64,000 bases of DNA. It comes from Primorskyibacter sedentarius (GTDB lineage: Bacteria; Pseudomonadota; Alphaproteobacteria; Rhodobacterales; Rhodobacteraceae). The stretch is taken from contig NZ_SLZU01000002.1 of assembly GCF_004342065.1 (NCBI RefSeq), positions 62,001 to 126,000 of the forward strand. The letters are read 5' to 3'. The position numbers and the translations under genes are program-made. Positions 1 to 64,000 of the stretch are shown piece after piece; position 1 is the stretch's first letter; every line of letters begins with the position of its first letter. A model generated the notes under the pieces. It ran no database searches. It saw only the letters and a program-made list of their open reading frames with translations, and was not told the origin of the DNA.

Positions 1-426
1 CGCCACATGACAGTGCGGCGTCAGAACCAGATGGTCAAAGACGTCACGCAGGTCGCGTCCGCGTCAAAGCTGTGCGACTATGAAATCATTGATGCGCGTT
101 CGCCCGGCCGGTTCCGCGGGGACGAGCCGGAACCCCGCGAAGGGCTGCGCGCCGGGCATATTCCCAACTCCCGCAACGTCCATTATGCGACACTGCTGAC
201 CGAAGACGGCACGATGAAATCGGCCCCCGCGCTTCGCGAAGCGTTCGAGGCTGCGGGCGTCGATCTGACAAAGCCTGCGATCACCACTTGTGGATCCGGC
301 GTGACCGCTGCGATCCTGTCCCTCGCCATGGAACGCATCGGCAAGACCGATCACGCGCTCTATGACGGGTCCTGGGCCGAATGGGGCATGTTCCCCACGG
401 TCCCCGTTGCCACCGGAGACGCCTGA
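1..426 (+). CDS. sseA: 3-mercaptopyruvate/thiosulfate sulfurtransferase, C-terminal part (5' cut by window edge)
   Basis: The frame is open from base 1, so the window starts inside the gene and only the second rhodanese domain is present. Rhodanese sulfurtransferases move sulfur from thiosulfate or 3-mercaptopyruvate through a persulfide on the active-site cysteine. The active-site loop CGSGVTA is visible about 45 residues before the C terminus, and DARSPGRFRG and GHIPNSRN are the usual rhodanese signatures. The CGSGVTA loop is closer to mercaptopyruvate sulfurtransferases than to thiosulfate rhodaneses, but the substrate is an inference. The TGA stop overlaps the ATG of the aminotransferase by one base, indicating an operon. 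Confidence 0.88.
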   Translation, partial: RHMTVRRQNQMVKDVTQVASASKLCDYEIIDARSPGRFRGDEPEPREGLRAGHIPNSRNVHYATLLTEDGTMKSAPALREAFEAAGVDLTKPAITTCGSGVTAAILSLAMERIGKTDHALYDGSWAEWGMFPTVPVATGDA

Positions 427-1610
427 TGTTCGAAAACCTCAAAGCCCAACCCGCCGACAAGATCCTTGCCCTGATGCAGGCCTACAAGGAAGATCCGCGG
501 GACACCAAGATCGATCTGGGCGTCGGCGTCTACAAGAATGCCGAAGGCGTGACCCCGGTCATGCGCGCCATCAAGGCAGCCGAAAAACGGCTGTGGGAAG
601 AGGAAACCACCAAAAGCTACGTGGCCCTAGCAGGCGATCCCGCTTTTTCTGACGCGCTGATCGCGCTTGTTCTGGGCGATGCAGTCGAGCGCGCGAATGT
701 CGCCGCTGCGGCGACCCCGGGCGGCACCGGCGCGGTCCGCCACGCCTTCGAAATGGCGCGGATGGCGAACCCCGATGTGCGTGTGTTCGTGTCTGATCCG
801 ACATGGCCCAACCACCTGTCGATCCTGAAATTCATGGGCCTGCCCACCATCTCTTATCGCTATTTCGACAATGCCACCGGCGCGGTGAATTTCGAAGGCA
901 TGCTGGAGGATCTGTCGCAGGCGAAGAAGGGCGACCTCGTCCTGCTGCACGGCTGCTGCCACAACCCGTCGGGCGCGAACCTGAACCTGACGCAGTGGCA
1001 GGCGGTGGTCGACCTGCTGCTGAAAACCGGCGCCACACCGATGATCGACATCGCCTATCAGGGCTTTGGCGACGGGCTGGAAGACGATGCCGCAGGCACA
1101 CGGCTGGTGGCATCGTCCATACCGGAATGTCTGATCGCGGCCAGCTGCTCGAAGAATTTCGGCGTCTACCGCGAACGCACCGGCCTGCTGATGGCCGTGT
1201 CGCAGGACGCGTCGGCCCGCAAGCTCAACCAGGGCACGCTGGCCTATCTCAACCGCCAGAACTTTTCTTTCCCGCCGGATCATGGCGCGCGTCTGGTGAC
1301 GATGGTCCTGACCGACGAAGATCTGCGCGCCGATTGGGCGGCAGAGCTCGAAGATGTGCGCAAAGGCATGCTCGACCTGCGCGAACAATTGGCGAGCGAG
1401 CTGCAACGCCTTTCCGGCTCCGACCGGTTCGGCTTCATCGCGCAGCATCGCGGCATGTTCTCGCGGCTCGGCTGCTCGCCCGAACAGGTCGAAACCCTGC
1501 GTGCCGACCACGGCATCTACATGGTCGGTGACAGCCGGCTGAACATCGCCGGGCTGAACAAGACCACGGTGCCGATCCTCGCAAAGGCGATCATCGACTC
1601 CGGCATCTGA
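426..1610 (+). CDS. Aromatic-amino-acid / aspartate aminotransferase (class I PLP enzyme)
   Basis: The protein is 394 aa, the normal length of the family. It begins MFENLKAQPADKILALMQAY as in bacterial TyrB/AspC proteins and carries the glycine-rich ATPGGTGAVRHAF cofactor segment, the HGCCHNPSG loop that contacts substrate and cofactor, and the PLP-lysine region SCSKNFGVYRER. It would transfer amino groups between aromatic or acidic amino acids and 2-oxoglutarate in the cytosol. The start at 426 is chosen because it overlaps the stop of the upstream sulfurtransferase and matches the family N terminus. Both genes probably form one transcript ending at the hairpin downstream. Aspartate versus aromatic preference cannot be decided here. 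Confidence 0.9.
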   Translation: MFENLKAQPADKILALMQAYKEDPRDTKIDLGVGVYKNAEGVTPVMRAIKAAEKRLWEEETTKSYVALAGDPAFSDALIALVLGDAVERANVAAAATPGGTGAVRHAFEMARMANPDVRVFVSDPTWPNHLSILKFMGLPTISYRYFDNATGAVNFEGMLEDLSQAKKGDLVLLHGCCHNPSGANLNLTQWQAVVDLLLKTGATPMIDIAYQGFGDGLEDDAAGTRLVASSIPECLIAASCSKNFGVYRERTGLLMAVSQDASARKLNQGTLAYLNRQNFSFPPDHGARLVTMVLTDEDLRADWAAELEDVRKGMLDLREQLASELQRLSGSDRFGFIAQHRGMFSRLGCSPEQVETLRADHGIYMVGDSRLNIAGLNKTTVPILAKAIIDSGI

Positions 1611-1623
1611 TCCGGGAACCAAC

Positions 1624-1660
1624 CCCGCGCTCTCCACTGTCCCGACAGTGAAAGCGCGGG
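1624..1660 (+). terminator. Long GC-rich hairpin between convergent aminotransferase and sitD
   Basis: CCCGCGCT at 1624-1631 pairs with AGCGCGGG at 1653-1660, and inside it CACTGTC pairs with GACAGTG around a two-base loop. There is no T run on either side. It lies between two convergent operons, so a bidirectional transcription stop is the simplest reading. Confidence 0.55.
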
Positions 1661-1741
1661 CTCACATCGCAACAAGCGCCAGAATCCTGCGTGCCGCAGG
1701 CACTCAATCGGATCACGCCACCTCGCGTTTCGTCTGGCGCG

Positions 1742-2653
1742 TCAGGACGCCTTGCGATGTGGTGCAAACAGCGCCGCCGCTGCAAGGATCATCCCCGAAA
1801 CAGTCGCGATCATGCCCGCCGCGCTGACAGAATTCTGACCACCCAGCCACAGCGGCCCGTACCCCGCCAGCACATATCCCAAAACAGCGGACAGCGTCGC
1901 AAAAGCCACGCTCCACCAGATCTGCGCCTCCAGACGCTGTGTCATCAGACGCGCGGCCGCTGGCGGACAGATGAACATCGCGATCACGATGATCGACCCC
2001 ACAGCATCAAAGGCCGCAACCGCCGCTGCTGCGGCTGTCACGACCAGTGCCAGACCCAGCAGAGTGGCCGGTATTCCCTGTGCGCGGGCGAACCCTTCGT
2101 CGAAGGTCGAGATTTTCAAAGGCCGCCACAGCAGCCGTATGAACGCAATCACCGCGACGAGGGTTATGGCAATGCGGGTCAGTTCCGGCGGCAACGCCGC
2201 CAGGGCCACCGGGTCCAGCAGCGACTTCCAGCCCGCCGCTTCCAGCCAGATCAGGCTTTCGAGGTTACCGTAAAGCGCGTGCTGCACATCCAGATGGACC
2301 GAGGACGTGTCCGATTGCTCCAGCAGCAAGACCCCGCCTGCAAACATCGCGGTGAAAGTCACCCCCATCGCAGCGCCAGCATCGACACGGCCCAACCGCC
2401 TGATCAGCTCGATAAGCGCTACGGAAATCAGCGCGGCCCCCGCCGCCCCCAGCATCATGGGCCAGGTTCCGATCCGTCCGGTCACCAGAAACGCAACCAC
2501 GATGCCGGGCAATACAACATGGCTGATCGCGTCACCGATCAACGCCTGCCGTCGCAGCACGAGGAAATTCCCCGGCAGCGCGCATGCGATCGCGGCAAAT
2601 GTGCCGATCAGCAGCGGCGGCAGTGACAGGGCCACGAATTCGGCGCCGATCAT
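1742..2653 (-). CDS. sitD: Manganese/iron ABC transporter permease, second subunit (SitD)
   Basis: This 303-aa hydrophobic protein belongs to the ABC-3 permease family (about eight membrane helices). FLVLRRQALIGDAISHVVLPGIVVAFL is the conserved motif that follows the first helices in metal permeases. It is the last gene of a four-gene minus-strand operon and its start overlaps the stop of the first permease by four bases (ATGA). With its partner it forms the inner-membrane channel driven by the ATPase at 3859-4671. The operon context and the binding protein type point to Mn2+ (possibly Fe2+) rather than zinc. Confidence 0.88.
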   Translation of the reverse strand: MIGAEFVALSLPPLLIGTFAAIACALPGNFLVLRRQALIGDAISHVVLPGIVVAFLVTGRIGTWPMMLGAAGAALISVALIELIRRLGRVDAGAAMGVTFTAMFAGGVLLLEQSDTSSVHLDVQHALYGNLESLIWLEAAGWKSLLDPVALAALPPELTRIAITLVAVIAFIRLLWRPLKISTFDEGFARAQGIPATLLGLALVVTAAAAAVAAFDAVGSIIVIAMFICPPAAARLMTQRLEAQIWWSVAFATLSAVLGYVLAGYGPLWLGGQNSVSAAGMIATVSGMILAAAALFAPHRKAS

Positions 2654-3855
2654 GGCGTCACCGCCTTTGGTCCGCCGATCCGCGCATCGATCTCGGCCAA
2701 TTGGTCGGATGTGAGCACCGATGCGATGTCTGTCATCCCGTCATCCTGTTGCGCCAGCAGTGCCAGGCTATCGCTGCGCCGCACAGCCTGCCAGCGCGCC
2801 TCGTCCCGCAGGACGGTCGCCGCGCGGGCGCGACCCTCGTCGGTTATCACGTTGTCAGCACGCAGATAACCTTCGCGCCGCAACAGCCGACGGGTCAGAC
2901 GTTCATAGACAGGCTGCCCTTGCGCCAAAGAGATCAGGCCCTGCCGCAGGTGCAGCCGCTGCTGAAATCGGCGGTATCGCCACGCAGCTGCCAGCACCCC
3001 GCGTCCCGGCGCCACAAGCAGTGACGCGGCAAAGAGCGCAAAACCGATCAGCACAATGATTGGTCCCGTGGGCAAAGCGGGCGCCGTGGCAGAGATGGCC
3101 GCACCGACATAGCCTGCCAGCCCGCCGAACAGCCCTGCCAAAGCCACCACATGCTCTGCCCGGTTGGACCAGAACCGCGCAGTGACGGCCGGAATGATCA
3201 GCAGGGCCACAATCATGATCAGCCCGACGATCTTCAGCCCCACCACGGTGATTGCCATTACCAGCGTCATCGTAAGAAAATCTGTCCGGCTGACAGAGAT
3301 ACCTGTGGTTTCAGCAAATCCGGGGTCGAACGCCACCTGTATCATGGGCCTGCGCAGGACAAGCGCAAGCGCCAGCACCAACGCCCCGCCGATGGCCAGC
3401 GTCAGCGCATCGCTGAACAGCATCCCGGCGGTAGATCCCAGTAGGAAACTCTCCAGCCCCGCCTGACGCCCGCTGGAAAGCGTCTGGATGATCGTCAGAA
3501 TGACGATCCCGGCCCCGAAGAAGACCGAAAGCACAGCGCCAATCGCCGCATCTTCGGCGAGCCGCGTGTTCCGCGTCAGCCAGTTGACGCACACCAGACC
3601 GGCAAGCGCCGACAGTGCGGAGCCCGCCAGAAGGCCGGGCAACCAGCGCCCATCCCCCCCAAGCGCGACCATCACAATAAAGGCCAGACCGATCCCCGGC
3701 AGGGTCGCGTGGCTGATGGCATCGGACACAAGCGACCGTTTGCGCAGAAACAGAAACGTTCCGGTCGCCCCAGCCGCGACACCAAGACTTGCCGCACCCA
3801 GCGCCACAAGCGTGGCGTTATAGCCCAATTGCAGCAGTAGCGCGTCAAGCAGCAT
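2650..3855 (-). CDS. sitC: Manganese/iron ABC transporter permease with C-terminal winged-helix-like extension (SitC)
   Basis: Residues 1 to about 290 are an ABC-3 family permease (FLFLRKRSLVSDAISHATLPG is the signature). At 401 aa it is about 100 residues longer than its partner. The extra C-terminal part (from about residue 298) is soluble, charged and contains LLRREGYLRADNVITDEGRARA, which resembles the winged-helix segment of DtxR/MntR-type regulators. Long MntC-type permeases with such tails are known in other bacteria; what the tail does here is inference. The gene is in the middle of the sit operon, three bases after the ATPase stop, and overlaps sitD. Confidence 0.87.
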   Translation of the reverse strand: MLLDALLLQLGYNATLVALGAASLGVAAGATGTFLFLRKRSLVSDAISHATLPGIGLAFIVMVALGGDGRWLPGLLAGSALSALAGLVCVNWLTRNTRLAEDAAIGAVLSVFFGAGIVILTIIQTLSSGRQAGLESFLLGSTAGMLFSDALTLAIGGALVLALALVLRRPMIQVAFDPGFAETTGISVSRTDFLTMTLVMAITVVGLKIVGLIMIVALLIIPAVTARFWSNRAEHVVALAGLFGGLAGYVGAAISATAPALPTGPIIVLIGFALFAASLLVAPGRGVLAAAWRYRRFQQRLHLRQGLISLAQGQPVYERLTRRLLRREGYLRADNVITDEGRARAATVLRDEARWQAVRRSDSLALLAQQDDGMTDIASVLTSDQLAEIDARIGGPKAVTP

Positions 3856-3858
3856 GTC

Positions 3859-4671
3859 CTATGCGCGCCCCAACACCAGCTGTTCGATCTGTCCGGCGGC
3901 CAACCTACCACCATAGGCTTCTTGCAGGTTTTCGGCGGTGAACGCAGTGCCAACCGGCCCTTCGGCGATCCGCCGACGATTGATCAGAAAGACATTCTCG
4001 AAATATTCCGAAACGGTCGACAGGTCATGATGCACGGCCACGACAGTCTTGCCCTCGGCACGCAACTGTTTGAGCACGTCGATGATCGCACGTTCGGTGG
4101 CAGCATCGACGCCCGCGAAGGGTTCGTCCAGCAGGTAAAGCTCTGCATCCTGTGCCAGCGCGCGGGCAAGGAATACGCGTTGTTGCTGGCCGCCTGACAG
4201 CTGACCGATCTGCCGGTCTGCAAATTCGGCCATGCCGACGCGGTCAAGGCAGGCCAGCGCCCTAGCCTTGTGGCGCGCGCGCACCGGGCGCAGCAGGCCC
4301 AGCTCGCGGCTAAGCCCCATCAGCGCCACGTCGATGACGGTGGTCGGGAAATCCCAGTCAACGCTGGCGCGCTGCGGCATGTAGGCGATATGTGCACGCT
4401 GTTTGGACAGAGGCTTGCCAAAGACCATCGCCGCGCCCGAAAGCGGCCGGACGATCCCGAGCGCGGCTTTCAGAAGCGTCGACTTCCCGGCGCCGTTCGG
4501 CCCGATGATGGCGGTCATCGCACCGGGTTCTGCCGTCAGATCGATGGAAAAGATGGCGGGTTCTTCGCCGTAAGAAACGGTCATTCCCCGGATCGCCAGC
4601 GGGCTGTGCGAGACAGCATCCGGTATCTGCTGGCCCGCTTCGGCCACGAGTTCGGGCATCGCGTCTTTCAT
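3859..4671 (-). CDS. sitB: Manganese/iron ABC transporter ATP-binding protein (SitB)
   Basis: The 270-aa protein has all ABC ATPase motifs: Walker [10 protein letters not shown] near residue 58, the Q-loop [13 protein letters not shown], the signature [15 protein letters not shown] and Walker [13 protein letters not shown] followed by the switch histidine in [21 protein letters not shown] is typical of metal-ion ABC ATPases. It powers the SitC/SitD channel. Its start lies one base after the stop of the binding-protein gene. An N-terminal stretch of about 25 residues precedes the nucleotide-binding domain and could mean a slightly downstream start. Confidence 0.9.
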
Positions 4672-4672
4672 G

Positions 4673-5635
4673 TCAACTTCCCACCGTCAGCTTGCCTGCC
4701 ATGCCGCCTGCCGACACGTCAGCCCCCAGCGCACGGGCGATCACGGTGATGTTGTGATCGAGCATCCCGATGTAAGTGCCTTCGTAGGTGCCGTCCTGCC
4801 CCATCGCGTCAGAGAAAAGCTCGCCCCCAATGCGCACCTCGTGCCCACGGGCGGCGGCCCCTTCGATCAAGGCGCGGATGTTGCGGTCAGATACAGAGCT
4901 TTCGACGAAAACCGCGCCGATCTGGCGGTCCACCAGCGTATCAACCAGCGTTCGGATGCGTTCCAGACCCGCCTCGCTTTCGGTCGAGATGCCCTGAATG
5001 CCCATCACTTCGAACCCATATGCGCGACCGAAATAGCCAAAGGCATCATGCGCGGTGACCAGCACGCGCGCGGCCTCTGGCACCTTGGCCAGAGTCTCGC
5101 CTGCATAGGCGGCCAGGGCGTCAAGTTCGGCCACGAACGCGTCGGCATTGGCGGCAAAGGTCTGCGCATGGTCCGGGCGCGCCTCGGTCAGGGCGTCCCG
5201 GATGCGCAGCGCGACCGGCCGCCAAAGCTCTGGCGCCATCCAGACATGCGGATCGGCCTTCGTTTCGTAATCGGCGTGGCGCAACAACAGATCTGCTGGA
5301 ACAGCCTCGCCCACCGGCACGACATGTCGCGACGTCCCCAGACGAAGGAGGAACTCTTCCATCTGCGCCTCGAGGTAGAGCCCGTGAAACAACACCAGAT
5401 CGGCGCGGGTCAGGGCGACAATGTCGGATCGCGTCTGGCGGTAGGAATGCGGATCGACCCCCGGCCCCATCAGCCCGCGCACTTGTGCCAACGGCCCGGC
5501 GATACGCCGCGCGGTGTCGGCGATCATGCCTGTGGTGGCGACAACGGTAAGGGTGTCCTGCGCTGCCGCGATGCGCGGAAGCGTGGTGGTGGCGGCGGCC
5601 CCGGCAAGGCCGAGAAGGAGATCACGGCGTTTCAT
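4673..5635 (-). CDS. sitA: Periplasmic metal-binding protein of the Mn/Fe ABC transporter (SitA), Tat-like signal
   Basis: This 320-aa cluster A-I binding protein captures Mn2+/Fe2+ in the periplasm and delivers it to SitBCD. It starts [15 protein letters not shown], a twin-arginine-like signal ending at about AAAQ. Family metal-ligand regions are visible: [15 protein letters not shown], the glutamate in GISTESEAG and the aspartate in [10 protein letters not shown]. The ELFSDAMG box is typical of the Mn/Fe group; the His-rich loop of zinc-specific ZnuA proteins is absent. It is the first gene of the operon and lies just behind two Fur/Mur-type palindromes. Confidence 0.9.
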
Positions 5636-5647
5636 ACCCGATGCATA

Positions 5648-5693
5648 TGCGAGTCATTCTCACAAAGTCAATGATATTGAGAATAATTCGCAA
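5648..5693 (-). promoter_or_regulatory. Two tandem Fur/Mur-type palindromes upstream of sitABCD
   Basis: TTGAGAATAATTCGCAA at 5677-5693 is a near-perfect 17-bp palindrome (GAAT-A-ATTC core with TTG/CAA flanks). A second, weaker one, TGCGAGTCATTCTCA, lies at 5648-5662, 13 to 27 bases before the sitA start. Their spacing and AT-rich GAAT/ATTC core fit operators of a Fur-family manganese or iron regulator (Mur in alphaproteobacteria). Repression by bound metal is the expected behaviour, but it is inferred from family knowledge. Confidence 0.6.
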
Positions 5694-5769
5694 CTACTGC
5701 GCCCGATTTACCCCGCCGCTGGCGCGCGCTAAGACGAATGCATAGCAAACGTGCAGGAAAGGCCGGAGA

Positions 5770-6462
5770 ATGGACCGAACAGGCGGACGCGGGGTAATGT
5801 ATATCGCATGGGGCAGCGCCCATGTGGACGTGGCCCGGCGATCGGCGGCCAGTGTGAAGAAGTCGAACCCCGGCCTTCAGACCTGCATCTGGTGCGCCGC
5901 GGACGATGACACCAGCGGCTTTGACCTCAGTTTCGTGATCCCGGCGGGGCTGAAGCGGCCCAAGGTGGACCTTCTTCCCGACACACCTTTTGACGAGACG
6001 CTGTACCTGGATAACGACACGATCATCCGCGAGGACCTGTCGAGCCTGTTTGATCTTCTGCAGAAGTTCGAGCTTTGCGGCGCGCAGGTCATGCTGTGGC
6101 ACCGCCCCCGGCATCGCAAAATCTGGCGCAAGGAACCGCCCGATGCCTTCCCGGAGATCAATTGCGGGGTGCTGCTTTACCGCTCTTCGGATCGTGTCTT
6201 TGACTTTTTCCGCGACTGGAGCCGCGCCTTTATCGAAGCCGGGTTCCGCGTGGACCAGCCGACCTTCCGGGAATTGCTTTGGGAAAGCGATCTGCGTTTC
6301 TACGTTCTGCCGCCCCAGTACAACAAGCGCATCTTCGAGGGATCAGAGGTCATCTGGTCCGATCAACCCAAGCCCCGCATCGTGCACCTGCCGATCCTGC
6401 GCCCGCAGAAATCCCGGTTCAAGACATGGCTGGGGGAACGCGTGGCCCGCTACTGGAACTGA
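5770..6462 (+). CDS. Glycosyltransferase-like protein (nucleotide-diphospho-sugar transferase fold)
   Basis: The 230-aa protein has no signal peptide or membrane helix. ETLYLDNDTII (D81, D83) is a DxD-type motif as in retaining GT8-like sugar transferases, and EINCGVLLYR and HLPILRPQ match the later strands of that fold. It would act in the cytosol using a nucleotide sugar; donor and acceptor are unknown. The ATG at 5770 has GGAGA just upstream; the ATG ten codons later (MYIAWGSAHVD) better fits the start of the domain, so the true start may be 5797. It stands alone, divergent from the sit operon. Confidence 0.65.
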   Translation: MDRTGGRGVMYIAWGSAHVDVARRSAASVKKSNPGLQTCIWCAADDDTSGFDLSFVIPAGLKRPKVDLLPDTPFDETLYLDNDTIIREDLSSLFDLLQKFELCGAQVMLWHRPRHRKIWRKEPPDAFPEINCGVLLYRSSDRVFDFFRDWSRAFIEAGFRVDQPTFRELLWESDLRFYVLPPQYNKRIFEGSEVIWSDQPKPRIVHLPILRPQKSRFKTWLGERVARYWN

Positions 6463-6529
6463 CGTCACGGGCGTGCTTGCCAGCGGCGCGCCACCATGAC
6501 ACGCTTGGTGTCTCTGCAGCAGTCGGGGC

Positions 6530-7525
6530 ATGAAGATGAACAGCACGACAAAGACCGCAACGCACCAGCTTCCCCAAACGCTGGAGCCGCGCAATCCGGG
6601 AACGGAGCTTGATCTGGATTGGGTCGCGCGGGCGCGGGCCAACCGGTCAGCGATAGAGCGGCGCGCGGCTTCCCTGCCCGGCCGCCGGTCGGTCAAGAAG
6701 GACTATCAGGCCGCGTGGCTGCTGAAGGCCATCAGCTGCATCGATCTGACCACGCTGTCTGGGGATGACACCGAAGGCCGGGTGCGCCGCCTGTGTGCAA
6801 AGGCGCGCCAACCCGTGCGCGCCGATCTTCTGGCCGCTTTGGGCGTCGAGGGTCTGACCACCGGCGCAGTTTGCGTCTATCATGACATGGTGCCCTGCGC
6901 CGTCGATGCACTGCAAGGTTCCGGCATCCCGGTGGCTGCCGTATCTACCGGCTTTCCGGCCGGCCTGTCGCCCTTTCACCTTCGCGTGGCAGAGATAGAG
7001 GAAAGCGTGCGCGCCGGGGCGTCCGAGATCGACATCGTGATCTCTCGCCGTCATGTTCTGACAGGCAACTGGCAGGCGCTCTATGACGAGATGCGCGCCT
7101 TCCGTGCTGCTTGCGGCGATGCCCATGTCAAGGCGATCCTCGCCACCGGGGAATTGGGGACGTTGCAGAATGTTGCCCGCGCCTCGCTGATTTGCATGAT
7201 GGCAGGCGCGGATTTCATCAAGACCTCCACCGGCAAGGAGAGCGTCAACGCTACGCTTCCGGTGACGCTGGTCATGGTGCGGGCGATCCGCGAATTCTTT
7301 GACACGACCGGCTACCGCGTCGGGTACAAACCGGCGGGCGGCATATCCAAGGCCAAAGACGCGCTGACCTATCTTGCCCTGATGAAGGACGAGCTTGGCA
7401 ACCGCTGGGTACAGCCGGATCTCTTTCGCTTTGGCGCGTCGTCCCTGCTGGGTGATATCGAACGGCAGTTGGAACATCATGTAACCGGCGCCTATTCGGC
7501 GGCGTGGCGTCACGCGACGAGCTGA
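6530..7525 (+). CDS. deoC: Deoxyribose-phosphate aldolase
   Basis: This enzyme cleaves 2-deoxyribose 5-phosphate to glyceraldehyde 3-phosphate and acetaldehyde. The Schiff-base lysine is K231 in DFIKTSTGKESVNATLP, the second active-site lysine is K267 in GYKPAGG, and D168 in EIDIVISR matches the third catalytic residue. At 331 aa it is longer than the 250-260 aa of enterobacterial DeoC, because of an N-terminal extension of about 60 residues as in eukaryotic-type aldolases. No clear SD precedes the ATG at 6530 (another ATG is two codons later). The aldehyde dehydrogenase two genes downstream probably oxidises the acetaldehyde product. Confidence 0.93.
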   Translation: MKMNSTTKTATHQLPQTLEPRNPGTELDLDWVARARANRSAIERRAASLPGRRSVKKDYQAAWLLKAISCIDLTTLSGDDTEGRVRRLCAKARQPVRADLLAALGVEGLTTGAVCVYHDMVPCAVDALQGSGIPVAAVSTGFPAGLSPFHLRVAEIEESVRAGASEIDIVISRRHVLTGNWQALYDEMRAFRAACGDAHVKAILATGELGTLQNVARASLICMMAGADFIKTSTGKESVNATLPVTLVMVRAIREFFDTTGYRVGYKPAGGISKAKDALTYLALMKDELGNRWVQPDLFRFGASSLLGDIERQLEHHVTGAYSAAWRHATS

Positions 7526-7531
7526 CCTGCC

Positions 7532-7831
7532 ATGCCAATCTCCAGCAACCACGCACTCATCACCGTTTTCGCCATGCTGATCGTGCTGTCGACGATGTGG
7601 CGGCGCAGACGCCTGCGGCGCGCCGTCCGCGATCTGCCAACCCGCATGCAGCGGCTTCTGGGACCAGAGCCCCTGTTCATACCGCCGCCGGATGATCGTT
7701 TGCCGGATGATCTGCGGGCCTACGCGGCGCTGCACAAACGTACCCGCTGGGTGATCTATCTTTGCTGGACGGTCGCGGCAGCCTACGCCGCGATGATCGT
7801 TTTCTCCGTGCTGAAAGGCAACCCGTCATGA
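7532..7831 (+). CDS. Small membrane protein of unknown function in the deoC operon
   Basis: The 99-aa product has a hydrophobic segment at about residues 7-22 followed by a very basic WRRRRLRRAVR stretch, and a second hydrophobic helix at about residues 72-93. The Arg block after the first helix predicts that the loop between the helices is cytoplasmic. It sits six bases after deoC and its stop overlaps the start of the aldehyde dehydrogenase (ATG at 7828) by four bases, so it is part of that operon. I do not recognise the family; the function is unknown. Confidence 0.7.
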   Translation: MPISSNHALITVFAMLIVLSTMWRRRRLRRAVRDLPTRMQRLLGPEPLFIPPPDDRLPDDLRAYAALHKRTRWVIYLCWTVAAAYAAMIVFSVLKGNPS

Positions 7832-10170
7832 CCGTGAAAGAAATCCTCGAGACGATGGACTATGGCCCCGCCCCGGAAAGTGCTGCCGACGCTCTGGCCT
7901 GGCTGGACGAACGTGACAGGCGTTTCGGCCATTTCATCGACGGCACCTTCACCAAGCCCGGAGCAGGCTTTGACAGCCGCAACCCGGCGACGGGGGCGAC
8001 GCTTGCCACGCTGACACAGGCCACGCAGGCAGATATCGACGCGGCCGTCGCGGCTGCGCGCAAGGCGCAGGCGGGCTGGGCCAGGCTGGGCGGCAAGGGG
8101 CGTGCGCGCTACCTTTATGCGCTGGCCCGGCTTTTGCAGAAACACGCGCGGCTGTTTGCAGTGCTGGAGACGCTCGACAACGGCAAGCCCATCCGCGAAA
8201 GCCGCGATATCGACGTGCCACTGGCCCAACGGCATTTCTACTATCATGCGGGCATGGCCCAGCTGATGGATCAGACCTTGCCGGGGCGGGAGGCGCTTGG
8301 CGTCTGTGGCCAGATCATCCCGTGGAACTTCCCGCTGCTGATGCTGTCGTGGAAGATTGCGCCCGCACTGGCGATGGGCAACACGGTTGTCCTGAAACCT
8401 GCGGAATACACCTCACTGACGGCCCTTCTGTTTGCCGATCTTTGCCGTCAGGCCGGGCTGCCCAAGGGCGTGGTGAACATCGTGACCGGCGATGGTGACG
8501 TTGGCCGGATGATCGTTGGAGCCGATGTCGACAAGATCGCCTTTACCGGCTCGACCGAAGTTGGCCGCGCGATCCGCGAAACCACCGCCGGGTCGGGCAA
8601 ATCCCTGACGCTGGAGCTGGGCGGCAAATCCCCCTACATCGTGTTCGAGGATGCCGATCTGGATTCCGCGGTCGAAGGGCTGGTCGATGCGATCTGGTTC
8701 AATGGTGGGCAGGTCTGCTGCGCAGGTTCTCGCCTTTTGGTGCAAGAGGGCGTCGCAGAAGATTTCTACCGCCGCCTGCGCCGCCGCATGGACGGGCTGC
8801 GCGTCGGTGATCCGCTGGACAAATGTATCGATGTGGGCGCCATCGTCGATCCCGTGCAGCGTGACAGCATCGCCCGCATGGTCGAGGCGAATACCGACGG
8901 TGAAACCTATCGCTCTGCCGCGACGCTGCCTGCCGAGGGGTGCTATTATCCGCCAACGCTGATCACCGGGCTCAGCCCCGCCAGCACCCTGATGCAGGAC
9001 GAGATTTTCGGGCCCGTGCTGGTGGGCACCACCTTCCGTACGCCCTCCGAAGCTGTCGAACTGGCCAACAATACCCGCTACGGGCTGGCCGCGAGCGTCT
9101 GGAGCGAGAACATAAACGTCGCACTCGATATCGCGCCCAAGCTGGTCGCGGGTGTGGTCTGGGTGAACGGCACCAACATGTTTGACGCGGCCGCGGGCTT
9201 CGGTGGCGTGCGCGAATCCGGCTTTGGCCGCGAAGGCGGTTGGGAGGGGCTGGCGGCCTACACCAGACCCTCGGGCAAGGCGAAACCCTTGGCCAAGGTC
9301 GACGCTTTCGCCGGTGACAAGGGGCCAGAGGACGGTATCGACCGCACCGCAAAGCTTTATATCGGGGGCAAGCAGGCGCGCCCCGATGGCGGCTATTCGC
9401 GCAACATTTATGGCAGGAACGGATCGCTTGTCGGTCAGGTGCCCATCGCCAACCGCAAGGACATCCGCAACGCGGTAGAGGCTGCACAGGCATCCAAGGG
9501 CTGGCCCGCCGCGACGGCCCATCTGCGGGCGCAGGTGCTGTATTATCTGGGCGAAAACCTGTCCGCGCGGGCCGGGGAATTCGCGCAACGTCTGGACCAG
9601 CTGACCGGAGCGCGAGCCGGCGCCAAGGAGGTCGACGCCGCCGTGGATCGCCTGTTCACCTACGCGGCCTGGGCGGACAAGCTGGACGGTGATGTCCGGT
9701 CTGTCCCCCTGCGCGGGGTAGCCCTGGCAATGCGTGAACCCGTCGGCGTGATCGGCGCACTTTGCCCGGACGAGGCACCGCTCCTGGGGCTGGTCTCGGT
9801 CATGGCGCCCGCCATTGCGATGGGCAACCGCGTGGTGCTGGCCGCGTCAGAGCCTTTCCCGCTGGCCGCCACCGATTTCTATCAGGTGCTGGACACGTCG
9901 GACATGCCCGCGGGCGTCGTCAACATCCTGACCGGCAACCATGCCGAGCTGGCACCCACGCTTGCCAGCCATATGGATGTGGATGCGGTCTGGAGCTTTT
10001 CCTCAACCGATCTTTCCGCCGCCATCGAACGCGGCGCCGCAGGCAATCTGAAACGCACCTGGGTGAACAACGGCCACGCACGCGACTGGATGGGGGAGGA
10101 TGGCGAAGGTCAGATCTTCCTTGACGCCGCGACAGAGGTCAAAACAGTCTGGGTTCCCTACGGCGCGTGA
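7828..10170 (+). CDS. Double-length aldehyde dehydrogenase with an inactive second domain
   Basis: The 780-aa protein is two aldehyde dehydrogenase (ALDH) domains in tandem. Domain 1 (about 30-490) has the full catalytic set: WNFP (N167), the glutamate in LELGGKSP (E264) and the nucleophile in GQVCCAGSR (C297). Domain 2 (about 510-780) keeps the fold ([24 protein letters not shown]) but has no GQ-C-AGSR loop and ends early, so it looks structural. With deoC upstream, oxidation of acetaldehyde to acetate is the likely job. The ATG at 7828 overlaps the stop of the small membrane protein. Fused 'ALDH16-like' proteins are known elsewhere; substrate here is inferred. Confidence 0.85.
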
Positions 10171-10181
10171 TGCAAACCGGT

Positions 10182-10211
10182 AGGGCGCACCTGTAACTGG
10201 CGCGCCCTTTT
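10182..10211 (+). terminator. Rho-independent terminator after the deoC-ALDH operon
   Basis: AGGGCGC at 10182-10188 pairs with GCGCCCT at 10202-10208 and is followed by TTTT. It begins 11 bases after the aldehyde dehydrogenase stop and lies between convergent operons. Confidence 0.75.
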
Positions 10212-10251
10212 GCCTGCCGTGGATCGGCAAAGCAGCATTCAAGCGGCAGCG

Positions 10252-11288
10252 TCAGCCCCAGTCCAGCACAACCTTGCCGCTGGACCCGCCCCGCATCGCG
10301 GCAAAGCCAGCCTCGAATTCAGTGGCCGGAAAACGGTGGGTGATGATGCCGGACACATCAAGCCCGTTCTCCAACATCGCGATCATCTTGTACCACGTCT
10401 CGAAGATCTCTCGCCCGTAGACGCCCTTTATTGTCAGCGCCTTGAAGACGATGCGGCTCCAATCCACGGGCGACTTGCCCGGCGGGATGCCCAGCATCGC
10501 GATGCGTCCGCCCATGACAAGGCTCTCGACCATCTGGTCAAAGGCGCGGGCATTGCCGGACATTTCCAGCCCCACGTCGAAACCCTGCCGCATCTTGAGG
10601 CGCGGCACGACGTCGGCCAGATCCTCTCTGGCGACATTCACAGGCACCACGTCCGTCACGCGTTCCGCCAGCACCAGCCGGTCGTCATTCACATCCGTGA
10701 TCACCACGTGACGCGCACCGACATGGCGGGCAATCGCAGCGGCCATGATCCCGATGGGACCAGCGCCGGTGATCAACACATCCTCGCCCACGAGATCAAA
10801 ACTCAGCGCCGTATGCACGGCATTGCCCAGCGGATCGAGGATCGCCCCGATATCGTCAGGGATGCTGTCAGGCAAAGGCACGACGTTGAAGGCGGGCAGG
10901 CGCAGATATTCGGCAAAGGCACCCTGTTCGTTCACCCCGATCCCCCGCGTTTCGGGGTCCAGATGAAACTTGCCCGCGCGGCTCTGGCGGCTGTGCTTGC
11001 CGATCAGATGCCCCTCGCCGGAACAACGTTGCCCGATCTGCAGATCCTGAACATCGCGGCCCATCGCTACGATCTCGCCCGCGAATTCATGGCCGGTGAC
11101 CAAAGGCACTGGCACGGTTTTCTGCGCCCACTCGTCCCAGTTCCAGATATGAACATCCGTGCCGCAGATCCCGGTTTTGTGGACCCGGATCAGCACGTCG
11201 TCCGGGCCTATCTCCGGGATGGGGCGCTCTTCCAGCCACAACCCTTCGGCGGGCTGCGCCTTGACCAGTGCTTTCATCGTCCCGGACA

Positions 11289-11289
<1 letters not shown>
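10252..11289 (-). CDS. tdh: L-threonine 3-dehydrogenase lacking the structural-zinc cysteines
   Basis: This 345-aa medium-chain dehydrogenase oxidises L-threonine to 2-amino-3-oxobutyrate with NAD+. The catalytic-zinc region [10 protein letters not shown] and GHEFAGEIV and the Rossmann motif [12 protein letters not shown] are present. The lobe after SGEGHLIG, where the Escherichia coli enzyme has four zinc-binding cysteines, reads [19 protein letters not shown] and has none. The gene follows kbl with a TGATG overlap, and Kbl uses its product, so the two form the threonine-to-glycine pathway. Identification is firm from both sequence and context. Confidence 0.93.
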
Positions 11290-12473
<1,184 letters not shown>

Positions 12474-12510
12474 GCGGCGAATCTCCTTGTGCAAGGAAAC
12501 TCTAGCATAA

Positions 12511-12550
12511 CGGATTTTGTTCCGAAATAGAAGAATTCCGTAATTACGGA
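12511..12550 (-). promoter_or_regulatory. Candidate operator palindromes upstream of kbl-tdh
   Basis: A perfect 14-bp palindrome, TCCGTAATTACGGA, lies at 12537-12550, and the inverted arrangement CGGA-N6-TCCG lies at 12511-12524. Both are in the AT-rich gap between the XRE-cupin regulator gene and kbl and share the TCCG/CGGA half-site with six-base spacers. They are probably the binding sites of that regulator; this is inference from position and symmetry. Confidence 0.5.
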
Positions 12551-12569
12551 TTCCTGCCGTTATCCCGGA

Positions 12570-13136
12570 TTATCCGCCGGTGACGATCAGGAACGCCTGC
12601 ACAGAGTCCCCCTCGGCGGCGATGCGGTGGGGGATGTCGGCGGCATAGCGCGCGGTGTCCCCTGCACTCAATCGCTCGACCGCGTCACCCGATTGCACCA
12701 TCACCGTGCCGGAGACGACCGACAACTGCTCGCGCGCGCCACGGGTATGCGGCTGGCTGTCCAGCATCCCGCCAGGGCGAAGCAGCAATTCGTAAATCTC
12801 GTGACGCCCCGCCTCTTCGGGAGGCGAGAGGATGCGGATGCGGCACCCCTCCCCCATATTGTCGATGGTCGGCACCTGATCTGCGCGCAGCACTTCGACC
12901 TTTTGCGCCGTTTCACCGGCTTCGAGAAGCCCGGCAAAATCCACCTGAAGCGCCCGCGTCAGGTTCCAGAGCGTGGCAATCGTAGGTGAGGATTCACCGC
13001 GTTCGATCTGGCTGACCATCGAGCGAGAAACGCCAGACAGCTTTGCCACCGCCTCCAGCGAGAGCCCCTGAATGCGCCGTGCCTCCTTCAGCCGCGCGGG
13101 CAGCCGGGACAGTATGTCGTCATCTTCATCCGTCAT
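12570..13136 (-). CDS. XRE-family transcriptional regulator with C-terminal cupin domain
   Basis: Residues of about 10-70 form a helix-turn-helix (LKEARRIQGLSLEAVAKLSGVSRSMVSQIERGESSPTIATLWNL in parts), and the C-terminal 75 residues form a small cupin (GGMLDSQPHTRGAREQLSVVSGTV) that may sense a small molecule. The family often controls amino acid or amine catabolism; the kbl-tdh genes directly downstream are the obvious targets. The start is uncertain: ATG at 13136 (188 aa, MTDEDDD) fits the domain best, while ATG at 13175 or TTG at 13205 would add 13 or 23 residues. None has a strong SD. Confidence 0.8.
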   Translation of the reverse strand: MTDEDDDILSRLPARLKEARRIQGLSLEAVAKLSGVSRSMVSQIERGESSPTIATLWNLTRALQVDFAGLLEAGETAQKVEVLRADQVPTIDNMGEGCRIRILSPPEEAGRHEIYELLLRPGGMLDSQPHTRGAREQLSVVSGTVMVQSGDAVERLSAGDTARYAADIPHRIAAEGDSVQAFLIVTGG

Positions 13137-13222
13137 GGCGGAAATCTGGGCGGCGGACAGGCCACTGTCAAGCATGCGTCGTTCCCAGCCACTGCGCTGC
13201 GACAAAAAGATAGCGCAAACCG

Positions 13223-13235
13223 TGACGGAACGTCA
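13223..13235. promoter_or_regulatory. Short palindrome in the divergent regulator/thiolase promoter
   Basis: TGACG-GAA-CGTCA at 13223-13235 is a perfect 5-bp inverted repeat in the gap between the divergent XRE-cupin gene and the thiolase gene. It may be an operator, but its small size makes chance occurrence possible. Confidence 0.25.
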
Positions 13236-13296
13236 GGCTGACGCGCGCCTGCGCCCGCGTCATAACTTCGGTGAGAAGAGGAGAGGAACCCAAATC

Positions 13297-14478
13297 ATGT
13301 CAGACGATATCGTCATTCTCGGCGGCGCCCGCACTGCCATCGGCACTTTCGGCGGCGCGCTGGCCGGAACGCCCCCCATCGACCTTGGTGCCACCGTCGC
13401 CAAGGCCGCGCTGGAACGCTCCGGCGTGGAAGGCGCCCAGATCGGCCATGTCACCTTTGGCCATGTCATCAACACCGAACCTCGCGACATGTACCTTAGC
13501 CGCGTCGCCGCGATGCAGGCGGGCGTGCCAGAGACGACGCCCGCGATGAACGTCAACCGGCTGTGCGGGTCGGGCGCGCAGGCCATCGTGTCTGTCGTGC
13601 AGTCCCTGATGCTGGGTGATGCAGATTTTGGCCTTGCAGGTGGCGCCGAGAACATGTCGCGCAGCCCCTACATCGTGCCGGATCAGCGCTGGGGCGCGAA
13701 AATGGGCGATATCCGCACGCTGGACATGATGCTGGGCGCGCTGAACTGCCCCTTTGGCACCGGCCATATGGGCGTCACGGCAGAGAATGTGGCAGCCGAG
13801 CATGACATCAGCCGCGATGCGCAAGACGCCTTCGCGCTGGAAAGCCAAAGGCGTGCCGCGGCCGCGATCACCGAAGGGCAGTTCAAGGACCAGATCGTCC
13901 CGGTAGAGGTCCGGGTGAAGCGTGACATGGTGGCCTTTGACACGGATGAACATCCCAAGGCCTCGACCACGGCGGAAATCCTGGCCGGGCTGCGATCTGC
14001 TTTCCAGAAGGACGGGACCGTCACGGCTGGCAATGCGAGCGGGATCAATGACGGCGCTGCCGCGCTGGTGCTGGCACGGGCAGGCGCGGCGGAAAAGGCT
14101 GGCCTGACACCTCGGGCGAGGGTGCTGGGTTATGCCCATGCCGGTGTGCGGCCAGAGGTGATGGGCATCGGCCCCGTTCCGGCGGTCGAGGCCCTGCTGG
14201 CGCGGACCGGGCTTACCGCGAGCGACTTTGACGTCGTCGAATCGAACGAGGCCTTTGCCGCGCAGGCCTTGGCCGTGAACAAGGGGCTGGGGCTGGACCC
14301 AGCGCGCGTGAACCCCAATGGTGGTGCCATAGCACTAGGTCATCCGGTCGGTGCAACAGGTGCCATCATCACCGTAAAAGCGCTATACGAGCTGGAGAGA
14401 ATCGGCGGCAAACGTGCGCTTGTCACCATGTGTATCGGCGGCGGGCAAGGCATCGCTCTGGCGATCGAGCGCATCTGA
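13297..14478 (+). CDS. Acetyl-CoA acetyltransferase / beta-ketothiolase
   Basis: The 393-aa thiolase has all three catalytic regions: nucleophilic cysteine in NRLCGSGAQA, histidine in GHPVGATGA and cysteine in MCIGGGQG near the C terminus. The GGAENMSRSPY loop is also typical. It catalyses reversible condensation or thiolysis of 3-oxoacyl-CoA in the cytosol. The ATG at 13297 follows GAGGAGAGGAA at about ten bases. Several thiolase subgroups (PhaA, BktB, FadA-like) share these motifs; BktB-like chain-length breadth is possible but cannot be settled. Neighbouring kbl makes acetyl-CoA but a shared pathway is not shown. Confidence 0.9.
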   Translation: MSDDIVILGGARTAIGTFGGALAGTPPIDLGATVAKAALERSGVEGAQIGHVTFGHVINTEPRDMYLSRVAAMQAGVPETTPAMNVNRLCGSGAQAIVSVVQSLMLGDADFGLAGGAENMSRSPYIVPDQRWGAKMGDIRTLDMMLGALNCPFGTGHMGVTAENVAAEHDISRDAQDAFALESQRRAAAAITEGQFKDQIVPVEVRVKRDMVAFDTDEHPKASTTAEILAGLRSAFQKDGTVTAGNASGINDGAAALVLARAGAAEKAGLTPRARVLGYAHAGVRPEVMGIGPVPAVEALLARTGLTASDFDVVESNEAFAAQALAVNKGLGLDPARVNPNGGAIALGHPVGATGAIITVKALYELERIGGKRALVTMCIGGGQGIALAIERI

Positions 14479-14500
14479 CCCGCGTATGACCAAGATTGTT

Positions 14501-14527
14501 GCCGGGGGCGTCATCTGCGCCCCTGGC
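14501..14527. terminator. Bidirectional hairpin between convergent thiolase and DUF1089 genes
   Basis: Bases 14501-14510 (GCCGGGGGCG) pair with 14518-14527 (CGCCCCTGGC) over ten base pairs with one G-T pair and a seven-base loop. It sits between convergent genes and has no T run, so it can end transcription from both sides less strongly than a classical terminator. Confidence 0.55.
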
Positions 14528-14532
14528 AGAGC

Positions 14533-15093
14533 TCAAGGCAACGTCTGCGCTTCCCAATATCCCGGATACAGCGTTACGAACCCGTCGCCCGACACTTTCA
14601 GCTCTGTCTGGAACCCTGTCTGTTCGGCCTCGTAGCGGACCAGCCCACCACGTTCGCGCGTGTAGGCCTGGTTGAGCGGTTGCAGCCCGCTTTCCGGATC
14701 GCGCAGCCAGGCCGCGCGGGCCTGCATCCGGCCAACCTCGCACAGACGCCTTAACGGCATAAGATTGGTCGCAGGCGTGAAGCCCAGATCAATATCAACA
14801 GCCCCTTCCACGTCTGGCTGCGGCAGATCGTTCAGCACCCAGTCATTGCCGGAACGCTTGATACACAGGGCAACGGGCTTTTCGCGGTAAACACCCGACA
14901 CATCAGCGCCTTGCGTGTGCCATTCCGCGTCGCATCTGATCACGTAATCAAGCCGCGACCGGCCCTCGGCCTCGCCGAACCGCGCGTGACCGACAAGCAT
15001 CCAGCCGCCGTCGGAACGGACAAGTCGGCACTGATCGCGCCCATCGCGATCCAATGCGCGCCATTCGGCAATGGCCACGGTTTCGGTCGTCAT
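14533..15093 (-). CDS. Putative glycolipid-binding family protein (DUF1089-like)
   Basis: The 186-aa soluble protein has no signal sequence. The pattern with an N-terminal EWRALDRDGRDQCRL, a central RLDYVIRCDAEW beta-strand segment, and a late TRERGGLVRYEAEQTGF followed by DGFVTLYPGYWEA matches the putative glycolipid-binding family. The molecular function of that family is not established. The start has a good SD (GGAGG seven bases upstream of ATG). It is monocistronic, convergent with the thiolase and divergent from the histidine kinase at 15301. Confidence 0.65.
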   Translation of the reverse strand: MTTETVAIAEWRALDRDGRDQCRLVRSDGGWMLVGHARFGEAEGRSRLDYVIRCDAEWHTQGADVSGVYREKPVALCIKRSGNDWVLNDLPQPDVEGAVDIDLGFTPATNLMPLRRLCEVGRMQARAAWLRDPESGLQPLNQAYTRERGGLVRYEAEQTGFQTELKVSGDGFVTLYPGYWEAQTLP

Positions 15094-15300
15094 GGTTCAC
15101 CTCCAACGGGCCGGAATCGTGAATTGCCGGACCAATACCCTCCACCCACGCGGGGCAAGGATGCCCGCAAGGCAGCGCTGCCGCGATGGTGGCACGACCC
15201 GGCCCCGGCGGGCAAGGATTCCTCTAACTATCGGGTTTAAGAAGTTTTTCATTTCAATGCAGCATCGTCCGAACAGGGAACGAACCGATCCGGTACCAGC

Positions 15301-17496
15301 ATGAGCTTTTCGACAAAATTGGCCGAGGAACGCCGCGCGCGTCTTGCGGCAGAGCGCCTGCTGGAGCTCAAGCAAGCGGAGCTTTCTGCCGCGAATCGCA
15401 AACTGGGGCGTCATGCCCGCGCGCTCTCGCACGAGATCACCGAAACCCGGGCCGAGGTCCAGACCGTGAGGAGCGAAAACCAGCAGTTCAAATCGGACCT
15501 GACCGAAGCCAACCAGAAGATCGCAACCGCAGAGCGCCGCCTCTGGCAGTCGATCGAAACCTTCCCGGATGGGTTCGCGTTCTTCGATGCGGACAACATG
15601 ATGATTGCCGCGAACCAGGCCTACCTGTCTGTCTTCGAGGGGGTCGAAGAGGTCAGGCCGGGAATTTTCTATCCGCGCCTGCTTCAGGTGGCGACGGAAG
15701 AGGGGATTGTGAACACCCGTGCCCTTTCTGCCGCCGATTGGCGCGCCATGATGATCGACCGGTGGGAAGCGCCCAATCCGGACCCGATCATTCTGCGCCT
15801 GTGGAACAATCAATACATCAAACTGGTCGACGAGCGCGGTCAGCAGGGCGATGTGGTCAGCCTTGCCCTGAACATCACCGCCACCGTGCGCTATGAAAAG
15901 CGACTGAAAAAGGCGCAGCGTCGCGCCGAATCCGCAAACCGCGCCAAATCCGCTTTCCTTGCCAATATGAGCCACGAGATCCGCACACCGATGAACGGGG
16001 TGATCGGCATGGCGGATGTGCTTGCCGACAGCGCGCTCAGCGAGGAACAGCGCCTTTATGTCGAGACGATCAAGAATTCTGGTGAGGCGCTGCTGGTTAT
16101 CATCAATGACGTGCTCGATTATTCCAAGATCGAGGCGGACAAGTTGGTCCTGCACCACGAACCCTTCGATCTGGAGCGTTGCGTGCACGAGGTCGCCATG
16201 CTGCTGCAACCGGCCGCGCATGAAAAGAACCTCGATATGATGATCGATTACGACATGTTCCTGCCCACACGGTTCATGGGAGATCCGGGCCGGGTCCGGC
16301 AGATCCTGACGAACCTGATCGGGAACGCGCTGAAATTCACCCAGATTGGCCATGTCCTGATCCGCGTCACCGGCATCTGTTCCGAGCAGTCCGGCGCGAC
16401 CATCCATGTGACCGTCGAAGATACCGGGATCGGTCTGCCGCAAGAGAAGTCCGATCATATCTTCGGCGAGTTCAATCAGGTCGAGGATGCGCAGAACCGC
16501 GCATTCGAGGGCACCGGCCTGGGACTTGCCATCACCAAGCGGCTGATCAATCGCATGGGTGGCGACATCTGGGTCGACTCGCAAATCGGGCGCGGCTCGT
16601 GCTTTGGGTTCCGCGTCTCGTTGCCCATAGCGGAACCGCCCTCATACCAGAACCCTGTCCTTCCCCGAAACCTCCGGCGCGTGATGATCGTCGACAGTCA
16701 GCCGGTAAGCAGTGCGATCCTGTGCAAACAGCTGACCGCTCTGGACATCGAAACGCTGGTCTGCGCCTCTGCGGCAACGGCGCTGGACAGGCTCTCTCCC
16801 CCGCCCGATGTCATTATCATCGAACAGAAACTGCCCGGTACAGGCGACAAATGTCTGGCGCAACAGATGCGCGAGCTTGGGGTCACAGCACCAATCATCG
16901 CGCTGTCCTCCACGCCGGGCGGTGCCATGGCCGATCCGTCCCGGCCCCACGTGAACTCCGTCCTGCAAAAGCCGCTGTCGAGGAGGGCGCTTTTTGCGGA
17001 AATGGAGGCTCTGACGAGCGATACGCTCCCCCAGCCCCAGGCGGCTCTTCCTGCCCAGCCTTCCGTGATCGGGCCGAACCTGCGCGCCCCCGTGGCCCGT
17101 CAAATGACGCTGTTGGTGGCCGAGGATAATGAGACCAACCGGCTGGTCTTCAAGAAGATGGTCGGCGCGCTCGATATTTCGTTGCGCTTCGCCAAGGACG
17201 GGATCGAGGCTGTCGCAGCCGCGGGGGAGGAGCGCCCTGATCTGATCTTCATGGATATCTCCATGCCGAAAATGGATGGCACCGAAGCCACCGCCCGCAT
17301 CCGCGCGACAGAGCCCGCAGGATCGCATATTCCGATTGTTGCGCTCACCGCCCATGCGATGCCCGAGGATCGGGACGCCCTGATCGCCTGCGGGCTGGAC
17401 GATCACATGACCAAGCCGCTGCGCAAGGCCGTATTGACGGAGATGATCGAGCGGCACCGACCAAAAGACACGCGGCCCCTCATCCCGCCGGAATAG
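15301..17496 (+). CDS. Cytosolic hybrid sensor histidine kinase with one degenerate and one intact receiver domain
   Basis: The 731-aa protein starts with a coiled coil (about 1-80), followed by a PAS-like sensor (about 85-195), a HisKA domain with phospho-acceptor H225 in NMSHEIRTPMNG, and an ATPase domain with the N box (NLIGNALKFT) and EGTGLGLAI. Two receiver domains follow. In the first (about 455-570) the phospho-acceptor position is glutamate E508 (VIIIEQKLPG) instead of aspartate. The second (about 600-720) is complete with D652 in IFMDISMPKMDG. There are no membrane helices. It probably relays phosphate to an unlinked phosphotransferase; the signal is unknown. Confidence 0.9.
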   Translation: MSFSTKLAEERRARLAAERLLELKQAELSAANRKLGRHARALSHEITETRAEVQTVRSENQQFKSDLTEANQKIATAERRLWQSIETFPDGFAFFDADNMMIAANQAYLSVFEGVEEVRPGIFYPRLLQVATEEGIVNTRALSAADWRAMMIDRWEAPNPDPIILRLWNNQYIKLVDERGQQGDVVSLALNITATVRYEKRLKKAQRRAESANRAKSAFLANMSHEIRTPMNGVIGMADVLADSALSEEQRLYVETIKNSGEALLVIINDVLDYSKIEADKLVLHHEPFDLERCVHEVAMLLQPAAHEKNLDMMIDYDMFLPTRFMGDPGRVRQILTNLIGNALKFTQIGHVLIRVTGICSEQSGATIHVTVEDTGIGLPQEKSDHIFGEFNQVEDAQNRAFEGTGLGLAITKRLINRMGGDIWVDSQIGRGSCFGFRVSLPIAEPPSYQNPVLPRNLRRVMIVDSQPVSSAILCKQLTALDIETLVCASAATALDRLSPPPDVIIIEQKLPGTGDKCLAQQMRELGVTAPIIALSSTPGGAMADPSRPHVNSVLQKPLSRRALFAEMEALTSDTLPQPQAALPAQPSVIGPNLRAPVARQMTLLVAEDNETNRLVFKKMVGALDISLRFAKDGIEAVAAAGEERPDLIFMDISMPKMDGTEATARIRATEPAGSHIPIVALTAHAMPEDRDALIACGLDDHMTKPLRKAVLTEMIERHRPKDTRPLIPPE

Positions 17497-17499
17497 CGC

Positions 17500-18282
17500 T
17501 CAGGCGGCTTGCGCGGCTTGGCTGCGCACGAAAACCGGCCGGTCAGCGGTGCTCAGATCCGGTTGCAGCGCATATCCACCGATGTCGAATTCGGCCAGTG
17601 CTGCCGGGTCCGTCAGCCTGCGCTGGATAATGTAGCGCGCCATAGCCCCTCTGGCACGCTTGGCGAAGAAGCTGACAATTTTCGGCCCGCCCGGTTTTTC
17701 CTCCATGAAGACCGGCGTCACCACGCGCAGCTTCAGCGCATCCAGAGCGACCGCACCGAAATATTCCTGGCTGGCACAGTTTACCAGAACATCCGTCCCG
17801 GCAGCCACTGCCTGCGTATTCAGCGCTTTGGAAAGGTCATCGCGCCAGTAGTCATAAAGGTTGCTCCCGCGCCGGGTTTTCAGCCTGCTGCCCATCTCCA
17901 GCCGGTATGGCTGAATTCCGTCGCGTGGCCGCAGGATCCCGTAAAGCCCCGAAAGGATGCGCAGGTGGTCCTGCGCCCAGTCCATTTCTTCGGGGTCGAG
18001 CGAGCCCGCCTCCAACCCAAGATAGGTGTCCCCCGCAAAGGCAAGCGCGGCAAGGCGCAGCGCAGATGCTTCGGGCGCATCCGAAAAGGCGCGGTAGCGG
18101 TCGCGGTTGAGCCGCGCCAGATCGGGGCTGAGATCCATCAGCTTCTGCAACTGCCCAAGGGTCTGGTTGCGCATGGTCTTTGCCAGCCGGTTGGCATCGT
18201 CCAGCATGCCCGGCGTCGTCATGTTCTGCCCCGGGCATTCCGCCCAATCCAGACGCTTTGCCGGAGAAATCACGATCAGCAT
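17500..18282 (-). CDS. yaaA: Peroxide stress protein YaaA (DUF328)
   Basis: The 260-aa protein begins MLIVISPAKRLDW, the family hallmark, and contains the conserved ALNTQAVAAGTDVLVNCASQEYF and KIVSFFAKRARGAMARY regions. In Escherichia coli YaaA lowers free intracellular iron during hydrogen peroxide stress and has a DNA-binding fold. The start at 18282 is preferred over a TTG five codons upstream because GGAAAGGG is at the right distance. It lies 29 bases after recQ on the same strand, so the two are probably cotranscribed, and it converges with the histidine kinase. Confidence 0.9.
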   Translation of the reverse strand: MLIVISPAKRLDWAECPGQNMTTPGMLDDANRLAKTMRNQTLGQLQKLMDLSPDLARLNRDRYRAFSDAPEASALRLAALAFAGDTYLGLEAGSLDPEEMDWAQDHLRILSGLYGILRPRDGIQPYRLEMGSRLKTRRGSNLYDYWRDDLSKALNTQAVAAGTDVLVNCASQEYFGAVALDALKLRVVTPVFMEEKPGGPKIVSFFAKRARGAMARYIIQRRLTDPAALAEFDIGGYALQPDLSTADRPVFVRSQAAQAA

Positions 18283-18311
18283 GTCATCCCTTTCCAAATC
18301 TGGCGGTGGAT

Positions 18312-20375
18312 CTAGCCCGCATCCCGGATCGCGTCCAGAAAAGCGTCACCGAACCGCGCGACCTTCTGCGCCCCCATGCCCTGCAGCGCCTCAAGCTCCT
18401 CGACAGTGTCGGGGCGCCGCTCAGCGATATGGCGCAGGGTCGCGGTGGTGCAGCTGAGAAACTTTTCGGTGCCATCCTTGCCCCGCGCCAACCGCGCCTG
18501 CGCCTCTTGCAACCGGTCAAACAGCGGCCCCGACGGGCGACCCGCCATCTTGCGCCGCATCGGGTGCATCTCTTCTACCGCGCCGGTGATGACCTCCAGA
18601 AAAGCGCTGCCATAGCTTTCCAGTTTCTTTGCGCCCACGCCGCTGATGCGGGCCATCTGGTCCAGCGTTTCGGGTCGGGTTTCGGCCATCTCGACCAGCG
18701 TCCGGTCGGTGAAGATGATATAGGCGGGCACGCGGGCTGCCTCGGCCAGCGCGCGCCGCTTGGCCTTGAGCGCCGACAAAAGCGGTGCGTCCTCCTCGCT
18801 GACCATGGCTTTGACCGCCGGCCTGCGATTGGCAGAGGCTGCACGGATACTGTCGCGCCGAAGGCTGATCTGCGCCTCGCCCCTGAGAAGCGGCAGCGCC
18901 GCATCGGTCATCCGCAGCGCGCCGTGGCGTTCAGGGTCAGGCCGCAGCAGATCGTGCCCCATCATCTGACGAAACAGCGCCTGCCAGCCGCGTTTGTCGA
19001 ATTCGCGCCCGACCCCGAATGTCGGCAGGTTGTCATGGCCCTTGTCACGGATCCTGTCGGTCAGATTGCCGGTCAGCACGTCAATCAGATGACCCGCGCC
19101 GAAATACTCGCCCGTGCGCAACGCGGCGGACAGCGCCTTTCGCACCGCCTCTGTCCCGTCGAACACCTCTGCCGGAGAGTCGCAAAGGTCGCAATTTCCG
19201 CAAGACACATCGCTTTCGCCGAAATAGCCCAGAAGCGTCTTGCGGCGGCATTCCAGCGCCTCGGCCAGACCCAGCAACGCGTTCAGCCGCCCATGATCGG
19301 CGGCCCGGCGCTCAGGAGGGGCCAGACCTTCGTCAATCTGACTGCGGCGCAGCCGGATATCCTCTGGCCCGAACAGCGTAAGCGTCTCTGCCGGACCACC
19401 ATCCCGCCCGGCGCGCCCGATTTCCTGATAATAAGCCTCAATGCTTTTGGGCAGGTCAGCATGGGCGACCCAGCGGATATCTGGCTTGTCCACACCCATC
19501 CCGAAAGCGACAGTGGCCACGACGATCAACCCGTCCTCACGGGCGAAACGCCCCTCGACGATGCGCCGATCCTCTGCCTCCATCCCGCCATGATAGTGGC
19601 AGGCATTGTGCCCGGCTTGCCGCAGCGCCCCTGCAAGGCCCTCGGTCTTGGCGCGCGTGCCGCAATAAACGATACCGGCCTGCCCTTTTCGCGCATCCGC
19701 AAAGCCCAGGATCTGCCGCCGGGGGTTGTCTTTTCCGGCAAAGGCCAAATGAATGTTCGGACGGTCAAAGCCCCGGAGAAATCTTTGTGGTTCGGCCCCG
19801 GCGAACAGGCGCGAGACGATCTCGTCCTGCGTTTCGGCATCTGCGGTGGCGGTGAAGGCTGCCAGCGGCACGTCCAGCATCTGCCGAAGCTCTCCGATCC
19901 GCAGGTAATCGGGGCGGAAATCATGGCCCCACTGGCTGACGCAATGCGCCTCGTCCACCGCGATCAGGGAAACGCCGATCCGGCGCAGCATCGACATGGT
20001 GCCACCGGCGGCCAGACGTTCCGGCGCGAGATAAAGCAGCTTGAGCGTGCCCGCCTCGATCTCCTGCCAGACGGCATCGGTTTCTTCGGGCGTGTTGCCA
20101 GAGGTCAGCGCACCGGCCACCACCCCGGATTCCCGCAACCCCCGCACCTGATCGCGCATCAGCGCAATGAGCGGCGAAATCACCACCGTCACACCATCGC
20201 GCATCAGCGCCGGCAGTTGGAAACACAGGGATTTGCCGCCCCCGGTGGGCATGATCGCCAGCACGTTCCGGCCATCCGCCACCGCGCGCACGATCTCTTC
20301 CTGTCCCGGACGGAAGGCGCCGAAACCGAATACATCGCTTAGCAGCGCGTCGGCACTGGCGGAGTCGCGGGGCAT
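18312..20375 (-). CDS. recQ: ATP-dependent DNA helicase RecQ with two HRDC domains
   Basis: This 687-aa 3'-5' helicase works in recombination and stalled-fork repair. In order it has the Q motif FRPGQEEIV, Walker A MPTGGGKS (about 40-50), DEAH in AVDEAHCVSQWGHDFRPDY, the second RecA lobe ending in GRAGRDGG, the zinc-binding RQC cysteines (CRRK...SCGNCDLC), a winged helix, and two HRDC domains at about 530-600 and 615-687. Two HRDC units instead of the one of E. coli RecQ are seen in several alphaproteobacteria and Neisseria/Deinococcus. The upstream 30-bp inverted repeat may influence its expression. Confidence 0.94.
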   Translation of the reverse strand: MPRDSASADALLSDVFGFGAFRPGQEEIVRAVADGRNVLAIMPTGGGKSLCFQLPALMRDGVTVVISPLIALMRDQVRGLRESGVVAGALTSGNTPEETDAVWQEIEAGTLKLLYLAPERLAAGGTMSMLRRIGVSLIAVDEAHCVSQWGHDFRPDYLRIGELRQMLDVPLAAFTATADAETQDEIVSRLFAGAEPQRFLRGFDRPNIHLAFAGKDNPRRQILGFADARKGQAGIVYCGTRAKTEGLAGALRQAGHNACHYHGGMEAEDRRIVEGRFAREDGLIVVATVAFGMGVDKPDIRWVAHADLPKSIEAYYQEIGRAGRDGGPAETLTLFGPEDIRLRRSQIDEGLAPPERRAADHGRLNALLGLAEALECRRKTLLGYFGESDVSCGNCDLCDSPAEVFDGTEAVRKALSAALRTGEYFGAGHLIDVLTGNLTDRIRDKGHDNLPTFGVGREFDKRGWQALFRQMMGHDLLRPDPERHGALRMTDAALPLLRGEAQISLRRDSIRAASANRRPAVKAMVSEEDAPLLSALKAKRRALAEAARVPAYIIFTDRTLVEMAETRPETLDQMARISGVGAKKLESYGSAFLEVITGAVEEMHPMRRKMAGRPSGPLFDRLQEAQARLARGKDGTEKFLSCTTATLRHIAERRPDTVEELEALQGMGAQKVARFGDAFLDAIRDAG

Positions 20376-20389
20376 GTGAACCTGCTCTT

Positions 20390-20419
20390 ATTGTCTACAT
20401 CTGCTCTGATGCAGACAAT
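20390..20419 (-). repeat. 30-bp inverted repeat 15 bases upstream of recQ
   Basis: The arms 20390-20401 and 20408-20419 are 12 bases long, match at 11 positions (ATTGTCT outer block) and enclose six bases. As DNA it could be an operator; as RNA it would be a hairpin directly in front of the recQ start, or the end of the yggT transcript. It does not look like the alphaproteobacterial LexA motif (GTTC-N7-GTTC). Confidence 0.5.
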
Positions 20420-20494
20420 CACATACCAAGTGTCGTGAAACAAGGCCGAGTGACGCGCGACCACGGGTAAAACCGTTCCCCGCGCTGTCCGGTA

Positions 20495-20788
20495 TCAGTA
20501 GCTGTAAAAGAGCGCGGCGTTGTTGGCCAGGATGATCCGGATCGCGTAGATCCCGACCAGCGCCACCAGGGGTGCCAGGTCAAGCCCGCTCATCGGGGGC
20601 AGGATGCGCCGGATGCGGCTGTAGATCGGATCCAACAGGCGGTTGAGCCCGTCCCATATTTGTGCCACTAGCGGCTGCCGCAGGTTCAGAACCTGAAAAC
20701 TAATCAGCCAGCTCATGATCACATGCGCGATGATGATGAACCAGACGATGTCCAGGATCAGCATCAGGATCTGGTAAAGCGATTGCAT
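20495..20788 (-). CDS. YggT family inner-membrane protein
   Basis: The 97-aa protein has two hydrophobic blocks separated by the conserved polar RLLDPIYSRIRRILPPMSGLDLAPL segment, the family signature. YggT proteins are small membrane proteins, linked to osmotic tolerance or (in plastids/cyanobacteria) to organisation of nucleoids or septa; the role here is unknown. The ATG at 20788 has GAGAGGA nine bases upstream; longer readings into the divergent promoter region have no support. It is divergent from the thioesterase gene. Confidence 0.85.
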   Translation of the reverse strand: MQSLYQILMLILDIVWFIIIAHVIMSWLISFQVLNLRQPLVAQIWDGLNRLLDPIYSRIRRILPPMSGLDLAPLVALVGIYAIRIILANNAALFYSY

Positions 20789-20919
20789 GCGATATGTCCT
20801 CTCAGGTCGGTATCGCAGGCACAGGTAATGGCGCGGCGCCCAAAGGGCAAGAGTGCCGCAAGGTAGCAATTGACGCGCAGGTCATCGCGGCGAAGTTGTG
20901 ATGACAAAGGAGACCGCCC

Positions 20920-21456
20920 ATGTACCCGTTCATTCGGATGGCCAAGGAATTGGTAATCAACCGAAATGCCGCAAAGCTTCCGCCGACCGGCACGCATGTC
21001 TCGCACCACATGTGCATGCCCTGGGACATCGACCTGTGGGCCGAACTGAACAATGGCCGCACATTGACGATCTACGATCTGGGGCGGATCCCGCTGGCGC
21101 AGCGCACCGGGCTGATCAAAGTGCTGCGGCGGCAACGCTGGGGGCTGACAGTGGCGGGCGTATCGGTGCGCTATCGTCGCCGGATCCGGATGTTCGACGT
21201 GATCGAGCTGCACAGCCGCCTTGTTGGATGGGATGATCGGTTTCTCTATATCGACCAGTCGATGTGGCGGAAGGATGGCATTTGCGCCAATCAGGCCCTG
21301 TTCCGGACCGCCGTCACCAGCTCGGATGGCATTGTCGCACCCGAGCGCGTCGCCAAGTCCCTGGGAACCAAAACGGTCTCCCCGCCTCTACCCGGTTGGA
21401 TTCAGGCCTGGATCGATGCAGATGCGCAGCGTCCCTGGCCGCCAGAGCGGCATTGA
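20920..21456 (+). CDS. Acyl-CoA thioesterase-like hotdog protein
   Basis: The 178-aa protein fits the 4-hydroxybenzoyl-CoA thioesterase/THEM6-like hotdog group: the conserved segment WDIDLWAELNNGRTLTIYDLGR corresponds to the 'D-x-x-x-x-HMNNGRYLT-x-x-D' motif of that family, and later VRYRRRIRMFDVIELHSRLVGWDDRFLYIDQ supplies the beta-sheet. It would hydrolyse an acyl-CoA or acyl-carrier thioester; the substrate is unknown. A strong SD (AAGGAGA) stands nine bases before the ATG. It is followed by the UMF1 transporter gene 34 bases later on the same strand. Confidence 0.7.
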   Translation: MYPFIRMAKELVINRNAAKLPPTGTHVSHHMCMPWDIDLWAELNNGRTLTIYDLGRIPLAQRTGLIKVLRRQRWGLTVAGVSVRYRRRIRMFDVIELHSRLVGWDDRFLYIDQSMWRKDGICANQALFRTAVTSSDGIVAPERVAKSLGTKTVSPPLPGWIQAWIDADAQRPWPPERH

Positions 21457-21490
21457 CACCGGCTCTGGCACCGGCGCAGGGTCGCGCCAC

Positions 21491-22885
21491 ATGAAAGGCG
21501 GGGAGGCCGACAAAGTGCAAACAACGGCGCTGCGAAAGCGAATTTGGGGCTGGTTCTTCTTCGATTGGGCCCAGCAACCCTACGCGACGCTTGGATTGAC
21601 CTTCATCTTTGCCCCCTATTTCGCGGCCGTTGCGACGGACGCGCTGGTCGCCCAAGGCACAAGCCTTGGCGATGCCAAGGTCGACGCGCAAAACCTGTGG
21701 TCGTCGGCCCAGACCATCGCCGGACTGATCATCGCCTTCTCTGCCCCGTTCCTGGGCGCCTGGGCGGACGCGTCGGGGCGCAAACGGCCATGGATACTGG
21801 CCTTTTCCATGATGGCAGTGCTGTGCGCAGGGATGCTCTGGACGCTGACACCGGATGGCGGCAACCTGATGCTCGCCCTTACACTGTTCTGGGTGGGCTT
21901 CGTCTTTTCCGAAGCTGCCTTCAACCTCAACAACGCCTTCCTTCCGGATCTGGGCACAGCCGAGCAGATCGGGCGCATCTCCGGTGGTGCGACGGCCTTC
22001 GGCTATTGGGGAGGTGTGCTTTCGCTGTTCGCGATGCTGATCTTCTTCGCCGAGAATGAAAGCGGCACGACGCTTGTCGGTATCGCGCCGGTTTTCGGGC
22101 TTGATCCCGAGGCGCGCGAGGGCACGCGGTTTGTTGGGCCGTTCATCGCTTTGTGGCTCGCGATCTTCTTGATCCCCTTTGTTCTCTGGACGCGCGAAAA
22201 CCCCGCGATCAACCGCAAACGTCCCCGGTTTCGTCAGGTTCTGGCAGAGCTTTGGTCCAGCATTCGGCGCGTATCGGGCGAGCCTTCGACCCGCGCCTTC
22301 CTTCTGGCGTCGCTCTTTTACCGCGACGCGCTGACAGCGCTTTATGCCTATGGCGGGATCTATGCGCGGCAGGTGCTGGACTGGCAAACGATCCAGATCG
22401 GCGTCTTCGGCATCATCGCCGCCATCGCAGCCGCCATCCTCAGCTGGGTCGGCGGGATTGCAGACCAGCGGCTTGGCCCCAAACCCGTCATCACCTTCTC
22501 TATCTGGATGATGCTTGGCGTCGGCTCGATCATCGTTGGCATGTCGCGCGAAGCGATCTTTGGCTTTGCCCTGCCGGAAGGGTCGAACCTGCCCGACATC
22601 CTGTTCTACTTCTGCGGCGCAGCCATCGGCGGGGCGGGCGGGGCGCTGTATTCCGCATCGCGATCCATGATGGTCCGCCACACCCGGCCAGAGAACGCTG
22701 CGGAATCCTTCGGGCTGTTTGCATTTGCGGGCAAGGCCACGGCGTTTCTTGCACCGGCCTTGATCACCGTCTTCGGGGTGATCACAAATTCAAACCAATT
22801 GGCCTTCTTGCCTGTGATCTTTCTTTTTATCATCGGCCTCTTTCTGCTACGCTACGTGCATCCAGACGGAGAACGAGCAGTATGA
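21491..22885 (+). CDS. MFS transporter of the UMF1/Atg22-like family
   Basis: A 464-aa inner-membrane protein of about 12 helices. RIWGWFFFDWAQQPYATLGLTFIFAPYF is the N-terminal signature of the UMF1 family, and GAWADASGRKRPW is the loop between helices 2 and 3. Fungal Atg22 homologues export amino acids from vacuoles; the bacterial substrate is unknown. Two starts are possible: ATG at 21491, and GTG at 21515, which has GGGAGG eight bases upstream and may be the real one. The stop overlaps the mepA start (ATGA), so both are cotranscribed. Confidence 0.82.
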   Translation: MKGGEADKVQTTALRKRIWGWFFFDWAQQPYATLGLTFIFAPYFAAVATDALVAQGTSLGDAKVDAQNLWSSAQTIAGLIIAFSAPFLGAWADASGRKRPWILAFSMMAVLCAGMLWTLTPDGGNLMLALTLFWVGFVFSEAAFNLNNAFLPDLGTAEQIGRISGGATAFGYWGGVLSLFAMLIFFAENESGTTLVGIAPVFGLDPEAREGTRFVGPFIALWLAIFLIPFVLWTRENPAINRKRPRFRQVLAELWSSIRRVSGEPSTRAFLLASLFYRDALTALYAYGGIYARQVLDWQTIQIGVFGIIAAIAAAILSWVGGIADQRLGPKPVITFSIWMMLGVGSIIVGMSREAIFGFALPEGSNLPDILFYFCGAAIGGAGGALYSASRSMMVRHTRPENAAESFGLFAFAGKATAFLAPALITVFGVITNSNQLAFLPVIFLFIIGLFLLRYVHPDGERAV

Positions 22886-23793
22886 TCCGCATTTTTATGA
22901 GTCTAACCTTGGCCCTTGGCCTTGCCGCCTGCGGTGGTGGCAAAACCGAAAAAACGATAGAAACCGTCGGCAGCTCTGCCGGGGTTCTCAGCTCAAAGAG
23001 CGCGAAGCAGCTATTTGGGTATAAATCCGAAGGGTCCGGGCAGACACCTTCGCCTTTCGGCAGCTATGCCAAAGGATGTCTCGCAGGCGGTGCCGAATTG
23101 CCTGAAACGGGACCCACCTGGCAGGCAATGCGCTTGTCGCGCAACCGTAACTGGGCCCATCCGAACACGGTCGATTTCGTACAGGATCTCAGCCGCAAGG
23201 CCGCGCGCCAACCCGGTTGGAACGGTCTTTACGTGGGCGATCTCAGCCAGCCGCGTGGCGGGCCGATGCTGTCGGGCCATGCCAGCCACCAGATCGGGCT
23301 TGATGCCGACATCTGGCTGCGCCCTGCCGACAACCTGAACCTCAGCGCCTCGGCGCGCGAAAACATTTCGTCGATTTCAATGCGGCGGTCCAACGGCGCC
23401 TACACCAATGGCAACTGGACCCGCGCGCATCACGAAATCATCAAGGCCGCGGCAAAGGATCCGCGCGTGGCCCGCATCTTTATCTTCCCCGGTGCGAAGG
23501 TTCAGATGTGCAACGATGAAAAGGGCGACCGCGCCTGGCTGAACAAGGTTCGGCCGTGGTGGGGTCATCACTACCATTTCCACGTACGGCTGAGCTGCCC
23601 TTCCGGGACGGCCGGGTGCGTCGATCAGGCCCCGCCCCCGGCTGGTGATGGCTGCGCCGACGCGCAGGCTTGGGTGAACAATATCCTCAACCCACCGCCG
23701 CCCAACCCCAATGCCCCCAAGCCAAAGCCGAAGCGCGAATTGACGCTTGCCGACCTGCCCCGCCAATGCGCCACCGTATTGTCGGCGCGCTAG
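22882..23793 (+). CDS. mepA: Penicillin-insensitive murein endopeptidase, lipoprotein form
   Basis: The 303-aa protein has a lipoprotein signal (LGLAAC, lipidated cysteine C17), so it is probably anchored in a membrane facing the periplasm. The M74 peptidase zinc site is complete: GHASHQIGLDADIW supplies His and Asp ligands and WWGHHYHFHVRLSCP the rest. It cleaves D-Ala-meso-DAP crosslinks in peptidoglycan. The C-terminal tail is Pro/Lys-rich (NPPPPNPNAPKPKPK). It overlaps the upstream transporter by four bases and the downstream phytase-like gene by 28 bases. Confidence 0.92.
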   Translation: MIRIFMSLTLALGLAACGGGKTEKTIETVGSSAGVLSSKSAKQLFGYKSEGSGQTPSPFGSYAKGCLAGGAELPETGPTWQAMRLSRNRNWAHPNTVDFVQDLSRKAARQPGWNGLYVGDLSQPRGGPMLSGHASHQIGLDADIWLRPADNLNLSASARENISSISMRRSNGAYTNGNWTRAHHEIIKAAAKDPRVARIFIFPGAKVQMCNDEKGDRAWLNKVRPWWGHHYHFHVRLSCPSGTAGCVDQAPPPAGDGCADAQAWVNNILNPPPPNPNAPKPKPKRELTLADLPRQCATVLSAR

Positions 23794-24647
23794 GCGCGGC
23801 CATTGGGCTCACGCTCGCGCTGAACGCGCTCGCCGCGCCTGCTCACAAGGCGCGGCTCATCGGCTCATTCACATGGCAAGGCGAGGATGAACGCTTTGGT
23901 GGGTTCTCTGGTCTGGAACTGTCTGACGATGGGCTGACCCTGACCACCATCAGTGATCGCGGCAGCTATGTCACCGCCCGGCTGACGCGGCAGGACGGTC
24001 GCGTCACCGCAATAGATGCAGACCCTATAAAGACGCTGCGAGACTATCGCGCGACGGATATTAAGGGGGGCGGCGATGCAGAAGGGCTCGCGATAGCGCA
24101 GGACGGGCGCTGGTTCGTCTCGTTGGAGGCCTTTCACAGGGTCGTCGCCTATTCCTCTTTGGATACCGCCTCCTGGGTGCCAATCCCTGACGAGTTCACA
24201 AAGCTTCAACACAATTCCGGGCTGGAGGCTTTGGCGGTAGACGACGCCGGGCGGCTTTATGCCATACCGGAACGATCCGGGGGGGTTACACAGCCCTTTT
24301 CCGTCTATCGGTTTGAGGACAAAGTCTGGACCACCCCCTTTACCCTGCCCCGCGACGGTGGGTTTTTGCCCGTTGGGGCGGATTTCGGGCCCGACGGGCG
24401 GCTCTACCTGCTGGAACGCGAATTCTCTGGCTTTGGATTTCGAAGCCGCGTGCGGCGCTTCACACTGGATGGCGATGCTATTGCGGGGTCAGAAATCCTG
24501 TTGACGACCTCAACCTGGACCCATGGCAATCTTGAAGGCATTGCAGTCTGGCAAGACACCCAAGGTACCCACCTGACGATGATTTCCGATGACAATTTCC
24601 AGTCGTTCCTGCGAACCGAGCTGGTGGATTATGTCGTAACGGACTGA
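23766..24647 (+). CDS. Secreted phytase-like esterase (beta-propeller) protein
   Basis: The 293-aa protein starts with a signal peptide (MRHRIVGALGAAIGLTLALNALAAPA), so it is exported. Segments GGFSGLELSDDGLTLTTISDRG, GGGDAEGLAIAQDGRWFVSLE, NSGLEALAVDDAGRLYAIPE and LEGIAVWQDTQGTHLTMISDDNF are repeating blades of the 'esterase-like activity of phytase' family, a beta-propeller. A phosphatase or phosphodiesterase activity is possible but is not established for the family. The ATG at 23766 lies inside the end of mepA, 28 bases of overlap in another frame, which argues for coupled translation. Confidence 0.75.
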   Translation: MRHRIVGALGAAIGLTLALNALAAPAHKARLIGSFTWQGEDERFGGFSGLELSDDGLTLTTISDRGSYVTARLTRQDGRVTAIDADPIKTLRDYRATDIKGGGDAEGLAIAQDGRWFVSLEAFHRVVAYSSLDTASWVPIPDEFTKLQHNSGLEALAVDDAGRLYAIPERSGGVTQPFSVYRFEDKVWTTPFTLPRDGGFLPVGADFGPDGRLYLLEREFSGFGFRSRVRRFTLDGDAIAGSEILLTTSTWTHGNLEGIAVWQDTQGTHLTMISDDNFQSFLRTELVDYVVTD

Positions 24648-24737
24648 CTTGCGCTGAAAAGGCCTTGCCGGTACGAAGCGCTGTTCCCGCGAATCGGGCG
24701 CCAAGTCTCCGCTACCTTGAAAAAACGGACCAGTTTC
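24646..24737 (+). promoter_or_regulatory. Structured leader of the queuosine-precursor transporter gene (riboswitch candidate)
   Basis: GACTTG at 24646-24651 pairs with CAAGTC at 24702-24707, closing a region that holds GGC-CTT-GCC (24661-24669) and a hairpin GCGC-tgtt-CCCG closing with CGG-GCGC (24678-24701). The 5' arm begins in the stop codon of the upstream gene. A closed multi-stem leader ahead of a YhhQ-type gene is where preQ1-type control could be expected; I do not recognise a known riboswitch consensus, so this is only a candidate. Confidence 0.35.
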
Positions 24738-25367
24738 ATGACCCGCAAACATCTTCCCGGCATTCTTGCCATGGCCGCCATCGTGGTGGCGTCCAACATC
24801 CTCGTGCAATTCCTGTTCGGTCAATGGCTGACCTGGGGTGCATTCACCTATCCGCTGGCCTTCCTTGTGACCGATGTGATGAACCGCGTCTACGGCGCCG
24901 GTCCCGCCCGCAAGGTCGTCATTGCTGGCTTCGTCGTCGGCGTGATCTGTTCGCTGATCGGCACGCAGATCATGGGCGAATACGGCCCGCTTGTGACGCT
25001 TCGGATCGCGATGGGGTCCGGCCTGGCCTTCCTGACGGCGCAGCTTCTGGACGTCGCGATCTTTGATCGGTTGCGGCAGGGCAAATGGTGGCGCGCGCCG
25101 CTGGTGTCCACGCTGGTGGGCTCGTCCATCGACACGGCGCTGTTCTTCACCATCGCCTTTTCCGACGCGTTGAGCTTTCTTGAACCGTCCAACGATGTCA
25201 GCTGGGCGACTGAAGGGCTGCCACTTCTGGGCGCGGGCCCGATCGTGCCGCTATGGGTGTCGCTGGGCCTTGCCGACTGGCTGGTAAAGCTCAGCCTCGC
25301 GCTTGTTGCACTTGTGCCGTTCCGCGCCATCGTTGCCCATTTGGAAGGCAGTCGCGCCGCCACGTGA
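24738..25367 (+). CDS. Queuosine precursor transporter (YhhQ/VUT family)
   Basis: The 209-aa integral membrane protein has about six helices. AFTYPLAFLVTDVMNRVYGAGPARKVV and the later FLTAQLLDVAIFDRLRQGKWW followed by LVSTLVGSSIDTALFF are the conserved blocks of the family that imports preQ0/preQ1 or related queuosine precursors. The ATG at 24738 is chosen; a TTG seven codons earlier is possible. The candidate structured leader directly upstream fits regulation by the transported compound. No obvious SD precedes either start. Confidence 0.88.
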   Translation: MTRKHLPGILAMAAIVVASNILVQFLFGQWLTWGAFTYPLAFLVTDVMNRVYGAGPARKVVIAGFVVGVICSLIGTQIMGEYGPLVTLRIAMGSGLAFLTAQLLDVAIFDRLRQGKWWRAPLVSTLVGSSIDTALFFTIAFSDALSFLEPSNDVSWATEGLPLLGAGPIVPLWVSLGLADWLVKLSLALVALVPFRAIVAHLEGSRAAT

Positions 25368-25454
25368 CCCTGTCACGAAAAAAACATTTTGCGTCAGACG
25401 CTTTCCGTGCCAACCTGAAGTTGCGTTTTTTAACAGCTGAAAGGAGGTGATCCA

Positions 25455-25511
25455 GTGTCGAGAGAGATGTTGGAGAAAGGTGTCGGAACAGTTCGGAGGA
25501 TGATCTGCTAG
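25455..25511 (+). CDS. Tiny reading frame (18 codons) behind a full-length SD
   Basis: GTG at 25455 opens MSREMLEKGVGTVRRMIC and stops at TAG 25509-25511. The SD core AGGAGG is seven bases before the GTG and sits inside a 14-base perfect complement to the 16S rRNA tail, far better than for any other gene in the window. The peptide is basic with a terminal cysteine, has no run of one amino acid (so no classical attenuator) and no membrane segment. I do not recognise it. It may be a real microprotein, a leader peptide, or part of an RNA that titrates ribosomes. Confidence 0.5.
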   Translation: MSREMLEKGVGTVRRMIC

Positions 25512-25581
25512 GGCAGCCCTTGGCAGACCCAAAGTCCGAATTGGCGAGAGTCTGAACCGACGCCCGCCTCCCGAGTTCTCG

Positions 25582-25614
25582 AAGGGCCGTCCCGATTTGG
25601 GCGGCCCTTTTTGT
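25582..25614 (+). terminator. Strong rho-independent terminator of the small unit
   Basis: AAGGGCCG at 25582-25589 pairs with CGGCCCTT at 25602-25609, extended inside by CCC/GGG, and is followed by a run of T ending TTTTTG. It lies 50 bases before arfB, so arfB must have its own promoter. Confidence 0.85.
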
Positions 25615-25664
25615 TGTCCCATGCCGCTCGGGACAAACCGAAATTTGACTGCTAAAGAAGACCC

Positions 25665-26084
25665 ATGTTGCGCATTAACGATCAGATCACCATCGAACCC
25701 TGGGAGCTGACAGAGCAGTTCACCCGCGCCTCTGGCCCCGGTGGCCAGAACGTCAACAAGGTGTCAACCGCCGTTGAACTGCGGTTCGAGGCAGAGCGTT
25801 CCCCCAACCTTCCCGGCCCGGTCAAAGCCCGGCTTCGACGTCTGGCAGGACGCCGCTGGACGAAGGAAGGCGCGCTGGTGCTTCAGGTTGACGACACCCG
25901 CTCGCAGGCGCGCAACCGCGAGATCGCCCGCGAACGTCTGGCAGAGCTGATCCGAAAGGCTCTGGAACGGCCAAAGCGGCGCATTCCGACGAAGGTATCG
26001 CCCAACCAAAAGCGCAAACGGGTCGAAGCCAAGAAAGCACGGAGCGAGGTCAAGGCGCTGCGCGGCAGGGTCGATGAAGGCTGA
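25665..26084 (+). CDS. arfB: Ribosome-rescue peptidyl-tRNA hydrolase ArfB (YaeJ)
   Basis: The 139-aa protein has the GGQ motif in TRASGPGGQNVNKVSTAVELR near residues 21-41 and a basic C-terminal tail (PKRRIPTKVSPNQKRKRVEAKKARSEVKALRG) that enters the mRNA channel of stalled ribosomes. It releases nascent chains from ribosomes without a stop codon. Its length and both parts match the family. The start ATG is preceded by AAGAAG. It converges with pncB with a nine-base gap. Confidence 0.93.
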   Translation: MLRINDQITIEPWELTEQFTRASGPGGQNVNKVSTAVELRFEAERSPNLPGPVKARLRRLAGRRWTKEGALVLQVDDTRSQARNREIARERLAELIRKALERPKRRIPTKVSPNQKRKRVEAKKARSEVKALRGRVDEG

Positions 26085-26093
26085 GCGGACCTC

Positions 26094-27383
26094 TCAGACG
26101 AATATCTCCATCCGGGTCTGATCGCCCACGCCAAACACCCTCTTGTAGCGCGCGATTTCATCTTCCGGGCCCATTGCCTTGTTGGGATTGTCGGACAATT
26201 TGACCGTGGGTTTTCCCTCGGCGCTGATGGCTTTGCACACCAGACTGAACGGGGCCAGCCGGTCATCCGGGGTCAGTCCGCGGAAATCATTGGTCAGCAA
26301 TGTGCCCCAGCCGAAGGACACTCTGACCCGCCCCGCGAATTGAGCGTGCAATTCCAGGATCTTCTTTTCGTCCAGACCGTCCGAGAAGATCACCAGCTTC
26401 TGCGTCGGATCTTCGCCGCGTTCTTTCCACCAGCGGATGGCTGTTTCGGCCCCGGTCGCCGGGTCGCCGGAATCGATACGAATGCCCGTCCAGCCGGCCA
26501 GCCAGTCGGGCGCATTGCGCAGGAATCCTTCCGTCCCGTAGGTATCGGGCAGAATGATCCGCAGGTTGCCGTCATGCTCTTCGTGCCAATCGGCCAGAAC
26601 ATCATAGGGCGCGCGCGCAAGGGCGGCGTCATCTTCGGCAAGTGCTGCGTAAACCATCGGCAGCTCATGCGCATTGGTGCCGATCGCCTCCAGATCACGG
26701 TTCTTTGCGATCAGACAGTTGGACGTGCCCACAAAACTCTCGCCCAGACCCTCTGTCATGGCTTGCACGCACCAGTCCTGCCACAGGAAACTGTGCCTGC
26801 GGCGGGTTCCGAAATCAGCGATGCGCAACCCCGGGACGTCGCGCAAGTGGCCGACTTTTTCCCAAAGCTTCGTCGTCGCACGCGCGTAAAGGACCTGAAG
26901 TTCGAATTTGCCCATCGTGTTCAGAACCGCGCGACCGCGCAGCTCCATTAAGATGGCGAGGGCAGGGATTTCCCATAGCATGACCTCGGGCCAGGCGCCC
27001 TCAAAGGTCAGCTCATATTGGTCGCCAACACGTTCCAGATGGTAGGGCGGCAGGCGCATGCCCTCGAACCACTCCATGAAATCCGGCCGGAACATCTGGC
27101 GCTTGCCATAAAACGTATTGCCGCGCAGCCAGGTGCTTTCCCCCCGCGACAGCGATAGCGAGCGGACGTGGTCAAGCTGTTCGCGCAGTTCGCCTTCGTC
27201 GATCAACTTTGCAAGCGGCACGTGCTTGGACCGGTTGATCAGGCTGAAGACAACCTGCGTATCGGGTTTGTTGCGAAAGACCGATTGGCACATCAGCAAC
27301 TTGTAGAAATCCGTATCGATCAACGACCTTACGATCGGGTCGATTTTCCATTTATGGTTCCAGACGCGGGTGGCGATTTCCAA
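26094..27383 (-). CDS. pncB: Nicotinate phosphoribosyltransferase
   Basis: The enzyme makes nicotinate mononucleotide from nicotinate and PRPP with ATP, the first step of the Preiss-Handler NAD route. IDPIVRSLIDTDFYKLLMCQSVF, VFSLINRSKHVPLA, ADFGTRRRHSFLWQ and IRIDSGDPATGAETAIRWW are the family motifs, ending with FGWGTLLTNDF and KLSDNPNKA. No ATG is available near the family N terminus; I choose TTG at 27383 (429 aa) because GAGGA stands seven bases before it, over a TTG at 27431 that would add 16 residues. A hybrid kinase gene lies just upstream and pncA beyond it. Confidence 0.92.
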   Translation of the reverse strand: MEIATRVWNHKWKIDPIVRSLIDTDFYKLLMCQSVFRNKPDTQVVFSLINRSKHVPLAKLIDEGELREQLDHVRSLSLSRGESTWLRGNTFYGKRQMFRPDFMEWFEGMRLPPYHLERVGDQYELTFEGAWPEVMLWEIPALAILMELRGRAVLNTMGKFELQVLYARATTKLWEKVGHLRDVPGLRIADFGTRRRHSFLWQDWCVQAMTEGLGESFVGTSNCLIAKNRDLEAIGTNAHELPMVYAALAEDDAALARAPYDVLADWHEEHDGNLRIILPDTYGTEGFLRNAPDWLAGWTGIRIDSGDPATGAETAIRWWKERGEDPTQKLVIFSDGLDEKKILELHAQFAGRVRVSFGWGTLLTNDFRGLTPDDRLAPFSLVCKAISAEGKPTVKLSDNPNKAMGPEDEIARYKRVFGVGDQTRMEIFV

Positions 27384-27449
27384 GATGCTGTCCTCATTCG
27401 CGAATGTTTCTTTGATATGCGAATGCGCCAAGCACGTCCAACCGGTTTC

Positions 27450-29660
27450 TCAACTCGGTGGAACCCGCGCCAGAGCCTGAAACAGCTGGGCCTTGCGCAG
27501 GGGTTTGGCCAGAAAATCATCCATGCCCGCCTCGAAACAGGCTTCGCGGTCTGAAGCAAAGGCATTCGCCGTCAGCGCGATGATATGCGGCTGTGTCCCG
27601 GTGATGGCCCGGATCTCCCGCGTGGCAGCCAAACCGTCCATCTCGGGCATCGACATGTCCATCAAGATCACGTCCGGCATGTCTGCCCGAACCTGTTCGA
27701 CCGCCTGCAGCCCGTTCTCGGCAAAGCGCAGATCAATGGGCTGATCGTTCAGGAATTTCTGGATCAGAAGCCGGTTGGTGCTGTTGTCTTCAACAACAAG
27801 CACGCGAACGCCTTTCGGCAAGAATGTGGGTTCCTGTTTCGGCGTGTCGGGTTTGTCCTCGTCGACCGGATCCAGAAACAAGGTCAGTTCGAACCTCGCA
27901 CCGGCTGCTTCCGAAGGCACAAGCACAAGGTCGCCCCCCATGCTTCGCGCCAGCAGGCGAGATATGGACAGGCCAAGCCCCGTGCCACCAAAACGCCGCG
28001 TGGTGGCCGCGTCGGCTTGGGAAAACTGATCAAATATGTGGTCCGCATCGCCGGGCGCGACACCAATTCCGGTATCGGTCACCAACACACTCAATTTGAT
28101 GCGTCCCTCTACCCTGGCCCAGCGGCTTTGGACGGTGACGCCGCCCTTGGATGTGAATTTTACGGCGTTGCTCAGAAGGTTGACCAGTATCTGGCGCACC
28201 CTTCCCTGATCGCCAGATACCATTCTGGGCAAAGGCGTGGTGTGACAAATGTCGATGAAAAGCCGCTTGTCGCTGGCCTGCAATCGCAGCAGATCGGCTG
28301 CTTCGCGGATGCAGGCTGTGGGCGAGAAGCGCTCGGAGCACAGGCTCATCCGGCCCGCGTCGAGCCGCGAGAAATCCAGCACATCGTTGACGATTTTCAG
28401 CAGCGCCCCTGCGGAGCTGCGTATCGTTTCTGCATAGACCCTCTGTTCGCTCGTGAATTGCGTGTCTGCCAACAGTTCTGCCATTCCGATGATGCCATTC
28501 ATCGGCGTACGGATTTCGTGGCTCATAGTGGCAAGGAATTCTGCCTTGGTCCGGGCAGCATCCTCGGCAGAACGCTTGGCCTCGGCCAGTAGCCGCTCCT
28601 GCTCCTTGGCGCTGGTGATATCACGCTCGATTGCGACCGTGGTTTCGACCTCGCCGTCCCTGTTCAGGATCGGAACGATATTGGCTTCGACCCAGATCGT
28701 TCTGCCGTCACGGGTGAGGTTCAGGACTTCCTCACGGCAGGGCACCCCCGATTCCCGCGCCTCCACGATCCGGCGGCAGGTCTCGGGGCAGGTGTCGGGG
28801 CCATTAAGAAGCTCCGCAGGTGTCTTGCCCACCGCCTCTTCCAGCGGGTAACCGGTGATCCGGGTGAAAGCGTCGTTCGCCCAGATGATGGTCGAATCGG
28901 CATCTGACAGGATGACTGAATCGGTTGCATATCGCGCGACCAGCGACAGTTGGTTGGCCTCGCGTTCCTTTATCAGCAAATCCTGGTTCGCCCGTTCCTG
29001 CGCCAACTTGCCCAAAAGGAGCGCCTCGCTATTGGAGGTTTCCCGCTGATGCCCGGCGACGACGAATCCGACAAAGACCCGCACCATATACAGCAGGATA
29101 ACCGCCCCCAGCAGATCATACCCGTGTCGCGAAACCCAGCCGCCCGCACGGCTGAGGTCGATCGCGAAATGGGCAAGAAGGGCCAGACCATAGATGGTCA
29201 GCCGCGCCGCGGTGGCTGCCCGGTGGAAGGGATAGACCACGCCCGCATTTATCGCCGCGCCAGTAAGATAGGCCAGTGCGATCAGGCTGGCCTGACCGGG
29301 TTGCGATGCGATGTCCGCCAAAAGGACGCACGCGGTAATGGTGATTGCCTGGACCGTCGCGGTCACAGTTGACGTCAGATATGCCCGCCTGAAGGCTGCT
29401 TCATTCGGCAGATGGTCTGGAAGGGACCGCAGGTAGAGGCAATCGATCGCCTCCCCCATAAGGGCAAAGCAGGCGGCCAAAGCGGCAATCTGCCAATTCC
29501 CGAGGATAACCAGCGTCAGGGCGCCTGAGAGTGTCAGGACCTGGCGCGTCAGGAAAAAGGCCACACGCCCGCGTGCATAGCGGATAAGCAACCCTTCCGG
29601 GCTGTTTCGCGCTTTGAACGCGGCAAGCTGCCGTTCCGATTGCAGAACGGAGTCGGGCAT
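27450..29660 (-). CDS. Membrane hybrid sensor histidine kinase between pncA and pncB
   Basis: The 736-aa protein has an N-terminal membrane domain with about five or six helices (residues 30-210), a short coiled coil, a PAS domain (about 230-350; TIIWANDAFTRITGYPLEE), HisKA with H381 (TMSHEIRTPMNG), an ATPase domain (RFGGTGLGLSIS) and one C-terminal receiver with D668 (ILMDMSMPEMDG). It resembles the kinase at 15301 in the core but has a membrane sensor and only one receiver. The signal is unknown. It lies between the NAD-salvage genes pncA and pncB on the same strand, which may be meaningful. Confidence 0.9.
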   Translation of the reverse strand: MPDSVLQSERQLAAFKARNSPEGLLIRYARGRVAFFLTRQVLTLSGALTLVILGNWQIAALAACFALMGEAIDCLYLRSLPDHLPNEAAFRRAYLTSTVTATVQAITITACVLLADIASQPGQASLIALAYLTGAAINAGVVYPFHRAATAARLTIYGLALLAHFAIDLSRAGGWVSRHGYDLLGAVILLYMVRVFVGFVVAGHQRETSNSEALLLGKLAQERANQDLLIKEREANQLSLVARYATDSVILSDADSTIIWANDAFTRITGYPLEEAVGKTPAELLNGPDTCPETCRRIVEARESGVPCREEVLNLTRDGRTIWVEANIVPILNRDGEVETTVAIERDITSAKEQERLLAEAKRSAEDAARTKAEFLATMSHEIRTPMNGIIGMAELLADTQFTSEQRVYAETIRSSAGALLKIVNDVLDFSRLDAGRMSLCSERFSPTACIREAADLLRLQASDKRLFIDICHTTPLPRMVSGDQGRVRQILVNLLSNAVKFTSKGGVTVQSRWARVEGRIKLSVLVTDTGIGVAPGDADHIFDQFSQADAATTRRFGGTGLGLSISRLLARSMGGDLVLVPSEAAGARFELTLFLDPVDEDKPDTPKQEPTFLPKGVRVLVVEDNSTNRLLIQKFLNDQPIDLRFAENGLQAVEQVRADMPDVILMDMSMPEMDGLAATREIRAITGTQPHIIALTANAFASDREACFEAGMDDFLAKPLRKAQLFQALARVPPS

Positions 29661-29735
29661 TTTCGCTGGCGCTCCTGTCCGTGTTGGTCAGGGACAGGTA
29701 ACCCGCATCAAGTTAACAAATTGGCAAGGCCGTAA

Positions 29736-30329
29736 CTACCGTAGCGTCACCCCTGCTTCCCCCATCCCGGACAGTGCCGCAGCCAACGACCCGTCAAGGT
29801 CTATGCCTCGGCACGCGGATTGCAGGACGCTGACATCAAAGCCCAGCCCGGCAGCATCCACCGCAGAGAAATTCACGCAGAAATCCGTGGCGAGCCCCAC
29901 AAGGGTCAGCTGGCTGATGCCGCGCGTGCGCAGGTATCCCTCCAGCCCGGTGGGCGTGGTGCGGTCATTCTCGAAAAAGGCGGAATAACTGTCGATGCCG
30001 GGGCGAAACCCCTTGCGGATGATAAGGTCTGCACGTTCCGTCTTCAGATCGGGATGAAACGCAGCGCCGTCAGTGCCTTGCACGCAATGATCCGGCCAAA
30101 GCACCTGTGGCCCGTAGGGCATCTGCGTCAGGTCGAACGGCGCTTTGCCCGGATGCTGGCTTGCGAAAGAGGAATGGCCGGAAGGGTGCCAATCCTGCGT
30201 AAGAACGACCGCGTCGAAGTCATCCATCATCGCGTTGATGGGCGCGACGATCTCGTCGCCCCCCGCAACCGCAAGCGCCCCGCCGGGGCAGAAATCATTC
30301 TGGACGTCGATCACGATAAGCGCATGCAT
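29736..30329 (-). CDS. pncA: Nicotinamidase
   Basis: The 197-aa cysteine hydrolase converts nicotinamide to nicotinate, the substrate of PncB. The catalytic aspartate is D10 in VIDVQNDFCPGGAL, zinc-ligand residues lie in TQDWHPSGHSSF, the lysine is in LIIRKGFRPGIDSYSAF and the nucleophile is the cysteine of LVGLATDFCVNFSAVDA. GAGG precedes the ATG. It is the first gene of a minus-strand series pncA, hybrid kinase, pncB, and is divergent from trhO. Confidence 0.94.
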   Translation of the reverse strand: MHALIVIDVQNDFCPGGALAVAGGDEIVAPINAMMDDFDAVVLTQDWHPSGHSSFASQHPGKAPFDLTQMPYGPQVLWPDHCVQGTDGAAFHPDLKTERADLIIRKGFRPGIDSYSAFFENDRTTPTGLEGYLRTRGISQLTLVGLATDFCVNFSAVDAAGLGFDVSVLQSACRGIDLDGSLAAALSGMGEAGVTLR

Positions 30330-30443
30330 GTCGGAGCCTCATTGTCTGTCACGATCATGGGTAGGCTCTGGACGAGGCCCGGTCAACGCACTGCGCCATT
30401 TCTGCCCCTTGATCGAAAGGGTTTCCAAGCGTAAATCGCGCCC

Positions 30444-31358
30444 ATGTTCACCGTCGCAGCACTCTATCACTTCACCCGGTTTCCCGATCCCGCAGCCTTG
30501 CGCGGGCCGCTGCTGGAGCTGTGCCGATCCGAAGGGATTACTGGCACGCTGCTTTTGGCGCAGGAAGGGATCAACGGCACCATCGCCGGCTCCGTCAGGG
30601 GGATCGAGGCTGTGCTGGCACATCTGCGCACCCTTCCCGGCTGCGACGACCTGGAATGGAAACTCTCCACCGCGAGCGAACAGCCCTTCGCCCGGATGAA
30701 AGTGCGCCTGAAGCGCGAGATCGTGACCATGGGGCAGCCGGATGTCGACCCCAAGGCGCGTGTCGGGCATTATGTCGACCCCAACGCCTGGAACGAGCTG
30801 ATCAAGAGCCCCGATGTGGCGGTCATCGACACGCGCAACGAATACGAAGTGGCCATCGGGACCTTCGAGGGCGCAGAGGATCCGCATACGGAAAGCTTTC
30901 GCGATTTTCCCGCGTGGTGGGAGGAGAACAAGGAACGGTTCCACAACAAGCGGATCGCCATGTTCTGCACCGGCGGCATACGGTGCGAAAAATCCACCAA
31001 CTACTTGCTGGGACAGGGTGTGCCGGAGGTCTATCACCTCAAGGGCGGCATCCTGAAATATCTCGAAGAGGTCCCCGAGGAGAACAGCACCTGGCAAGGC
31101 GAATGTTTCGTCTTTGACGGGCGGGTCTCTGTCGGGCACGGGCTGCGCGAAGGCCCGCACCTGCTTTGCCATGCCTGCCGCCGTCCGATCCTCCCCGAAG
31201 ATCGCACCCGCCCGGAATATGAACACGGTGTATCCTGCCACCACTGCATCGACGAAACCTCTGACGCCGACAAGGCAAGGTTCCGCGAGCGGCAGAAACA
31301 GATCGAACTGGCCCGCGCGCGCGGCGAAACGCATCTGGGCGGCGAAACCGGCGTTTGA
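30444..31358 (+). CDS. trhO: tRNA uridine(34) hydroxylase TrhO (YceA-type rhodanese)
   Basis: The 304-aa protein carries an N-terminal acylphosphatase-like part (FTRFPDPAALRGPL, QEGINGTIAGS), a rhodanese domain with active cysteine in MFCTGGIRCEKSTNYL (about residues 173-188) and a C-terminal cysteine-rich zinc-like region (LLCHACRRPI...VSCHHCIDE). TrhO hydroxylates U34 of several tRNAs with oxygen, giving 5-hydroxyuridine, the first step to mo5U/cmo5U. Identification is strong from the whole domain order. It is a single gene between pncA and the xyl operon. Confidence 0.93.
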   Translation: MFTVAALYHFTRFPDPAALRGPLLELCRSEGITGTLLLAQEGINGTIAGSVRGIEAVLAHLRTLPGCDDLEWKLSTASEQPFARMKVRLKREIVTMGQPDVDPKARVGHYVDPNAWNELIKSPDVAVIDTRNEYEVAIGTFEGAEDPHTESFRDFPAWWEENKERFHNKRIAMFCTGGIRCEKSTNYLLGQGVPEVYHLKGGILKYLEEVPEENSTWQGECFVFDGRVSVGHGLREGPHLLCHACRRPILPEDRTRPEYEHGVSCHHCIDETSDADKARFRERQKQIELARARGETHLGGETGV

Positions 31359-31516
31359 CGCCGCGCCGCAGTCTTTGTGAATCGCACCTCTCCGACAGTC
31401 GCCACGTTACTTTGAAAAGCTTCGTGGACGGCGGGCTGGGCGTCGGCCTATGGTCATCGGTGAGGGCTATTTAGCGTCCAGTTTCGCGCGCCCCCGACAT
31501 CCGTCACCGTTTTAAT

Positions 31517-31549
31517 TTGACACTCGAATTATATTGACGGAAAATTCGA
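31517..31549 (+). promoter_or_regulatory. xyl promoter with candidate ROK-repressor operator
   Basis: A perfect -35 hexamer TTGACA lies at 31517-31522, and the inverted repeat TCGAATT (31524-31530) / AATTCGA (31543-31549) fills the place of the spacer and -10 region. The xylB start is 20 bases further. The position suggests that the ROK regulator encoded at 35309-36517 blocks this promoter in the absence of xylose. The -10 element is weak. Confidence 0.5.
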
Positions 31550-31568
31550 AACACACGCCGGGAGGAGC

Positions 31569-33023
31569 ATGATGTTTCTAGGTCTTGATTTGGGCACGTC
31601 CGGGCTTCGGGCGCTGCTTGTACGCGTGGATGGCAGCGTGGTGGGGTCGGCCGAGGCCACCTACCCCGTGTCGCATCCGCAAAGTGGCTGGTCAGAACAG
31701 AACCCGGCCGATTGGGTCACCGCCTGCGAAAGCGTCGTTGCAAAGCTGCGCGCCGCGCATCCGCAGGACTGGCCGGACCTGTCCGGCATTGCCGTGGCCG
31801 GGCAGATGCACGGCGCGACCCTGCTGGATGCGAAGGACGATGTGCTGCGACCGTGCATTCTGTGGAACGATACCCGCAGCTTTGCCGAGGCGACAGAGCT
31901 GGACGGCCAGCCCGGGATGCGCGAAATTTCCGGCAATATCGTCTTTCCCGGCTTCACGGCGCCAAAGCTGGTTTGGCTCGCGCGCCACGAACCCAAGATA
32001 TTCGAACGCGTTGCGAAAGTCCTGCTTCCCAAGGATTACCTCACCTTCTGGCTGACCGGGGAGCACGTGTCCGAGATGTCCGATGCGGCGGGAACCGCCT
32101 GGCTGGATGTGGAAAAACGCGCCTGGTCGCCCGAGCTTCTGGACGCGTCCGGCATGCGGATGGACCAGATGCCGCGACTTGTCGAAGGCTCTGCACTCGC
32201 CGGACGTTTGCGCGCGTCGCTGGCGCAGGATTGGGGCATCTCGCAGCCGGTCGCCGTGGCGGGCGGCGGCGGTGACAATGCTGTGGCCGCTTGCGGCGTG
32301 GGCGCGTTGACAGAAGGCGACGGATTTGTCTCGCTCGGCACCTCCGGCGTGCTGCTGGCGGCAAAGGACAGCTTTGCGCCCATGCCGGAAACCGCCGTGC
32401 ACACGTTTTGCCACGCCATCCCGGAGACGTGGTATCAGATGGGGGTCATCCTCGCCGCAACCGATAGCCTGAACTGGCTGGCCCGCAATCTGGGGCAGGA
32501 CGCGGCGGCGCTGTCAAAGGCACTTGGCGACCGGATCGACGGGCCGGGAAAGATGCGCTTTCTGCCGTATCTTTCGGGCGAACGGACGCCGCATAATGAC
32601 AGCAGCATTCGGGGAGCGTTGCTGAACCTCGACATCGCGCACGGTCCAGCGGATCTGACGCAAGCCGTGATGGAAGGCGTGGCATTTGCACTGCGCGACA
32701 ACCTCGAAGCACTGAAATCCACCGGCACGAAGCTTGACCGTGTTCTGGCCATCGGCGGCGGTGCGCAATCACCCTATTGGGTGGAATTGTGCGCGACGCT
32801 GCTGGATCTGCCCATCGACCTGCCTGCCAAGGGTGAATTCGGCGCGGCCATGGGCGCCGCCCGTCTTGCACAATGCGCGGCCACCGGCGCCGCCCCGAAA
32901 GACGTCATGTCAGCACCCGAAGTTGCAAGGACCGTGCCCCCCCGCCCTGAACTCCAGCCCGCTTATGAAGAGGCCTATCAGGCCTTCCGCGCCACCTATC
33001 CAGCCCTGAAGGATTTGCCATGA
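31569..33023 (+). CDS. xylB: Xylulokinase
   Basis: This 484-aa FGGY kinase phosphorylates D-xylulose with ATP to xylulose 5-phosphate. Visible are the N-terminal phosphate-binding [14 protein letters not shown], the substrate loop [37 protein letters not shown] and the C-terminal adenosine motif [20 protein letters not shown] precedes the ATG. It overlaps xylA by four bases and begins the xylB-xylA-mutarotase operon. Confidence 0.95.
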
Positions 33024-34327
33024 CATCCGGTTTTTTCGACGCCATCGCACCCGTGTCCTACGAGGGGCCGGACAGCACCAACCCGCTGGCCTTCCGGCAT
33101 TACAACCCCGAAGAGATCGTGATGGGCAAGCGCATGGAGGAGCACCTGCGCTTTGCCGTCGCCTATTGGCACAGCTTTGCATGGGAAGGCGGCGACCCCT
33201 TTGGCGGGCAGACCTTCATCCGGCCCTGGCATCCGCAGGATTCAATGGCGAAGGCCAAGGCCAAGGCCGATACCGCGTTCGAGATGTTCCGCATCCTTGG
33301 GCAGCCCTATTTCTGCTTTCATGACGCCGATGTCCGCCCCGAGGGCAACAGCTTTGCCGAGAACCTCAAGGGGCTGGAAGAGATCACCGATTATTTCGGC
33401 CAAAAGATGGAAGAGACCGGCACAAAGCTGCTTTGGGGCACGGCGAATATGTTCAGCCACCGTCGCTGGATGGCGGGTGCCTCGACCAACCCCGATCCTG
33501 ATGTTTTTGCGTTCGCGGCGGCAACGGTCAAAAGCTGCATGGATGCCACACAAAAGCTCGGCGGGCAGAACTACGTCCTGTGGGGCGGGCGCGAAGGCTA
33601 TGAGACGCTGCTGAACACAGATCTGGGGCTGGAACTGGACCATATGGGGCGGTTTCTGAGCATGGTCGTGGAGTACAAGCACAAGATCGGCTACAAAGGC
33701 GCGATCCTTGTGGAACCCAAGCCGCAGGAACCGTCAAAGCATCAATATGACTACGACGCCGCAACCTGCATCGGGTTCCTGCGGAAATATGGCCTTGAGG
33801 ATGAGGTGAAGCTGAACCTTGAACAGGGCCACGCGATACTCGCCGGTCACAGTTTCGAGCACGAAATCGCGGTGGCCGCCGCCGAAGGGATGCTTGGGTC
33901 CATTGATATGAACCGCAACGATTACCAGTCGGGGTGGGACACGGATCAATTCCCGAACAATGTGCCAGAGGTCGCGCTGGCCTATTACCACATCCTGAAA
34001 TCCGGCGGATTCACCACCGGGGGCACCAATTTCGACGCCAAACTGCGCAGGCAGTCGCTGGATGCCGAGGATCTGATCGCGGCCCATGTCGGTGGTATGG
34101 ATATCTGCGCGCGCGGGCTCAAGGCCGCTGCCGCAATGCTGGAGGATGGCGGTCTTGAGGACGCACTTGCCGCTCGTTACGCAGGCTGGCAGACAGATAG
34201 CGCAAAGGCGATGCTGCAAAGCAATCTGGGCGACATCTTTGACCGGGTACTGGCCGAGGATATCAATCCGCAACCCCATTCCGGGCGACAGGAGATCCTT
34301 GAAAACTACGTCAACAGGTTCGTATGA
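33020..34327 (+). CDS. xylA: Xylose isomerase
   Basis: The 435-aa TIM-barrel enzyme converts D-xylose to D-xylulose using two divalent metal ions. Conserved blocks are [29 protein letters not shown] with the catalytic histidine, [19 protein letters not shown], the metal glutamate in [38 protein letters not shown] and [20 protein letters not shown]. The length is that of the class II group. It overlaps xylB upstream and the mutarotase downstream, each by four bases, which implies tight coupling. Confidence 0.96.
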
Positions 34328-35298
34328 TGGCCGTCGGGCTGGATATCCCCGCCGACCAGATCCGTCGCCACGTGTTGGAAGGCGACGACACGCAGGTTGC
34401 TGTCCTGTCGGTAGGGTGCGCTGTTCAGGACTGGCGTGTCGCACATGATGGCGGCGAAACACCGGTTGTGCTGGGTTATGCCGACCCGGCCGATTACCGC
34501 GCCGGAGCCAACGCAATGGGGTTGGTGGTGGGCCGCGTCGCAAACCGGACCGATCGCGGCCGGTTCACACTGGGTGGCGAGACCTGGCACCTGCCCGCGA
34601 ACAACCCGCCACATCACCTGCATGGGGGACCGGGCGGGCTGGGCCGCTGCAACTGGGTGATGGAGCCTGAAGGCTCCCGCGCGGTCAGGCTGACATATCA
34701 TTCGCCCCATCTGGATCAAGGCTATCCCGGTGCGGTGGATTTCGAGGTGACGATCACGCTGGAAGGGCGGCGCTTGATCTACGACATGAGGGCGGTGCCG
34801 GATCGCGCAACGCCGATCAACCTTGCCCATCACAGCTATTACAATCTGATGGGGCGCGGCCCGGTCAACGCGCATGAATTGCGGATTGCAGCGCAGGAAT
34901 ACACGCCAACCGGGCCGGATCTGCTGCCGCTTGGCCATCTCGCCCCCGTTGAAGGCACAGAGTATGATTTCCGCGACGCGCGCCCGATAGGCGATGCCGA
35001 TCTTGACGGCAACCTTGCGCTGGAGGGCGGCGAAGCGCCTGCGGCAGAGGTCACCGCCCCCAACGGGCTGCGCCTGCGCCTGTGGACGGATCAACCTGGG
35101 TTGCAGCTATATAACGGGGTGTCACTGGCGCCGCATGGAACGCCGCTCGCCGGTCAGGACCACCAACGCTACGGCGGCGTTTGCCTCGAAGCCCAAGGGT
35201 TTCCGAACGCTGTGAACACGCCTGCATTCCCCTCCATCCTCTGCTCGCCAGACACCCCCTACACGCAGCGCACACAGATCGAGATCGCACCGGGCTGA
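34324..35298 (+). CDS. galM: Aldose 1-epimerase (mutarotase)
   Basis: The 324-aa protein interconverts alpha and beta anomers of a sugar, here most likely D-xylose feeding XylA. The catalytic histidine pair is seen in [15 protein letters not shown] and [12 protein letters not shown], and the base glutamate in [13 protein letters not shown]. It is the last gene of the xylBA operon (four-base overlap) and converges with the ROK repressor gene with almost no gap. The name galM refers to the family; the real preference is probably for pentoses. Confidence 0.88.
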
Positions 35299-35308
35299 GG
35301 CGCTTTTC

Positions 35309-36517
35309 TCAGGCGACGTTTCGAGCCGCGATCTCTTGCAAGGACAGGTCAGCGACCCGGTCCAGCGCATAGGCCGCGGCACCGCGCGCCCACATCAGAT
35401 CGCCCCATTTATGCGCAAATATCTCTGGCGGCGGCAGGTCGATCTGGACAATGGACCGGCGGGCATCGGCAAGGACATCCTCGGCATAGAGGTGGTCAAA
35501 CTGCATCTGTTCGCCCGCAAGAATGATCAATTCCGGGTCGAAGATGTTCACAAGGTTCGCAAGGCCCATCGCAAAGACACGGCCTGCCTGCTCCACGATC
35601 CCGACCGCCGTGGCGTCTCCCCGTCGCGCCGCATCAAGCAGCGGTCCAATGGGGTTTTCCGCATCCGGCACGGGAAGTGCCATCCCCGCCGCCTCTGCCT
35701 CTCGCAGCAAGGCGTAATCGGCGACATAGGCCTCCAGACAACCACGCTGTCCACAGCGGCATGGCGCCCCGTCGAGCTGAACCTTGGTATGGCCGAACTC
35801 TGCCCCGCACCCGCGCGACCCACGGTAAAGCGCGCCGTCAAGGACGATCCCCATGCCAACGCCGGCCTCTATGGTGACGACGATGAAATCGCGGTGCGCC
35901 TTGCCATGGCCGAAATACATCTCGGCCACCGCCACGAGATTGGCATCGTTATCGGCATAGACCGGCAGGCCAAGTTCTTTCGATACGATGTCACTGATCG
36001 GCTGATTACGCTCTGTCAGGGAGGGCGACCAATAGACAAAGCCCTGCGCCGCATCCACCACGCCTGCCATGCCCAGCCCGACGGCAGAAATGTCCTGCAT
36101 CGCAAGGCCCGCCGCATCAACGGCGCGCCCGAGCGCTATGCGCAGGGTGCGGGCAAGCTCGGCCGCGGACATGACGCTGGCGGCCAGATCTTCGGTATGC
36201 TCTCCCTTGATCTCCCCCGCGAAATCCATCAGCGCGATGGACAAGGAGCGGGTGGCGACCTTGACCCCGGCCACCAGATGCGCCGCCCCGCGCAGGGCAA
36301 GATCGACGCGCGGACGCCCCCTGCGGTGGTCGCGACCCTCGACCGGGGCGGACATCTCGTCAATTAGCCCCTGACGCAGCAGCTCTGCCGTGATCGTGGT
36401 CACTGTTGCCTGGCTGATCCCGGTCCGGCGCGCGAGATCGATCCGCGCGATGGGCCCGTCACGACGGATCGCATCAAGCAGTTTTCGTCGGCTCTGCGTT
36501 CGTTGATCTTTGGCCAT
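35309..36517 (-). CDS. xylR: ROK-family transcriptional repressor of the xylose operon (XylR-like)
   Basis: The 402-aa protein has an N-terminal winged helix (LDAIRRDGPIARIDLARRTGISQATVTTITAELL, in parts) followed by a ROK sugar-kinase-like domain with GVGMGIVLDGALYRGSRGCGAEFGH and the zinc motif CRCGQRGCLEAY. ROK repressors release DNA on sugar binding. The ATG at 36517 (MAKDQRTQ) has GGAGG nine bases upstream and matches the domain start. Location directly after xylBA-galM makes xylose the probable inducer; the inverted repeat at 31524-31549 is its best target. Confidence 0.88.
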   Translation of the reverse strand: MAKDQRTQSRRKLLDAIRRDGPIARIDLARRTGISQATVTTITAELLRQGLIDEMSAPVEGRDHRRGRPRVDLALRGAAHLVAGVKVATRSLSIALMDFAGEIKGEHTEDLAASVMSAAELARTLRIALGRAVDAAGLAMQDISAVGLGMAGVVDAAQGFVYWSPSLTERNQPISDIVSKELGLPVYADNDANLVAVAEMYFGHGKAHRDFIVVTIEAGVGMGIVLDGALYRGSRGCGAEFGHTKVQLDGAPCRCGQRGCLEAYVADYALLREAEAAGMALPVPDAENPIGPLLDAARRGDATAVGIVEQAGRVFAMGLANLVNIFDPELIILAGEQMQFDHLYAEDVLADARRSIVQIDLPPPEIFAHKWGDLMWARGAAAYALDRVADLSLQEIAARNVA

Positions 36518-36628
36518 GCACTGCAGCCTCCAAGATTCGCGCTCAACCCCAAGGGGCATCAGAACGGCAGACCTGAGGCATTGCAAGCACTGGCTCGCCA
36601 GTCATCCGGTCGCATTGTCGTCATTTGG

Positions 36629-37549
36629 TCAACCCTGCATGCCAAGAAGCGCCATAGCGTTGCGCAGGGCGATCTGGAACACCTGATCCTGCGGCGACTG
36701 CGTGGTTTCCGGACGTCGCATCAGCCCGACGGGCCCGCGCATCATCGACGTGTCCCAAGGCAGCGCCACCAGATGCCCGTCGGCAATCTCGTTCGCCACA
36801 ACGCCGGCCGAGATGATCCAGACCGCATCCGACTTCCGCGTGAAAACCCGTCCGAACGCGCCCGAGACGGTTTCGAGCCGCTTGTCGATCCGCCCGATAC
36901 CATGACTGATGAGAAACCGTTCGACCAGCGGAAGGATGGCAGAGCCTTGCGAGGGGTAGATCACCTGGTAATCGTTGATCCGCGAAAGCTCTGGCGTCCT
37001 TAGCAAAGGATGCCCCGCCCGTACGATGAACCGCACCTCTTCGTTGTAGAGCTGCGTGAAAGAGATGTTCTGCATCGTGTCCGGCGGGCCAAGCCGCCCG
37101 ATCACGATATCAAGCTCTCCGCGTCGCAGCCTGTCGATCAGATAGCCATGCGGCCCGTCCATGATGCGCAATGTCGTACCGGGAGAGAGATAGGCGAATT
37201 CGCCCGCCACCTCAGGCATCAGCCGTGCGGCAACAGAGGGTAATGCCCCGACGGCAAGCCGGGATCGCCCCTGCCCTGCCAGATCTTCGACCCCGGCCAC
37301 GCCCTGCTGAAGAGAGGCCAGCGACATTTCGGCAAAGTGCAGGAACACGTCACCATGCCGCGTCAACGATATGCCCGCACGGCTTCGCGTCAGCAAAGGC
37401 GCGCCCAGAATATCTTCCAACTCCTTGAGGGTCTTGGAGATTGCGGGTTGGGTCAGGTTCAGCTTTTCCGCAGCGTTTTTCATACTGCGCTCGCGGCAGA
37501 TTTCCACGAAGCTTTGCAGATGGCGTATCTTTATCCTGCGATCCAGCAT
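36629..37549 (-). CDS. pcaQ: LysR-family activator of protocatechuate genes (PcaQ)
   Basis: The 306-aa regulator has the LysR helix-turn-helix in residues of about 5-65 (HLQSFVEICRERSMKNAAEKLNLTQPAISKTLKELE in parts) and a two-lobe effector domain. The sequence RRIKIRHLQSF at the start and DGPHGYLIDRLRRGELDIVIGRLGPP are typical of PcaQ, which activates protocatechuate catabolism genes with beta-carboxymuconate/muconolactone-type inducers. It is divergent from pobA and probably controls pobA-pcaCHG through the shared 98-bp gap. Confidence 0.88.
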   Translation of the reverse strand: MLDRRIKIRHLQSFVEICRERSMKNAAEKLNLTQPAISKTLKELEDILGAPLLTRSRAGISLTRHGDVFLHFAEMSLASLQQGVAGVEDLAGQGRSRLAVGALPSVAARLMPEVAGEFAYLSPGTTLRIMDGPHGYLIDRLRRGELDIVIGRLGPPDTMQNISFTQLYNEEVRFIVRAGHPLLRTPELSRINDYQVIYPSQGSAILPLVERFLISHGIGRIDKRLETVSGAFGRVFTRKSDAVWIISAGVVANEIADGHLVALPWDTSMMRGPVGLMRRPETTQSPQDQVFQIALRNAMALLGMQG

Positions 37550-37565
37550 ACACTTTCCAATTTCG

Positions 37566-37570
37566 ATAAC
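37566..37570 (+). promoter_or_regulatory. Weak PcaQ half-site in the pcaQ/pobA gap
   Basis: ATAAC is the half-site of the published rhizobial PcaQ operator (ATAAC...GTTAT type). Only one half is clear in the AT-rich gap 37550-37647; the mate is degenerate, so the site is tentative. Confidence 0.2.
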
Positions 37571-37647
37571 TATTCTGCAAAAAGCATCATTTTACATACG
37601 ACAAGCAATCATCAAATATGCGATCAAGCAAGGGAGAGGGATGATCC

Positions 37648-38817
37648 ATGCGCGCACAGGTTGTCATCATCGGCGGCGGCCCATCCGGGCTTTTACTGTC
37701 GCAGCTGCTGTTGCGCCGGGGCATCGACACCGTGGTGCTGGAACGCAAGACCCGCGACTATGTCCTTGGGCGCATCCGCGCAGGCGTTCTGGAAACCGGG
37801 ATGGTCAGCCTGATGCGCAAGGCCGGGATCGCCGACCGCATGGACCGCGAAGGCATCATCCACGAAAGCACCGTGCTGTCTTTCGACGATCAGGAATTCT
37901 CGATCAACTTCACCGAGCACACCGGCACGCATGTCATGATCTACGGTCAGACAGAGGTGACGCGCGACCTTTACGACGCCCGCGAGGCGGCTGGCGGCAG
38001 GATCATCTACAATGTCGAAAACGTGGTGATCAACGACGCCGATACCGACAAACCCTTCGTGACCTTTGACGTGGGCGGCGCCACCCAACAGATCGATTGC
38101 GATTTCGTGGCAGGCTGCGACGGTTTTCACGGTGTCAGCCGCCGGACCATCCCCCACGGGGTGCGGCGCGAATACGAAAAGGTCTACCCGTTCGGCTGGC
38201 TGGGCATCCTGTCGGAAACCCCGCCCGTCAATGACGAGCTGATCTATGCCAATTCGGCCCGCGGCTTTGCGCTCTGCTCGATGCGGAACGCCAATCTCAG
38301 CCGCTACTACGTGCAATGCCAGTTGGAAGACACCCCCGATGACTGGAGCGACCAGAGGTTCTGGGACGAATTGCGCAGCCGTATTCCCGAGAAATACGCC
38401 GACACGCTGATCACTGGCCCTTCGATCGAGAAATCCATCGCGCCGCTGCGATCTTTCGTAACCGAACCGATGCGCTGGGGTCGGCTGTTCCTGTGCGGGG
38501 ATGCTGCCCATATCGTGCCGCCAACCGGCGCCAAGGGGCTCAATACCGCGGCTTCGGACGTGCATTACCTCTATCACGGGCTGATGCAATATTACGAAGA
38601 GGCCGACCCCGAAGGCATCGACCGCTACTCTGAACGGGCCTTGGCGCGGGTGTGGAAGGCCGAAAGGTTCAGCTGGTGGATGACGACGCTGCTGCACCGT
38701 TTCCCCGACCAGACCGCCTTTGACCTCAAGATCCAACGCGCCGATCTGGAATTCCTGCGCGCCAATCGCGAAGCACAAAGCGTGCTGGCACAAAACTACG
38801 TGGGCCTGCCCTATTGA
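37648..38817 (+). CDS. pobA: 4-hydroxybenzoate 3-monooxygenase
   Basis: The 389-aa FAD monooxygenase hydroxylates 4-hydroxybenzoate to protocatechuate with NADPH and O2. The FAD motif VVIIGGGPSGLLLSQ is at residues 5-19, RIRAGVLETG follows, and the second FAD block FLCGDAAHIVPPTGAKGLNTA is present. A GGGAGAGGG sequence stands in front of the ATG. It is the first gene of the plus-strand aromatic operon, divergent from pcaQ, and delivers substrate to PcaHG. Confidence 0.95.
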   Translation: MRAQVVIIGGGPSGLLLSQLLLRRGIDTVVLERKTRDYVLGRIRAGVLETGMVSLMRKAGIADRMDREGIIHESTVLSFDDQEFSINFTEHTGTHVMIYGQTEVTRDLYDAREAAGGRIIYNVENVVINDADTDKPFVTFDVGGATQQIDCDFVAGCDGFHGVSRRTIPHGVRREYEKVYPFGWLGILSETPPVNDELIYANSARGFALCSMRNANLSRYYVQCQLEDTPDDWSDQRFWDELRSRIPEKYADTLITGPSIEKSIAPLRSFVTEPMRWGRLFLCGDAAHIVPPTGAKGLNTAASDVHYLYHGLMQYYEEADPEGIDRYSERALARVWKAERFSWWMTTLLHRFPDQTAFDLKIQRADLEFLRANREAQSVLAQNYVGLPY

Positions 38818-38853
38818 TGCGGTCCGGATTGAATGTCACGAAGGAGTATGACC

Positions 38854-39231
38854 ATGGCTGAGCGCTTTGACGAAGGCACGAAAGTTCGCAGGTCCGTGTT
38901 GGGCGATGCGCATGTCGACCGTGCCGAGGCTGCCAAGACGCCCTTCGATGAGCCATTCCAGATCCTGATCACCGAAGGCGCTTGGGGCACGGTTTGGGCC
39001 AGCGATGGCATCAGTCCCCGCGACAGATCCATGTTGACCCTGGCCCTTCTGGCCGCTCTTGGTAATTTCGAAGAAATTCCCATGCATATCCGCGCCACGG
39101 CCCGTACCGGGGCCAGCAAGACCGACGTGCTTGAGGCGTTTCAGCATGTGGCGATCTATGCCGGAGTGCCGCGCGCCAATCAGGCGCTGAAACTGGCCAA
39201 GCAAACCTATGCGGAAATGGAACAGGAATGA
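38854..39231 (+). CDS. pcaC: 4-carboxymuconolactone decarboxylase
   Basis: The 125-aa protein decarboxylates gamma-carboxymuconolactone to the enol-lactone. Family segments are RFDEGTKVRRSVLGDAHVDRA at the start, GTVWASDGISPRDRSMLTLALLAALG with conserved charged residues, and HIRATARTGASKTDVLEAFQHVAIYAGVPRANQAL. The start at 38854 is chosen from several ATGs because AAGGAG is seven to ten bases before it. It lies between pobA and pcaH. Confidence 0.93.
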   Translation: MAERFDEGTKVRRSVLGDAHVDRAEAAKTPFDEPFQILITEGAWGTVWASDGISPRDRSMLTLALLAALGNFEEIPMHIRATARTGASKTDVLEAFQHVAIYAGVPRANQALKLAKQTYAEMEQE

Positions 39232-39276
39232 TTACAGGCAAGCGCGCGCGCCCGATTGCACGAGAGGTTAAGACAG

Positions 39277-40005
39277 ATGAGAAAACCCGCAGAATTTTAC
39301 CAGCGCGACCGTGGACGCCATCCGCCCGCCTATGTCGACACCTACAAGACAAGCGTGACGCGCTCGCCTCAATACTCGCTGATCAGCCTGCAAAACTCCG
39401 CCTCCGAAATCACCGGGCCAGTGTTCGGGCATAATGACATCGACCCGACAGACAACGACCTGATCGTGAACTACGCAAAGCCCGGCGAAATGCCGATTGG
39501 CGAGCGGATCATTCTGCATGGGCGCGTTCTGGATGAAAATGCCCGGCCCGTCCGGAACACGCTTGTGGAAATCTGGCAGGCCAATGCGGGCGGTCGATAC
39601 CGACACAAGAAAGACACGTACCTTGCGCCGATCGACCCCAATTTCGGCGGGTGCGGGCGCACCATGACGGATGAGGACGGCTATTACTATTTTCGCACCG
39701 TCAAACCCGGCGCCTATCCCTGGCGCAACTACGTCAACAGCTGGCGCCCGGCGCATATCCACGTCTCTGTCTTCGGCACCGGATTTGCCCAGCGGCTGAT
39801 CAGCCAGATCTATTTCGAGGGCGATCCGCTGATCCCCATGTGCCCTATCGTGCAAGCCATCCCCGACCCCGACGCGATTGAGCAGGTGACAGCCAAGCTG
39901 GACATGAACAGCACCATTCCGCTGGATACCATTGCCTATAAATTCGATATCGTGCTCCGGGGTCGCCGGTCCACCTTGTTTGAAAACCGTCTGGAGGGGA
40001 ATTGA
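39277..40005 (+). CDS. pcaH: Protocatechuate 3,4-dioxygenase, beta subunit
   Basis: This 242-aa subunit carries the non-haem Fe(III). Iron-ligand residues are visible in [23 protein letters not shown] (tyrosine and the two histidines) and in the strand with [13 protein letters not shown]. The ring of protocatechuate is opened between the two hydroxyls to beta-carboxymuconate. The ATG at 39277 follows GAGAGG; a TTG seven codons upstream is not needed. It lies three bases before pcaG and the two products form the alpha-beta heterodimer. Confidence 0.95.
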
Positions 40006-40008
40006 GCC

Positions 40009-40629
40009 ATGCCACAGGACTTGAATTACCTGCGCGAGACACCGTCGCAAACGGCCGGCCCCTACGTACATATCGGCCTGGCGCCGGGTGCGGCGGGGTT
40101 TGACATTTACCGCGAAGAGCTGGGCCACGACATTGCCGGACCGAACGCAAAGGGCGAGCGTATCCGGGTCGAGGGTCTGGTGATGGATGGCACGGGCAGC
40201 CCCATCAAGGATGTCTTGCTGGAAGCATGGCAGGCCAATTCCGATGGCATCTATGCCCATCCGGAACATCCCGGTGAAGTCGAGGACGGCTTTCGCGGCT
40301 GGGGCCGCGTAATCACGGATTTTGACACCGGCGAATGGGGTTTTGACACTATAAAGCCGGGCCCCGTAATGGGGCGGAACGGGCGCATCATGGCGCCGCA
40401 TATCAACCTCTGGCTGGTTGCGCGCGGTATCAACATCGGGTTGAACACGAGGATCTATTTCTCGGACGAGGACGCCGCGAATGCTGCCGACCCGGTGATT
40501 AACCTTGTCGAATGGGAACGACGCCGCGAGACCCTGATCGCACGGCGCAGCGAAGCGGACGGCAAGATCGTTTACCGCTTTGACGTCCAAATCCAGGGCG
40601 AGAACGAAACCGTCTTTTTCGACATCTGA
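40009..40629 (+). CDS. pcaG: Protocatechuate 3,4-dioxygenase, alpha subunit
   Basis: The 206-aa subunit has the dioxygenase beta-sandwich (SQTAGPYVHIGLAPG, LVMDGTGSPIKDVLLEAWQANSDGIY, FRGWGRVITDFDTGEWGFDTIKPG) but not the two histidines of the iron site (APHINLWLVARGIN instead of [10 protein letters not shown]), as expected of the alpha chain. It completes the active site with PcaH. It follows pcaH by three bases and precedes the BKACE gene. Confidence 0.95.
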   Translation: MPQDLNYLRETPSQTAGPYVHIGLAPGAAGFDIYREELGHDIAGPNAKGERIRVEGLVMDGTGSPIKDVLLEAWQANSDGIYAHPEHPGEVEDGFRGWGRVITDFDTGEWGFDTIKPGPVMGRNGRIMAPHINLWLVARGINIGLNTRIYFSDEDAANAADPVINLVEWERRRETLIARRSEADGKIVYRFDVQIQGENETVFFDI

Positions 40630-40682
40630 CGAAAGGGCCCGCGCTACGGCGGCGGGCCTGGCCTCCAACACGGGACGATATC

Positions 40683-41519
40683 ATGACGAACCCCTGCATT
40701 ATCTGTGTCGCGATCACCGGATCGGTGCCGACCAAAAAGAACAACCCCGCCGTCCCGGTCACGATCACAGAGCAGGTGGAAAGCACCCAGGCCGCGTTTG
40801 AAGCGGGCGCGTCCATCGCACATTGCCATGTGCGCAATGATGACCAGACCCCAACCTCGGACCCTGAACGCTTCGCACGGTTGGTCGAGGGCCTGCAAAA
40901 ACATTGCCCGGGCATGATCGTGCAACTGTCGACAGGGGGGCGTTCCGGTGCGGGGCATGAGCGCGGCGGCATGCTGCCGCTTTCGCCCGATATGGCGTCG
41001 CTGTCCGTGGGATCCAACAATTTTCCCACGCGCGTCTATGAAAACGCACCGGACCTTGTCGCCTGGCTGGCTGGTGAGATGCAAAAGTATAAGGTGACAC
41101 CCGAGATTGAGGCATTTGACCTAAGCCACATTTTGCATGCCATCCGGATGCATGACGAAGGCTTGATCTATGGCAAGCTCTACGTCCAGTTCGTGATGGG
41201 TGTCAAAAATGCGATGCCTGCCGACAAGGAGGTGTTTGATTTCTACGTTCATACGATGAAAACGCGTGCGCCCGGGGCAAATTGGTGCGCTGCGGGGATC
41301 GGTCCAAATCAGATTGTCGTCAATGAATGGGCGATTGCCGCTGGCGGCCACACCCGCACAGGTCTGGAAGACAACATGCGCCTAGATCGCGACACGCTGG
41401 CCCCGTCCAATGCGGCGCTGGTCGCGCGCGCGGCGAAGCTATGCGAAGAGTACGAGCGCCCCGTCGCCACATGGCAGCAAGCCCGGGACATCCTGCAAGT
41501 GCCGCAGAAAGCTACTTGA
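40683..41519 (+). CDS. BKACE-family beta-keto acid cleavage enzyme in the pca operon
   Basis: The 278-aa TIM-barrel enzyme belongs to the family founded by 3-keto-5-aminohexanoate cleavage enzyme. It condenses a beta-keto acid with acetyl-CoA to yield acetoacetate and a new acyl-CoA. The zinc histidines lie in SIAHCHVRNDDQ, the glutamate in VVNEWAIAAGGHTRTGLEDN, and GSNNFPTRVYEN is a substrate-loop signature. Its place behind pcaHG suggests beta-ketoadipate as substrate, which would give succinyl-CoA directly and replace PcaIJ and PcaF. The reaction class is established for the family; the substrate is inference. Confidence 0.82.
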   Translation: MTNPCIICVAITGSVPTKKNNPAVPVTITEQVESTQAAFEAGASIAHCHVRNDDQTPTSDPERFARLVEGLQKHCPGMIVQLSTGGRSGAGHERGGMLPLSPDMASLSVGSNNFPTRVYENAPDLVAWLAGEMQKYKVTPEIEAFDLSHILHAIRMHDEGLIYGKLYVQFVMGVKNAMPADKEVFDFYVHTMKTRAPGANWCAAGIGPNQIVVNEWAIAAGGHTRTGLEDNMRLDRDTLAPSNAALVARAAKLCEEYERPVATWQQARDILQVPQKAT

Positions 41520-41575
41520 GGCGGCATCCGGCTTTCAATCGGACGGTTGATCGTACTAATGGCCGGTTTCAAGGA

Positions 41576-43321
41576 TTAGTTCAGGTCACCTGTCATCACG
41601 GCAGCATGTTCCCGCGGACCTTCGTCAGGCAAAGAGAAACCCTGTGCCTTGTCGCGGAAGCCGAGGGACAGCAGCCTTTCCCGGACGTCTGAGAGCAGGC
41701 CTTCCGGCATTTTACGGATCTCTTTCTGGTCGAGGTAGAAGGCCACCTCAAGAAAGGATTGCGTGCTACCTTGCGCGGCGGCTTTTCCGATCACGTTGGA
41801 AATCAGCGCGCGCCGCGCCTTGGGGGACAAGACCTCCGCATTGCGGATCTCCGCGATCGCAGCCTTGTATTCCCTTTCTTCAACGCGAGCGTTGATGGAC
41901 AGCTTCGCCAGTACCACTTCGGGCAATGCTCCGTCATATTCCTTCACGAAGGTCTGCATGAGCGCCGGATCTGTCGAAACGGCCGGGTCTTGTCCTGCAC
42001 CCGCCCCAGCGGAATGGATTTCATCACGGCCTTGTCCATCGGGGGCAGGCGGAAGTTGCGCCGCCGCCTCAAGTTCCAGCACCACTTCGGAAAACCTGTT
42101 TTGCGCCAGGGCCTTTGACCGGGACGTTTCAGCCGGTGAAGCGTTTCCCAGGAATGCATCGAGTGCTGCGGCGTAGTCGTTCTTTGCGTTGCTGCGAAGT
42201 ACAGCCACGATCCGTTGACCAAGCAGTGTCCGCAAGTGCGGCGAGAGCGCTGCGAACCGCGCCACGAATTCATCAGGCGAATCCTGAAGGCCTGCAGAAC
42301 CATCTTTGGAGACAGTCTCCGTCACCTCTGCAAGCCCCTCGCAGGCAACGGTTCTGGGGGGCGGCTGACCGCCTTCCCAGCCGTCGATATCCAAAAAGGA
42401 AATGGCCGGAGCAAACATCTCGGCGACCGGCTGATCCGCAAGGAACAGTATATTCCTGGCCTCTTGCGGAAGGCCAAAGTAAATGAAACTGCGCGCCATG
42501 CGCTGCACCACATCACCAGATACTTCACCTCTTTCGGTGATCAGTTGCGTTTGCAGATCTGCGATTTCTGCAATGAATTCATGTTCTTCTACACCCGGTC
42601 GCTTCGCCGCCCCGCAGTTGAAGCGGAGTGGCGTGACCGGCTCGGCCACATGAGGTCCGTTTCGGTTGCGGTCCGGCATTACGGGGCTGCTGCTCAATGC
42701 CTTGGTGAGGTTCGGTATCGCTTCGGCAGGCGCGGTATTCTCGGCAACTGAGAGATCGTTCGCGGTAAGATAGCCCTGAGAGGCCTTCTGCACGACGGCA
42801 TCCACAATCCCCGAAAGTACATCAGATTCGTGCACTTCCGGCGTCGTTTCAGCCGGCGCGACTGGTTCTTTCGCATCCGGGACTGGAACGGTATCAAGCG
42901 CCGCCTGCACCCAGTCCTTGAACGGAAACGGCGCAGCGGCTGGCTTCGTAAGCCGAACCGGAGACTGCCCCGGCGCGACATCCACAACAAGAATCCTGGG
43001 TGAATATTCGACAGTGGTCGCGAAACAGTCGCAATTGAGGCGGAGAACAATGCTCTCCTCGGTCGGCACTGCCTTGACGTCTGCAATCCTGTCGCGCGTG
43101 ATCTTGATGAACACCTCGTCCAGAAAGACGCCGTATCTCTGCCCCGGAAAAGAAATCGTGACTTCTCGATCCTGCTGATCCATGTGCCACTCGACGGCTT
43201 CGGGAAGGTAGAAAACCAATCGGGTGAAGGGCCCGTGTTCACCTGACTTAACCCTGACGGTGGCGGCAGATGCCGACGCGGCAAGACAACACAGGACGAG
43301 AGATCCGAGCAAAGCCCTCAT
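41576..43321 (-). CDS. Exported 581-aa protein of the motility cluster, unknown function
   Basis: The protein has a signal peptide (residues 1-19, ending ASA), then about 90 residues of beta-rich sequence (TRLVFYLPEAVEWHMDQQDREVTISFPG to ILVVDVAPG) that resembles an AMIN-type domain, then a Pro/Ala-rich linker and a long mostly helical part (about 250-580) with tetratricopeptide-like spacing. Cysteines occur in pairs (LNCDCF). Its start overlaps the motA stop by four bases, so it is translated with motA and probably sits in the periplasm near the stator or the motor. I do not recognise a named family. Confidence 0.75.
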   Translation of the reverse strand: MRALLGSLVLCCLAASASAATVRVKSGEHGPFTRLVFYLPEAVEWHMDQQDREVTISFPGQRYGVFLDEVFIKITRDRIADVKAVPTEESIVLRLNCDCFATTVEYSPRILVVDVAPGQSPVRLTKPAAAPFPFKDWVQAALDTVPVPDAKEPVAPAETTPEVHESDVLSGIVDAVVQKASQGYLTANDLSVAENTAPAEAIPNLTKALSSSPVMPDRNRNGPHVAEPVTPLRFNCGAAKRPGVEEHEFIAEIADLQTQLITERGEVSGDVVQRMARSFIYFGLPQEARNILFLADQPVAEMFAPAISFLDIDGWEGGQPPPRTVACEGLAEVTETVSKDGSAGLQDSPDEFVARFAALSPHLRTLLGQRIVAVLRSNAKNDYAAALDAFLGNASPAETSRSKALAQNRFSEVVLELEAAAQLPPAPDGQGRDEIHSAGAGAGQDPAVSTDPALMQTFVKEYDGALPEVVLAKLSINARVEEREYKAAIAEIRNAEVLSPKARRALISNVIGKAAAQGSTQSFLEVAFYLDQKEIRKMPEGLLSDVRERLLSLGFRDKAQGFSLPDEGPREHAAVMTGDLN

Positions 43322-44184
43322 GCCGCTTCCTTTAGGTTACGAAGGGCTTCTTCCAACTCGTTGTAACCGGGGCGGATATGCTTGGGAGCATTTTGACGGC
43401 CCACCTCGATGCAGTTGCCTGCAGAGTGGTTGTGAAGGTTTGCGACCAGAACCTCCCGGATCAGGTGGTAAAAATGGCTGTCTTCCTCAACTACTGCTTT
43501 CACCTTCGCTGCGAATGGCGCGACCAAACCGTAGGCCAGAAAAACGCCAAGAAAGGTGCCAACGAGCGCGCCGCCGATCAGCTTGCCAAGCACTTCCGGC
43601 GGCTGATCGATCGAACCCATTGTCTTGATCACACCCAAAACGGCCGCAACAATCCCCAGGGCGGGCAGTCCATCGGCGACTGTCTGAAGCGCGTGGCTGG
43701 AATGCAAGGCATGCTGCTGAGTCGCTTCCATGCGCTTGTCGAGGACTTCTTCTACCTGGTGGGGGTCGTCATAATTCATGGAGGCAGAGCGCAGCGTGTC
43801 ACAGATCAGATCAATGGCCTCCTTGTCGGCAAGGATTCTTGGGTATTTTCCAAAGATCGTAGAACCTTTGGGATCCTCCACATGTTCCTCGATGGCGACA
43901 GGGTTGCTCCGGGCCAAGCGGATCAACTCATACAGGAGGCAAAGCAGATCCCGGTAGTCGGCCGGCTTCCACCTTTGCCCCTTGAAGACCTTCGAGATGT
44001 CCTTGACGGTGTGTTTGATGGCGGGACCGTCATTGCTGATCAGGAAAGCCCCGACTGCGGCGCCCCCGATCATCATCATCTCGAAGGGCAGTGTTTTCAT
44101 GATGATGGCCATCTTGCCTCCGGCGGCAAGATACCCCCCAAAGACCATGGCGAAGATCGTAATGATGCCAATGATACCGAACAC
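43318..44184 (-). CDS. motA: Flagellar motor stator protein MotA
   Basis: The 288-aa inner-membrane protein has four helices (about 3-20, 30-50, 170-190, 203-225). ALHSSHALQTVADGLPALGIVAAVLGVIKTMGS and the large cytoplasmic loop with RLARSNPVAIEEHVEDP are typical. It forms the proton channel with MotB, which is not in this window. The start is the GTG ending at 44184 (MFGIIGIITIF), because AGGAG lies eight bases upstream and this matches MotA N termini; longer readings start at TTG 44211 without support. Promoter and start lie in a 191-bp gap behind motE. Confidence 0.93.
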   Translation of the reverse strand: MFGIIGIITIFAMVFGGYLAAGGKMAIIMKTLPFEMMMIGGAAVGAFLISNDGPAIKHTVKDISKVFKGQRWKPADYRDLLCLLYELIRLARSNPVAIEEHVEDPKGSTIFGKYPRILADKEAIDLICDTLRSASMNYDDPHQVEEVLDKRMEATQQHALHSSHALQTVADGLPALGIVAAVLGVIKTMGSIDQPPEVLGKLIGGALVGTFLGVFLAYGLVAPFAAKVKAVVEEDSHFYHLIREVLVANLHNHSAGNCIEVGRQNAPKHIRPGYNELEEALRNLKEAA

Positions 44185-44375
44185 GCTAAGTACTCCTGAT
44201 TCTGCCACCAACGACGTTAGATGCCGGGGTCTTAAGAAACCCCTTTCAACTCAGCGGTGCCGACAAGCGAAGCCATTGAATTTCCGTAAGATTGTCCTGA
44301 AATTTGCGCGCAAGCGAGCAAAGGCCGACGCGTTGCGTCGGTCCATATGGTACCTTGTCTGGCGTCAGCGGCCCG

Positions 44376-44978
44376 CTATTGGTCTACCAAACCCGCACCA
44401 AGGTTGCGCCCGGCAATCACGACGCTGATCGCATAGGCTGACTTCGGGGTCATGCCGGCCATCACCTGGGCAGCTGCGTCCGGTGCCATGCGGGCCAGGA
44501 AACCTGCCGCAAATTCCGGATCCATCTCCTCGAACAGCCCTGCTGCCTGCTTGGGTTTCATGTTGGCGTAGACCTTGGTGAGCTGTGAGACGTCGTTTTC
44601 CGCGGCCGTGGCTGCGGCGGCCATCGTGGCGCGCAGTTTTTCATCCTCAGCCTTCATCGCGGCGATTTTCGCTTCCGCCTCGGCCTTCTGGATCTCAAGC
44701 GCTTCCATTTGTCGGGCGATTTCAACTTCCTGAGCGCTCACCTCTTCCTCGCGCCGGGTGAGAGCGTGGATGACCTCTTCAAGCTCCGCATTGTCGGGGC
44801 AGACTTGCGGCTCTTTAATCTCTGCAACGTCGATCTTGGGGGCTGACTGAAAGGCTAACGCCGTGCCTGCATGCATTCCAAGCCGAATCGCACCCGAGGC
44901 AATGAGAAGACCTGCGATGATCGATAACGTCCCGCGCCCCCGACGGCGCCGTAGAGGAGCATTCCTGACCTTGGTCAT
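44376..44978 (-). CDS. motE: MotE-like motility protein with coiled coil and MgtE-N-type domain
   Basis: The 200-aa protein has one N-terminal membrane helix (residues 19-42), a periplasmic coiled coil (about 65-125, heptads rich in E/A/K) and a C-terminal helical repeat YANMKPKQAAGLFEEMDPEFAAGFLARMAPDAAAQVMAGM, which is the MgtE N-terminal-like domain. In rhizobia MotE is a chaperone for MotC in the periplasm. It overlaps the neighbouring 120-aa gene by four bases and lies between fliL and motA, so a motor role is very likely. Confidence 0.82.
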   Translation of the reverse strand: MTKVRNAPLRRRRGRGTLSIIAGLLIASGAIRLGMHAGTALAFQSAPKIDVAEIKEPQVCPDNAELEEVIHALTRREEEVSAQEVEIARQMEALEIQKAEAEAKIAAMKAEDEKLRATMAAAATAAENDVSQLTKVYANMKPKQAAGLFEEMDPEFAAGFLARMAPDAAAQVMAGMTPKSAYAISVVIAGRNLGAGLVDQ

Positions 44979-45340
44979 TTACCGCCTCCAAACTGGTTGT
45001 GACGCACGAAGAACGGCTCTTTGGCGACCGGCGCTCCGTTGGTTTTCTCGCCCCCCGACGGCAGATCGTGCATGGAGGCCACCAGCATCTCCAGTCTACG
45101 CGCGACGTCGTCCGCCCGTGATGTCAGATCCTTAAGCGATCCTTCAGAGGCTGAAGCGCTGTTTTGTGCGGTCTCCAGAGTTTTCTTCAGATCATCGACC
45201 TGCATTGAAAGAACGGCAACTGCGCCACCGACCCCACCTTCGAGGTCATTGAACCGGCTCAGTCTCCTGGAAAGGACGAAGCAATAAAACCCGGCGCCCA
45301 AGGCGCCGGAAACGAGCAGAATGTCCGCGATATATTCCAT
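44975..45340 (-). CDS. Small membrane-anchored coiled-coil protein of the fliL-motE operon
   Basis: The 121-codon frame gives 120-121 aa with one N-terminal helix (residues 5-22, IADILLVSGALGAGFYCFVL), then a cytoplasmic or periplasmic coiled coil (about 35-90, MQVDDLKKTLETAQNSASASEGSLKDL) and a basic tail. The ATG at 45340 has GAGGAG six bases upstream and is preferred over a TTG seven codons earlier. It starts ten bases after the fliL stop and overlaps motE. I do not recognise the family; position implies a role in the flagellar motor. Confidence 0.75.
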   Translation of the reverse strand: MEYIADILLVSGALGAGFYCFVLSRRLSRFNDLEGGVGGAVAVLSMQVDDLKKTLETAQNSASASEGSLKDLTSRADDVARRLEMLVASMHDLPSGGEKTNGAPVAKEPFFVRHNQFGGGK

Positions 45341-45350
45341 CTCGGGCTCC

Positions 45351-45848
45351 TCAATTAACAATGAATTCCATGACGAGGATGTCGTTCACACGCCCCTCGC
45401 CCACGACGAGCTGAACCCGTCGCAACATTTGACCACGCAGCTTTGGAAGTGCCGCGGGCGCTTCGAAATCCTTCAGCTCCAGCGCGCGAAGGTAGCTGTT
45501 GAGCACATTGACAACCCGCGGCAGCAGGAACCCGACCTCGTCCTGATAGGCGGACGGCACTTCCAGCTGGGCCGCGAATCGCACATGCGATCGCTGCGCG
45601 CCCTCTCCGATCGAAATCACCATCGGGTCCATCGGAAGAAAGGCCACATCCGGCAGGCTGTCCGGCACGTGCATTTCCTTCGCCGGGTCTTCCGTGACGG
45701 GTTCGTGGCCGAGGCCGGGAATCAGCCCGTTCTGAGCGGCAAAATATCCCCCGCTGCCCCCCGCCACTGCAAGCACAAGGCCGAGTATCATAGGCATTTT
45801 GGAGCGTTTGGGCGCGATAATTTCCTCGGGTACGGCCGCATCCGTCAT
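45351..45848 (-). CDS. fliL: Flagellar basal-body-associated protein FliL
   Basis: The 165-aa protein has a short cytoplasmic N terminus, a membrane helix at about 19-38 and a periplasmic stomatin-like FliL domain ending SYLRALELKDFEAPAALPKLRGQMLRRVQLVVGEGRVNDILVMEFIVN, the conserved family tail. FliL rings surround MotAB stators. It is the first gene of the minus-strand operon fliL, 120-aa protein, motE, and is divergent from fliF across 118 bp. Confidence 0.9.
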   Translation of the reverse strand: MTDAAVPEEIIAPKRSKMPMILGLVLAVAGGSGGYFAAQNGLIPGLGHEPVTEDPAKEMHVPDSLPDVAFLPMDPMVISIGEGAQRSHVRFAAQLEVPSAYQDEVGFLLPRVVNVLNSYLRALELKDFEAPAALPKLRGQMLRRVQLVVGEGRVNDILVMEFIVN

Positions 45849-45892
45849 AGCGTGTTCCTTCGTTGTGCTGTGAGTTTATAAGCACGCAGGGA

Positions 45893-45907
45893 CTAACCGA
45901 TTGTTAA
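45893..45907. promoter_or_regulatory. CtrA-like site between divergent fliL and fliF
   Basis: CTAA-N7-TTAA at 45893-45907 matches the CtrA binding consensus TTAA-N7-TTAA at all but one base. It lies 45 bases before fliL and 60 before fliF (start to site). CtrA controls flagellar genes in Rhodobacteraceae, so activation of both operons from this site is plausible. Confidence 0.5.
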
Positions 45908-45966
45908 GCCTGTTGCGCCAAACATGCCGGTATCCGGGCAGAACGCCTGATGAACGGAGAACACCA

Positions 45967-47562
45967 GTGCAGCAGCTAATTACCCTGTGGAACGCTTTGG
46001 ATTTGCGTAGAAAAGTCATTATTTCGGGCGCAACCGTCGCGATCTTCGCAGCCGTTCTGGGGCTGTCTCGCATGGCCACCACGCCTTCGATGGACCTTCT
46101 CTATGCCGGGTTAGAGCCTGTCGCTGCCGGAGAGGTCGTTGCGGCCCTCACGCAGCGCAACGCTGCTTACGAGATTCGCGGAAGCTCTATCTTTGTCGAA
46201 TCCGACCGGCGGGACGAATTGCGCATGACCCTCGCCGCCGAAGGTCTACCTGCGAACGGTACACAAGGCTACGAATTGCTCGACAGCTTGTCCGGTTTCG
46301 GGACAACATCACAGATGTTCGATGCCGCTTACTGGCGGGCAAAGGAAGGCGAACTGGCACGTACGATCCTGGCCAGCCCGTCTGTCACGTCGGCTCGTGT
46401 GCATATCGCGAATGTCGGATCGAATCCGTTTCAACGCGATCTGAAACCTTCTGCATCTTTGTCGGTTGCCACAGGCGGTGGCCAGTTGGCCGCTCCGCAG
46501 GCACGGGCATTCCGCTATCTGGTCGCCTCTGCCGTCCCCGGCCTTCAGCCCGATGATGTCGCGGTAATTGACGGCAAGGGCAACCTTGTGGCCGGGGATG
46601 AGGAGCTGAGCTCTGCCACGACCGCGGAGGACAGGGCCGAAATGCTGCGAAACCGCGTTCAACGGCTGGTCGAAGCGCGCGTCGGTTTCGGCAATGCCGT
46701 CGTGGAAGTCAGCGTTGATACGGTGACCGAAAGTGAATTGATCACCGAACGCAGGTTCGACCCCGACGCCCGCGTGATCATCAGCACGGACAGCGAAGAA
46801 GTCTCCACCGAAGAAGAAGATCAGGGGGGCGGCAATGTAACCGTGGCCTCCAACCTTCCAGACGGAGAAGCCGCAAACACCGATTCGTCCAAGAGCAGAA
46901 ACTCTGAAACGCGGGAACGCGTGAATTATGAGGTGTCCGAAACGCGCCGAGAGATCACGCGGCTGCCCGGCGCGATCAAGCGGTTGAGCGTCGCGGTTCT
47001 GGTCAACGGCATTTCAACAACGAATGCGGACGGCACAAAGGTTTTCGAGCCGCTCCCAGATACAGAGATCGAGGCACTGCATGCGCTCGTGGCCTCTGCC
47101 GTCGGGTATGAGGAAAGCCGCGGCGACGACATCACCATCCGTTCCCTCGCCTTTGAGCCAAGGCACGCAATCGGAACCGAGGCATTGCCTCAGCCTTGGA
47201 TGAACTGGAACCTTCAGCCGATGCGGCTGGTACAGATGGCGGTCCTGGCTGTCGTCGCCTTGATCCTTGGTCTGTTCGTTGTGCGCCCGGTCCTGTCCCG
47301 GCCCCAGCCGAATGCGCTTCCTGCCCCCGACGCTACCGCAATCGGTAACGGAGAGCTTCCTGCCCTGACTGGCGAAATTGACGACGGCGACGGGCGCTTT
47401 TCCAGCGTCCAACTGGTCGAAAAAGATCAGGCCGCCGCAGCAGTGGGTTACGGCGACGAGAACGACCCGGTTGATCGCCTTCGCGGTCTGATTGCTGAAC
47501 GCCGCGAAGAAACTGTCGAAGTGCTTCGCACCTGGCTTGACGAGAAGGAGCCCGCGACATGA
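45967..47562 (+). CDS. fliF: Flagellar MS-ring protein FliF
   Basis: The 531-aa protein forms the membrane ring on which the basal body is built. It has a first helix at about 18-36, ring-building motifs LYAGLEPVAAGEVVAAL, ARVHIA..GSNPFQRDLKPSASLSV and PSA-type repeats, and a second helix at about 425-443 (MAVLAVVALILGLFVVRPVL). The start is GTG at 45967 with GGAGA seven bases before; ATG at 45901 would add 22 residues without an SD. The C-terminal FliG-binding tail ends in LRTWLDEKE. It overlaps fliH by four bases. Confidence 0.93.
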   Translation: MQQLITLWNALDLRRKVIISGATVAIFAAVLGLSRMATTPSMDLLYAGLEPVAAGEVVAALTQRNAAYEIRGSSIFVESDRRDELRMTLAAEGLPANGTQGYELLDSLSGFGTTSQMFDAAYWRAKEGELARTILASPSVTSARVHIANVGSNPFQRDLKPSASLSVATGGGQLAAPQARAFRYLVASAVPGLQPDDVAVIDGKGNLVAGDEELSSATTAEDRAEMLRNRVQRLVEARVGFGNAVVEVSVDTVTESELITERRFDPDARVIISTDSEEVSTEEEDQGGGNVTVASNLPDGEAANTDSSKSRNSETRERVNYEVSETRREITRLPGAIKRLSVAVLVNGISTTNADGTKVFEPLPDTEIEALHALVASAVGYEESRGDDITIRSLAFEPRHAIGTEALPQPWMNWNLQPMRLVQMAVLAVVALILGLFVVRPVLSRPQPNALPAPDATAIGNGELPALTGEIDDGDGRFSSVQLVEKDQAAAAVGYGDENDPVDRLRGLIAERREETVEVLRTWLDEKEPAT

Positions 47563-48161
47563 CCGATCTTGCCGATCTTCTGGAAGATTTCGGGACAGCA
47601 CTGCAACACGCAACGACCGTCTTTCAGATGACAGAGGACGAAGCGGACGTATTACGGGCCGAAGCCTTCGAGCAGGGCTACAAATCCGGTTGGGAAGACG
47701 CGATCAAGGCGCAATCCCAGGATCAGACACGAATTTCCAGTGATTTGGCCCAAAACCTTCAGGATTTGTCCTTCACCTACCACGAGGCCTACTCGCAAGT
47801 GGTCGAAGGCATGGCACCGCTTCTCAACGACATGGTGGAATCGCTTTTGCCCAAAGTGGCACGCGACGCCCTGGGGTTGCATGTCGTGGAATTGCTGAAC
47901 GACCTCACGCGCTCATACTCTGAACAACCGGTCGAAATTGTCATCGCCACGGACAACAGCGAAGCGGTCGCCCCTCTCCTCAAGGGTGACTTCAAGATGC
48001 CGGTCTCGTTGACCGAAGATCCGCAACTGGCCGAGGGCCAAGCTGAGATCCGGTTCGGCAAGGTCGAACGGCGCGTCGATCTGACGGCCGTTCTGCACAA
48101 TATCCAGGAAGCCCTCCGTGGCTTCATGCACGACAACCGCAAGGAGGTGGTCAATGGCTGA
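47559..48161 (+). CDS. fliH: Flagellar export ATPase regulator FliH-like protein
   Basis: The 200-aa protein lies between fliF and fliN. A central segment rich in A/E/Q/K (EAFEQGYKSGWEDAIKAQ) with GxxxG-like spacing and a C-terminal domain (VEIVIATDNSEAVAPLL, AEIRFGKVERRVDL) fit FliH, which links FliI ATPase to the C ring. Similarity is low, as is usual for FliH, so the call leans on position and overall form. It overlaps fliF by four bases and fliN by eight. Confidence 0.72.
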   Translation: MTDLADLLEDFGTALQHATTVFQMTEDEADVLRAEAFEQGYKSGWEDAIKAQSQDQTRISSDLAQNLQDLSFTYHEAYSQVVEGMAPLLNDMVESLLPKVARDALGLHVVELLNDLTRSYSEQPVEIVIATDNSEAVAPLLKGDFKMPVSLTEDPQLAEGQAEIRFGKVERRVDLTAVLHNIQEALRGFMHDNRKEVVNG

Positions 48162-48453
48162 CAGTGACACCACACAAGCCCCGACACAGGCAGATCCGCA
48201 AAGCATGCTGACCCGCATTCCGATCGAGATCACGGTCAGTGTCGGCAAGGCGCGCCCTCTGGTGCGTGATTTGCTGAGCCTGGAGGAACAATCCGTACTC
48301 GTGCTCGACAAACTGGTGAATGACCCGGTCGAGCTTTATGTCGGGGACAAGTTGATCGGCACCGGATCTTTGGAGATGGTCGAAGGCGACGAAACGGGGC
48401 GGCTTGCCGTTCGCATCATGGAAATCGCCGACCTTCAGTCCAGCCTGACCTGA
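48154..48453 (+). CDS. fliN: Flagellar motor switch protein FliN
   Basis: The 99-aa protein has the SpoA domain: IPIEITVSVGKARPLVRDLLSLEEQSVLVLDKLVNDPVELYVGDKLIGTG is the family core and it ends with AVRIMEI. FliN forms the lower C ring with FliM. The ATG at 48154 has AAGGAGG six bases upstream; readings starting at 48118 are out of place in fliH. TGATG joins it to fliP. Confidence 0.92.
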   Translation: MADSDTTQAPTQADPQSMLTRIPIEITVSVGKARPLVRDLLSLEEQSVLVLDKLVNDPVELYVGDKLIGTGSLEMVEGDETGRLAVRIMEIADLQSSLT

Positions 48454-49184
48454 TGCACCGCCACATTTTCCCGGTTCTGACCGCGCTGCTGTGCCTTTTT
48501 GCCCTTCCAGCAGGAGCGCAACAGCTGTCGCTGGAACTTGGCGAGGGGGGCTCGCTCACCGCGACGAGCCTGCAATTGATCGCGATCGTCACCGTGCTTG
48601 GTCTGGCGCCCGGCATCCTGATTATGGTCACCTGTTTTCCGTTCATCGTGACGGTTCTGGCCATTCTGCGGCAAGCGGTCGGGCTGCAGCAATCGCCCCC
48701 GAACATGTTGATCGTCAGCCTTGCCTTGTTCCTGACCTATTTCGTGATGGAGCCGGTCTTTACCGAGGCATGGACGGTCGCGGTGGAGCCGCTGCTGGCC
48801 GAACAGATCGAACTTACGGAGGCCGTGACCCGAGGGGCCGAACCATTCCGCAGCTTCATGGCCAACAGGATGGATGACCAGACCTTCGCCGCGATGGCCG
48901 AACTGCGGGAGACAGAAGGCACGCGCTACACCCCTGCGGATGCGCCATTTTCCGTCCTGGTCCCCAGCTTTCTGTTGTCGGAAATCGCGCGGGCGTTCCA
49001 GATCGGCTTTCTCGTCTTCCTGCCCTTCCTGATCATCGACCTCGTCGTGGCCGCAGTGTTGATGTCGATGGGCATGATGATGGTGCCACCCGCGATTGTC
49101 TCCCTGCCGTTCAAACTCGCCTTCTTCGTAATTGCCAACGGCTGGTCCCTGATCGCCGGAGGTCTGGTCAAAAGCTATTTCTGA
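48453..49184 (+). CDS. fliP: Flagellar type III export protein FliP
   Basis: The 243-aa protein has a cleavable signal (residues 1-22) and four further helices. The family motifs VTCFPFIVTVLAILRQAVGLQQSPPNMLIVSLALFLT and FLLSEIARAFQIGFLVFLPFLIIDLVVAAVLMSMGMMMVPP are complete. FliP with FliQ and FliR makes the export gate; FliQ, FliR and FlhB are not in the window. It is the last gene of the fliF-H-N-P operon. Confidence 0.95.
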   Translation: MHRHIFPVLTALLCLFALPAGAQQLSLELGEGGSLTATSLQLIAIVTVLGLAPGILIMVTCFPFIVTVLAILRQAVGLQQSPPNMLIVSLALFLTYFVMEPVFTEAWTVAVEPLLAEQIELTEAVTRGAEPFRSFMANRMDDQTFAAMAELRETEGTRYTPADAPFSVLVPSFLLSEIARAFQIGFLVFLPFLIIDLVVAAVLMSMGMMMVPPAIVSLPFKLAFFVIANGWSLIAGGLVKSYF

Positions 49185-49291
49185 CGGGACGAGGCGTGGC
49201 GCATTCCCGACCCATGACAGCGTCACACGCCACTTGCATCGCCCGGGCTGACTCTTGATGTTGGATCAAACCCGGCCGTCAGGAGATCAAG

Positions 49292-50305
49292 ATGCAGAAC
49301 CGCCAATGGGTCCTTGACCACTATCCCGACGGCCCGGCAACGCCGGATGTCTGGCGGCTGGAAGAGGTCGACATGCCAGAGCCCGGTCCGGGCCAGATCC
49401 TGATCCGCACGCGGTGGCTTTCGATGGATCCTTATATGCGCGGACGGTTAAGCCCGGCGGCCAATTACACCGCAGGTGTGGCGATTGGCGGTGTGATGCA
49501 TGGTGGTGGATTGGGCGAGGTCATTGCCTCCAATCACCCGGACTGGAAGGTCGGAGAGCTTGCCGAATCTATGAGCGTGGGATGGCGCGAACACGCCGTT
49601 CTGACGCCTGACCTTCCCGGCGCAGCCGCCACGAACCGTGTGCCGGAGGGCGTGCCTGCACAGGCGACGCTGTCCTGGCTGGGCATGCCGGGTCTGACCG
49701 CCTATGTGGGCCTGACCGAAATCGGTCGCCCGATTCCGGGTGAAACGCTGGTGGTTTCCGCGGCATCCGGTGCCGCGGGGCAGTTGGTGGGCCAGATCGC
49801 AAAACTTATGGGCGCCCGCGTCATCGGCATCGCCGGGAGCGATGACAAGCTCGACTATTGCCGGTCCATCGGCTTCGACGCCGGGATCAATTACAAGACC
49901 TGCCCCGACATGTCAGCGGCGATCGCCGAACTCGCCCCCAATGGCGTCGACGTTTTCTTCGACAATACCGGCGGGCCCATTCACGATGCGGTTCTGGCCA
50001 ATCTGGCGACCTTTGCGCGGGTCATCATTTGCGGGCGCATCGCCGTGGTGGATCAGGCCCCGTCCGAGGATATCGGGCTGCGCGCCTCGTCCCGGCTGAT
50101 CGTAACCCGGGCACGCATTCAGGGGCTGATTGTGTTTGACTGGTGGCACAAGCGGGCCGAAGCTTTCCGCCATCTGATTAACTGGCATGCGCAAGGGCAT
50201 ATCCGTTTCAGAGAGGATATCCTCGACGGGTTTGAGCATGCACCGGAAGCCTTTGTTCGAATGATGGCGGGCGGGAATCGCGGCAAACAACTGTTGCGGC
50301 TATAG
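49292..50305 (+). CDS. NADP-dependent oxidoreductase of the CurA/leukotriene-B4-dehydrogenase type
   Basis: The 337-aa zinc-free medium-chain reductase has MDPYMRGRLSP near the N terminus (signature of the family), the Rossmann motif SAASGAAGQLVGQIAKLMG at about residues 152-170 and DVFFDNTGGPIHDAVL. It reduces the double bond of alpha,beta-unsaturated ketones or aldehydes with NADPH. E. coli CurA is a member but the substrate here is unknown. It stands alone between fliP and the gene-poor tRNA region. Confidence 0.88.
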   Translation: MQNRQWVLDHYPDGPATPDVWRLEEVDMPEPGPGQILIRTRWLSMDPYMRGRLSPAANYTAGVAIGGVMHGGGLGEVIASNHPDWKVGELAESMSVGWREHAVLTPDLPGAAATNRVPEGVPAQATLSWLGMPGLTAYVGLTEIGRPIPGETLVVSAASGAAGQLVGQIAKLMGARVIGIAGSDDKLDYCRSIGFDAGINYKTCPDMSAAIAELAPNGVDVFFDNTGGPIHDAVLANLATFARVIICGRIAVVDQAPSEDIGLRASSRLIVTRARIQGLIVFDWWHKRAEAFRHLINWHAQGHIRFREDILDGFEHAPEAFVRMMAGGNRGKQLLRL

Positions 50306-51123
50306 CGGTCCGGGTCAAAGCCCCTTCAGGGCACGGTTGGCGCTTGCCTATCCCTTCTTGACGGCAGCCTCCCAGAGCTGACCGAAGCCCCGTATTTCCA
50401 CCGGCGCTCGCAAAACTGCACCTCAGGCGTCGGTGTTCTGCGGCGCAGCCATTTGCGCAATCTTGCCCATCACCGTTTCGTACCAGACGATCAACGCACG
50501 GTTCTGCTTTCGCCCGGACGTGCAGACGACAAGGTTCGACAGGAGCCATCCGCGACAGGCTTACGCATCATGTTCACATTCTTGAATGGTGAGAGCTTCC
50601 GGCTGCGCGTAAGCCGCAAAGTCAGAACAAAGAACTGATCAGAATTTGCCAGCAACCAGTGTGCATTGGCAAGCTTAGCTTTGTGAAGAGGACGCGTGCC
50701 AATGCGCGATATGGCGCAAACCAAGTGGCCCAGTTTTACACCGGTACGTAGCCCCATTTTTCTCCGGGATTGACACCCTCCCCACCCTTTCGGCGCAGAC
50801 CTCAGTTTGCGATCCATCAGTTCGCATTCGCATGGCACCCGATACCAGAGGCGGCCTTGCTGTCTGCGCCAAAAAGAACACCGCCGACTATGACCGGTTT
50901 CTCTAAGATTTCTTGTCCCACCAAACAGCCCTATCGTCGGCGCAATCCAATTTCCTGTTTTAGAGTTCAGGCCTTCACCCGCAGCGTGCCCCAACGGTCA
51001 TTGACTGTTGCCGCACCCGCCCGCCGTTCCTGCACCCCTGTCGCCAGCGACGGGCAAACTGCGGATATTTCGGATCTCACCACTTGCGCGGCCTTCGCCA
51101 AATGTCTAAACGGTCGGCGTCGT
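50306..51123. other. Gene-poor region upstream of tRNA-Thr
   Basis: No convincing gene is seen in these 818 bases. Short open stretches exist on the minus strand: one of 46 codons ending at the TGA 50423-50425 reads like a protein tail (ends MGKIAQMAAPQNTDA), and a longer one at 50491-50994 has unusual composition with many Arg, Ser and Cys and no SD. They may be decayed remnants. The palindrome TGCGC-N6-GCGCA is in the same area. No integrase or transposase motif is visible. Confidence 0.5.
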
Positions 51124-51199
51124 GCCCCAATAGCTCAGCTGGTAGAGCAACTGTTTCGTAAATAGTAGGTCGGCGGTTCGAGTCCGTCTTGGGGCACCA
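51124..51199 (+). tRNA. tRNA-Thr (anticodon CGU)
   Basis: The 76 bases fold into a full cloverleaf: acceptor GCCCCAA/TTGGGGC, D arm GCTC-AGCTGGTA-GAGC, anticodon arm ACTGT-TTCGTAA-ATAGT (one G-U pair) with anticodon CGT, T arm GGCGG-TTCGAGT-CCGTC-type with the TTCGA core, and an encoded ACCA end. It reads ACG codons (threonine). Confidence 0.95.
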
Positions 51200-51649
51200 T
51201 AGCATACGCTAAGCACATGAAACGCCTCAGCTTTATCTCAGGGTGGAGCAAGCGTAGAACAATAACGCATCGTGCTGCTTCGTGACACTGGCGCCATACG
51301 TTTCATCAAGCGGGTACCGAACGTCGGACAGCTTCGTGACGCGCCGCTGAAGATCTGGCGCTCACTTATTTTTCAGGCCAGCCGCAGGAGCTGTTTCACC
51401 TGCCGCAAGTCGGCCCAAATCACTTCATGCCGTTTTGTGCCGGATCGGGCCCGGGGACAGCGCTCATTCAGAAGTGCACATGCTGACGCTGGCCGCCGAC
51501 ATCTGCTCTGCCACACATCGTTGCAAGGCGGCCAAACGCTGCGCCGTGGGGTCAGGGAAGAAAAACCTAACTTTTATTCGGTGGCAGCCATAAGTTGGCC
51601 GGTAACGTCGAAAAGAATCGCGGTCGGGAGCGGCACGGAGGAAGGCAGC
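51200..51649. other. Gene-poor flank downstream of tRNA-Thr
   Basis: These 450 bases hold no recognisable gene. An open frame runs from 51272 into the methyltransferase gene, but its first 126 codons have no SD and unusual codon use, while the methyltransferase ATG at 51650 has GGAGGAAGG upstream. The octamer CTTCGTGA occurs twice (near 51278 and 51332). No copy of the tRNA 3' end, which would mark an integrated element, is found further downstream in the window. Confidence 0.5.
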
Positions 51650-52339
51650 ATGCATGTCGAATCTTACGAACATATGGAGGCTGCCTTCACGCAGCATCTG
51701 GCGCCTATGGGGCCGGGCCGAGTGTTGGAGATTGGCTCCAAGAGCCGCAAGGCCGAATACCGGCGGTTGTTCGAATCGCACGGGTGGACCTTTTCGGGCG
51801 CCGATCTGGGCGAAGGCCCGAATGTAACTGATGTGCTGGAAGACCCCTTCAGGTTTCCGTTTGAGAATGACGCTTTCGACGCGATCATCTCGGGTCAGAT
51901 GCTGGAGCATAATGCGATGTTCTGGCTGACCTTCATGGAGATGTCCCGCGTTCTGCGTATGGGGGGCATCATGGTGCATATTGCACCGTCACGGGGACCC
52001 GAGCACCGCGCGCCGCAGGATTGCTGGCGGTTTTACCGCGACGGAATGCACGCGCTGGCGGAGTGGTGCGGCATGGAGATCCTACAAGCCTCGACCGACT
52101 GGTCACGCGCGGATTTAGACCGCAAGTCGCAACACCGCCCCCGCACGGCGCGGAGGATGGAAAGGGACGCGCGTTTTCTGGATTCCGACTGGGGCGATAC
52201 AATCGGCGTGTTCCGCAAGACTGTGGAGACGAAGCAAAGCAAGGGTGCGGACTATATCCGCCAGTTCGCCGCGCTTTACGAAGAAAAGCCAGCACCCCGC
52301 AAGCGCACGACGAAGGCCAAGGCGAAAACATCCGCCTGA
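51650..52339 (+). CDS. SAM-dependent methyltransferase, substrate unknown
   Basis: The 229-aa class I methyltransferase has RVLEIGSKSRKAEY (SAM loop, about residues 24-37), SGADLGEGPNVTDVLEDPF and the later FDAIISGQMLEHNAMFWLTFMEMSRVLRMGG typical of the fold. A histidine-rich APSRGPEHRAPQDCWRFYRDGMHALAEWCGM follows, as in methyltransferases that sit beside glycosyltransferases. The C-terminal tail is basic (PAPRKRTTKAKAKTSA). A strong SD supports the start. It stands alone behind the tRNA region. Confidence 0.75.
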   Translation: MHVESYEHMEAAFTQHLAPMGPGRVLEIGSKSRKAEYRRLFESHGWTFSGADLGEGPNVTDVLEDPFRFPFENDAFDAIISGQMLEHNAMFWLTFMEMSRVLRMGGIMVHIAPSRGPEHRAPQDCWRFYRDGMHALAEWCGMEILQASTDWSRADLDRKSQHRPRTARRMERDARFLDSDWGDTIGVFRKTVETKQSKGADYIRQFAALYEEKPAPRKRTTKAKAKTSA

Positions 52340-52504
52340 GCACGCCTGCAAAACCCGGTTGCCAGGTCCTTCGGCAAGCAAAGCTGCCGTCGCGGTTCGG
52401 GGTCGCACAGCTTTTGAAAGGGCCGCGCGAAGCATAGAGCATTTCCATATCCGTTTGGGCGGGGCCTGTGTTATCCAAGGGCTGTTCTTGCTGTGGAGAG
52501 CGTT

Positions 52505-53674
52505 ATGTCCAGCCAGGTCACTTTGCTCGTCGGCACCACCAAAGGCGCCTTTCTTCTGACATCAGCTCACGACCGTGAAAGCTGGTCTCTTACCGGCCCG
52601 CATTGCGAGGGCTGGCCCATCAACCATGCGATCGGCTGCCCCGATACCGGGTCCATCTGGGCGGCCGGTGGCGGCGAATGGAACGGTGCCGGGGTCTGGC
52701 ACACGCAGGATCGAAAGACCTGGAGCTTGTCAAAGCTCGCGAACGGCCAGGTTGACGGGTTCATCGAGGAAAACCCCGAGATCGCGGACCATCTGGGCAT
52801 CACACCGACGGCCTCCGGCCCCTTTTCCGGCCAGATCGATGCGCTTTGGTCACTCGCCCTGTCCGGCGACGCGCTCTATGCCGGGGCAAGGCCCGCGTCG
52901 CTGTTCAAGAGTGTCGACCGAGGCACAACTTGGGAAAAGGTGGACGCGCTGACCAGTCACCCCTCCGCGAAGGAGTGGAACCCCGGGGCGGCCGGATTGA
53001 CACTGCACACGATCGTGCCGCATCCCACGCAGCCCCAGAAGCTGTGGGTCGGGATCTCTGCCGCTGGGGTATTCGCCACGGAGGATGGCGGCGCCAGTTG
53101 GGACCGCCGCAATCGCCGGTCAAACGCCGCTGCGCCCGAAACCTTGGGCCACCCGGCGGCTGGCGACGGTCAGGAAATCGGCCAATGCGTCCACAACATG
53201 GTGCGTGCGCGGGATACCGACACTGGCGGCACGGATGTTCTTTACCAGCAGAACCACCATGGCGTTTATCGCAGCAGTGATGGCGGGCGCAGCTGGCACG
53301 ACATCACCGGCGGCCTTCCGTCGACTTTTGGATTTCCTGTCGCCGTCCATCCCCACGATCCGCTGACCATCTGGACGTTTCCGCTCAACGGTGATTCCGC
53401 CGGGCGTTATCCGCCGGATGCCTCTGCGGCTGTCTGGAAATCGGACGATGGCGGCGAAAGCTGGTCTGCCAAGCAAGACGGCCTTCCAACCAGCAACTGC
53501 TTTTTCACCGTCCTACGGCAGGCGATGGCCACGGATCGCTGTGGCCCTGCTGGTGTGTATTTCGGCACCAACAGCGGGTCGGTTTTCGCCAGCGATGATG
53601 AAGGCGAAAGCTGGTCCGAGATCGCCCGCCATCTTCCGACGGTTCTATGCGTCGAAACCGTGCAAACCACCTGA
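52505..53674 (+). CDS. BNR/Asp-box beta-propeller protein (sialidase-like annotation)
   Basis: The 389-aa protein consists of propeller blades with Asp-box-like motifs: SVDRGTTWEK, TEDGGASWDR, SSDGGRSWHD, SDDGGESWSAK and SDDEGESWSE. It has no signal peptide, so it would be cytosolic despite the usual sialidase annotations. The catalytic tyrosine/glutamate/arginine triad of sialidases cannot be located, so hydrolase activity is doubtful. The ATG at 52505 is preceded by GGAGAG at four bases. It is followed by hemN after 91 bases and is probably a separate unit. Confidence 0.75.
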   Translation: MSSQVTLLVGTTKGAFLLTSAHDRESWSLTGPHCEGWPINHAIGCPDTGSIWAAGGGEWNGAGVWHTQDRKTWSLSKLANGQVDGFIEENPEIADHLGITPTASGPFSGQIDALWSLALSGDALYAGARPASLFKSVDRGTTWEKVDALTSHPSAKEWNPGAAGLTLHTIVPHPTQPQKLWVGISAAGVFATEDGGASWDRRNRRSNAAAPETLGHPAAGDGQEIGQCVHNMVRARDTDTGGTDVLYQQNHHGVYRSSDGGRSWHDITGGLPSTFGFPVAVHPHDPLTIWTFPLNGDSAGRYPPDASAAVWKSDDGGESWSAKQDGLPTSNCFFTVLRQAMATDRCGPAGVYFGTNSGSVFASDDEGESWSEIARHLPTVLCVETVQTT

Positions 53675-53717
53675 ACCGCCGCAACTGCCGTCCGGCCCGG
53701 CATTTTGTCCGGCCGAT

Positions 53718-53731
53718 TTGATCCTGCTCAA
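53718..53731 (+). promoter_or_regulatory. FNR/FnrL-type box upstream of hemN
   Basis: TTGATCCTGCTCAA at 53718-53731 matches the consensus TTGAT-N4-ATCAA at nine of ten defined bases. It is 35 bases upstream of the hemN ATG. In Rhodobacter, oxygen-independent coproporphyrinogen oxidases are activated by FnrL when oxygen is low, so the site is probably functional. Confidence 0.65.
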
Positions 53732-53765
53732 AGTCTGGGCGCCGGAATTCGGGCAAATCGGCCGC

Positions 53766-55121
53766 ATGACACAGCTCGACCGCCTCAGATCCCTTGGCCT
53801 GTTCAACTCCAGGGTGCCCCGCTACACGTCCTATCCGACCGCTCCGGTCTTTTCCCGCGATGTCGGGGCGGCCCAGCAGGCCGACGCGCTTGCGGCACTT
53901 GATCCGGCCGTTCCGGTTTCGCTCTATCTGCATATTCCGTTCTGCGAACGGCTTTGCTGGTTCTGCGCTTGCCGCACGCAGGGCACGAGCACGCTCAGCC
54001 CTGTAGAGAGCTACGTGGGCACGTTGGAGCAGGAACTGGCGCTTCTGCAAGACCTGCTGCCCAAAGGGTTGCGGATGGGCCGGATGCATTGGGGAGGAGG
54101 GACGCCCACGATTCTGCCCCCCGCCCTGATCCACCGCCTTGCACAGGCCGTGCGCGCGGTCATTCCGCCAACAGATGATTGCGAATTCTCGGTCGAGATT
54201 GACCCGACGATGGTGGACCGCGCGAAGATCGCAGCATTGGCAGAGGAAGGCATGAACCGCGCCAGCATCGGCATTCAGGATTTCGATCCGCAGGTCCAGA
54301 ACGCCATCGGCCGCCTGCAACCCTTCGATGTGACCCGCTCCTGTGTGGAGGGTTTGCGGGCGGCGGGGATCACCTCGCTCAACGCTGACCTTGTCTATGG
54401 GTTGCCGCATCAGGATAGCGCGCGGATTGACGACACGGTATCGAAGGTGCTGGATTTGGCGCCCGACCGCGTGGCGCTGTTTGGCTATGCGCATGTCCCC
54501 TGGGTATCCAAACGCCAGCAACTGATCGACGAAATCGCCCTGCCGGGCGAGACCGCGCGGCATCATCTGGCAGAACTGGCAGCAAAGCGGTTCCGCGAGG
54601 CCGGGTTCGCACCAATCGGGATCGACCATTTCGCACGTCAGGAGGACGGGCTGGCAAGGGCCGCGAAAACCGGCCACCTGCGGCGGAATTTCCAGGGCTA
54701 TACCGATGACACATGCGCGACGCTGATCGGGCTGGGTGCGTCTTCCATTTCTCGCCTGCCCACGGGCTACGTGCAGAATGCCGCGATGACACCCGCCTAT
54801 GTGCAGAAGATCGAAGCAGGCGAACTGGCCGGGGTGAGGGGGCATGTGATGACCCCAGACGATCTGCTTCGCGCACGCACAATCGAAATGCTGATGTGTG
54901 ATTTCGCGCTGGATCGCGCAGCCCTGCGGGCAGAGTTCGGATCGCTGGCTGACACGTTGGACGGGCCGGTCGCGCTGGTGGCTTCGCGGTTCAAAGACTT
55001 GGTGGACGTCGACACAGATGCGCTTGTGATCCATCCGCAAGGCCGGGCGCTGACCCGCATCATCGCCAATGTCTTTGACGCCCACGAACCGGAAGGGGTG
55101 CGCTACAGCCAGGCATCGTGA
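53766..55121 (+). CDS. hemN: Oxygen-independent coproporphyrinogen III oxidase
   Basis: The 451-aa radical-SAM enzyme oxidatively decarboxylates coproporphyrinogen III to protoporphyrinogen IX without oxygen. LGLFNSRVPRYTSYPTAPVF at the N terminus, the cluster motif HIPFCERLCWFCAC (C-x3-C-x2-C plus another Cys), GGGTPTILPP, the SAM-binding GMNRASIGIQDF and GYAHVPW fix the identity as HemN and not one of the HemW proteins. The C-terminal trimer domain has GYTDDTCATLIGLGASSISRLP. The ATG at 53766 follows an FNR-type box and is used as start. It converges with cls. Confidence 0.94.
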   Translation: MTQLDRLRSLGLFNSRVPRYTSYPTAPVFSRDVGAAQQADALAALDPAVPVSLYLHIPFCERLCWFCACRTQGTSTLSPVESYVGTLEQELALLQDLLPKGLRMGRMHWGGGTPTILPPALIHRLAQAVRAVIPPTDDCEFSVEIDPTMVDRAKIAALAEEGMNRASIGIQDFDPQVQNAIGRLQPFDVTRSCVEGLRAAGITSLNADLVYGLPHQDSARIDDTVSKVLDLAPDRVALFGYAHVPWVSKRQQLIDEIALPGETARHHLAELAAKRFREAGFAPIGIDHFARQEDGLARAAKTGHLRRNFQGYTDDTCATLIGLGASSISRLPTGYVQNAAMTPAYVQKIEAGELAGVRGHVMTPDDLLRARTIEMLMCDFALDRAALRAEFGSLADTLDGPVALVASRFKDLVDVDTDALVIHPQGRALTRIIANVFDAHEPEGVRYSQAS

Positions 55122-55170
55122 CCCGGTCCGCCCTGCGCGGGTTAGGGGGCATTGGGCTGATCCCCGCCGA

Positions 55171-56601
55171 TCACAGGATCGGACCCGCCGTCGCAACAAC
55201 ATTGTGCCAGATCCGCTTGTAGAAAGGCCATGCCAGGACGTCGGACAAAAGAACCGTATCGGATTGCGTCATGTATTCAGCCTGCCTGCGGGCGATATTG
55301 CAGGTAAGCTCCTGATCCTGAACAAGGATGTTGTTTTCGTAATTCAGCGCGAAACTGCGCAGGTCAAGGTTGGAAGACCCGATCAGGCAAAGCCCATCAT
55401 CGATTGTCAGCGTCTTGGCATGCAGCAAGCCGCCGGTGAATTCGTAGATGATGCACCCGGCCTCAAGAAGCCTGCGATAATAGCTGCGGCTCGCAGCGGC
55501 GACGAAAGAGCTGTCATTCATCTTGGGAAAGATCAGCGTGACCGACACACCCCTGTGGCCGGCCGAGATGAGCGCATCCAGAACGGTGGTATCCGGCACG
55601 AAATAGGGCGTCGACAGCGTCAGCTTCTGGTGGGCGCAGGCAATGGCGGTTGCAAAGAATTGCGACGTCGCGCCATGCCGCTCTGTCGGGCCATCGCCAA
55701 AGACCTGCGCGGCAAATCCAGGCCTGTCAGGGCCATGCAGGGGCTGAAAAGGCCCCAGGACTTCACCGGTCGCGCGGCGCCAGTCCGACGCAAAGAGCAG
55801 TTGGTTCTGCGCAACCACCGGGCCTTCGAACCGCACCATGATATCGACCCAAGGGGCGAATTTCGCCTTTGGTCGAAACTCCGGGTCGGCCACATTGCGG
55901 CTTCCGCAATAGGTCACCCGCCCGTCGATGACTGTGATCTTGCGATGATTGCGCACGTCGATCCGGCTGGTCAGGATCGTGCGCAACGGCCGGTTCAGCG
56001 GCAGTGCTACGGCCAGTCTGACGCCCGCCTCCTGCATGCGCCGCCACAGGGCAGAGCCGATAAGCGCGCGTGAACCCAGCCCATCCGCGATGGCGCGACA
56101 GACCACGCCGCGCTGCGTGGCGCGGATCAACGCCTCTGCAATGGCGGTGCCGGTGCGATCCTCCAGCCAGATATAGTTGAGAACATGCACATGATCGGTG
56201 GCTTCATCTATGTCGGCGACCATGCTCTCGCAGGTGGCCTCCCCGTCCGGCAACAGGGTCGCACGGTTGCCCTGTGTTGGCGGGAACCCGTTGATCGATG
56301 CTGCATACGAAAACGCGGGCAGCCATAGCGCATCGATCATGCTGCGGATCGGGGCGGTCTCGCGAAAGACAAACTCCGCGCGTTGTCGCAGGCTTTCGTG
56401 GATTTCGGCGCTGGCCTGCCGGGCTTTGCGACCCAGATCAGCTTCGCCGAACAGAAAATACCCCACGGCCCCGACATAGGGGACAGCGATCAGGACAATG
56501 AACCATGCAAGCCGCGCGGGCGGCGACAGGTATTCGCGCAGAAGGATCCGCAGACTGAACCCCGTGACGATCAAGACGTGCAGGACGAGGGCCCAACTCA
56601 T
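55171..56601 (-). CDS. cls: Cardiolipin synthase (phospholipase D family)
   Basis: The 476-aa membrane protein has two N-terminal helices (about 4-20 and 30-50) and two HKD motifs: H219-K221-D226 in RNHRKITVIDG, and HAKTLTIDDG at about residue 395. It transfers phosphatidyl groups between two phosphatidylglycerols to make cardiolipin. The length fits ClsA. It overlaps the upstream endonuclease/exonuclease/phosphatase gene by four bases, a common pairing, and converges with hemN. Confidence 0.92.
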   Translation of the reverse strand: MSWALVLHVLIVTGFSLRILLREYLSPPARLAWFIVLIAVPYVGAVGYFLFGEADLGRKARQASAEIHESLRQRAEFVFRETAPIRSMIDALWLPAFSYAASINGFPPTQGNRATLLPDGEATCESMVADIDEATDHVHVLNYIWLEDRTGTAIAEALIRATQRGVVCRAIADGLGSRALIGSALWRRMQEAGVRLAVALPLNRPLRTILTSRIDVRNHRKITVIDGRVTYCGSRNVADPEFRPKAKFAPWVDIMVRFEGPVVAQNQLLFASDWRRATGEVLGPFQPLHGPDRPGFAAQVFGDGPTERHGATSQFFATAIACAHQKLTLSTPYFVPDTTVLDALISAGHRGVSVTLIFPKMNDSSFVAAASRSYYRRLLEAGCIIYEFTGGLLHAKTLTIDDGLCLIGSSNLDLRSFALNYENNILVQDQELTCNIARRQAEYMTQSDTVLLSDVLAWPFYKRIWHNVVATAGPIL

Positions 56602-57362
56602 TGCGGATCGCCGGACAGGTCAAGATCTATGACGATCGGCAGATGATCAGAGGCCCGAGAGGCCAGCGCAGAGACATGCACATGGCTTGCCGCATGCATG
56701 ACCGCGCCCTTAAGCACGAACCGGTCCAGCGCCGCGACGGGGCGGGAGGCGTGAAAGCTGTTGCCGGGCAGGATCATCTCGCATCCCTTGCCCAAGGCGG
56801 CACGATGACCCTCTTTCGCCCAGGCGTTGAAGTCGCCTGCGACAATGATCGGATGGCTGGCCGTTGCGAGGTATTGCCCCAATCGCTGCATCTGCCTGGC
56901 CCTTACGCTGCGCATCAGCGCAAGATGCACGCCGATCACCTCCAACCCCGGCGCCGCGAAAACGGCCGCCACGGCGCCACGCGGTTCCACCGTCGGCAGA
57001 TCGATGCGTTTTGCCTTGTCGAGGCTCAGACGGTTGGGGCGGTAGAGGATCGCATTGCCGTGCCAGCCGTGGCTGTGGGGCCGCGTTGAAACGTCCACCA
57101 GACGGTAACCAAGTTCGTGCTGCAAACGCTCTTCCGGCAGGACGCCTGATCGTTTTCCGACCCGCTTGTCGGATTCCTGCAAAACCACAACGTCGGCGTC
57201 AATCTCTGCCAGAACATCGACGATGCGGCCGCTGTCGCGCCGCCAATCCAACCCCACCGCCTTGCGGATGTTGTAGCTGGTAACGCGTACGAGGCTTTGC
57301 CCGCAAAGGATCGGCCCCTGCGTTTCTGTGCGCCCGTTCGTTCTGAGGTCTGCCTGTACCAT
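56598..57362 (-). CDS. Endonuclease/exonuclease/phosphatase family protein
   Basis: The fold is seen in VTSYNIRKAVGLDWRRD at the start, IDADVVVLQES, GNAILYRP, VIGVHLAL and VAGDFNAWAKEG, and ends with SDHLPIVIDLD (catalytic aspartate and histidine). Members hydrolyse phosphodiesters in DNA or phospholipids; with cls next door a lipid substrate or membrane function is possible. I use the ATG at 57362 (254 aa); ATG at 57383 would add seven residues and the open frame to 57413 is not supported. A perfect CCCCTA-ATG-TAGGGG palindrome (57364-57378) lies directly in front. Confidence 0.8.
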   Translation of the reverse strand: MVQADLRTNGRTETQGPILCGQSLVRVTSYNIRKAVGLDWRRDSGRIVDVLAEIDADVVVLQESDKRVGKRSGVLPEERLQHELGYRLVDVSTRPHSHGWHGNAILYRPNRLSLDKAKRIDLPTVEPRGAVAAVFAAPGLEVIGVHLALMRSVRARQMQRLGQYLATASHPIIVAGDFNAWAKEGHRAALGKGCEMILPGNSFHASRPVAALDRFVLKGAVMHAASHVHVSALASRASDHLPIVIDLDLSGDPQ

Positions 57363-57363
57363 A

Positions 57364-57378
57364 CCCCTAATGTAGGGG
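57364..57378. repeat. Perfect 6-bp hairpin palindrome at the start of the endonuclease-family gene
   Basis: CCCCTA and TAGGGG flank ATG with a three-base loop, just upstream of the chosen start at 57362. It overlaps the alternative start region and may affect translation, or serve as part of the end of another transcript. Confidence 0.3.
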
Positions 57379-57437
57379 CGCATGGCCCAAGGCGCAAAGT
57401 GCCCGACGCACAAACATCGCGGTCAGGGGGTGTGCCC

Positions 57438-58133
57438 TCAGACAGAAACGCCCTTCAGCAGCTCTGCTTTCGACACGTCCTGTTTTCCACCGGCCAGGGT
57501 GACCGCACCACGTCGCAGGACAACGAACTGGTCAGCAAGATCATAGGCGAATTCAAAATACTGCTCGACCAGCACGATGGCCATCTCGCCCTGATCGCGC
57601 AGCAGTTTTATGACCTCGCCAATCTGCTGGATGATGTTGGGCTGAATGCCTTCGGTGGGTTCGTCCAGCAGCAAGAGCTTCGGCTTGGTGATCAATGCGC
57701 GCGCGATCGCAAGTTGCTGTTGCTGCCCCCCCGACAGATCGCCGCCGCGCCGGGCCTGCATTTCCTTGAGCACCGGGAACAGCTCGAAAATCTGATCGGG
57801 AATGAAATGCGCATCCGGGGGCAGGCAGGCAAACCCCGTCTCCAGATTTTCGCGCACGGTCATCAGCGGGAAAACCTCTCGGCCTTGCGGGACGTATCCC
57901 ACGCCCAGATGTGCCAGCTTATGCGCAGGCAGCACGCCAATCTCTGTCCCGTCCAGCCGCACCGTCCCGGCAGAGCGCGGATGCGTGCCCGAGATCGCCT
58001 TTATCAGGCTTGTCTTGCCCACGCCATTGGTGCCCATGACGCAAGTGACTTCGCCTTGCGCGGCCTCCATCGAGATCCCGTTGAGGATTTGCGAATGCCC
58101 ATAATGCAGGGTCAGATCTTCGAGTTGCAGCAT
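57438..58133 (-). CDS. urtE: Urea ABC transporter ATP-binding protein UrtE
   Basis: The 231-aa ABC ATPase of the branched-chain amino acid/urea type has Walker A GTNGVGKTS, LSGGQQQQLAIARALI and Walker B LLLLDEPTEGIQPNIIQQIGEVI, the last typical of UrtE. It is the last gene of the urtABCDE operon, three bases after urtD. With UrtD it powers high-affinity urea uptake. Confidence 0.93.
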   Translation of the reverse strand: MLQLEDLTLHYGHSQILNGISMEAAQGEVTCVMGTNGVGKTSLIKAISGTHPRSAGTVRLDGTEIGVLPAHKLAHLGVGYVPQGREVFPLMTVRENLETGFACLPPDAHFIPDQIFELFPVLKEMQARRGGDLSGGQQQQLAIARALITKPKLLLLDEPTEGIQPNIIQQIGEVIKLLRDQGEMAIVLVEQYFEFAYDLADQFVVLRRGAVTLAGGKQDVSKAELLKGVSV

Positions 58134-58136
58134 CTG

Positions 58137-58877
58137 TCAGCGCCCCAGATAGACGTCGATCACGTCTTGGTTGGATGTCACATGGTCCAGGCTGCCCTCG
58201 GCAAGCACCGCTCCCTCGTGCAGGACGGTAACCCGGCAATTCAGGCGACGAACGAATTCCATATCATGTTCGACGACCACCACCGCGCGGGTCTTGGCGG
58301 CCTCAAGCAGAATGTCCGTGGTGTGTTCACGCTCTTCCGGGGTCATGCCGGCGGCAGGTTCATCCACCAGCAACAGGCGGGGTTCCTGCGCCAGAAGCAT
58401 GCCGATCTCCAGCCATTGCTTCTGACCGTGGCTCAACTCGCCCGATTTGCGCTCCAGCGCGTCGGTCAGACCAATCTGCTTTGCAAGATCGACAACCTTG
58501 GCCCGGTCCGAAGCGGTGGGTTTATAGGTCAGCACCGCCATCCACCCCCGCGGCTTTTTCAACGCCATGGTCAGGTTTTCCTCTACGGTCTGATCCTCGA
58601 ACACCGTGGGTTTCTGGAACTTGCGCCCCACCCCGGCCTGGGCAATCTTTGCCTCGCTCAGTTTCAGAAGAGAGATTGATTTCTCACCCCAGATGACGCG
58701 GCCCTCGTCTGGTTTGGTCTTGCCGGTGACGATGTCCATGAAGGTGGTCTTGCCCGCACCGTTCGGGCCAATGACGGCGCGCAGCTCTGCATCGCCGATG
58801 CTGAAGGACAGGTTGTTGATCGCGCGGAACCCGTCAAACGTGACCGATACGCCCGATACTTCCAGAAGTGTGCTCAT
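58137..58877 (-). CDS. urtD: Urea ABC transporter ATP-binding protein UrtD
   Basis: The 246-aa ATPase has Walker A GPNGAGKTT, VIWGEKSISLLKLSEAKIAQAGVGRKFQKPTVFEDQTVEENL (in parts) as in UrtD, the signature LSHGQKQWLEIGMLL and Walker B LLLVDEPAAGMTPEE. It pairs with UrtE in the cytosol and overlaps the urtC stop by four bases. Confidence 0.94.
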   Translation of the reverse strand: MSTLLEVSGVSVTFDGFRAINNLSFSIGDAELRAVIGPNGAGKTTFMDIVTGKTKPDEGRVIWGEKSISLLKLSEAKIAQAGVGRKFQKPTVFEDQTVEENLTMALKKPRGWMAVLTYKPTASDRAKVVDLAKQIGLTDALERKSGELSHGQKQWLEIGMLLAQEPRLLLVDEPAAGMTPEEREHTTDILLEAAKTRAVVVVEHDMEFVRRLNCRVTVLHEGAVLAEGSLDHVTSNQDVIDVYLGR

Positions 58878-60103
58878 TGCTCTGCCTCCTGTTCACGCAG
58901 CGCCCCGGCATCGGGCCCAAGGTCCGCGCCATGCCGGTCAGGGGATCGCCGATCTGTCCAGAGATCGATCAGCCCGCCCATGCCCTTGGGCGCGAACAGC
59001 GTCACAAGGACGAAGGACAGCCCCAGCAGGACAAGCCACCAGTCGACCCATTTGATGGTGTAGACGCCCAGTGGAATATCAGGTGCCTGCCCGCCGGTGA
59101 ACCAGCTGGACAGCAAGCTGACAAGCGCCGCACCGATCACCGCGCCATATAGACGCCCGCGCCCGCCGATGGCGACCCAGACAGCAAGGTAGATTGACGC
59201 GATGGGCGCAATCTCTGCCGGGTTGATGATACCTGCCTGAGGGTAATACAGCGCCCCGGCAATGGCCGCGATGCAGGCCGTCAGGGTGAAGACCGTCAGC
59301 TTGTAAGCCTCGACCGAATAACCAAGGAAGCGAACGCGTGCTTCGTTATCGCGAATGCCCTTGATGACCGACCCGAACTTGCCCGACACGACCCATGCCG
59401 CCAGCAGGTAACCCGCCCCCAGGGCAAAGGCAGACGCCCAGAGAAACCACATCGACACGGCATCCTGCGACGCGGTGACACCGGGCAGGTTCTGCAAGCC
59501 AGACAAGCCATTGTTGCCGCGCAACCCGCTGTCGTTCTGGAAGAGGTAAAGCGCAAGCGCAAGCGTCATGGCTTGCGTCAGGATCGACAGGTACACACCC
59601 GTGACCCGGCTGCGGAATGCCAGCCAGCCAAAGACAAGCGCCAGCAAGCCGGGCACCAGAACGACCATCAGCAATTGCAGAAACAGGCTGTCGGCGAAGA
59701 TCCAGATCAGGGGAAACTCGCTGGACCCGACCACGCCGAAGATCTGGTTGCCAATCGCATCGACAATCTCGGACTGGGTTGCGGGGATCTCTGACTGGGA
59801 CAGGGAATCCACCACGATCATGCGGGTGCGTTCATACATCAGCCACATGCCGATCATGTAGCCGCCAAGGCCGAAAAAGGCGAAATGGCCAAGGCTCAGG
59901 ATACCTGTGAAGCCCCAGATCAGGTCCATCGCGACGGCGATCAGGCACAGACACAGCGTCTTGCCCAATGTCTTGACGAAACTGGTGGAGATCACGCCGA
60001 TGCCGAACCCCTCTGACAGGACGGTGACGCCCAGCGTGAAGAGGGCAAGAAGCGCCAGAAAGATCAGGATGGAGGGGTTTTTCGCGATGAAGCTGCGTTG
60101 CAT
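58874..60103 (-). CDS. urtC: Urea ABC transporter permease UrtC
   Basis: The 409-aa protein has about nine or ten helices. LIAVAMDLIWGFTGILSLGHFAFFGLGGYMIGMWLMYER and IRDNEARVRFLGYSVEAYKLTVFTLTACIAAIAGALYYPQ are the conserved blocks of the LivM-like urea permeases. A charged C-terminal tail of about 25 residues follows. It is three bases after urtB and overlaps urtD. Confidence 0.93.
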   Translation of the reverse strand: MQRSFIAKNPSILIFLALLALFTLGVTVLSEGFGIGVISTSFVKTLGKTLCLCLIAVAMDLIWGFTGILSLGHFAFFGLGGYMIGMWLMYERTRMIVVDSLSQSEIPATQSEIVDAIGNQIFGVVGSSEFPLIWIFADSLFLQLLMVVLVPGLLALVFGWLAFRSRVTGVYLSILTQAMTLALALYLFQNDSGLRGNNGLSGLQNLPGVTASQDAVSMWFLWASAFALGAGYLLAAWVVSGKFGSVIKGIRDNEARVRFLGYSVEAYKLTVFTLTACIAAIAGALYYPQAGIINPAEIAPIASIYLAVWVAIGGRGRLYGAVIGAALVSLLSSWFTGGQAPDIPLGVYTIKWVDWWLVLLGLSFVLVTLFAPKGMGGLIDLWTDRRSPDRHGADLGPDAGALREQEAEQ

Positions 60104-60106
60104 GGC

Positions 60107-62062
60107 TCAGTCCCCCGCGGCCCGGCCCTTGAGGGCAATGATGCCCCTTGGCCGGAACTGGATGAAAATGATGATGAAGACGATCATGTAGGTCTGCGCG
60201 GCGAGCGTATTCGACGGGTTCAGCCACTCGATGCCCTTTTGCAGGAAGCCGATCATCGTGGCACCCAGAAGCGTGCCCCAGATATTGCCGACACCGCCGA
60301 CGACCACGGTCATGAAGCTTTGAACGATATAGTCGGATCCAAGCTCTGACGTGACCTTTGCGTAAAGCCCGATGGCGACACCCGCGACCCCGGCGATACC
60401 GGAGCCCAGCCCGAAGGTCAGCATGTTCACCCGGCCCGGATTGATGCCCATAGAGGCCGCCATGCGCGGGTTTTGCGTGACGGCGCGGGTTTCCAGACCC
60501 AGCCGGGTACGCTTCATGATGAAGAGGAACACGCCCAGGAAAATCAGTGCCAGAACGAAGATCGCGATGCGGATATAGCTGATCGATACCACGTCATTCA
60601 TCACCAGCGCACCGTCCAGCCAACCGGGCGAGGTCAGCGGGCGCGCCTGCGTGCCAAAGATGTTTTTCGCCAGCTGCTGCAACGCGATAGAAATCCCGAA
60701 GGTCGCCAGAAGCGTCTCCAGCGGGCGGGAGTAAAGCCAGCGAATGACCAGACGTTCCATCGCCACACCGGCGGCAAAGGTGACCGCAAAGGCCAGCGGG
60801 ATCGCCACGATGATTGAAATCGTGTGATCCGGGATGATCTGCTGCACGACATATCCGGTATAGGCGCCCATCATGATGAATTCGCCATGCGCCATGTTGA
60901 TCACGCCCATGACGCCGAACGTGATGGCCAACCCGATCGCCGCAAGAAAATAGATCGACGCGAGCGACAGGGCATCGAGTACCAAATCAAGGCTCTGGTT
61001 CAGGCCGACCTTGGTGTCGATCTTCCGCAGCGCCGCCACGGCCGCTTCGGTCACTTCGGGTGAACGATCCGCATAGCTGTCGAAAAAGACGTGCTGGCCA
61101 AGCGATGCCTGGATCTGCTCTTCGGTAACGAAGGGCGGTGCCAGACCCTCTTCGGCCAGCCGGATATAGGCCGCACGCCGGTTTTCGTCATTGTCGAGGA
61201 TCGCCAGCGGAAATCCCGCAACCCGTCCGCCACTGATATTGTCGGCAAGCGCGTTGCGGATGGCATCGTCGGGGATGCGCGGCGGGGCCAGACCTTTGGC
61301 GACAAGCATGTCATAGGCCTGCGCCTCGGTGAAATCATCCTCCCCCGGAGACAGGATTTTGGCGACGTTGATCCCTTCGGGCACGGCCTCTGGCGCAACT
61401 GCGCGCGTCGTTGCCACCAGCGGGTTGAGCGTGGCGCGCAGATCCACGCCCAGATCACCGGACATATCGTCAATTGCGGTGATCCGTGCGCTCGTGTCGG
61501 TGTCGTAGCCGATGGTCAGCAACCGCTCCAACCGCTGCTTTTGCGCAAGAAGCACCGGGTCCGTCTCGCTTTCGAAAGAGGCGCGAAGTGGCTCGAGCAA
61601 AGACGCTTCGGGATCACGCTGGATCGAGGTCAGCGCATCCTGACGCTTGGCGGGGTCCGGGTCCATCAATTGAAACCGGACAAGTGCCGTACTGATCATC
61701 GCGCGAATGCCGCTATTGGGTTTTAGCTGTTTGAGGTCGGATTTCGCGATGGCGCCAACCACGTCGCCCGTATCAAAATCGATCAGACGGACCTGTTTGT
61801 CCTCTGCCTCTTCGCCCTTGAAAAACTGCCCATCGGACTCGCGCGACCACATTTCCTTGTTCGCCCAGGCCTCCAGCACGGCTTGCGCCTGGGGCAGCCC
61901 GCTCGCGGCGATGGCATCAATGGCCGGACCAATAGTCTTGCGAGAGCTTTTCAGGATCGTCTCCTGATGTTCCTGCAGAACCGGCTGTATGGACGTTTCC
62001 TGAGCAGTGGCTGAAAAGCACACCAAAAGAACTGCGAGAGCCGCAAGCAAAAGCTGTTTCAT
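60107..62062 (-). CDS. urtB: Urea ABC transporter permease UrtB with long N-terminal soluble domain
   Basis: The 651-aa protein has a signal sequence (MKQLLLAALAVLLVCFSATA), then about 330 residues of periplasmic helical sequence with repeats, then the LivH-like permease (from about 360; FGVMGVINMAHGEFIMMGAYTGYVVQ and LGLETRAVTQNPRMAASMGINPGRVNMLTFGLGSGIAGVAG). The start is ATG at 62062, since an ATG 12 codons upstream would spoil the signal. N-terminal extensions of this type are characteristic of UrtB proteins. It follows urtA by 63 bases with a hairpin between them. Confidence 0.92.
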   Translation of the reverse strand: MKQLLLAALAVLLVCFSATAQETSIQPVLQEHQETILKSSRKTIGPAIDAIAASGLPQAQAVLEAWANKEMWSRESDGQFFKGEEAEDKQVRLIDFDTGDVVGAIAKSDLKQLKPNSGIRAMISTALVRFQLMDPDPAKRQDALTSIQRDPEASLLEPLRASFESETDPVLLAQKQRLERLLTIGYDTDTSARITAIDDMSGDLGVDLRATLNPLVATTRAVAPEAVPEGINVAKILSPGEDDFTEAQAYDMLVAKGLAPPRIPDDAIRNALADNISGGRVAGFPLAILDNDENRRAAYIRLAEEGLAPPFVTEEQIQASLGQHVFFDSYADRSPEVTEAAVAALRKIDTKVGLNQSLDLVLDALSLASIYFLAAIGLAITFGVMGVINMAHGEFIMMGAYTGYVVQQIIPDHTISIIVAIPLAFAVTFAAGVAMERLVIRWLYSRPLETLLATFGISIALQQLAKNIFGTQARPLTSPGWLDGALVMNDVVSISYIRIAIFVLALIFLGVFLFIMKRTRLGLETRAVTQNPRMAASMGINPGRVNMLTFGLGSGIAGVAGVAIGLYAKVTSELGSDYIVQSFMTVVVGGVGNIWGTLLGATMIGFLQKGIEWLNPSNTLAAQTYMIVFIIIFIQFRPRGIIALKGRAAGD

Positions 62063-62086
62063 GTCAGGAAAATCCGTGCGCCGTGG

Positions 62087-62112
62087 GGAGAGGGCCAAAG
62101 GCGGCCCCCTCC
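62087..62112 (-). promoter_or_regulatory. Intercistronic hairpin between urtA and urtB
   Basis: Bases 62087-62096 pair with 62103-62112 (ten base pairs, one mismatch, six-base loop). Its place directly after the binding-protein gene suggests RNA stabilisation or partial termination that gives more UrtA than permease, a common arrangement in ABC operons. Confidence 0.55.
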
Positions 62113-62125
62113 GATTGATTTGAGA

Positions 62126-63406
62126 TCAGTAGTTCGACAGTGTCTGAACGCAGGTCTCTGTCTCGGTGTTGTACATGCCGCAGCCAAGCTCTTTCCAGTC
62201 AGACTTCAGAACCGCAGATTCCGGCAGGAAGTCGGTCCAGGCGTCGCCCGGCACTTCTACGGTCTGGCTGATGATGTCGAACTGGCCATCTTCCTGAATC
62301 TCGCCGATCAGAACCGGCTTTGCCAGATGGTGGTTCGGCAGCATCACGGCCGTGCCACCCGTCAGGTTGGCGTATTCCTGACCGTACATCGCGTCGCGCA
62401 CGGCATCCACATCGGTGGTGCCCGCTTCGGTCGCCGCGTTCACCCACATGTTGAAGCCGATGAAATGCGCCTCCATCGGGTCATTCGTGACGCGGTCTTC
62501 ACCCATCTTGGCTTTCCACGTCTCGATGAATTCGTCGTTCAGATCGGATTCAGCGGATTGGAAGTAGTTCCAAGCGGCGAGGTGGCCGACAAGGTTCGCG
62601 GTGTCCAGGCCGGACAGCTCTTCTTCGCCCACCGAGAAGGCCACGACAGGGATGTCATCGGCGGAGACGCCAGCAGCGGCCAGTTCCTTGTAGAAACCGA
62701 TATTGGCGTCACCGTTGATGGTCGAAATCACGCCGACTTTCTTGCCGTCCGCGCCCAATGCGACAACATCCGCCACGATCTTGGACCAGTCGGAATGTCC
62801 AAAGGGGGTGTAGTTGACGAAGATATCCTCGTCCGCGATGCCCTTACCCTTGAGGTAGCTTTCCAGGATATTGTTCGTGGTCCGCGGGTAGACATAATCG
62901 GTGCCCAGCAGCGCGAATTTTTCGACGCCCAGTTCATCAAGGAAGTAATCGGTGGCCGGGATCGCCTGCTGGTTCGGCGCAGCACCGGTGTAAAAGACGT
63001 TTTTCGACGATTCTTCGCCCTCATACTGGACCGGGTAGAACAGCAGGCCGTTCAGCTCTTCGATGACCGGCAGAACCGATTTGCGGCTGACGCTGGTCCA
63101 GTTGCCGAAAATCACGTCGACATCATGCACGGTCAGCAGTTCGCGCGCCTTTTCGGCGAAAAGCGGCCAGTCCGACGCAGGGTCTACGACGACAGCCTCA
63201 AGCTGCTTGCCCAGCAAACCACCCTTGGCGTTCTGCTGCTCGATCAGCATCAGCATCGTGTCTTTCAGGGTCGTTTCGGAAATGGCCATCGTACCCGACA
63301 AGGAATGCAGGACGCCGACCTTGATTGTGTCTTCTGCGGATAGTGCGGATGTGGCCAAGCTGGCAAAGACCATCGATCCGGCAAGTGTGGATTTCAGAAA
63401 GTTCAT
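62126..63406 (-). CDS. urtA: Urea ABC transporter substrate-binding protein UrtA
   Basis: The 426-aa periplasmic binding protein has a signal peptide (MNFLKSTLAGSMVFASLATSALS) and then IKVGVLHSLSGTMAISETTLKDTMLMLIEQQNAKGGLLGKQLEAVVVDPASDWPLF in parts, the UrtA signature. VQYEGEESSKNVFYTGAAPNQQAIP and GWTS-type residues complete the urea site. The start ATG at 63406 has AGGAGA five to six bases upstream; earlier in-frame starts have no SD. It leads the urtABCDE operon and is divergent from ureD. Confidence 0.95.
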   Translation of the reverse strand: MNFLKSTLAGSMVFASLATSALSAEDTIKVGVLHSLSGTMAISETTLKDTMLMLIEQQNAKGGLLGKQLEAVVVDPASDWPLFAEKARELLTVHDVDVIFGNWTSVSRKSVLPVIEELNGLLFYPVQYEGEESSKNVFYTGAAPNQQAIPATDYFLDELGVEKFALLGTDYVYPRTTNNILESYLKGKGIADEDIFVNYTPFGHSDWSKIVADVVALGADGKKVGVISTINGDANIGFYKELAAAGVSADDIPVVAFSVGEEELSGLDTANLVGHLAAWNYFQSAESDLNDEFIETWKAKMGEDRVTNDPMEAHFIGFNMWVNAATEAGTTDVDAVRDAMYGQEYANLTGGTAVMLPNHHLAKPVLIGEIQEDGQFDIISQTVEVPGDAWTDFLPESAVLKSDWKELGCGMYNTETETCVQTLSNY

Positions 63407-63834
63407 ACTGTTCTCCTGGCGGGGTTGTCGGGGGTACAGCTTGCGTGCAAGCGCGCCCATTCATCGACTGTCCCTGCATCTTCATGTTGCGCTCCGCGTG
63501 GCTGCTGCGTTTGTAGACTCTGACGCGTTGCTGCCACCCACCCCCGATCCCAGACATCGTGTCCCCCGGCGGATGGCCTTTACGAATTTGCAAAGGGGGG
63601 TAGTTTGGCAAACGCAAGCGCAGTGCATTTCCTCGCACCGGCTTTGATTGCCCGCTTTTTAATCACATTTCGCGGGCGTTGACTAATTTATTGGCAATAC
63701 TGCGGAAGCGAAACCCAAACCCGCCCTATTCGGTGGCGTTTGATTAGCAAAAAGGCAAAAACGTAAACGAATCTGGCTCCGAGGACATTCTGATCACACA
63801 GCAGGCCGCCATAATTCCCAACCGGGCCAGAGCG
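63407..63834. other. Divergent urtA/ureD promoter region
   Basis: These 428 bases hold no gene. A perfect TTTGCAAA octamer at 63587-63594 and TTTGGCAAA at 63604-63612 lie 17-18 bases apart (centre to centre), a spacing that would put two proteins on the same face less than two turns apart. An AT-rich part at about 63655-63700 contains TTGACT at about 63680. No NtrC box or sigma-54 promoter can be named with confidence although nitrogen control is expected for urea genes. Confidence 0.45.
63587..63612. promoter_or_regulatory. Two spaced TTTGCAAA-type palindromes
   Basis: TTTGCAAA (63587-63594) and TTTGGCAAA (63604-63612) are palindromic and similar, and the sites lie about 180 bases upstream of urtA. 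They look like a pair of operator half-sites for one regulator, which I cannot name. Confidence 0.35.
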
Positions 63835-64000
63835 TTGCAGCCCCGTGCAAACGGGAAGCTGCATCTAAGCACCAAGCGTGCGGGCAACCGGAGCGTTCTT
63901 GACGCGCTGCACCAATCGGGATCTTCGAAATGTCTGTTTCCGCGGTCGGCGAGGCAAGGCCTTGAGGCCGTCATTCTGAATACGGCGGGTGGGGTGACAG
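63835..64000 (+). CDS. ureD: Urease accessory protein UreD, 5' part (cut by window end)
   Basis: From 63835 to the edge the plus strand encodes MQPRANGKLHLSTKRAG, then SVLDALHQSGSSKCLFPRSA and ending AVILNTAGGVT, the characteristic N-terminal block of UreD, a chaperone for nickel insertion into urease. The frame is open back to a TAA at 63763 but holds no ATG or GTG; TTG at 63835 is the only standard start, with no clear SD. GAGG at 63781-63784 precedes several non-standard codons (ATT, CTG, ATC), so the start may be unusual. It is divergent from urtA; ureABC and the rest should follow outside the window. Confidence 0.85.
   Translation, partial: MQPRANGKLHLSTKRAGNRSVLDALHQSGSSKCLFPRSARQGLEAVILNTAGGVT

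What the first reader, a model, noticed from the sequence alone, without database searches (positions are those of the whole stretch)
25440..25614. Tiny transcription unit whose SD is a 14-base perfect complement of the 16S rRNA tail
AAAGGAGGTGATCC at 25440-25453 matches the whole anti-SD region of 16S rRNA. Seven bases after its core a GTG opens an 18-codon frame (MSREMLEKGVGTVRRMIC), followed by a hairpin and a strong terminator, all in under 180 bases. No other gene in the window has an SD of this length. Possible roles are a very highly translated microprotein, a leader peptide, or an RNA that binds 30S subunits. The peptide has no amino-acid run as in classical attenuators.
Basis: partly seen in the sequence, partly recalled or inferred. 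Interest (0 to 1): 0.75.

Follow-up and report, generated by a model that had tools for sequence, protein, structure and literature searches.

The report
Tiny translated RNA matching 16S tail
A roughly 180-base stand-alone RNA gene, kept across many Alphaproteobacteria, carries a ribosome-binding site that matches the tail of 16S rRNA and a tiny reading frame whose start and stop are preserved although its peptide is not, which suggests that being translated is part of how this RNA works.

Summary
AAAGGAGGTGATCC (25440-25453) occurs once in the 5.07-Mb assembly; the region matches 163 of 198 genomes of the window's family, the window included. It is a distant relative of the Rfam sRNA family CC2171 (RF01867; 39 bits, cut-off 75).

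New here: the frame is under selection. 72 of 74 Rhodobacterales-type sequences stop at codon 19 with TAG, TAA or TGA, none earlier; TGG never occurs (9.0 expected). Other orders start with GTG, ATG or TTG and encode different peptides. So start and stop are kept, not the peptide; length is fixed in the main type and in five of eight divergent copies. In this lineage SD and start codon are predicted to be paired, with covariation in two inner helices.

It is a stand-alone gene: it stays when arfB is displaced or not found, and neighbours differ in other orders. Best reading: a small RNA that 30S capture and short translation switch between folds. Gating, trans targets and expression are inferred; no RNA-seq or ribosome profiling was available. 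An arfB leader or a functional peptide is less likely.

The parts
25389..25416 (+). weak promoter candidate (TTGCGT, 16 nt, CAACCT), which would put the RNA 5' end some 15-20 nt before the SD
   Evidence: Read by eye. In relatives the best -10-like box starts 25-29 nt before the SD in 77 of 106 sequences of other orders and in at least 36 of 76 Rhodobacterales-type sequences (positions listed). Against: for this very sequence the scan chose another site, and the Rhodobacterales mean score hardly exceeds shuffles (7.83 vs 7.63).
25439..25455 (+). 17-nt complement of the 16S rRNA 3' tail (GAAAGGAGGTGATCCAG), the SD
   Evidence: 16S tail read in relatives; variation in relatives
25455..25511 (+). 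18-codon reading frame, GTG start, TAG stop (MSREMLEKGVGTVRRMIC)
   Evidence: stop at codon 19 in 72 of 74 distinct Rhodobacterales-type sequences
25443..25449 (+). 5' arm of helix P1 (GGAGGUG, the SD core)
   Evidence: MFE fold; mean unpaired probability of the SD core 0.02 over 67 Rhodobacterales-type RNAs
25565..25571 (+). 3' arm of P1, an internal anti-SD (CGCCUCC); a pairable form is kept in 53 of 57
25451..25474 (+). hairpin P2 that encloses the GUG start codon (UCCAGUGUC/GAUGUUGGA)
   Evidence: consensus fold
25479..25486 (+). 5' arm of P3 (GGUGUCGG)
   Evidence: arm-swap test, 16 of 2000 permutations as good
25557..25564 (+). 3' arm of P3 (CCGACGCC), in the conserved CUAACCG..CCUCC stretch
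25489..25543 (+). arm P4, holding codons 12-18 and the stop codon
   Evidence: cognate arms pair better than swapped arms, 0 of 2000 permutations
25511..25519 (+). GGGCAGCCC motif at the stop codon (GCAGCC starts 58 nt after the start codon)
   Evidence: motif at 57-59 nt in 59 of 78 Rhodobacterales-type and at 56-61 nt in 20 of 147 other rows
25581..25614 (+). intrinsic terminator
   Evidence: a terminator-like hairpin, loosely scored, in 134 of 141 sequences of the two main groups

Best explanation
A stand-alone small RNA gene, a distant relative of the Caulobacter CC2171 sRNA, that ribosomes must engage. Shown by sequence comparison: a conserved complement to the 16S tail, a start codon at nearly fixed spacing, a frame with a selected stop, a fold that pairs the SD and start codon (predicted, in Rhodobacterales), and a terminator. 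Inferred: at rest the RNA is closed, with SD and start codon paired (P1, P2). A free 30S subunit competes for the SD through up to 17 base pairs and initiates; the ribosome melts P1-P4 and ends at the stop codon beside the GGCARCC motif. Whether the RNA is being translated therefore sets its fold, and with it its stability and the exposure of the C-rich CUAACCG..CCUCC stretch, which could pair with SDs of other mRNAs. On this reading the act of translation matters and the peptide does not. Likelihood by step: stand-alone structured gene 0.9; translated in vivo 0.8; selected for translation rather than for the peptide 0.65 (lowered from 0.7 because three divergent copies have longer frames and some synonymous variation exists); translation gating of a trans-acting RNA 0.4.
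For: Region found in 163 of 198 genomes of the family, window included; model R1 found 7 of 20 listed misses at E <= 1e-4 and two more weakly, and 8 of these 9 hold vut, arfB or both in the fetched 3 kb. 100 of 385 Alphaproteobacteria match R1 at E <= 1e-4 (my count of its rows; about six cover only the SD part). The 17-mer AAGGAGGTGATCCANTG is in 26 of 86 Alphaproteobacteria and 1 of 213 other Pseudomonadota (counted from its listing). Stop at codon 19 in 72 of 74, three stop types, none earlier, TGG 0 against 9.0 expected, 0 of 20000 shuffles. Start codon GTG, ATG or TTG. Five of eight divergent Rhodobacteraceae copies have exactly 18 codons with unrelated peptides (L306, L307, L311, L313, L314). 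P4 arm swap 0 of 2000, P3 16 of 2000. SD core unpaired probability 0.02, start codon 0.09, n = 67. Promoter-like box at a fixed place in other orders. Neighbours change while the RNA stays.
Against: No expression, ribosome-profiling or binding data were available. Frame length is not universal: three divergent Rhodobacteraceae copies have 24-26 codons (L308, L309, L312), other orders mostly 14-35. The closed fold is not class-wide: in the main group of other orders the SD core is unpaired with probability 0.36, the start codon 0.48 (n = 67). P1 shows no clear covariation (131 of 2000), as expected with an invariant SD. RNAalifold on the MAFFT alignment did not recover P3 or P4. For P4 the cognate arm is only at the 21st percentile of swapped arms at the median; permutations do not correct for relatedness, nor does the stop test. 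Three divergent copies keep only AAAGGAGGTG of the complement (L311, L313, L314), so the full tail match is not always needed. 11 of 20 listed family misses stayed without a match. No trans target was identified.
Confidence: 0.5

Rival explanations
1. 30S decoy: the RNA ties up 30S subunits or initiation complexes through an over-long SD-aSD duplex and so tunes or stores ribosomes; the short frame only lets bound ribosomes leave.
For: The SD core is kept in all 29 relatives found by DNA similarity. Where the base after GGTG changes it is A to G, which keeps a G-U pair with 16S, in 10 of 14 cases (the other four are C). A six-base SD is more efficient than longer ones in E. coli (PMC2176067, abstract).
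Against: Usually one copy per genome; selection on the stop codon is not needed for a static decoy; SD predicted closed in Rhodobacterales. It would need very high abundance, which is unknown.
Confidence: 0.17
2. Microprotein gene: the 18-residue peptide is the product.
For: Selected start and stop; within the main Rhodobacterales type MSRxxLExGVGT is well kept, codon 8 is Arg or Lys in 59 of 64, and codons 2, 6, 8, 10 and 11 show synonymous alternatives; 33% of 54 newly found translated small frames of S. meliloti lie on annotated sRNAs (PMC10117765, passages read).
Against: Peptides are unrelated between lineages, even at the same locus. At codons 3, 7 and 12 no synonymous alternative is seen (AGA 58 of 64, GAG 64, ACA 63), as expected for a constraint on the RNA.
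Confidence: 0.15
3. Cis leader or attenuator of arfB, the ribosome-rescue factor downstream: untranslated RNA lets polymerase read through into arfB.
For: arfB on the same strand within 400 nt in 62 of 72 Rhodobacterales-type loci; GGGCAGCCCUU at the stop codon resembles the terminator 3' arm and could compete for its 5' arm (read).
Against: arfB lies further away in 4 and was not found in 6 of 72 with the RNA kept. Of 106 loci grouped as other orders only L138 held arfB, and L138 is a Rhodobacter that my grouping missed (99 of the 106 hold 800 nt or more downstream). The GCARCC motif is also kept where the terminator differs.
Confidence: 0.1
4. Chance match or antisense 16S gene remnant with no function.
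For: The motif equals the antisense of the 16S tail, and true 16S matches turned up in other genomes (L223-L225, L234-L236, L315).
Against: No 16S sequence beyond the tail in the window; conserved in most sampled genomes of the family with frame and terminator.
Confidence: 0.01

Closest known systems
Rfam RF01867, CC2171 (Caulobacter sRNA)
   Same: Same 5' core (AACA..GAAAGGAGGTGATCCAGTGTC), similar length, terminator. Of the 30 best loci found with this model, window included, 28 carry AAAGGAGGTG(A/G)TCC and all 30 a short frame; the model itself contains this core, so its retention is partly built in
   Different: Window copy scores 39 bits against a cut-off of 75, with mainly the 5' core and terminator aligned. 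Rfam types it as sRNA gene; the output mentions no frame
Dual-function sRNAs such as S. meliloti rnTrpL/peTrpL
   Same: Small regulatory RNA with a short translated frame (PMC10117765, passages)
   Different: rnTrpL is leaderless and comes from a trp attenuator, with a functional 14-residue peptide; here there is a full-length SD, no fixed downstream gene and no conserved peptide
Anti-SD sRNAs of Alphaproteobacteria (SisA-D of Caulobacter; other CCUCC families are recalled, from no call)
   Same: A stretch able to pair with SDs (SisA-D: PMC12559287, passages)
   Different: Here the CCUCC stretch is predicted to pair with the RNA's own SD, and the defining feature is the SD itself
Extended-SD initiation sites of Staphylococcus aureus
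   Same: Extended SD-aSD pairing close to the start codon, also at small frames (PMC13009471, abstract and passages)
   Different: Those are mRNAs of that species; here a separate RNA gene

Membership tests
RF01867 CC2171 | covariance-model score at or above the curated cut-off (75 bits) | tested here: not met
   39.0 bits, E 6.7e-7; 39 bits in the genome search. So: a relative, not filed as a member
RF01867 CC2171 | conserved 5' core around GAAAGGAGGUGAUCCAGUGUC | tested here: met
   alignment; L179-L208
RF01867 CC2171 | terminator hairpin at the 3' end | tested here: met
RF01867 CC2171 | consensus middle of the Rfam model | tested here: not met
   middle left unaligned
Leader/attenuator of the downstream gene | stable association with one downstream gene | tested here: not met
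   62 of 72 in Rhodobacterales-type loci; none of 105 in other orders once L138 is set aside
Microprotein gene | selected start and stop codon | tested here: met
Microprotein gene | amino-acid sequence conserved beyond RNA constraint | tested here: inconclusive
   unrelated peptides across lineages, but partly conserved within the main Rhodobacterales type; no formal dN/dS was computed
Dual-function sRNA | base-pairing regulation of a target in trans | not testable with these tools
   no targets or expression data
Dual-function sRNA | own promoter and terminator | tested here: inconclusive
   terminator clear; promoter position supported in other orders, weak in Rhodobacterales

The most novel reading that the evidence does not exclude
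A new kind of sensor RNA: a mini-message that carries the complement of the whole 16S tail, competes with its own internal anti-SD, and reports the supply of free, tail-intact 30S subunits through its own translation, the peptide being a by-product. Layouts of the same design in Planctomycetota, Myxococcales/Lujinxingiaceae and other groups would then be separate or ancient instances.
Probability: 0.3. Interest if true: 0.88.

Novelty: new variant of a known kind. Interest (0 to 1): 0.62.

Why it matters
An RNA family filed as sRNA in an important bacterial class appears to be translated by design: what evolution keeps is the ribosome-binding site, the start and the stop, not the peptide. If confirmed, it separates 'being translated' from 'making a peptide' as a function, gives a natural readout of free 30S subunits or of 16S-tail integrity, and offers a small, usually single-copy gene in genetically tractable strains (Rhodobacter, Ruegeria, Caulobacter, rhizobia) in which this can be tested directly. 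It also shows that RF01867 at its present cut-off misses this Rhodobacterales copy.

Tried and rejected
Chance or 16S remnant: rejected. Other known RNA family: Rfam at gathering level finds only a tRNA in the window; the next-best hits in the region after CC2171 have E of about 1 or more.

Leader of arfB and microprotein: kept as rivals, see there. An antiterminator made by GGGCAGCCCUU was set aside because the motif is also kept in relatives with other terminators.

RNAalifold on the MAFFT alignment did not recover P3 or P4; the 3' half looks misaligned, so I used arm-swap permutations. These do not correct for relatedness. One search's first grouping put non-alphaproteobacterial loci among 'other'; searches exclude them, but some came back through L217-L239. 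L138, a Rhodobacter, fell into 'other'. The script searched for GGAGGTG, so that its invariance there is built in; the fair counts are the 29 DNA-found loci (all have it) and the 30 RF01867 loci, and even those searches favour copies that keep the core.

S. meliloti SEP1 (23 aa, highest translation efficiency among the new small frames; PMC10117765, passages) was considered as a possible homologue; its sequence is in supplements I could not read, so it is not used. Paper searches by name, sequence or description showed no study of this RNA's function in what was listed. One search found two papers naming CC2171 (PMC5596092, PMC11701678; passages read). One search found 30 papers with the 14-mer, of which 20 titles were listed; those look like users of 16S primers. 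One search matched 19,315 papers and listed five. PMC5521070 (passages) surveyed coding sRNAs but does not name this one and considered AUG starts only. PMC11005374 was searched for terms without a link to this RNA. Landt 2008 is not held. The statement that no frame has been described rests on these searches only.

Dropped rows: sequences over 93% alike, six loci without a regex-found terminator and L027; sequences over 86% alike and L113, L153, L163 left out of R1; ten sequences without a terminator left out of the folding averages.

Full report
WHAT IS THERE. The stretch lies between a VUT-family transporter gene (Vut_1, to 25367) and arfB (RF-1 domain, 25665-26084), both on the + strand (the name arfB is my reading of the RF-1 domain and size). 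GAAAGGAGGTGATCCAG (25439-25455) is complementary to the last bases of alphaproteobacterial 16S rRNA; I read that tail in G075 (same family, four copies) and G211. The window genome's own 16S tail was not found in its draft assembly. The 14-mer occurs once in the assembly. A GTG follows at the usual distance and opens 18 codons ending in TAG (25509-25511); an intrinsic terminator ends at about 25614. The 175 bases fold 5.5 standard deviations better than shuffles.

CONSERVATION. A DNA search with 25375-25625 matched 163 of 198 genomes of the window's family at E <= 0.001, the window included (taken as Rhodobacteraceae from the named relatives). Of the 20 misses that were listed (35 in all), a 48-position sequence model (R1) found 7 at E <= 1e-4 and two more weakly; 11 stayed without a match. 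Eight of the nine hold vut, arfB or both in the fetched 3 kb; L308 holds neither. Rfam's CC2171 model hits the window at 39 bits, E 6.7e-7, below its cut-off of 75, and matches 49 of 240 Alphaproteobacteria, 7 of them over the cut-off; of 14 control genomes only Caulobacter vibrioides rings. R1 reports 155 of 385 genomes at E <= 0.01, but hits of about 19 bits ending at model position 28 look like 16S antisense (one such, L315, is 16S); 100 genomes have E <= 1e-4 (my count; about six of these cover only the SD part). In a sample of Pseudomonadota the exact 17-mer with an NTG start is in 27 of 299 genomes: 26 of 86 Alphaproteobacteria and 1 of 213 others (my count); in the phylum of G581 (Planctomycetota by the title of L044) 4 of 199, the seed included.

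THE BINDING SITE. All 29 relatives found by DNA similarity keep GGAGGTG (28, L027). 22 have the whole 17-mer (21, plus L027); 4 differ only by A to G at the base after GGTG, which keeps a G-U pair with 16S; two differ in the first bases and one (L023) in the last. Of the 30 RF01867 loci, window included, 28 have AAAGGAGGTG(A/G)TCC and the other two depart only after GGTGAT; that model contains the core, so this is partly built in. Three divergent family members keep AAAGGAGGTG only and have the ATG closer (L311, L313, L314). So the ten-base core is the constant part and the full tail match is usual, not universal.

THE FRAME IS REAL. Among 74 distinct Rhodobacterales-type sequences there is no in-frame stop in codons 2-18 and a stop at codon 19 in 72: TAG 44, TAA 14, TGA 14. 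The other two frames have scattered stops. TGG, which independent change at two positions would give 9.0 times, is never seen (0 of 20000 shuffles; relatedness not corrected). In other orders start codons are GTG, ATG or TTG and frames mostly run 14-35 codons, with all three stops. A stop somewhere in that range is not rare by itself (about one in three random frames); the weight lies on the fixed position within lineages and the mixed stop types.

THE PEPTIDE IS NOT WHAT IS KEPT. Peptides differ between orders, and divergent family members have quite different 18-residue peptides, four of the five in a locus with vut and arfB: MSNWDLELEVRLTSGAKI, MSFEMVEQVVGFFGKDVT, MSIGIQEQLVRITCEVRI, MSSDRSEKMVRFQEEQLV. 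Against a strict length rule, three other divergent copies have 24-26 codons (L308, L309, L312). In the main type codons 4, 5 and 13-18 vary in amino acid, while codons 3, 7 and 12 show no synonymous alternative, which points to constraint on the RNA. Codons 2, 6, 8, 10 and 11 do show synonymous alternatives and codon 8 is Arg or Lys in 59 of 64, which a peptide constraint would also give. No formal dN/dS was computed.

THE FOLD. In the MFE the SD core pairs with CGCCUCC at 25565-25571 (P1), the start codon lies in hairpin P2, and most of the frame lies in P3-P4. The SD partner keeps a pairable form, C(A/G)(C/U)CUCC, in 53 of 57 aligned sequences. Swapping arms between sequences costs 3.1 kcal/mol on average for P4 (0 of 2000 permutations as good; median rank of the cognate arm 0.21), 0.27 for P3 (16 of 2000) and nothing clear for P1 (131 of 2000), as expected with an invariant SD. 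Over 67 Rhodobacterales-type RNAs the SD core is unpaired with probability 0.02 and the start codon with 0.09; in 67 of the main group of other orders these are 0.36 and 0.48. RNAalifold gives P2, three pairs linking the SD to a shifted partner, a small helix at the stop codon and the terminator, not P3/P4.

A STAND-ALONE GENE. In other orders a -10-like box starts 25-29 nt before the SD in 77 of 106 sequences; in Rhodobacterales-type at least 36 of 76, with scores close to shuffles. vut is within 250 nt upstream in 70 of 73 Rhodobacterales-type loci and arfB within 400 nt downstream in 62 of 72, further in 4, not found in 6. Of 106 loci grouped as other orders only one has arfB and vut, L138, which is itself a Rhodobacter. 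Neighbours elsewhere include an RNB/S1-domain gene (RNase R type) in Bosea L043 and Methylobacterium L065; in Bradyrhizobium L061 only an open frame on the opposite strand was seen downstream.

HOW IT MAY WORK. The constant parts are those a ribosome reads: binding site, start, stop. The predicted fold hides the first two in this lineage. I therefore favour an RNA that is opened by 30S capture and translation, so that its fold reports whether it is translated. What the open or closed form does next is unknown; pairing of the freed CUAACCG..CCUCC stretch with other mRNAs, or a change in stability, are the simplest options. The rivals (30S decoy, microprotein, arfB leader) are kept with lower weight.

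NOVELTY. The family is known in part (RF01867; PMC5596092 lists a Mesorhizobium copy, MH_s33; PMC11701678 reports one added covarying pair for the family; passages read). I found no description of the frame, of the Rhodobacterales copies or of the constraint on start and stop in the searches named in Tried and rejected. Hence 'new variant of a known kind'.

Noticed in passing
window 25513-25518; L072, L156, L157, L169, L196, L246, L256, L258, L265, L266, L271, L288, L289, L306, L309, L312-L314: A GCARCC motif (mostly within GGAGCARCC or GGGCARCC) starts 57-59 nt after the start codon in 59 of 78 Rhodobacterales-type rows and 56-61 nt after it in 20 of 147 other rows, either just after the stop codon or inside longer frames (as ..EQP.. 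or ..GQP..). Unexplained.
   Followed up: partly
L041, L044, L101, L042, L276, L277 (Planctomycetota); L070, L083 (Lujinxingiaceae, Myxococcales); L049 (Krumholzibacteriia): The same 18-mer AAAGGAGGTGATCCAGTG with a frame of 9-19 codons, several followed by a terminator-like hairpin (by eye). Five of these genomes (those of L041, L042, L044, L049, L101) also have a true 16S tail elsewhere. Shared ancestry with the alphaproteobacterial RNA is open.
   Followed up: partly
L088, L119 (gammaproteobacterial MAGs): AAAGGAGGTGATCCAGTGTCTA followed within about 20-30 nt by a GGGAGCC..GGCTCCC-T hairpin; looks like a minimal version.
   Followed up: no
L060, L228 and L150, L257: The same SD stands before longer frames of 56-57 codons that look by eye like exported small proteins, in a Geminicoccaceae MAG and in G543.
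   Followed up: no
L043, L065: In Bosea and Methylobacterium an RNase R-type gene (RNB, CSD2, S1 domains) lies downstream of the RNA on the same strand; in Rhodobacterales it is usually arfB, a ribosome-rescue gene.
   Followed up: partly
G000, G055, G594, G595 and others: 8 of 10 genomes searched show no 16S tail with the pattern used, including single-contig ones; rRNA may be masked or divergent in this collection.
   Followed up: no
window 51124-51199: tRNA-Thr (CGT), the only Rfam gathering-level hit in the window.
   Followed up: no
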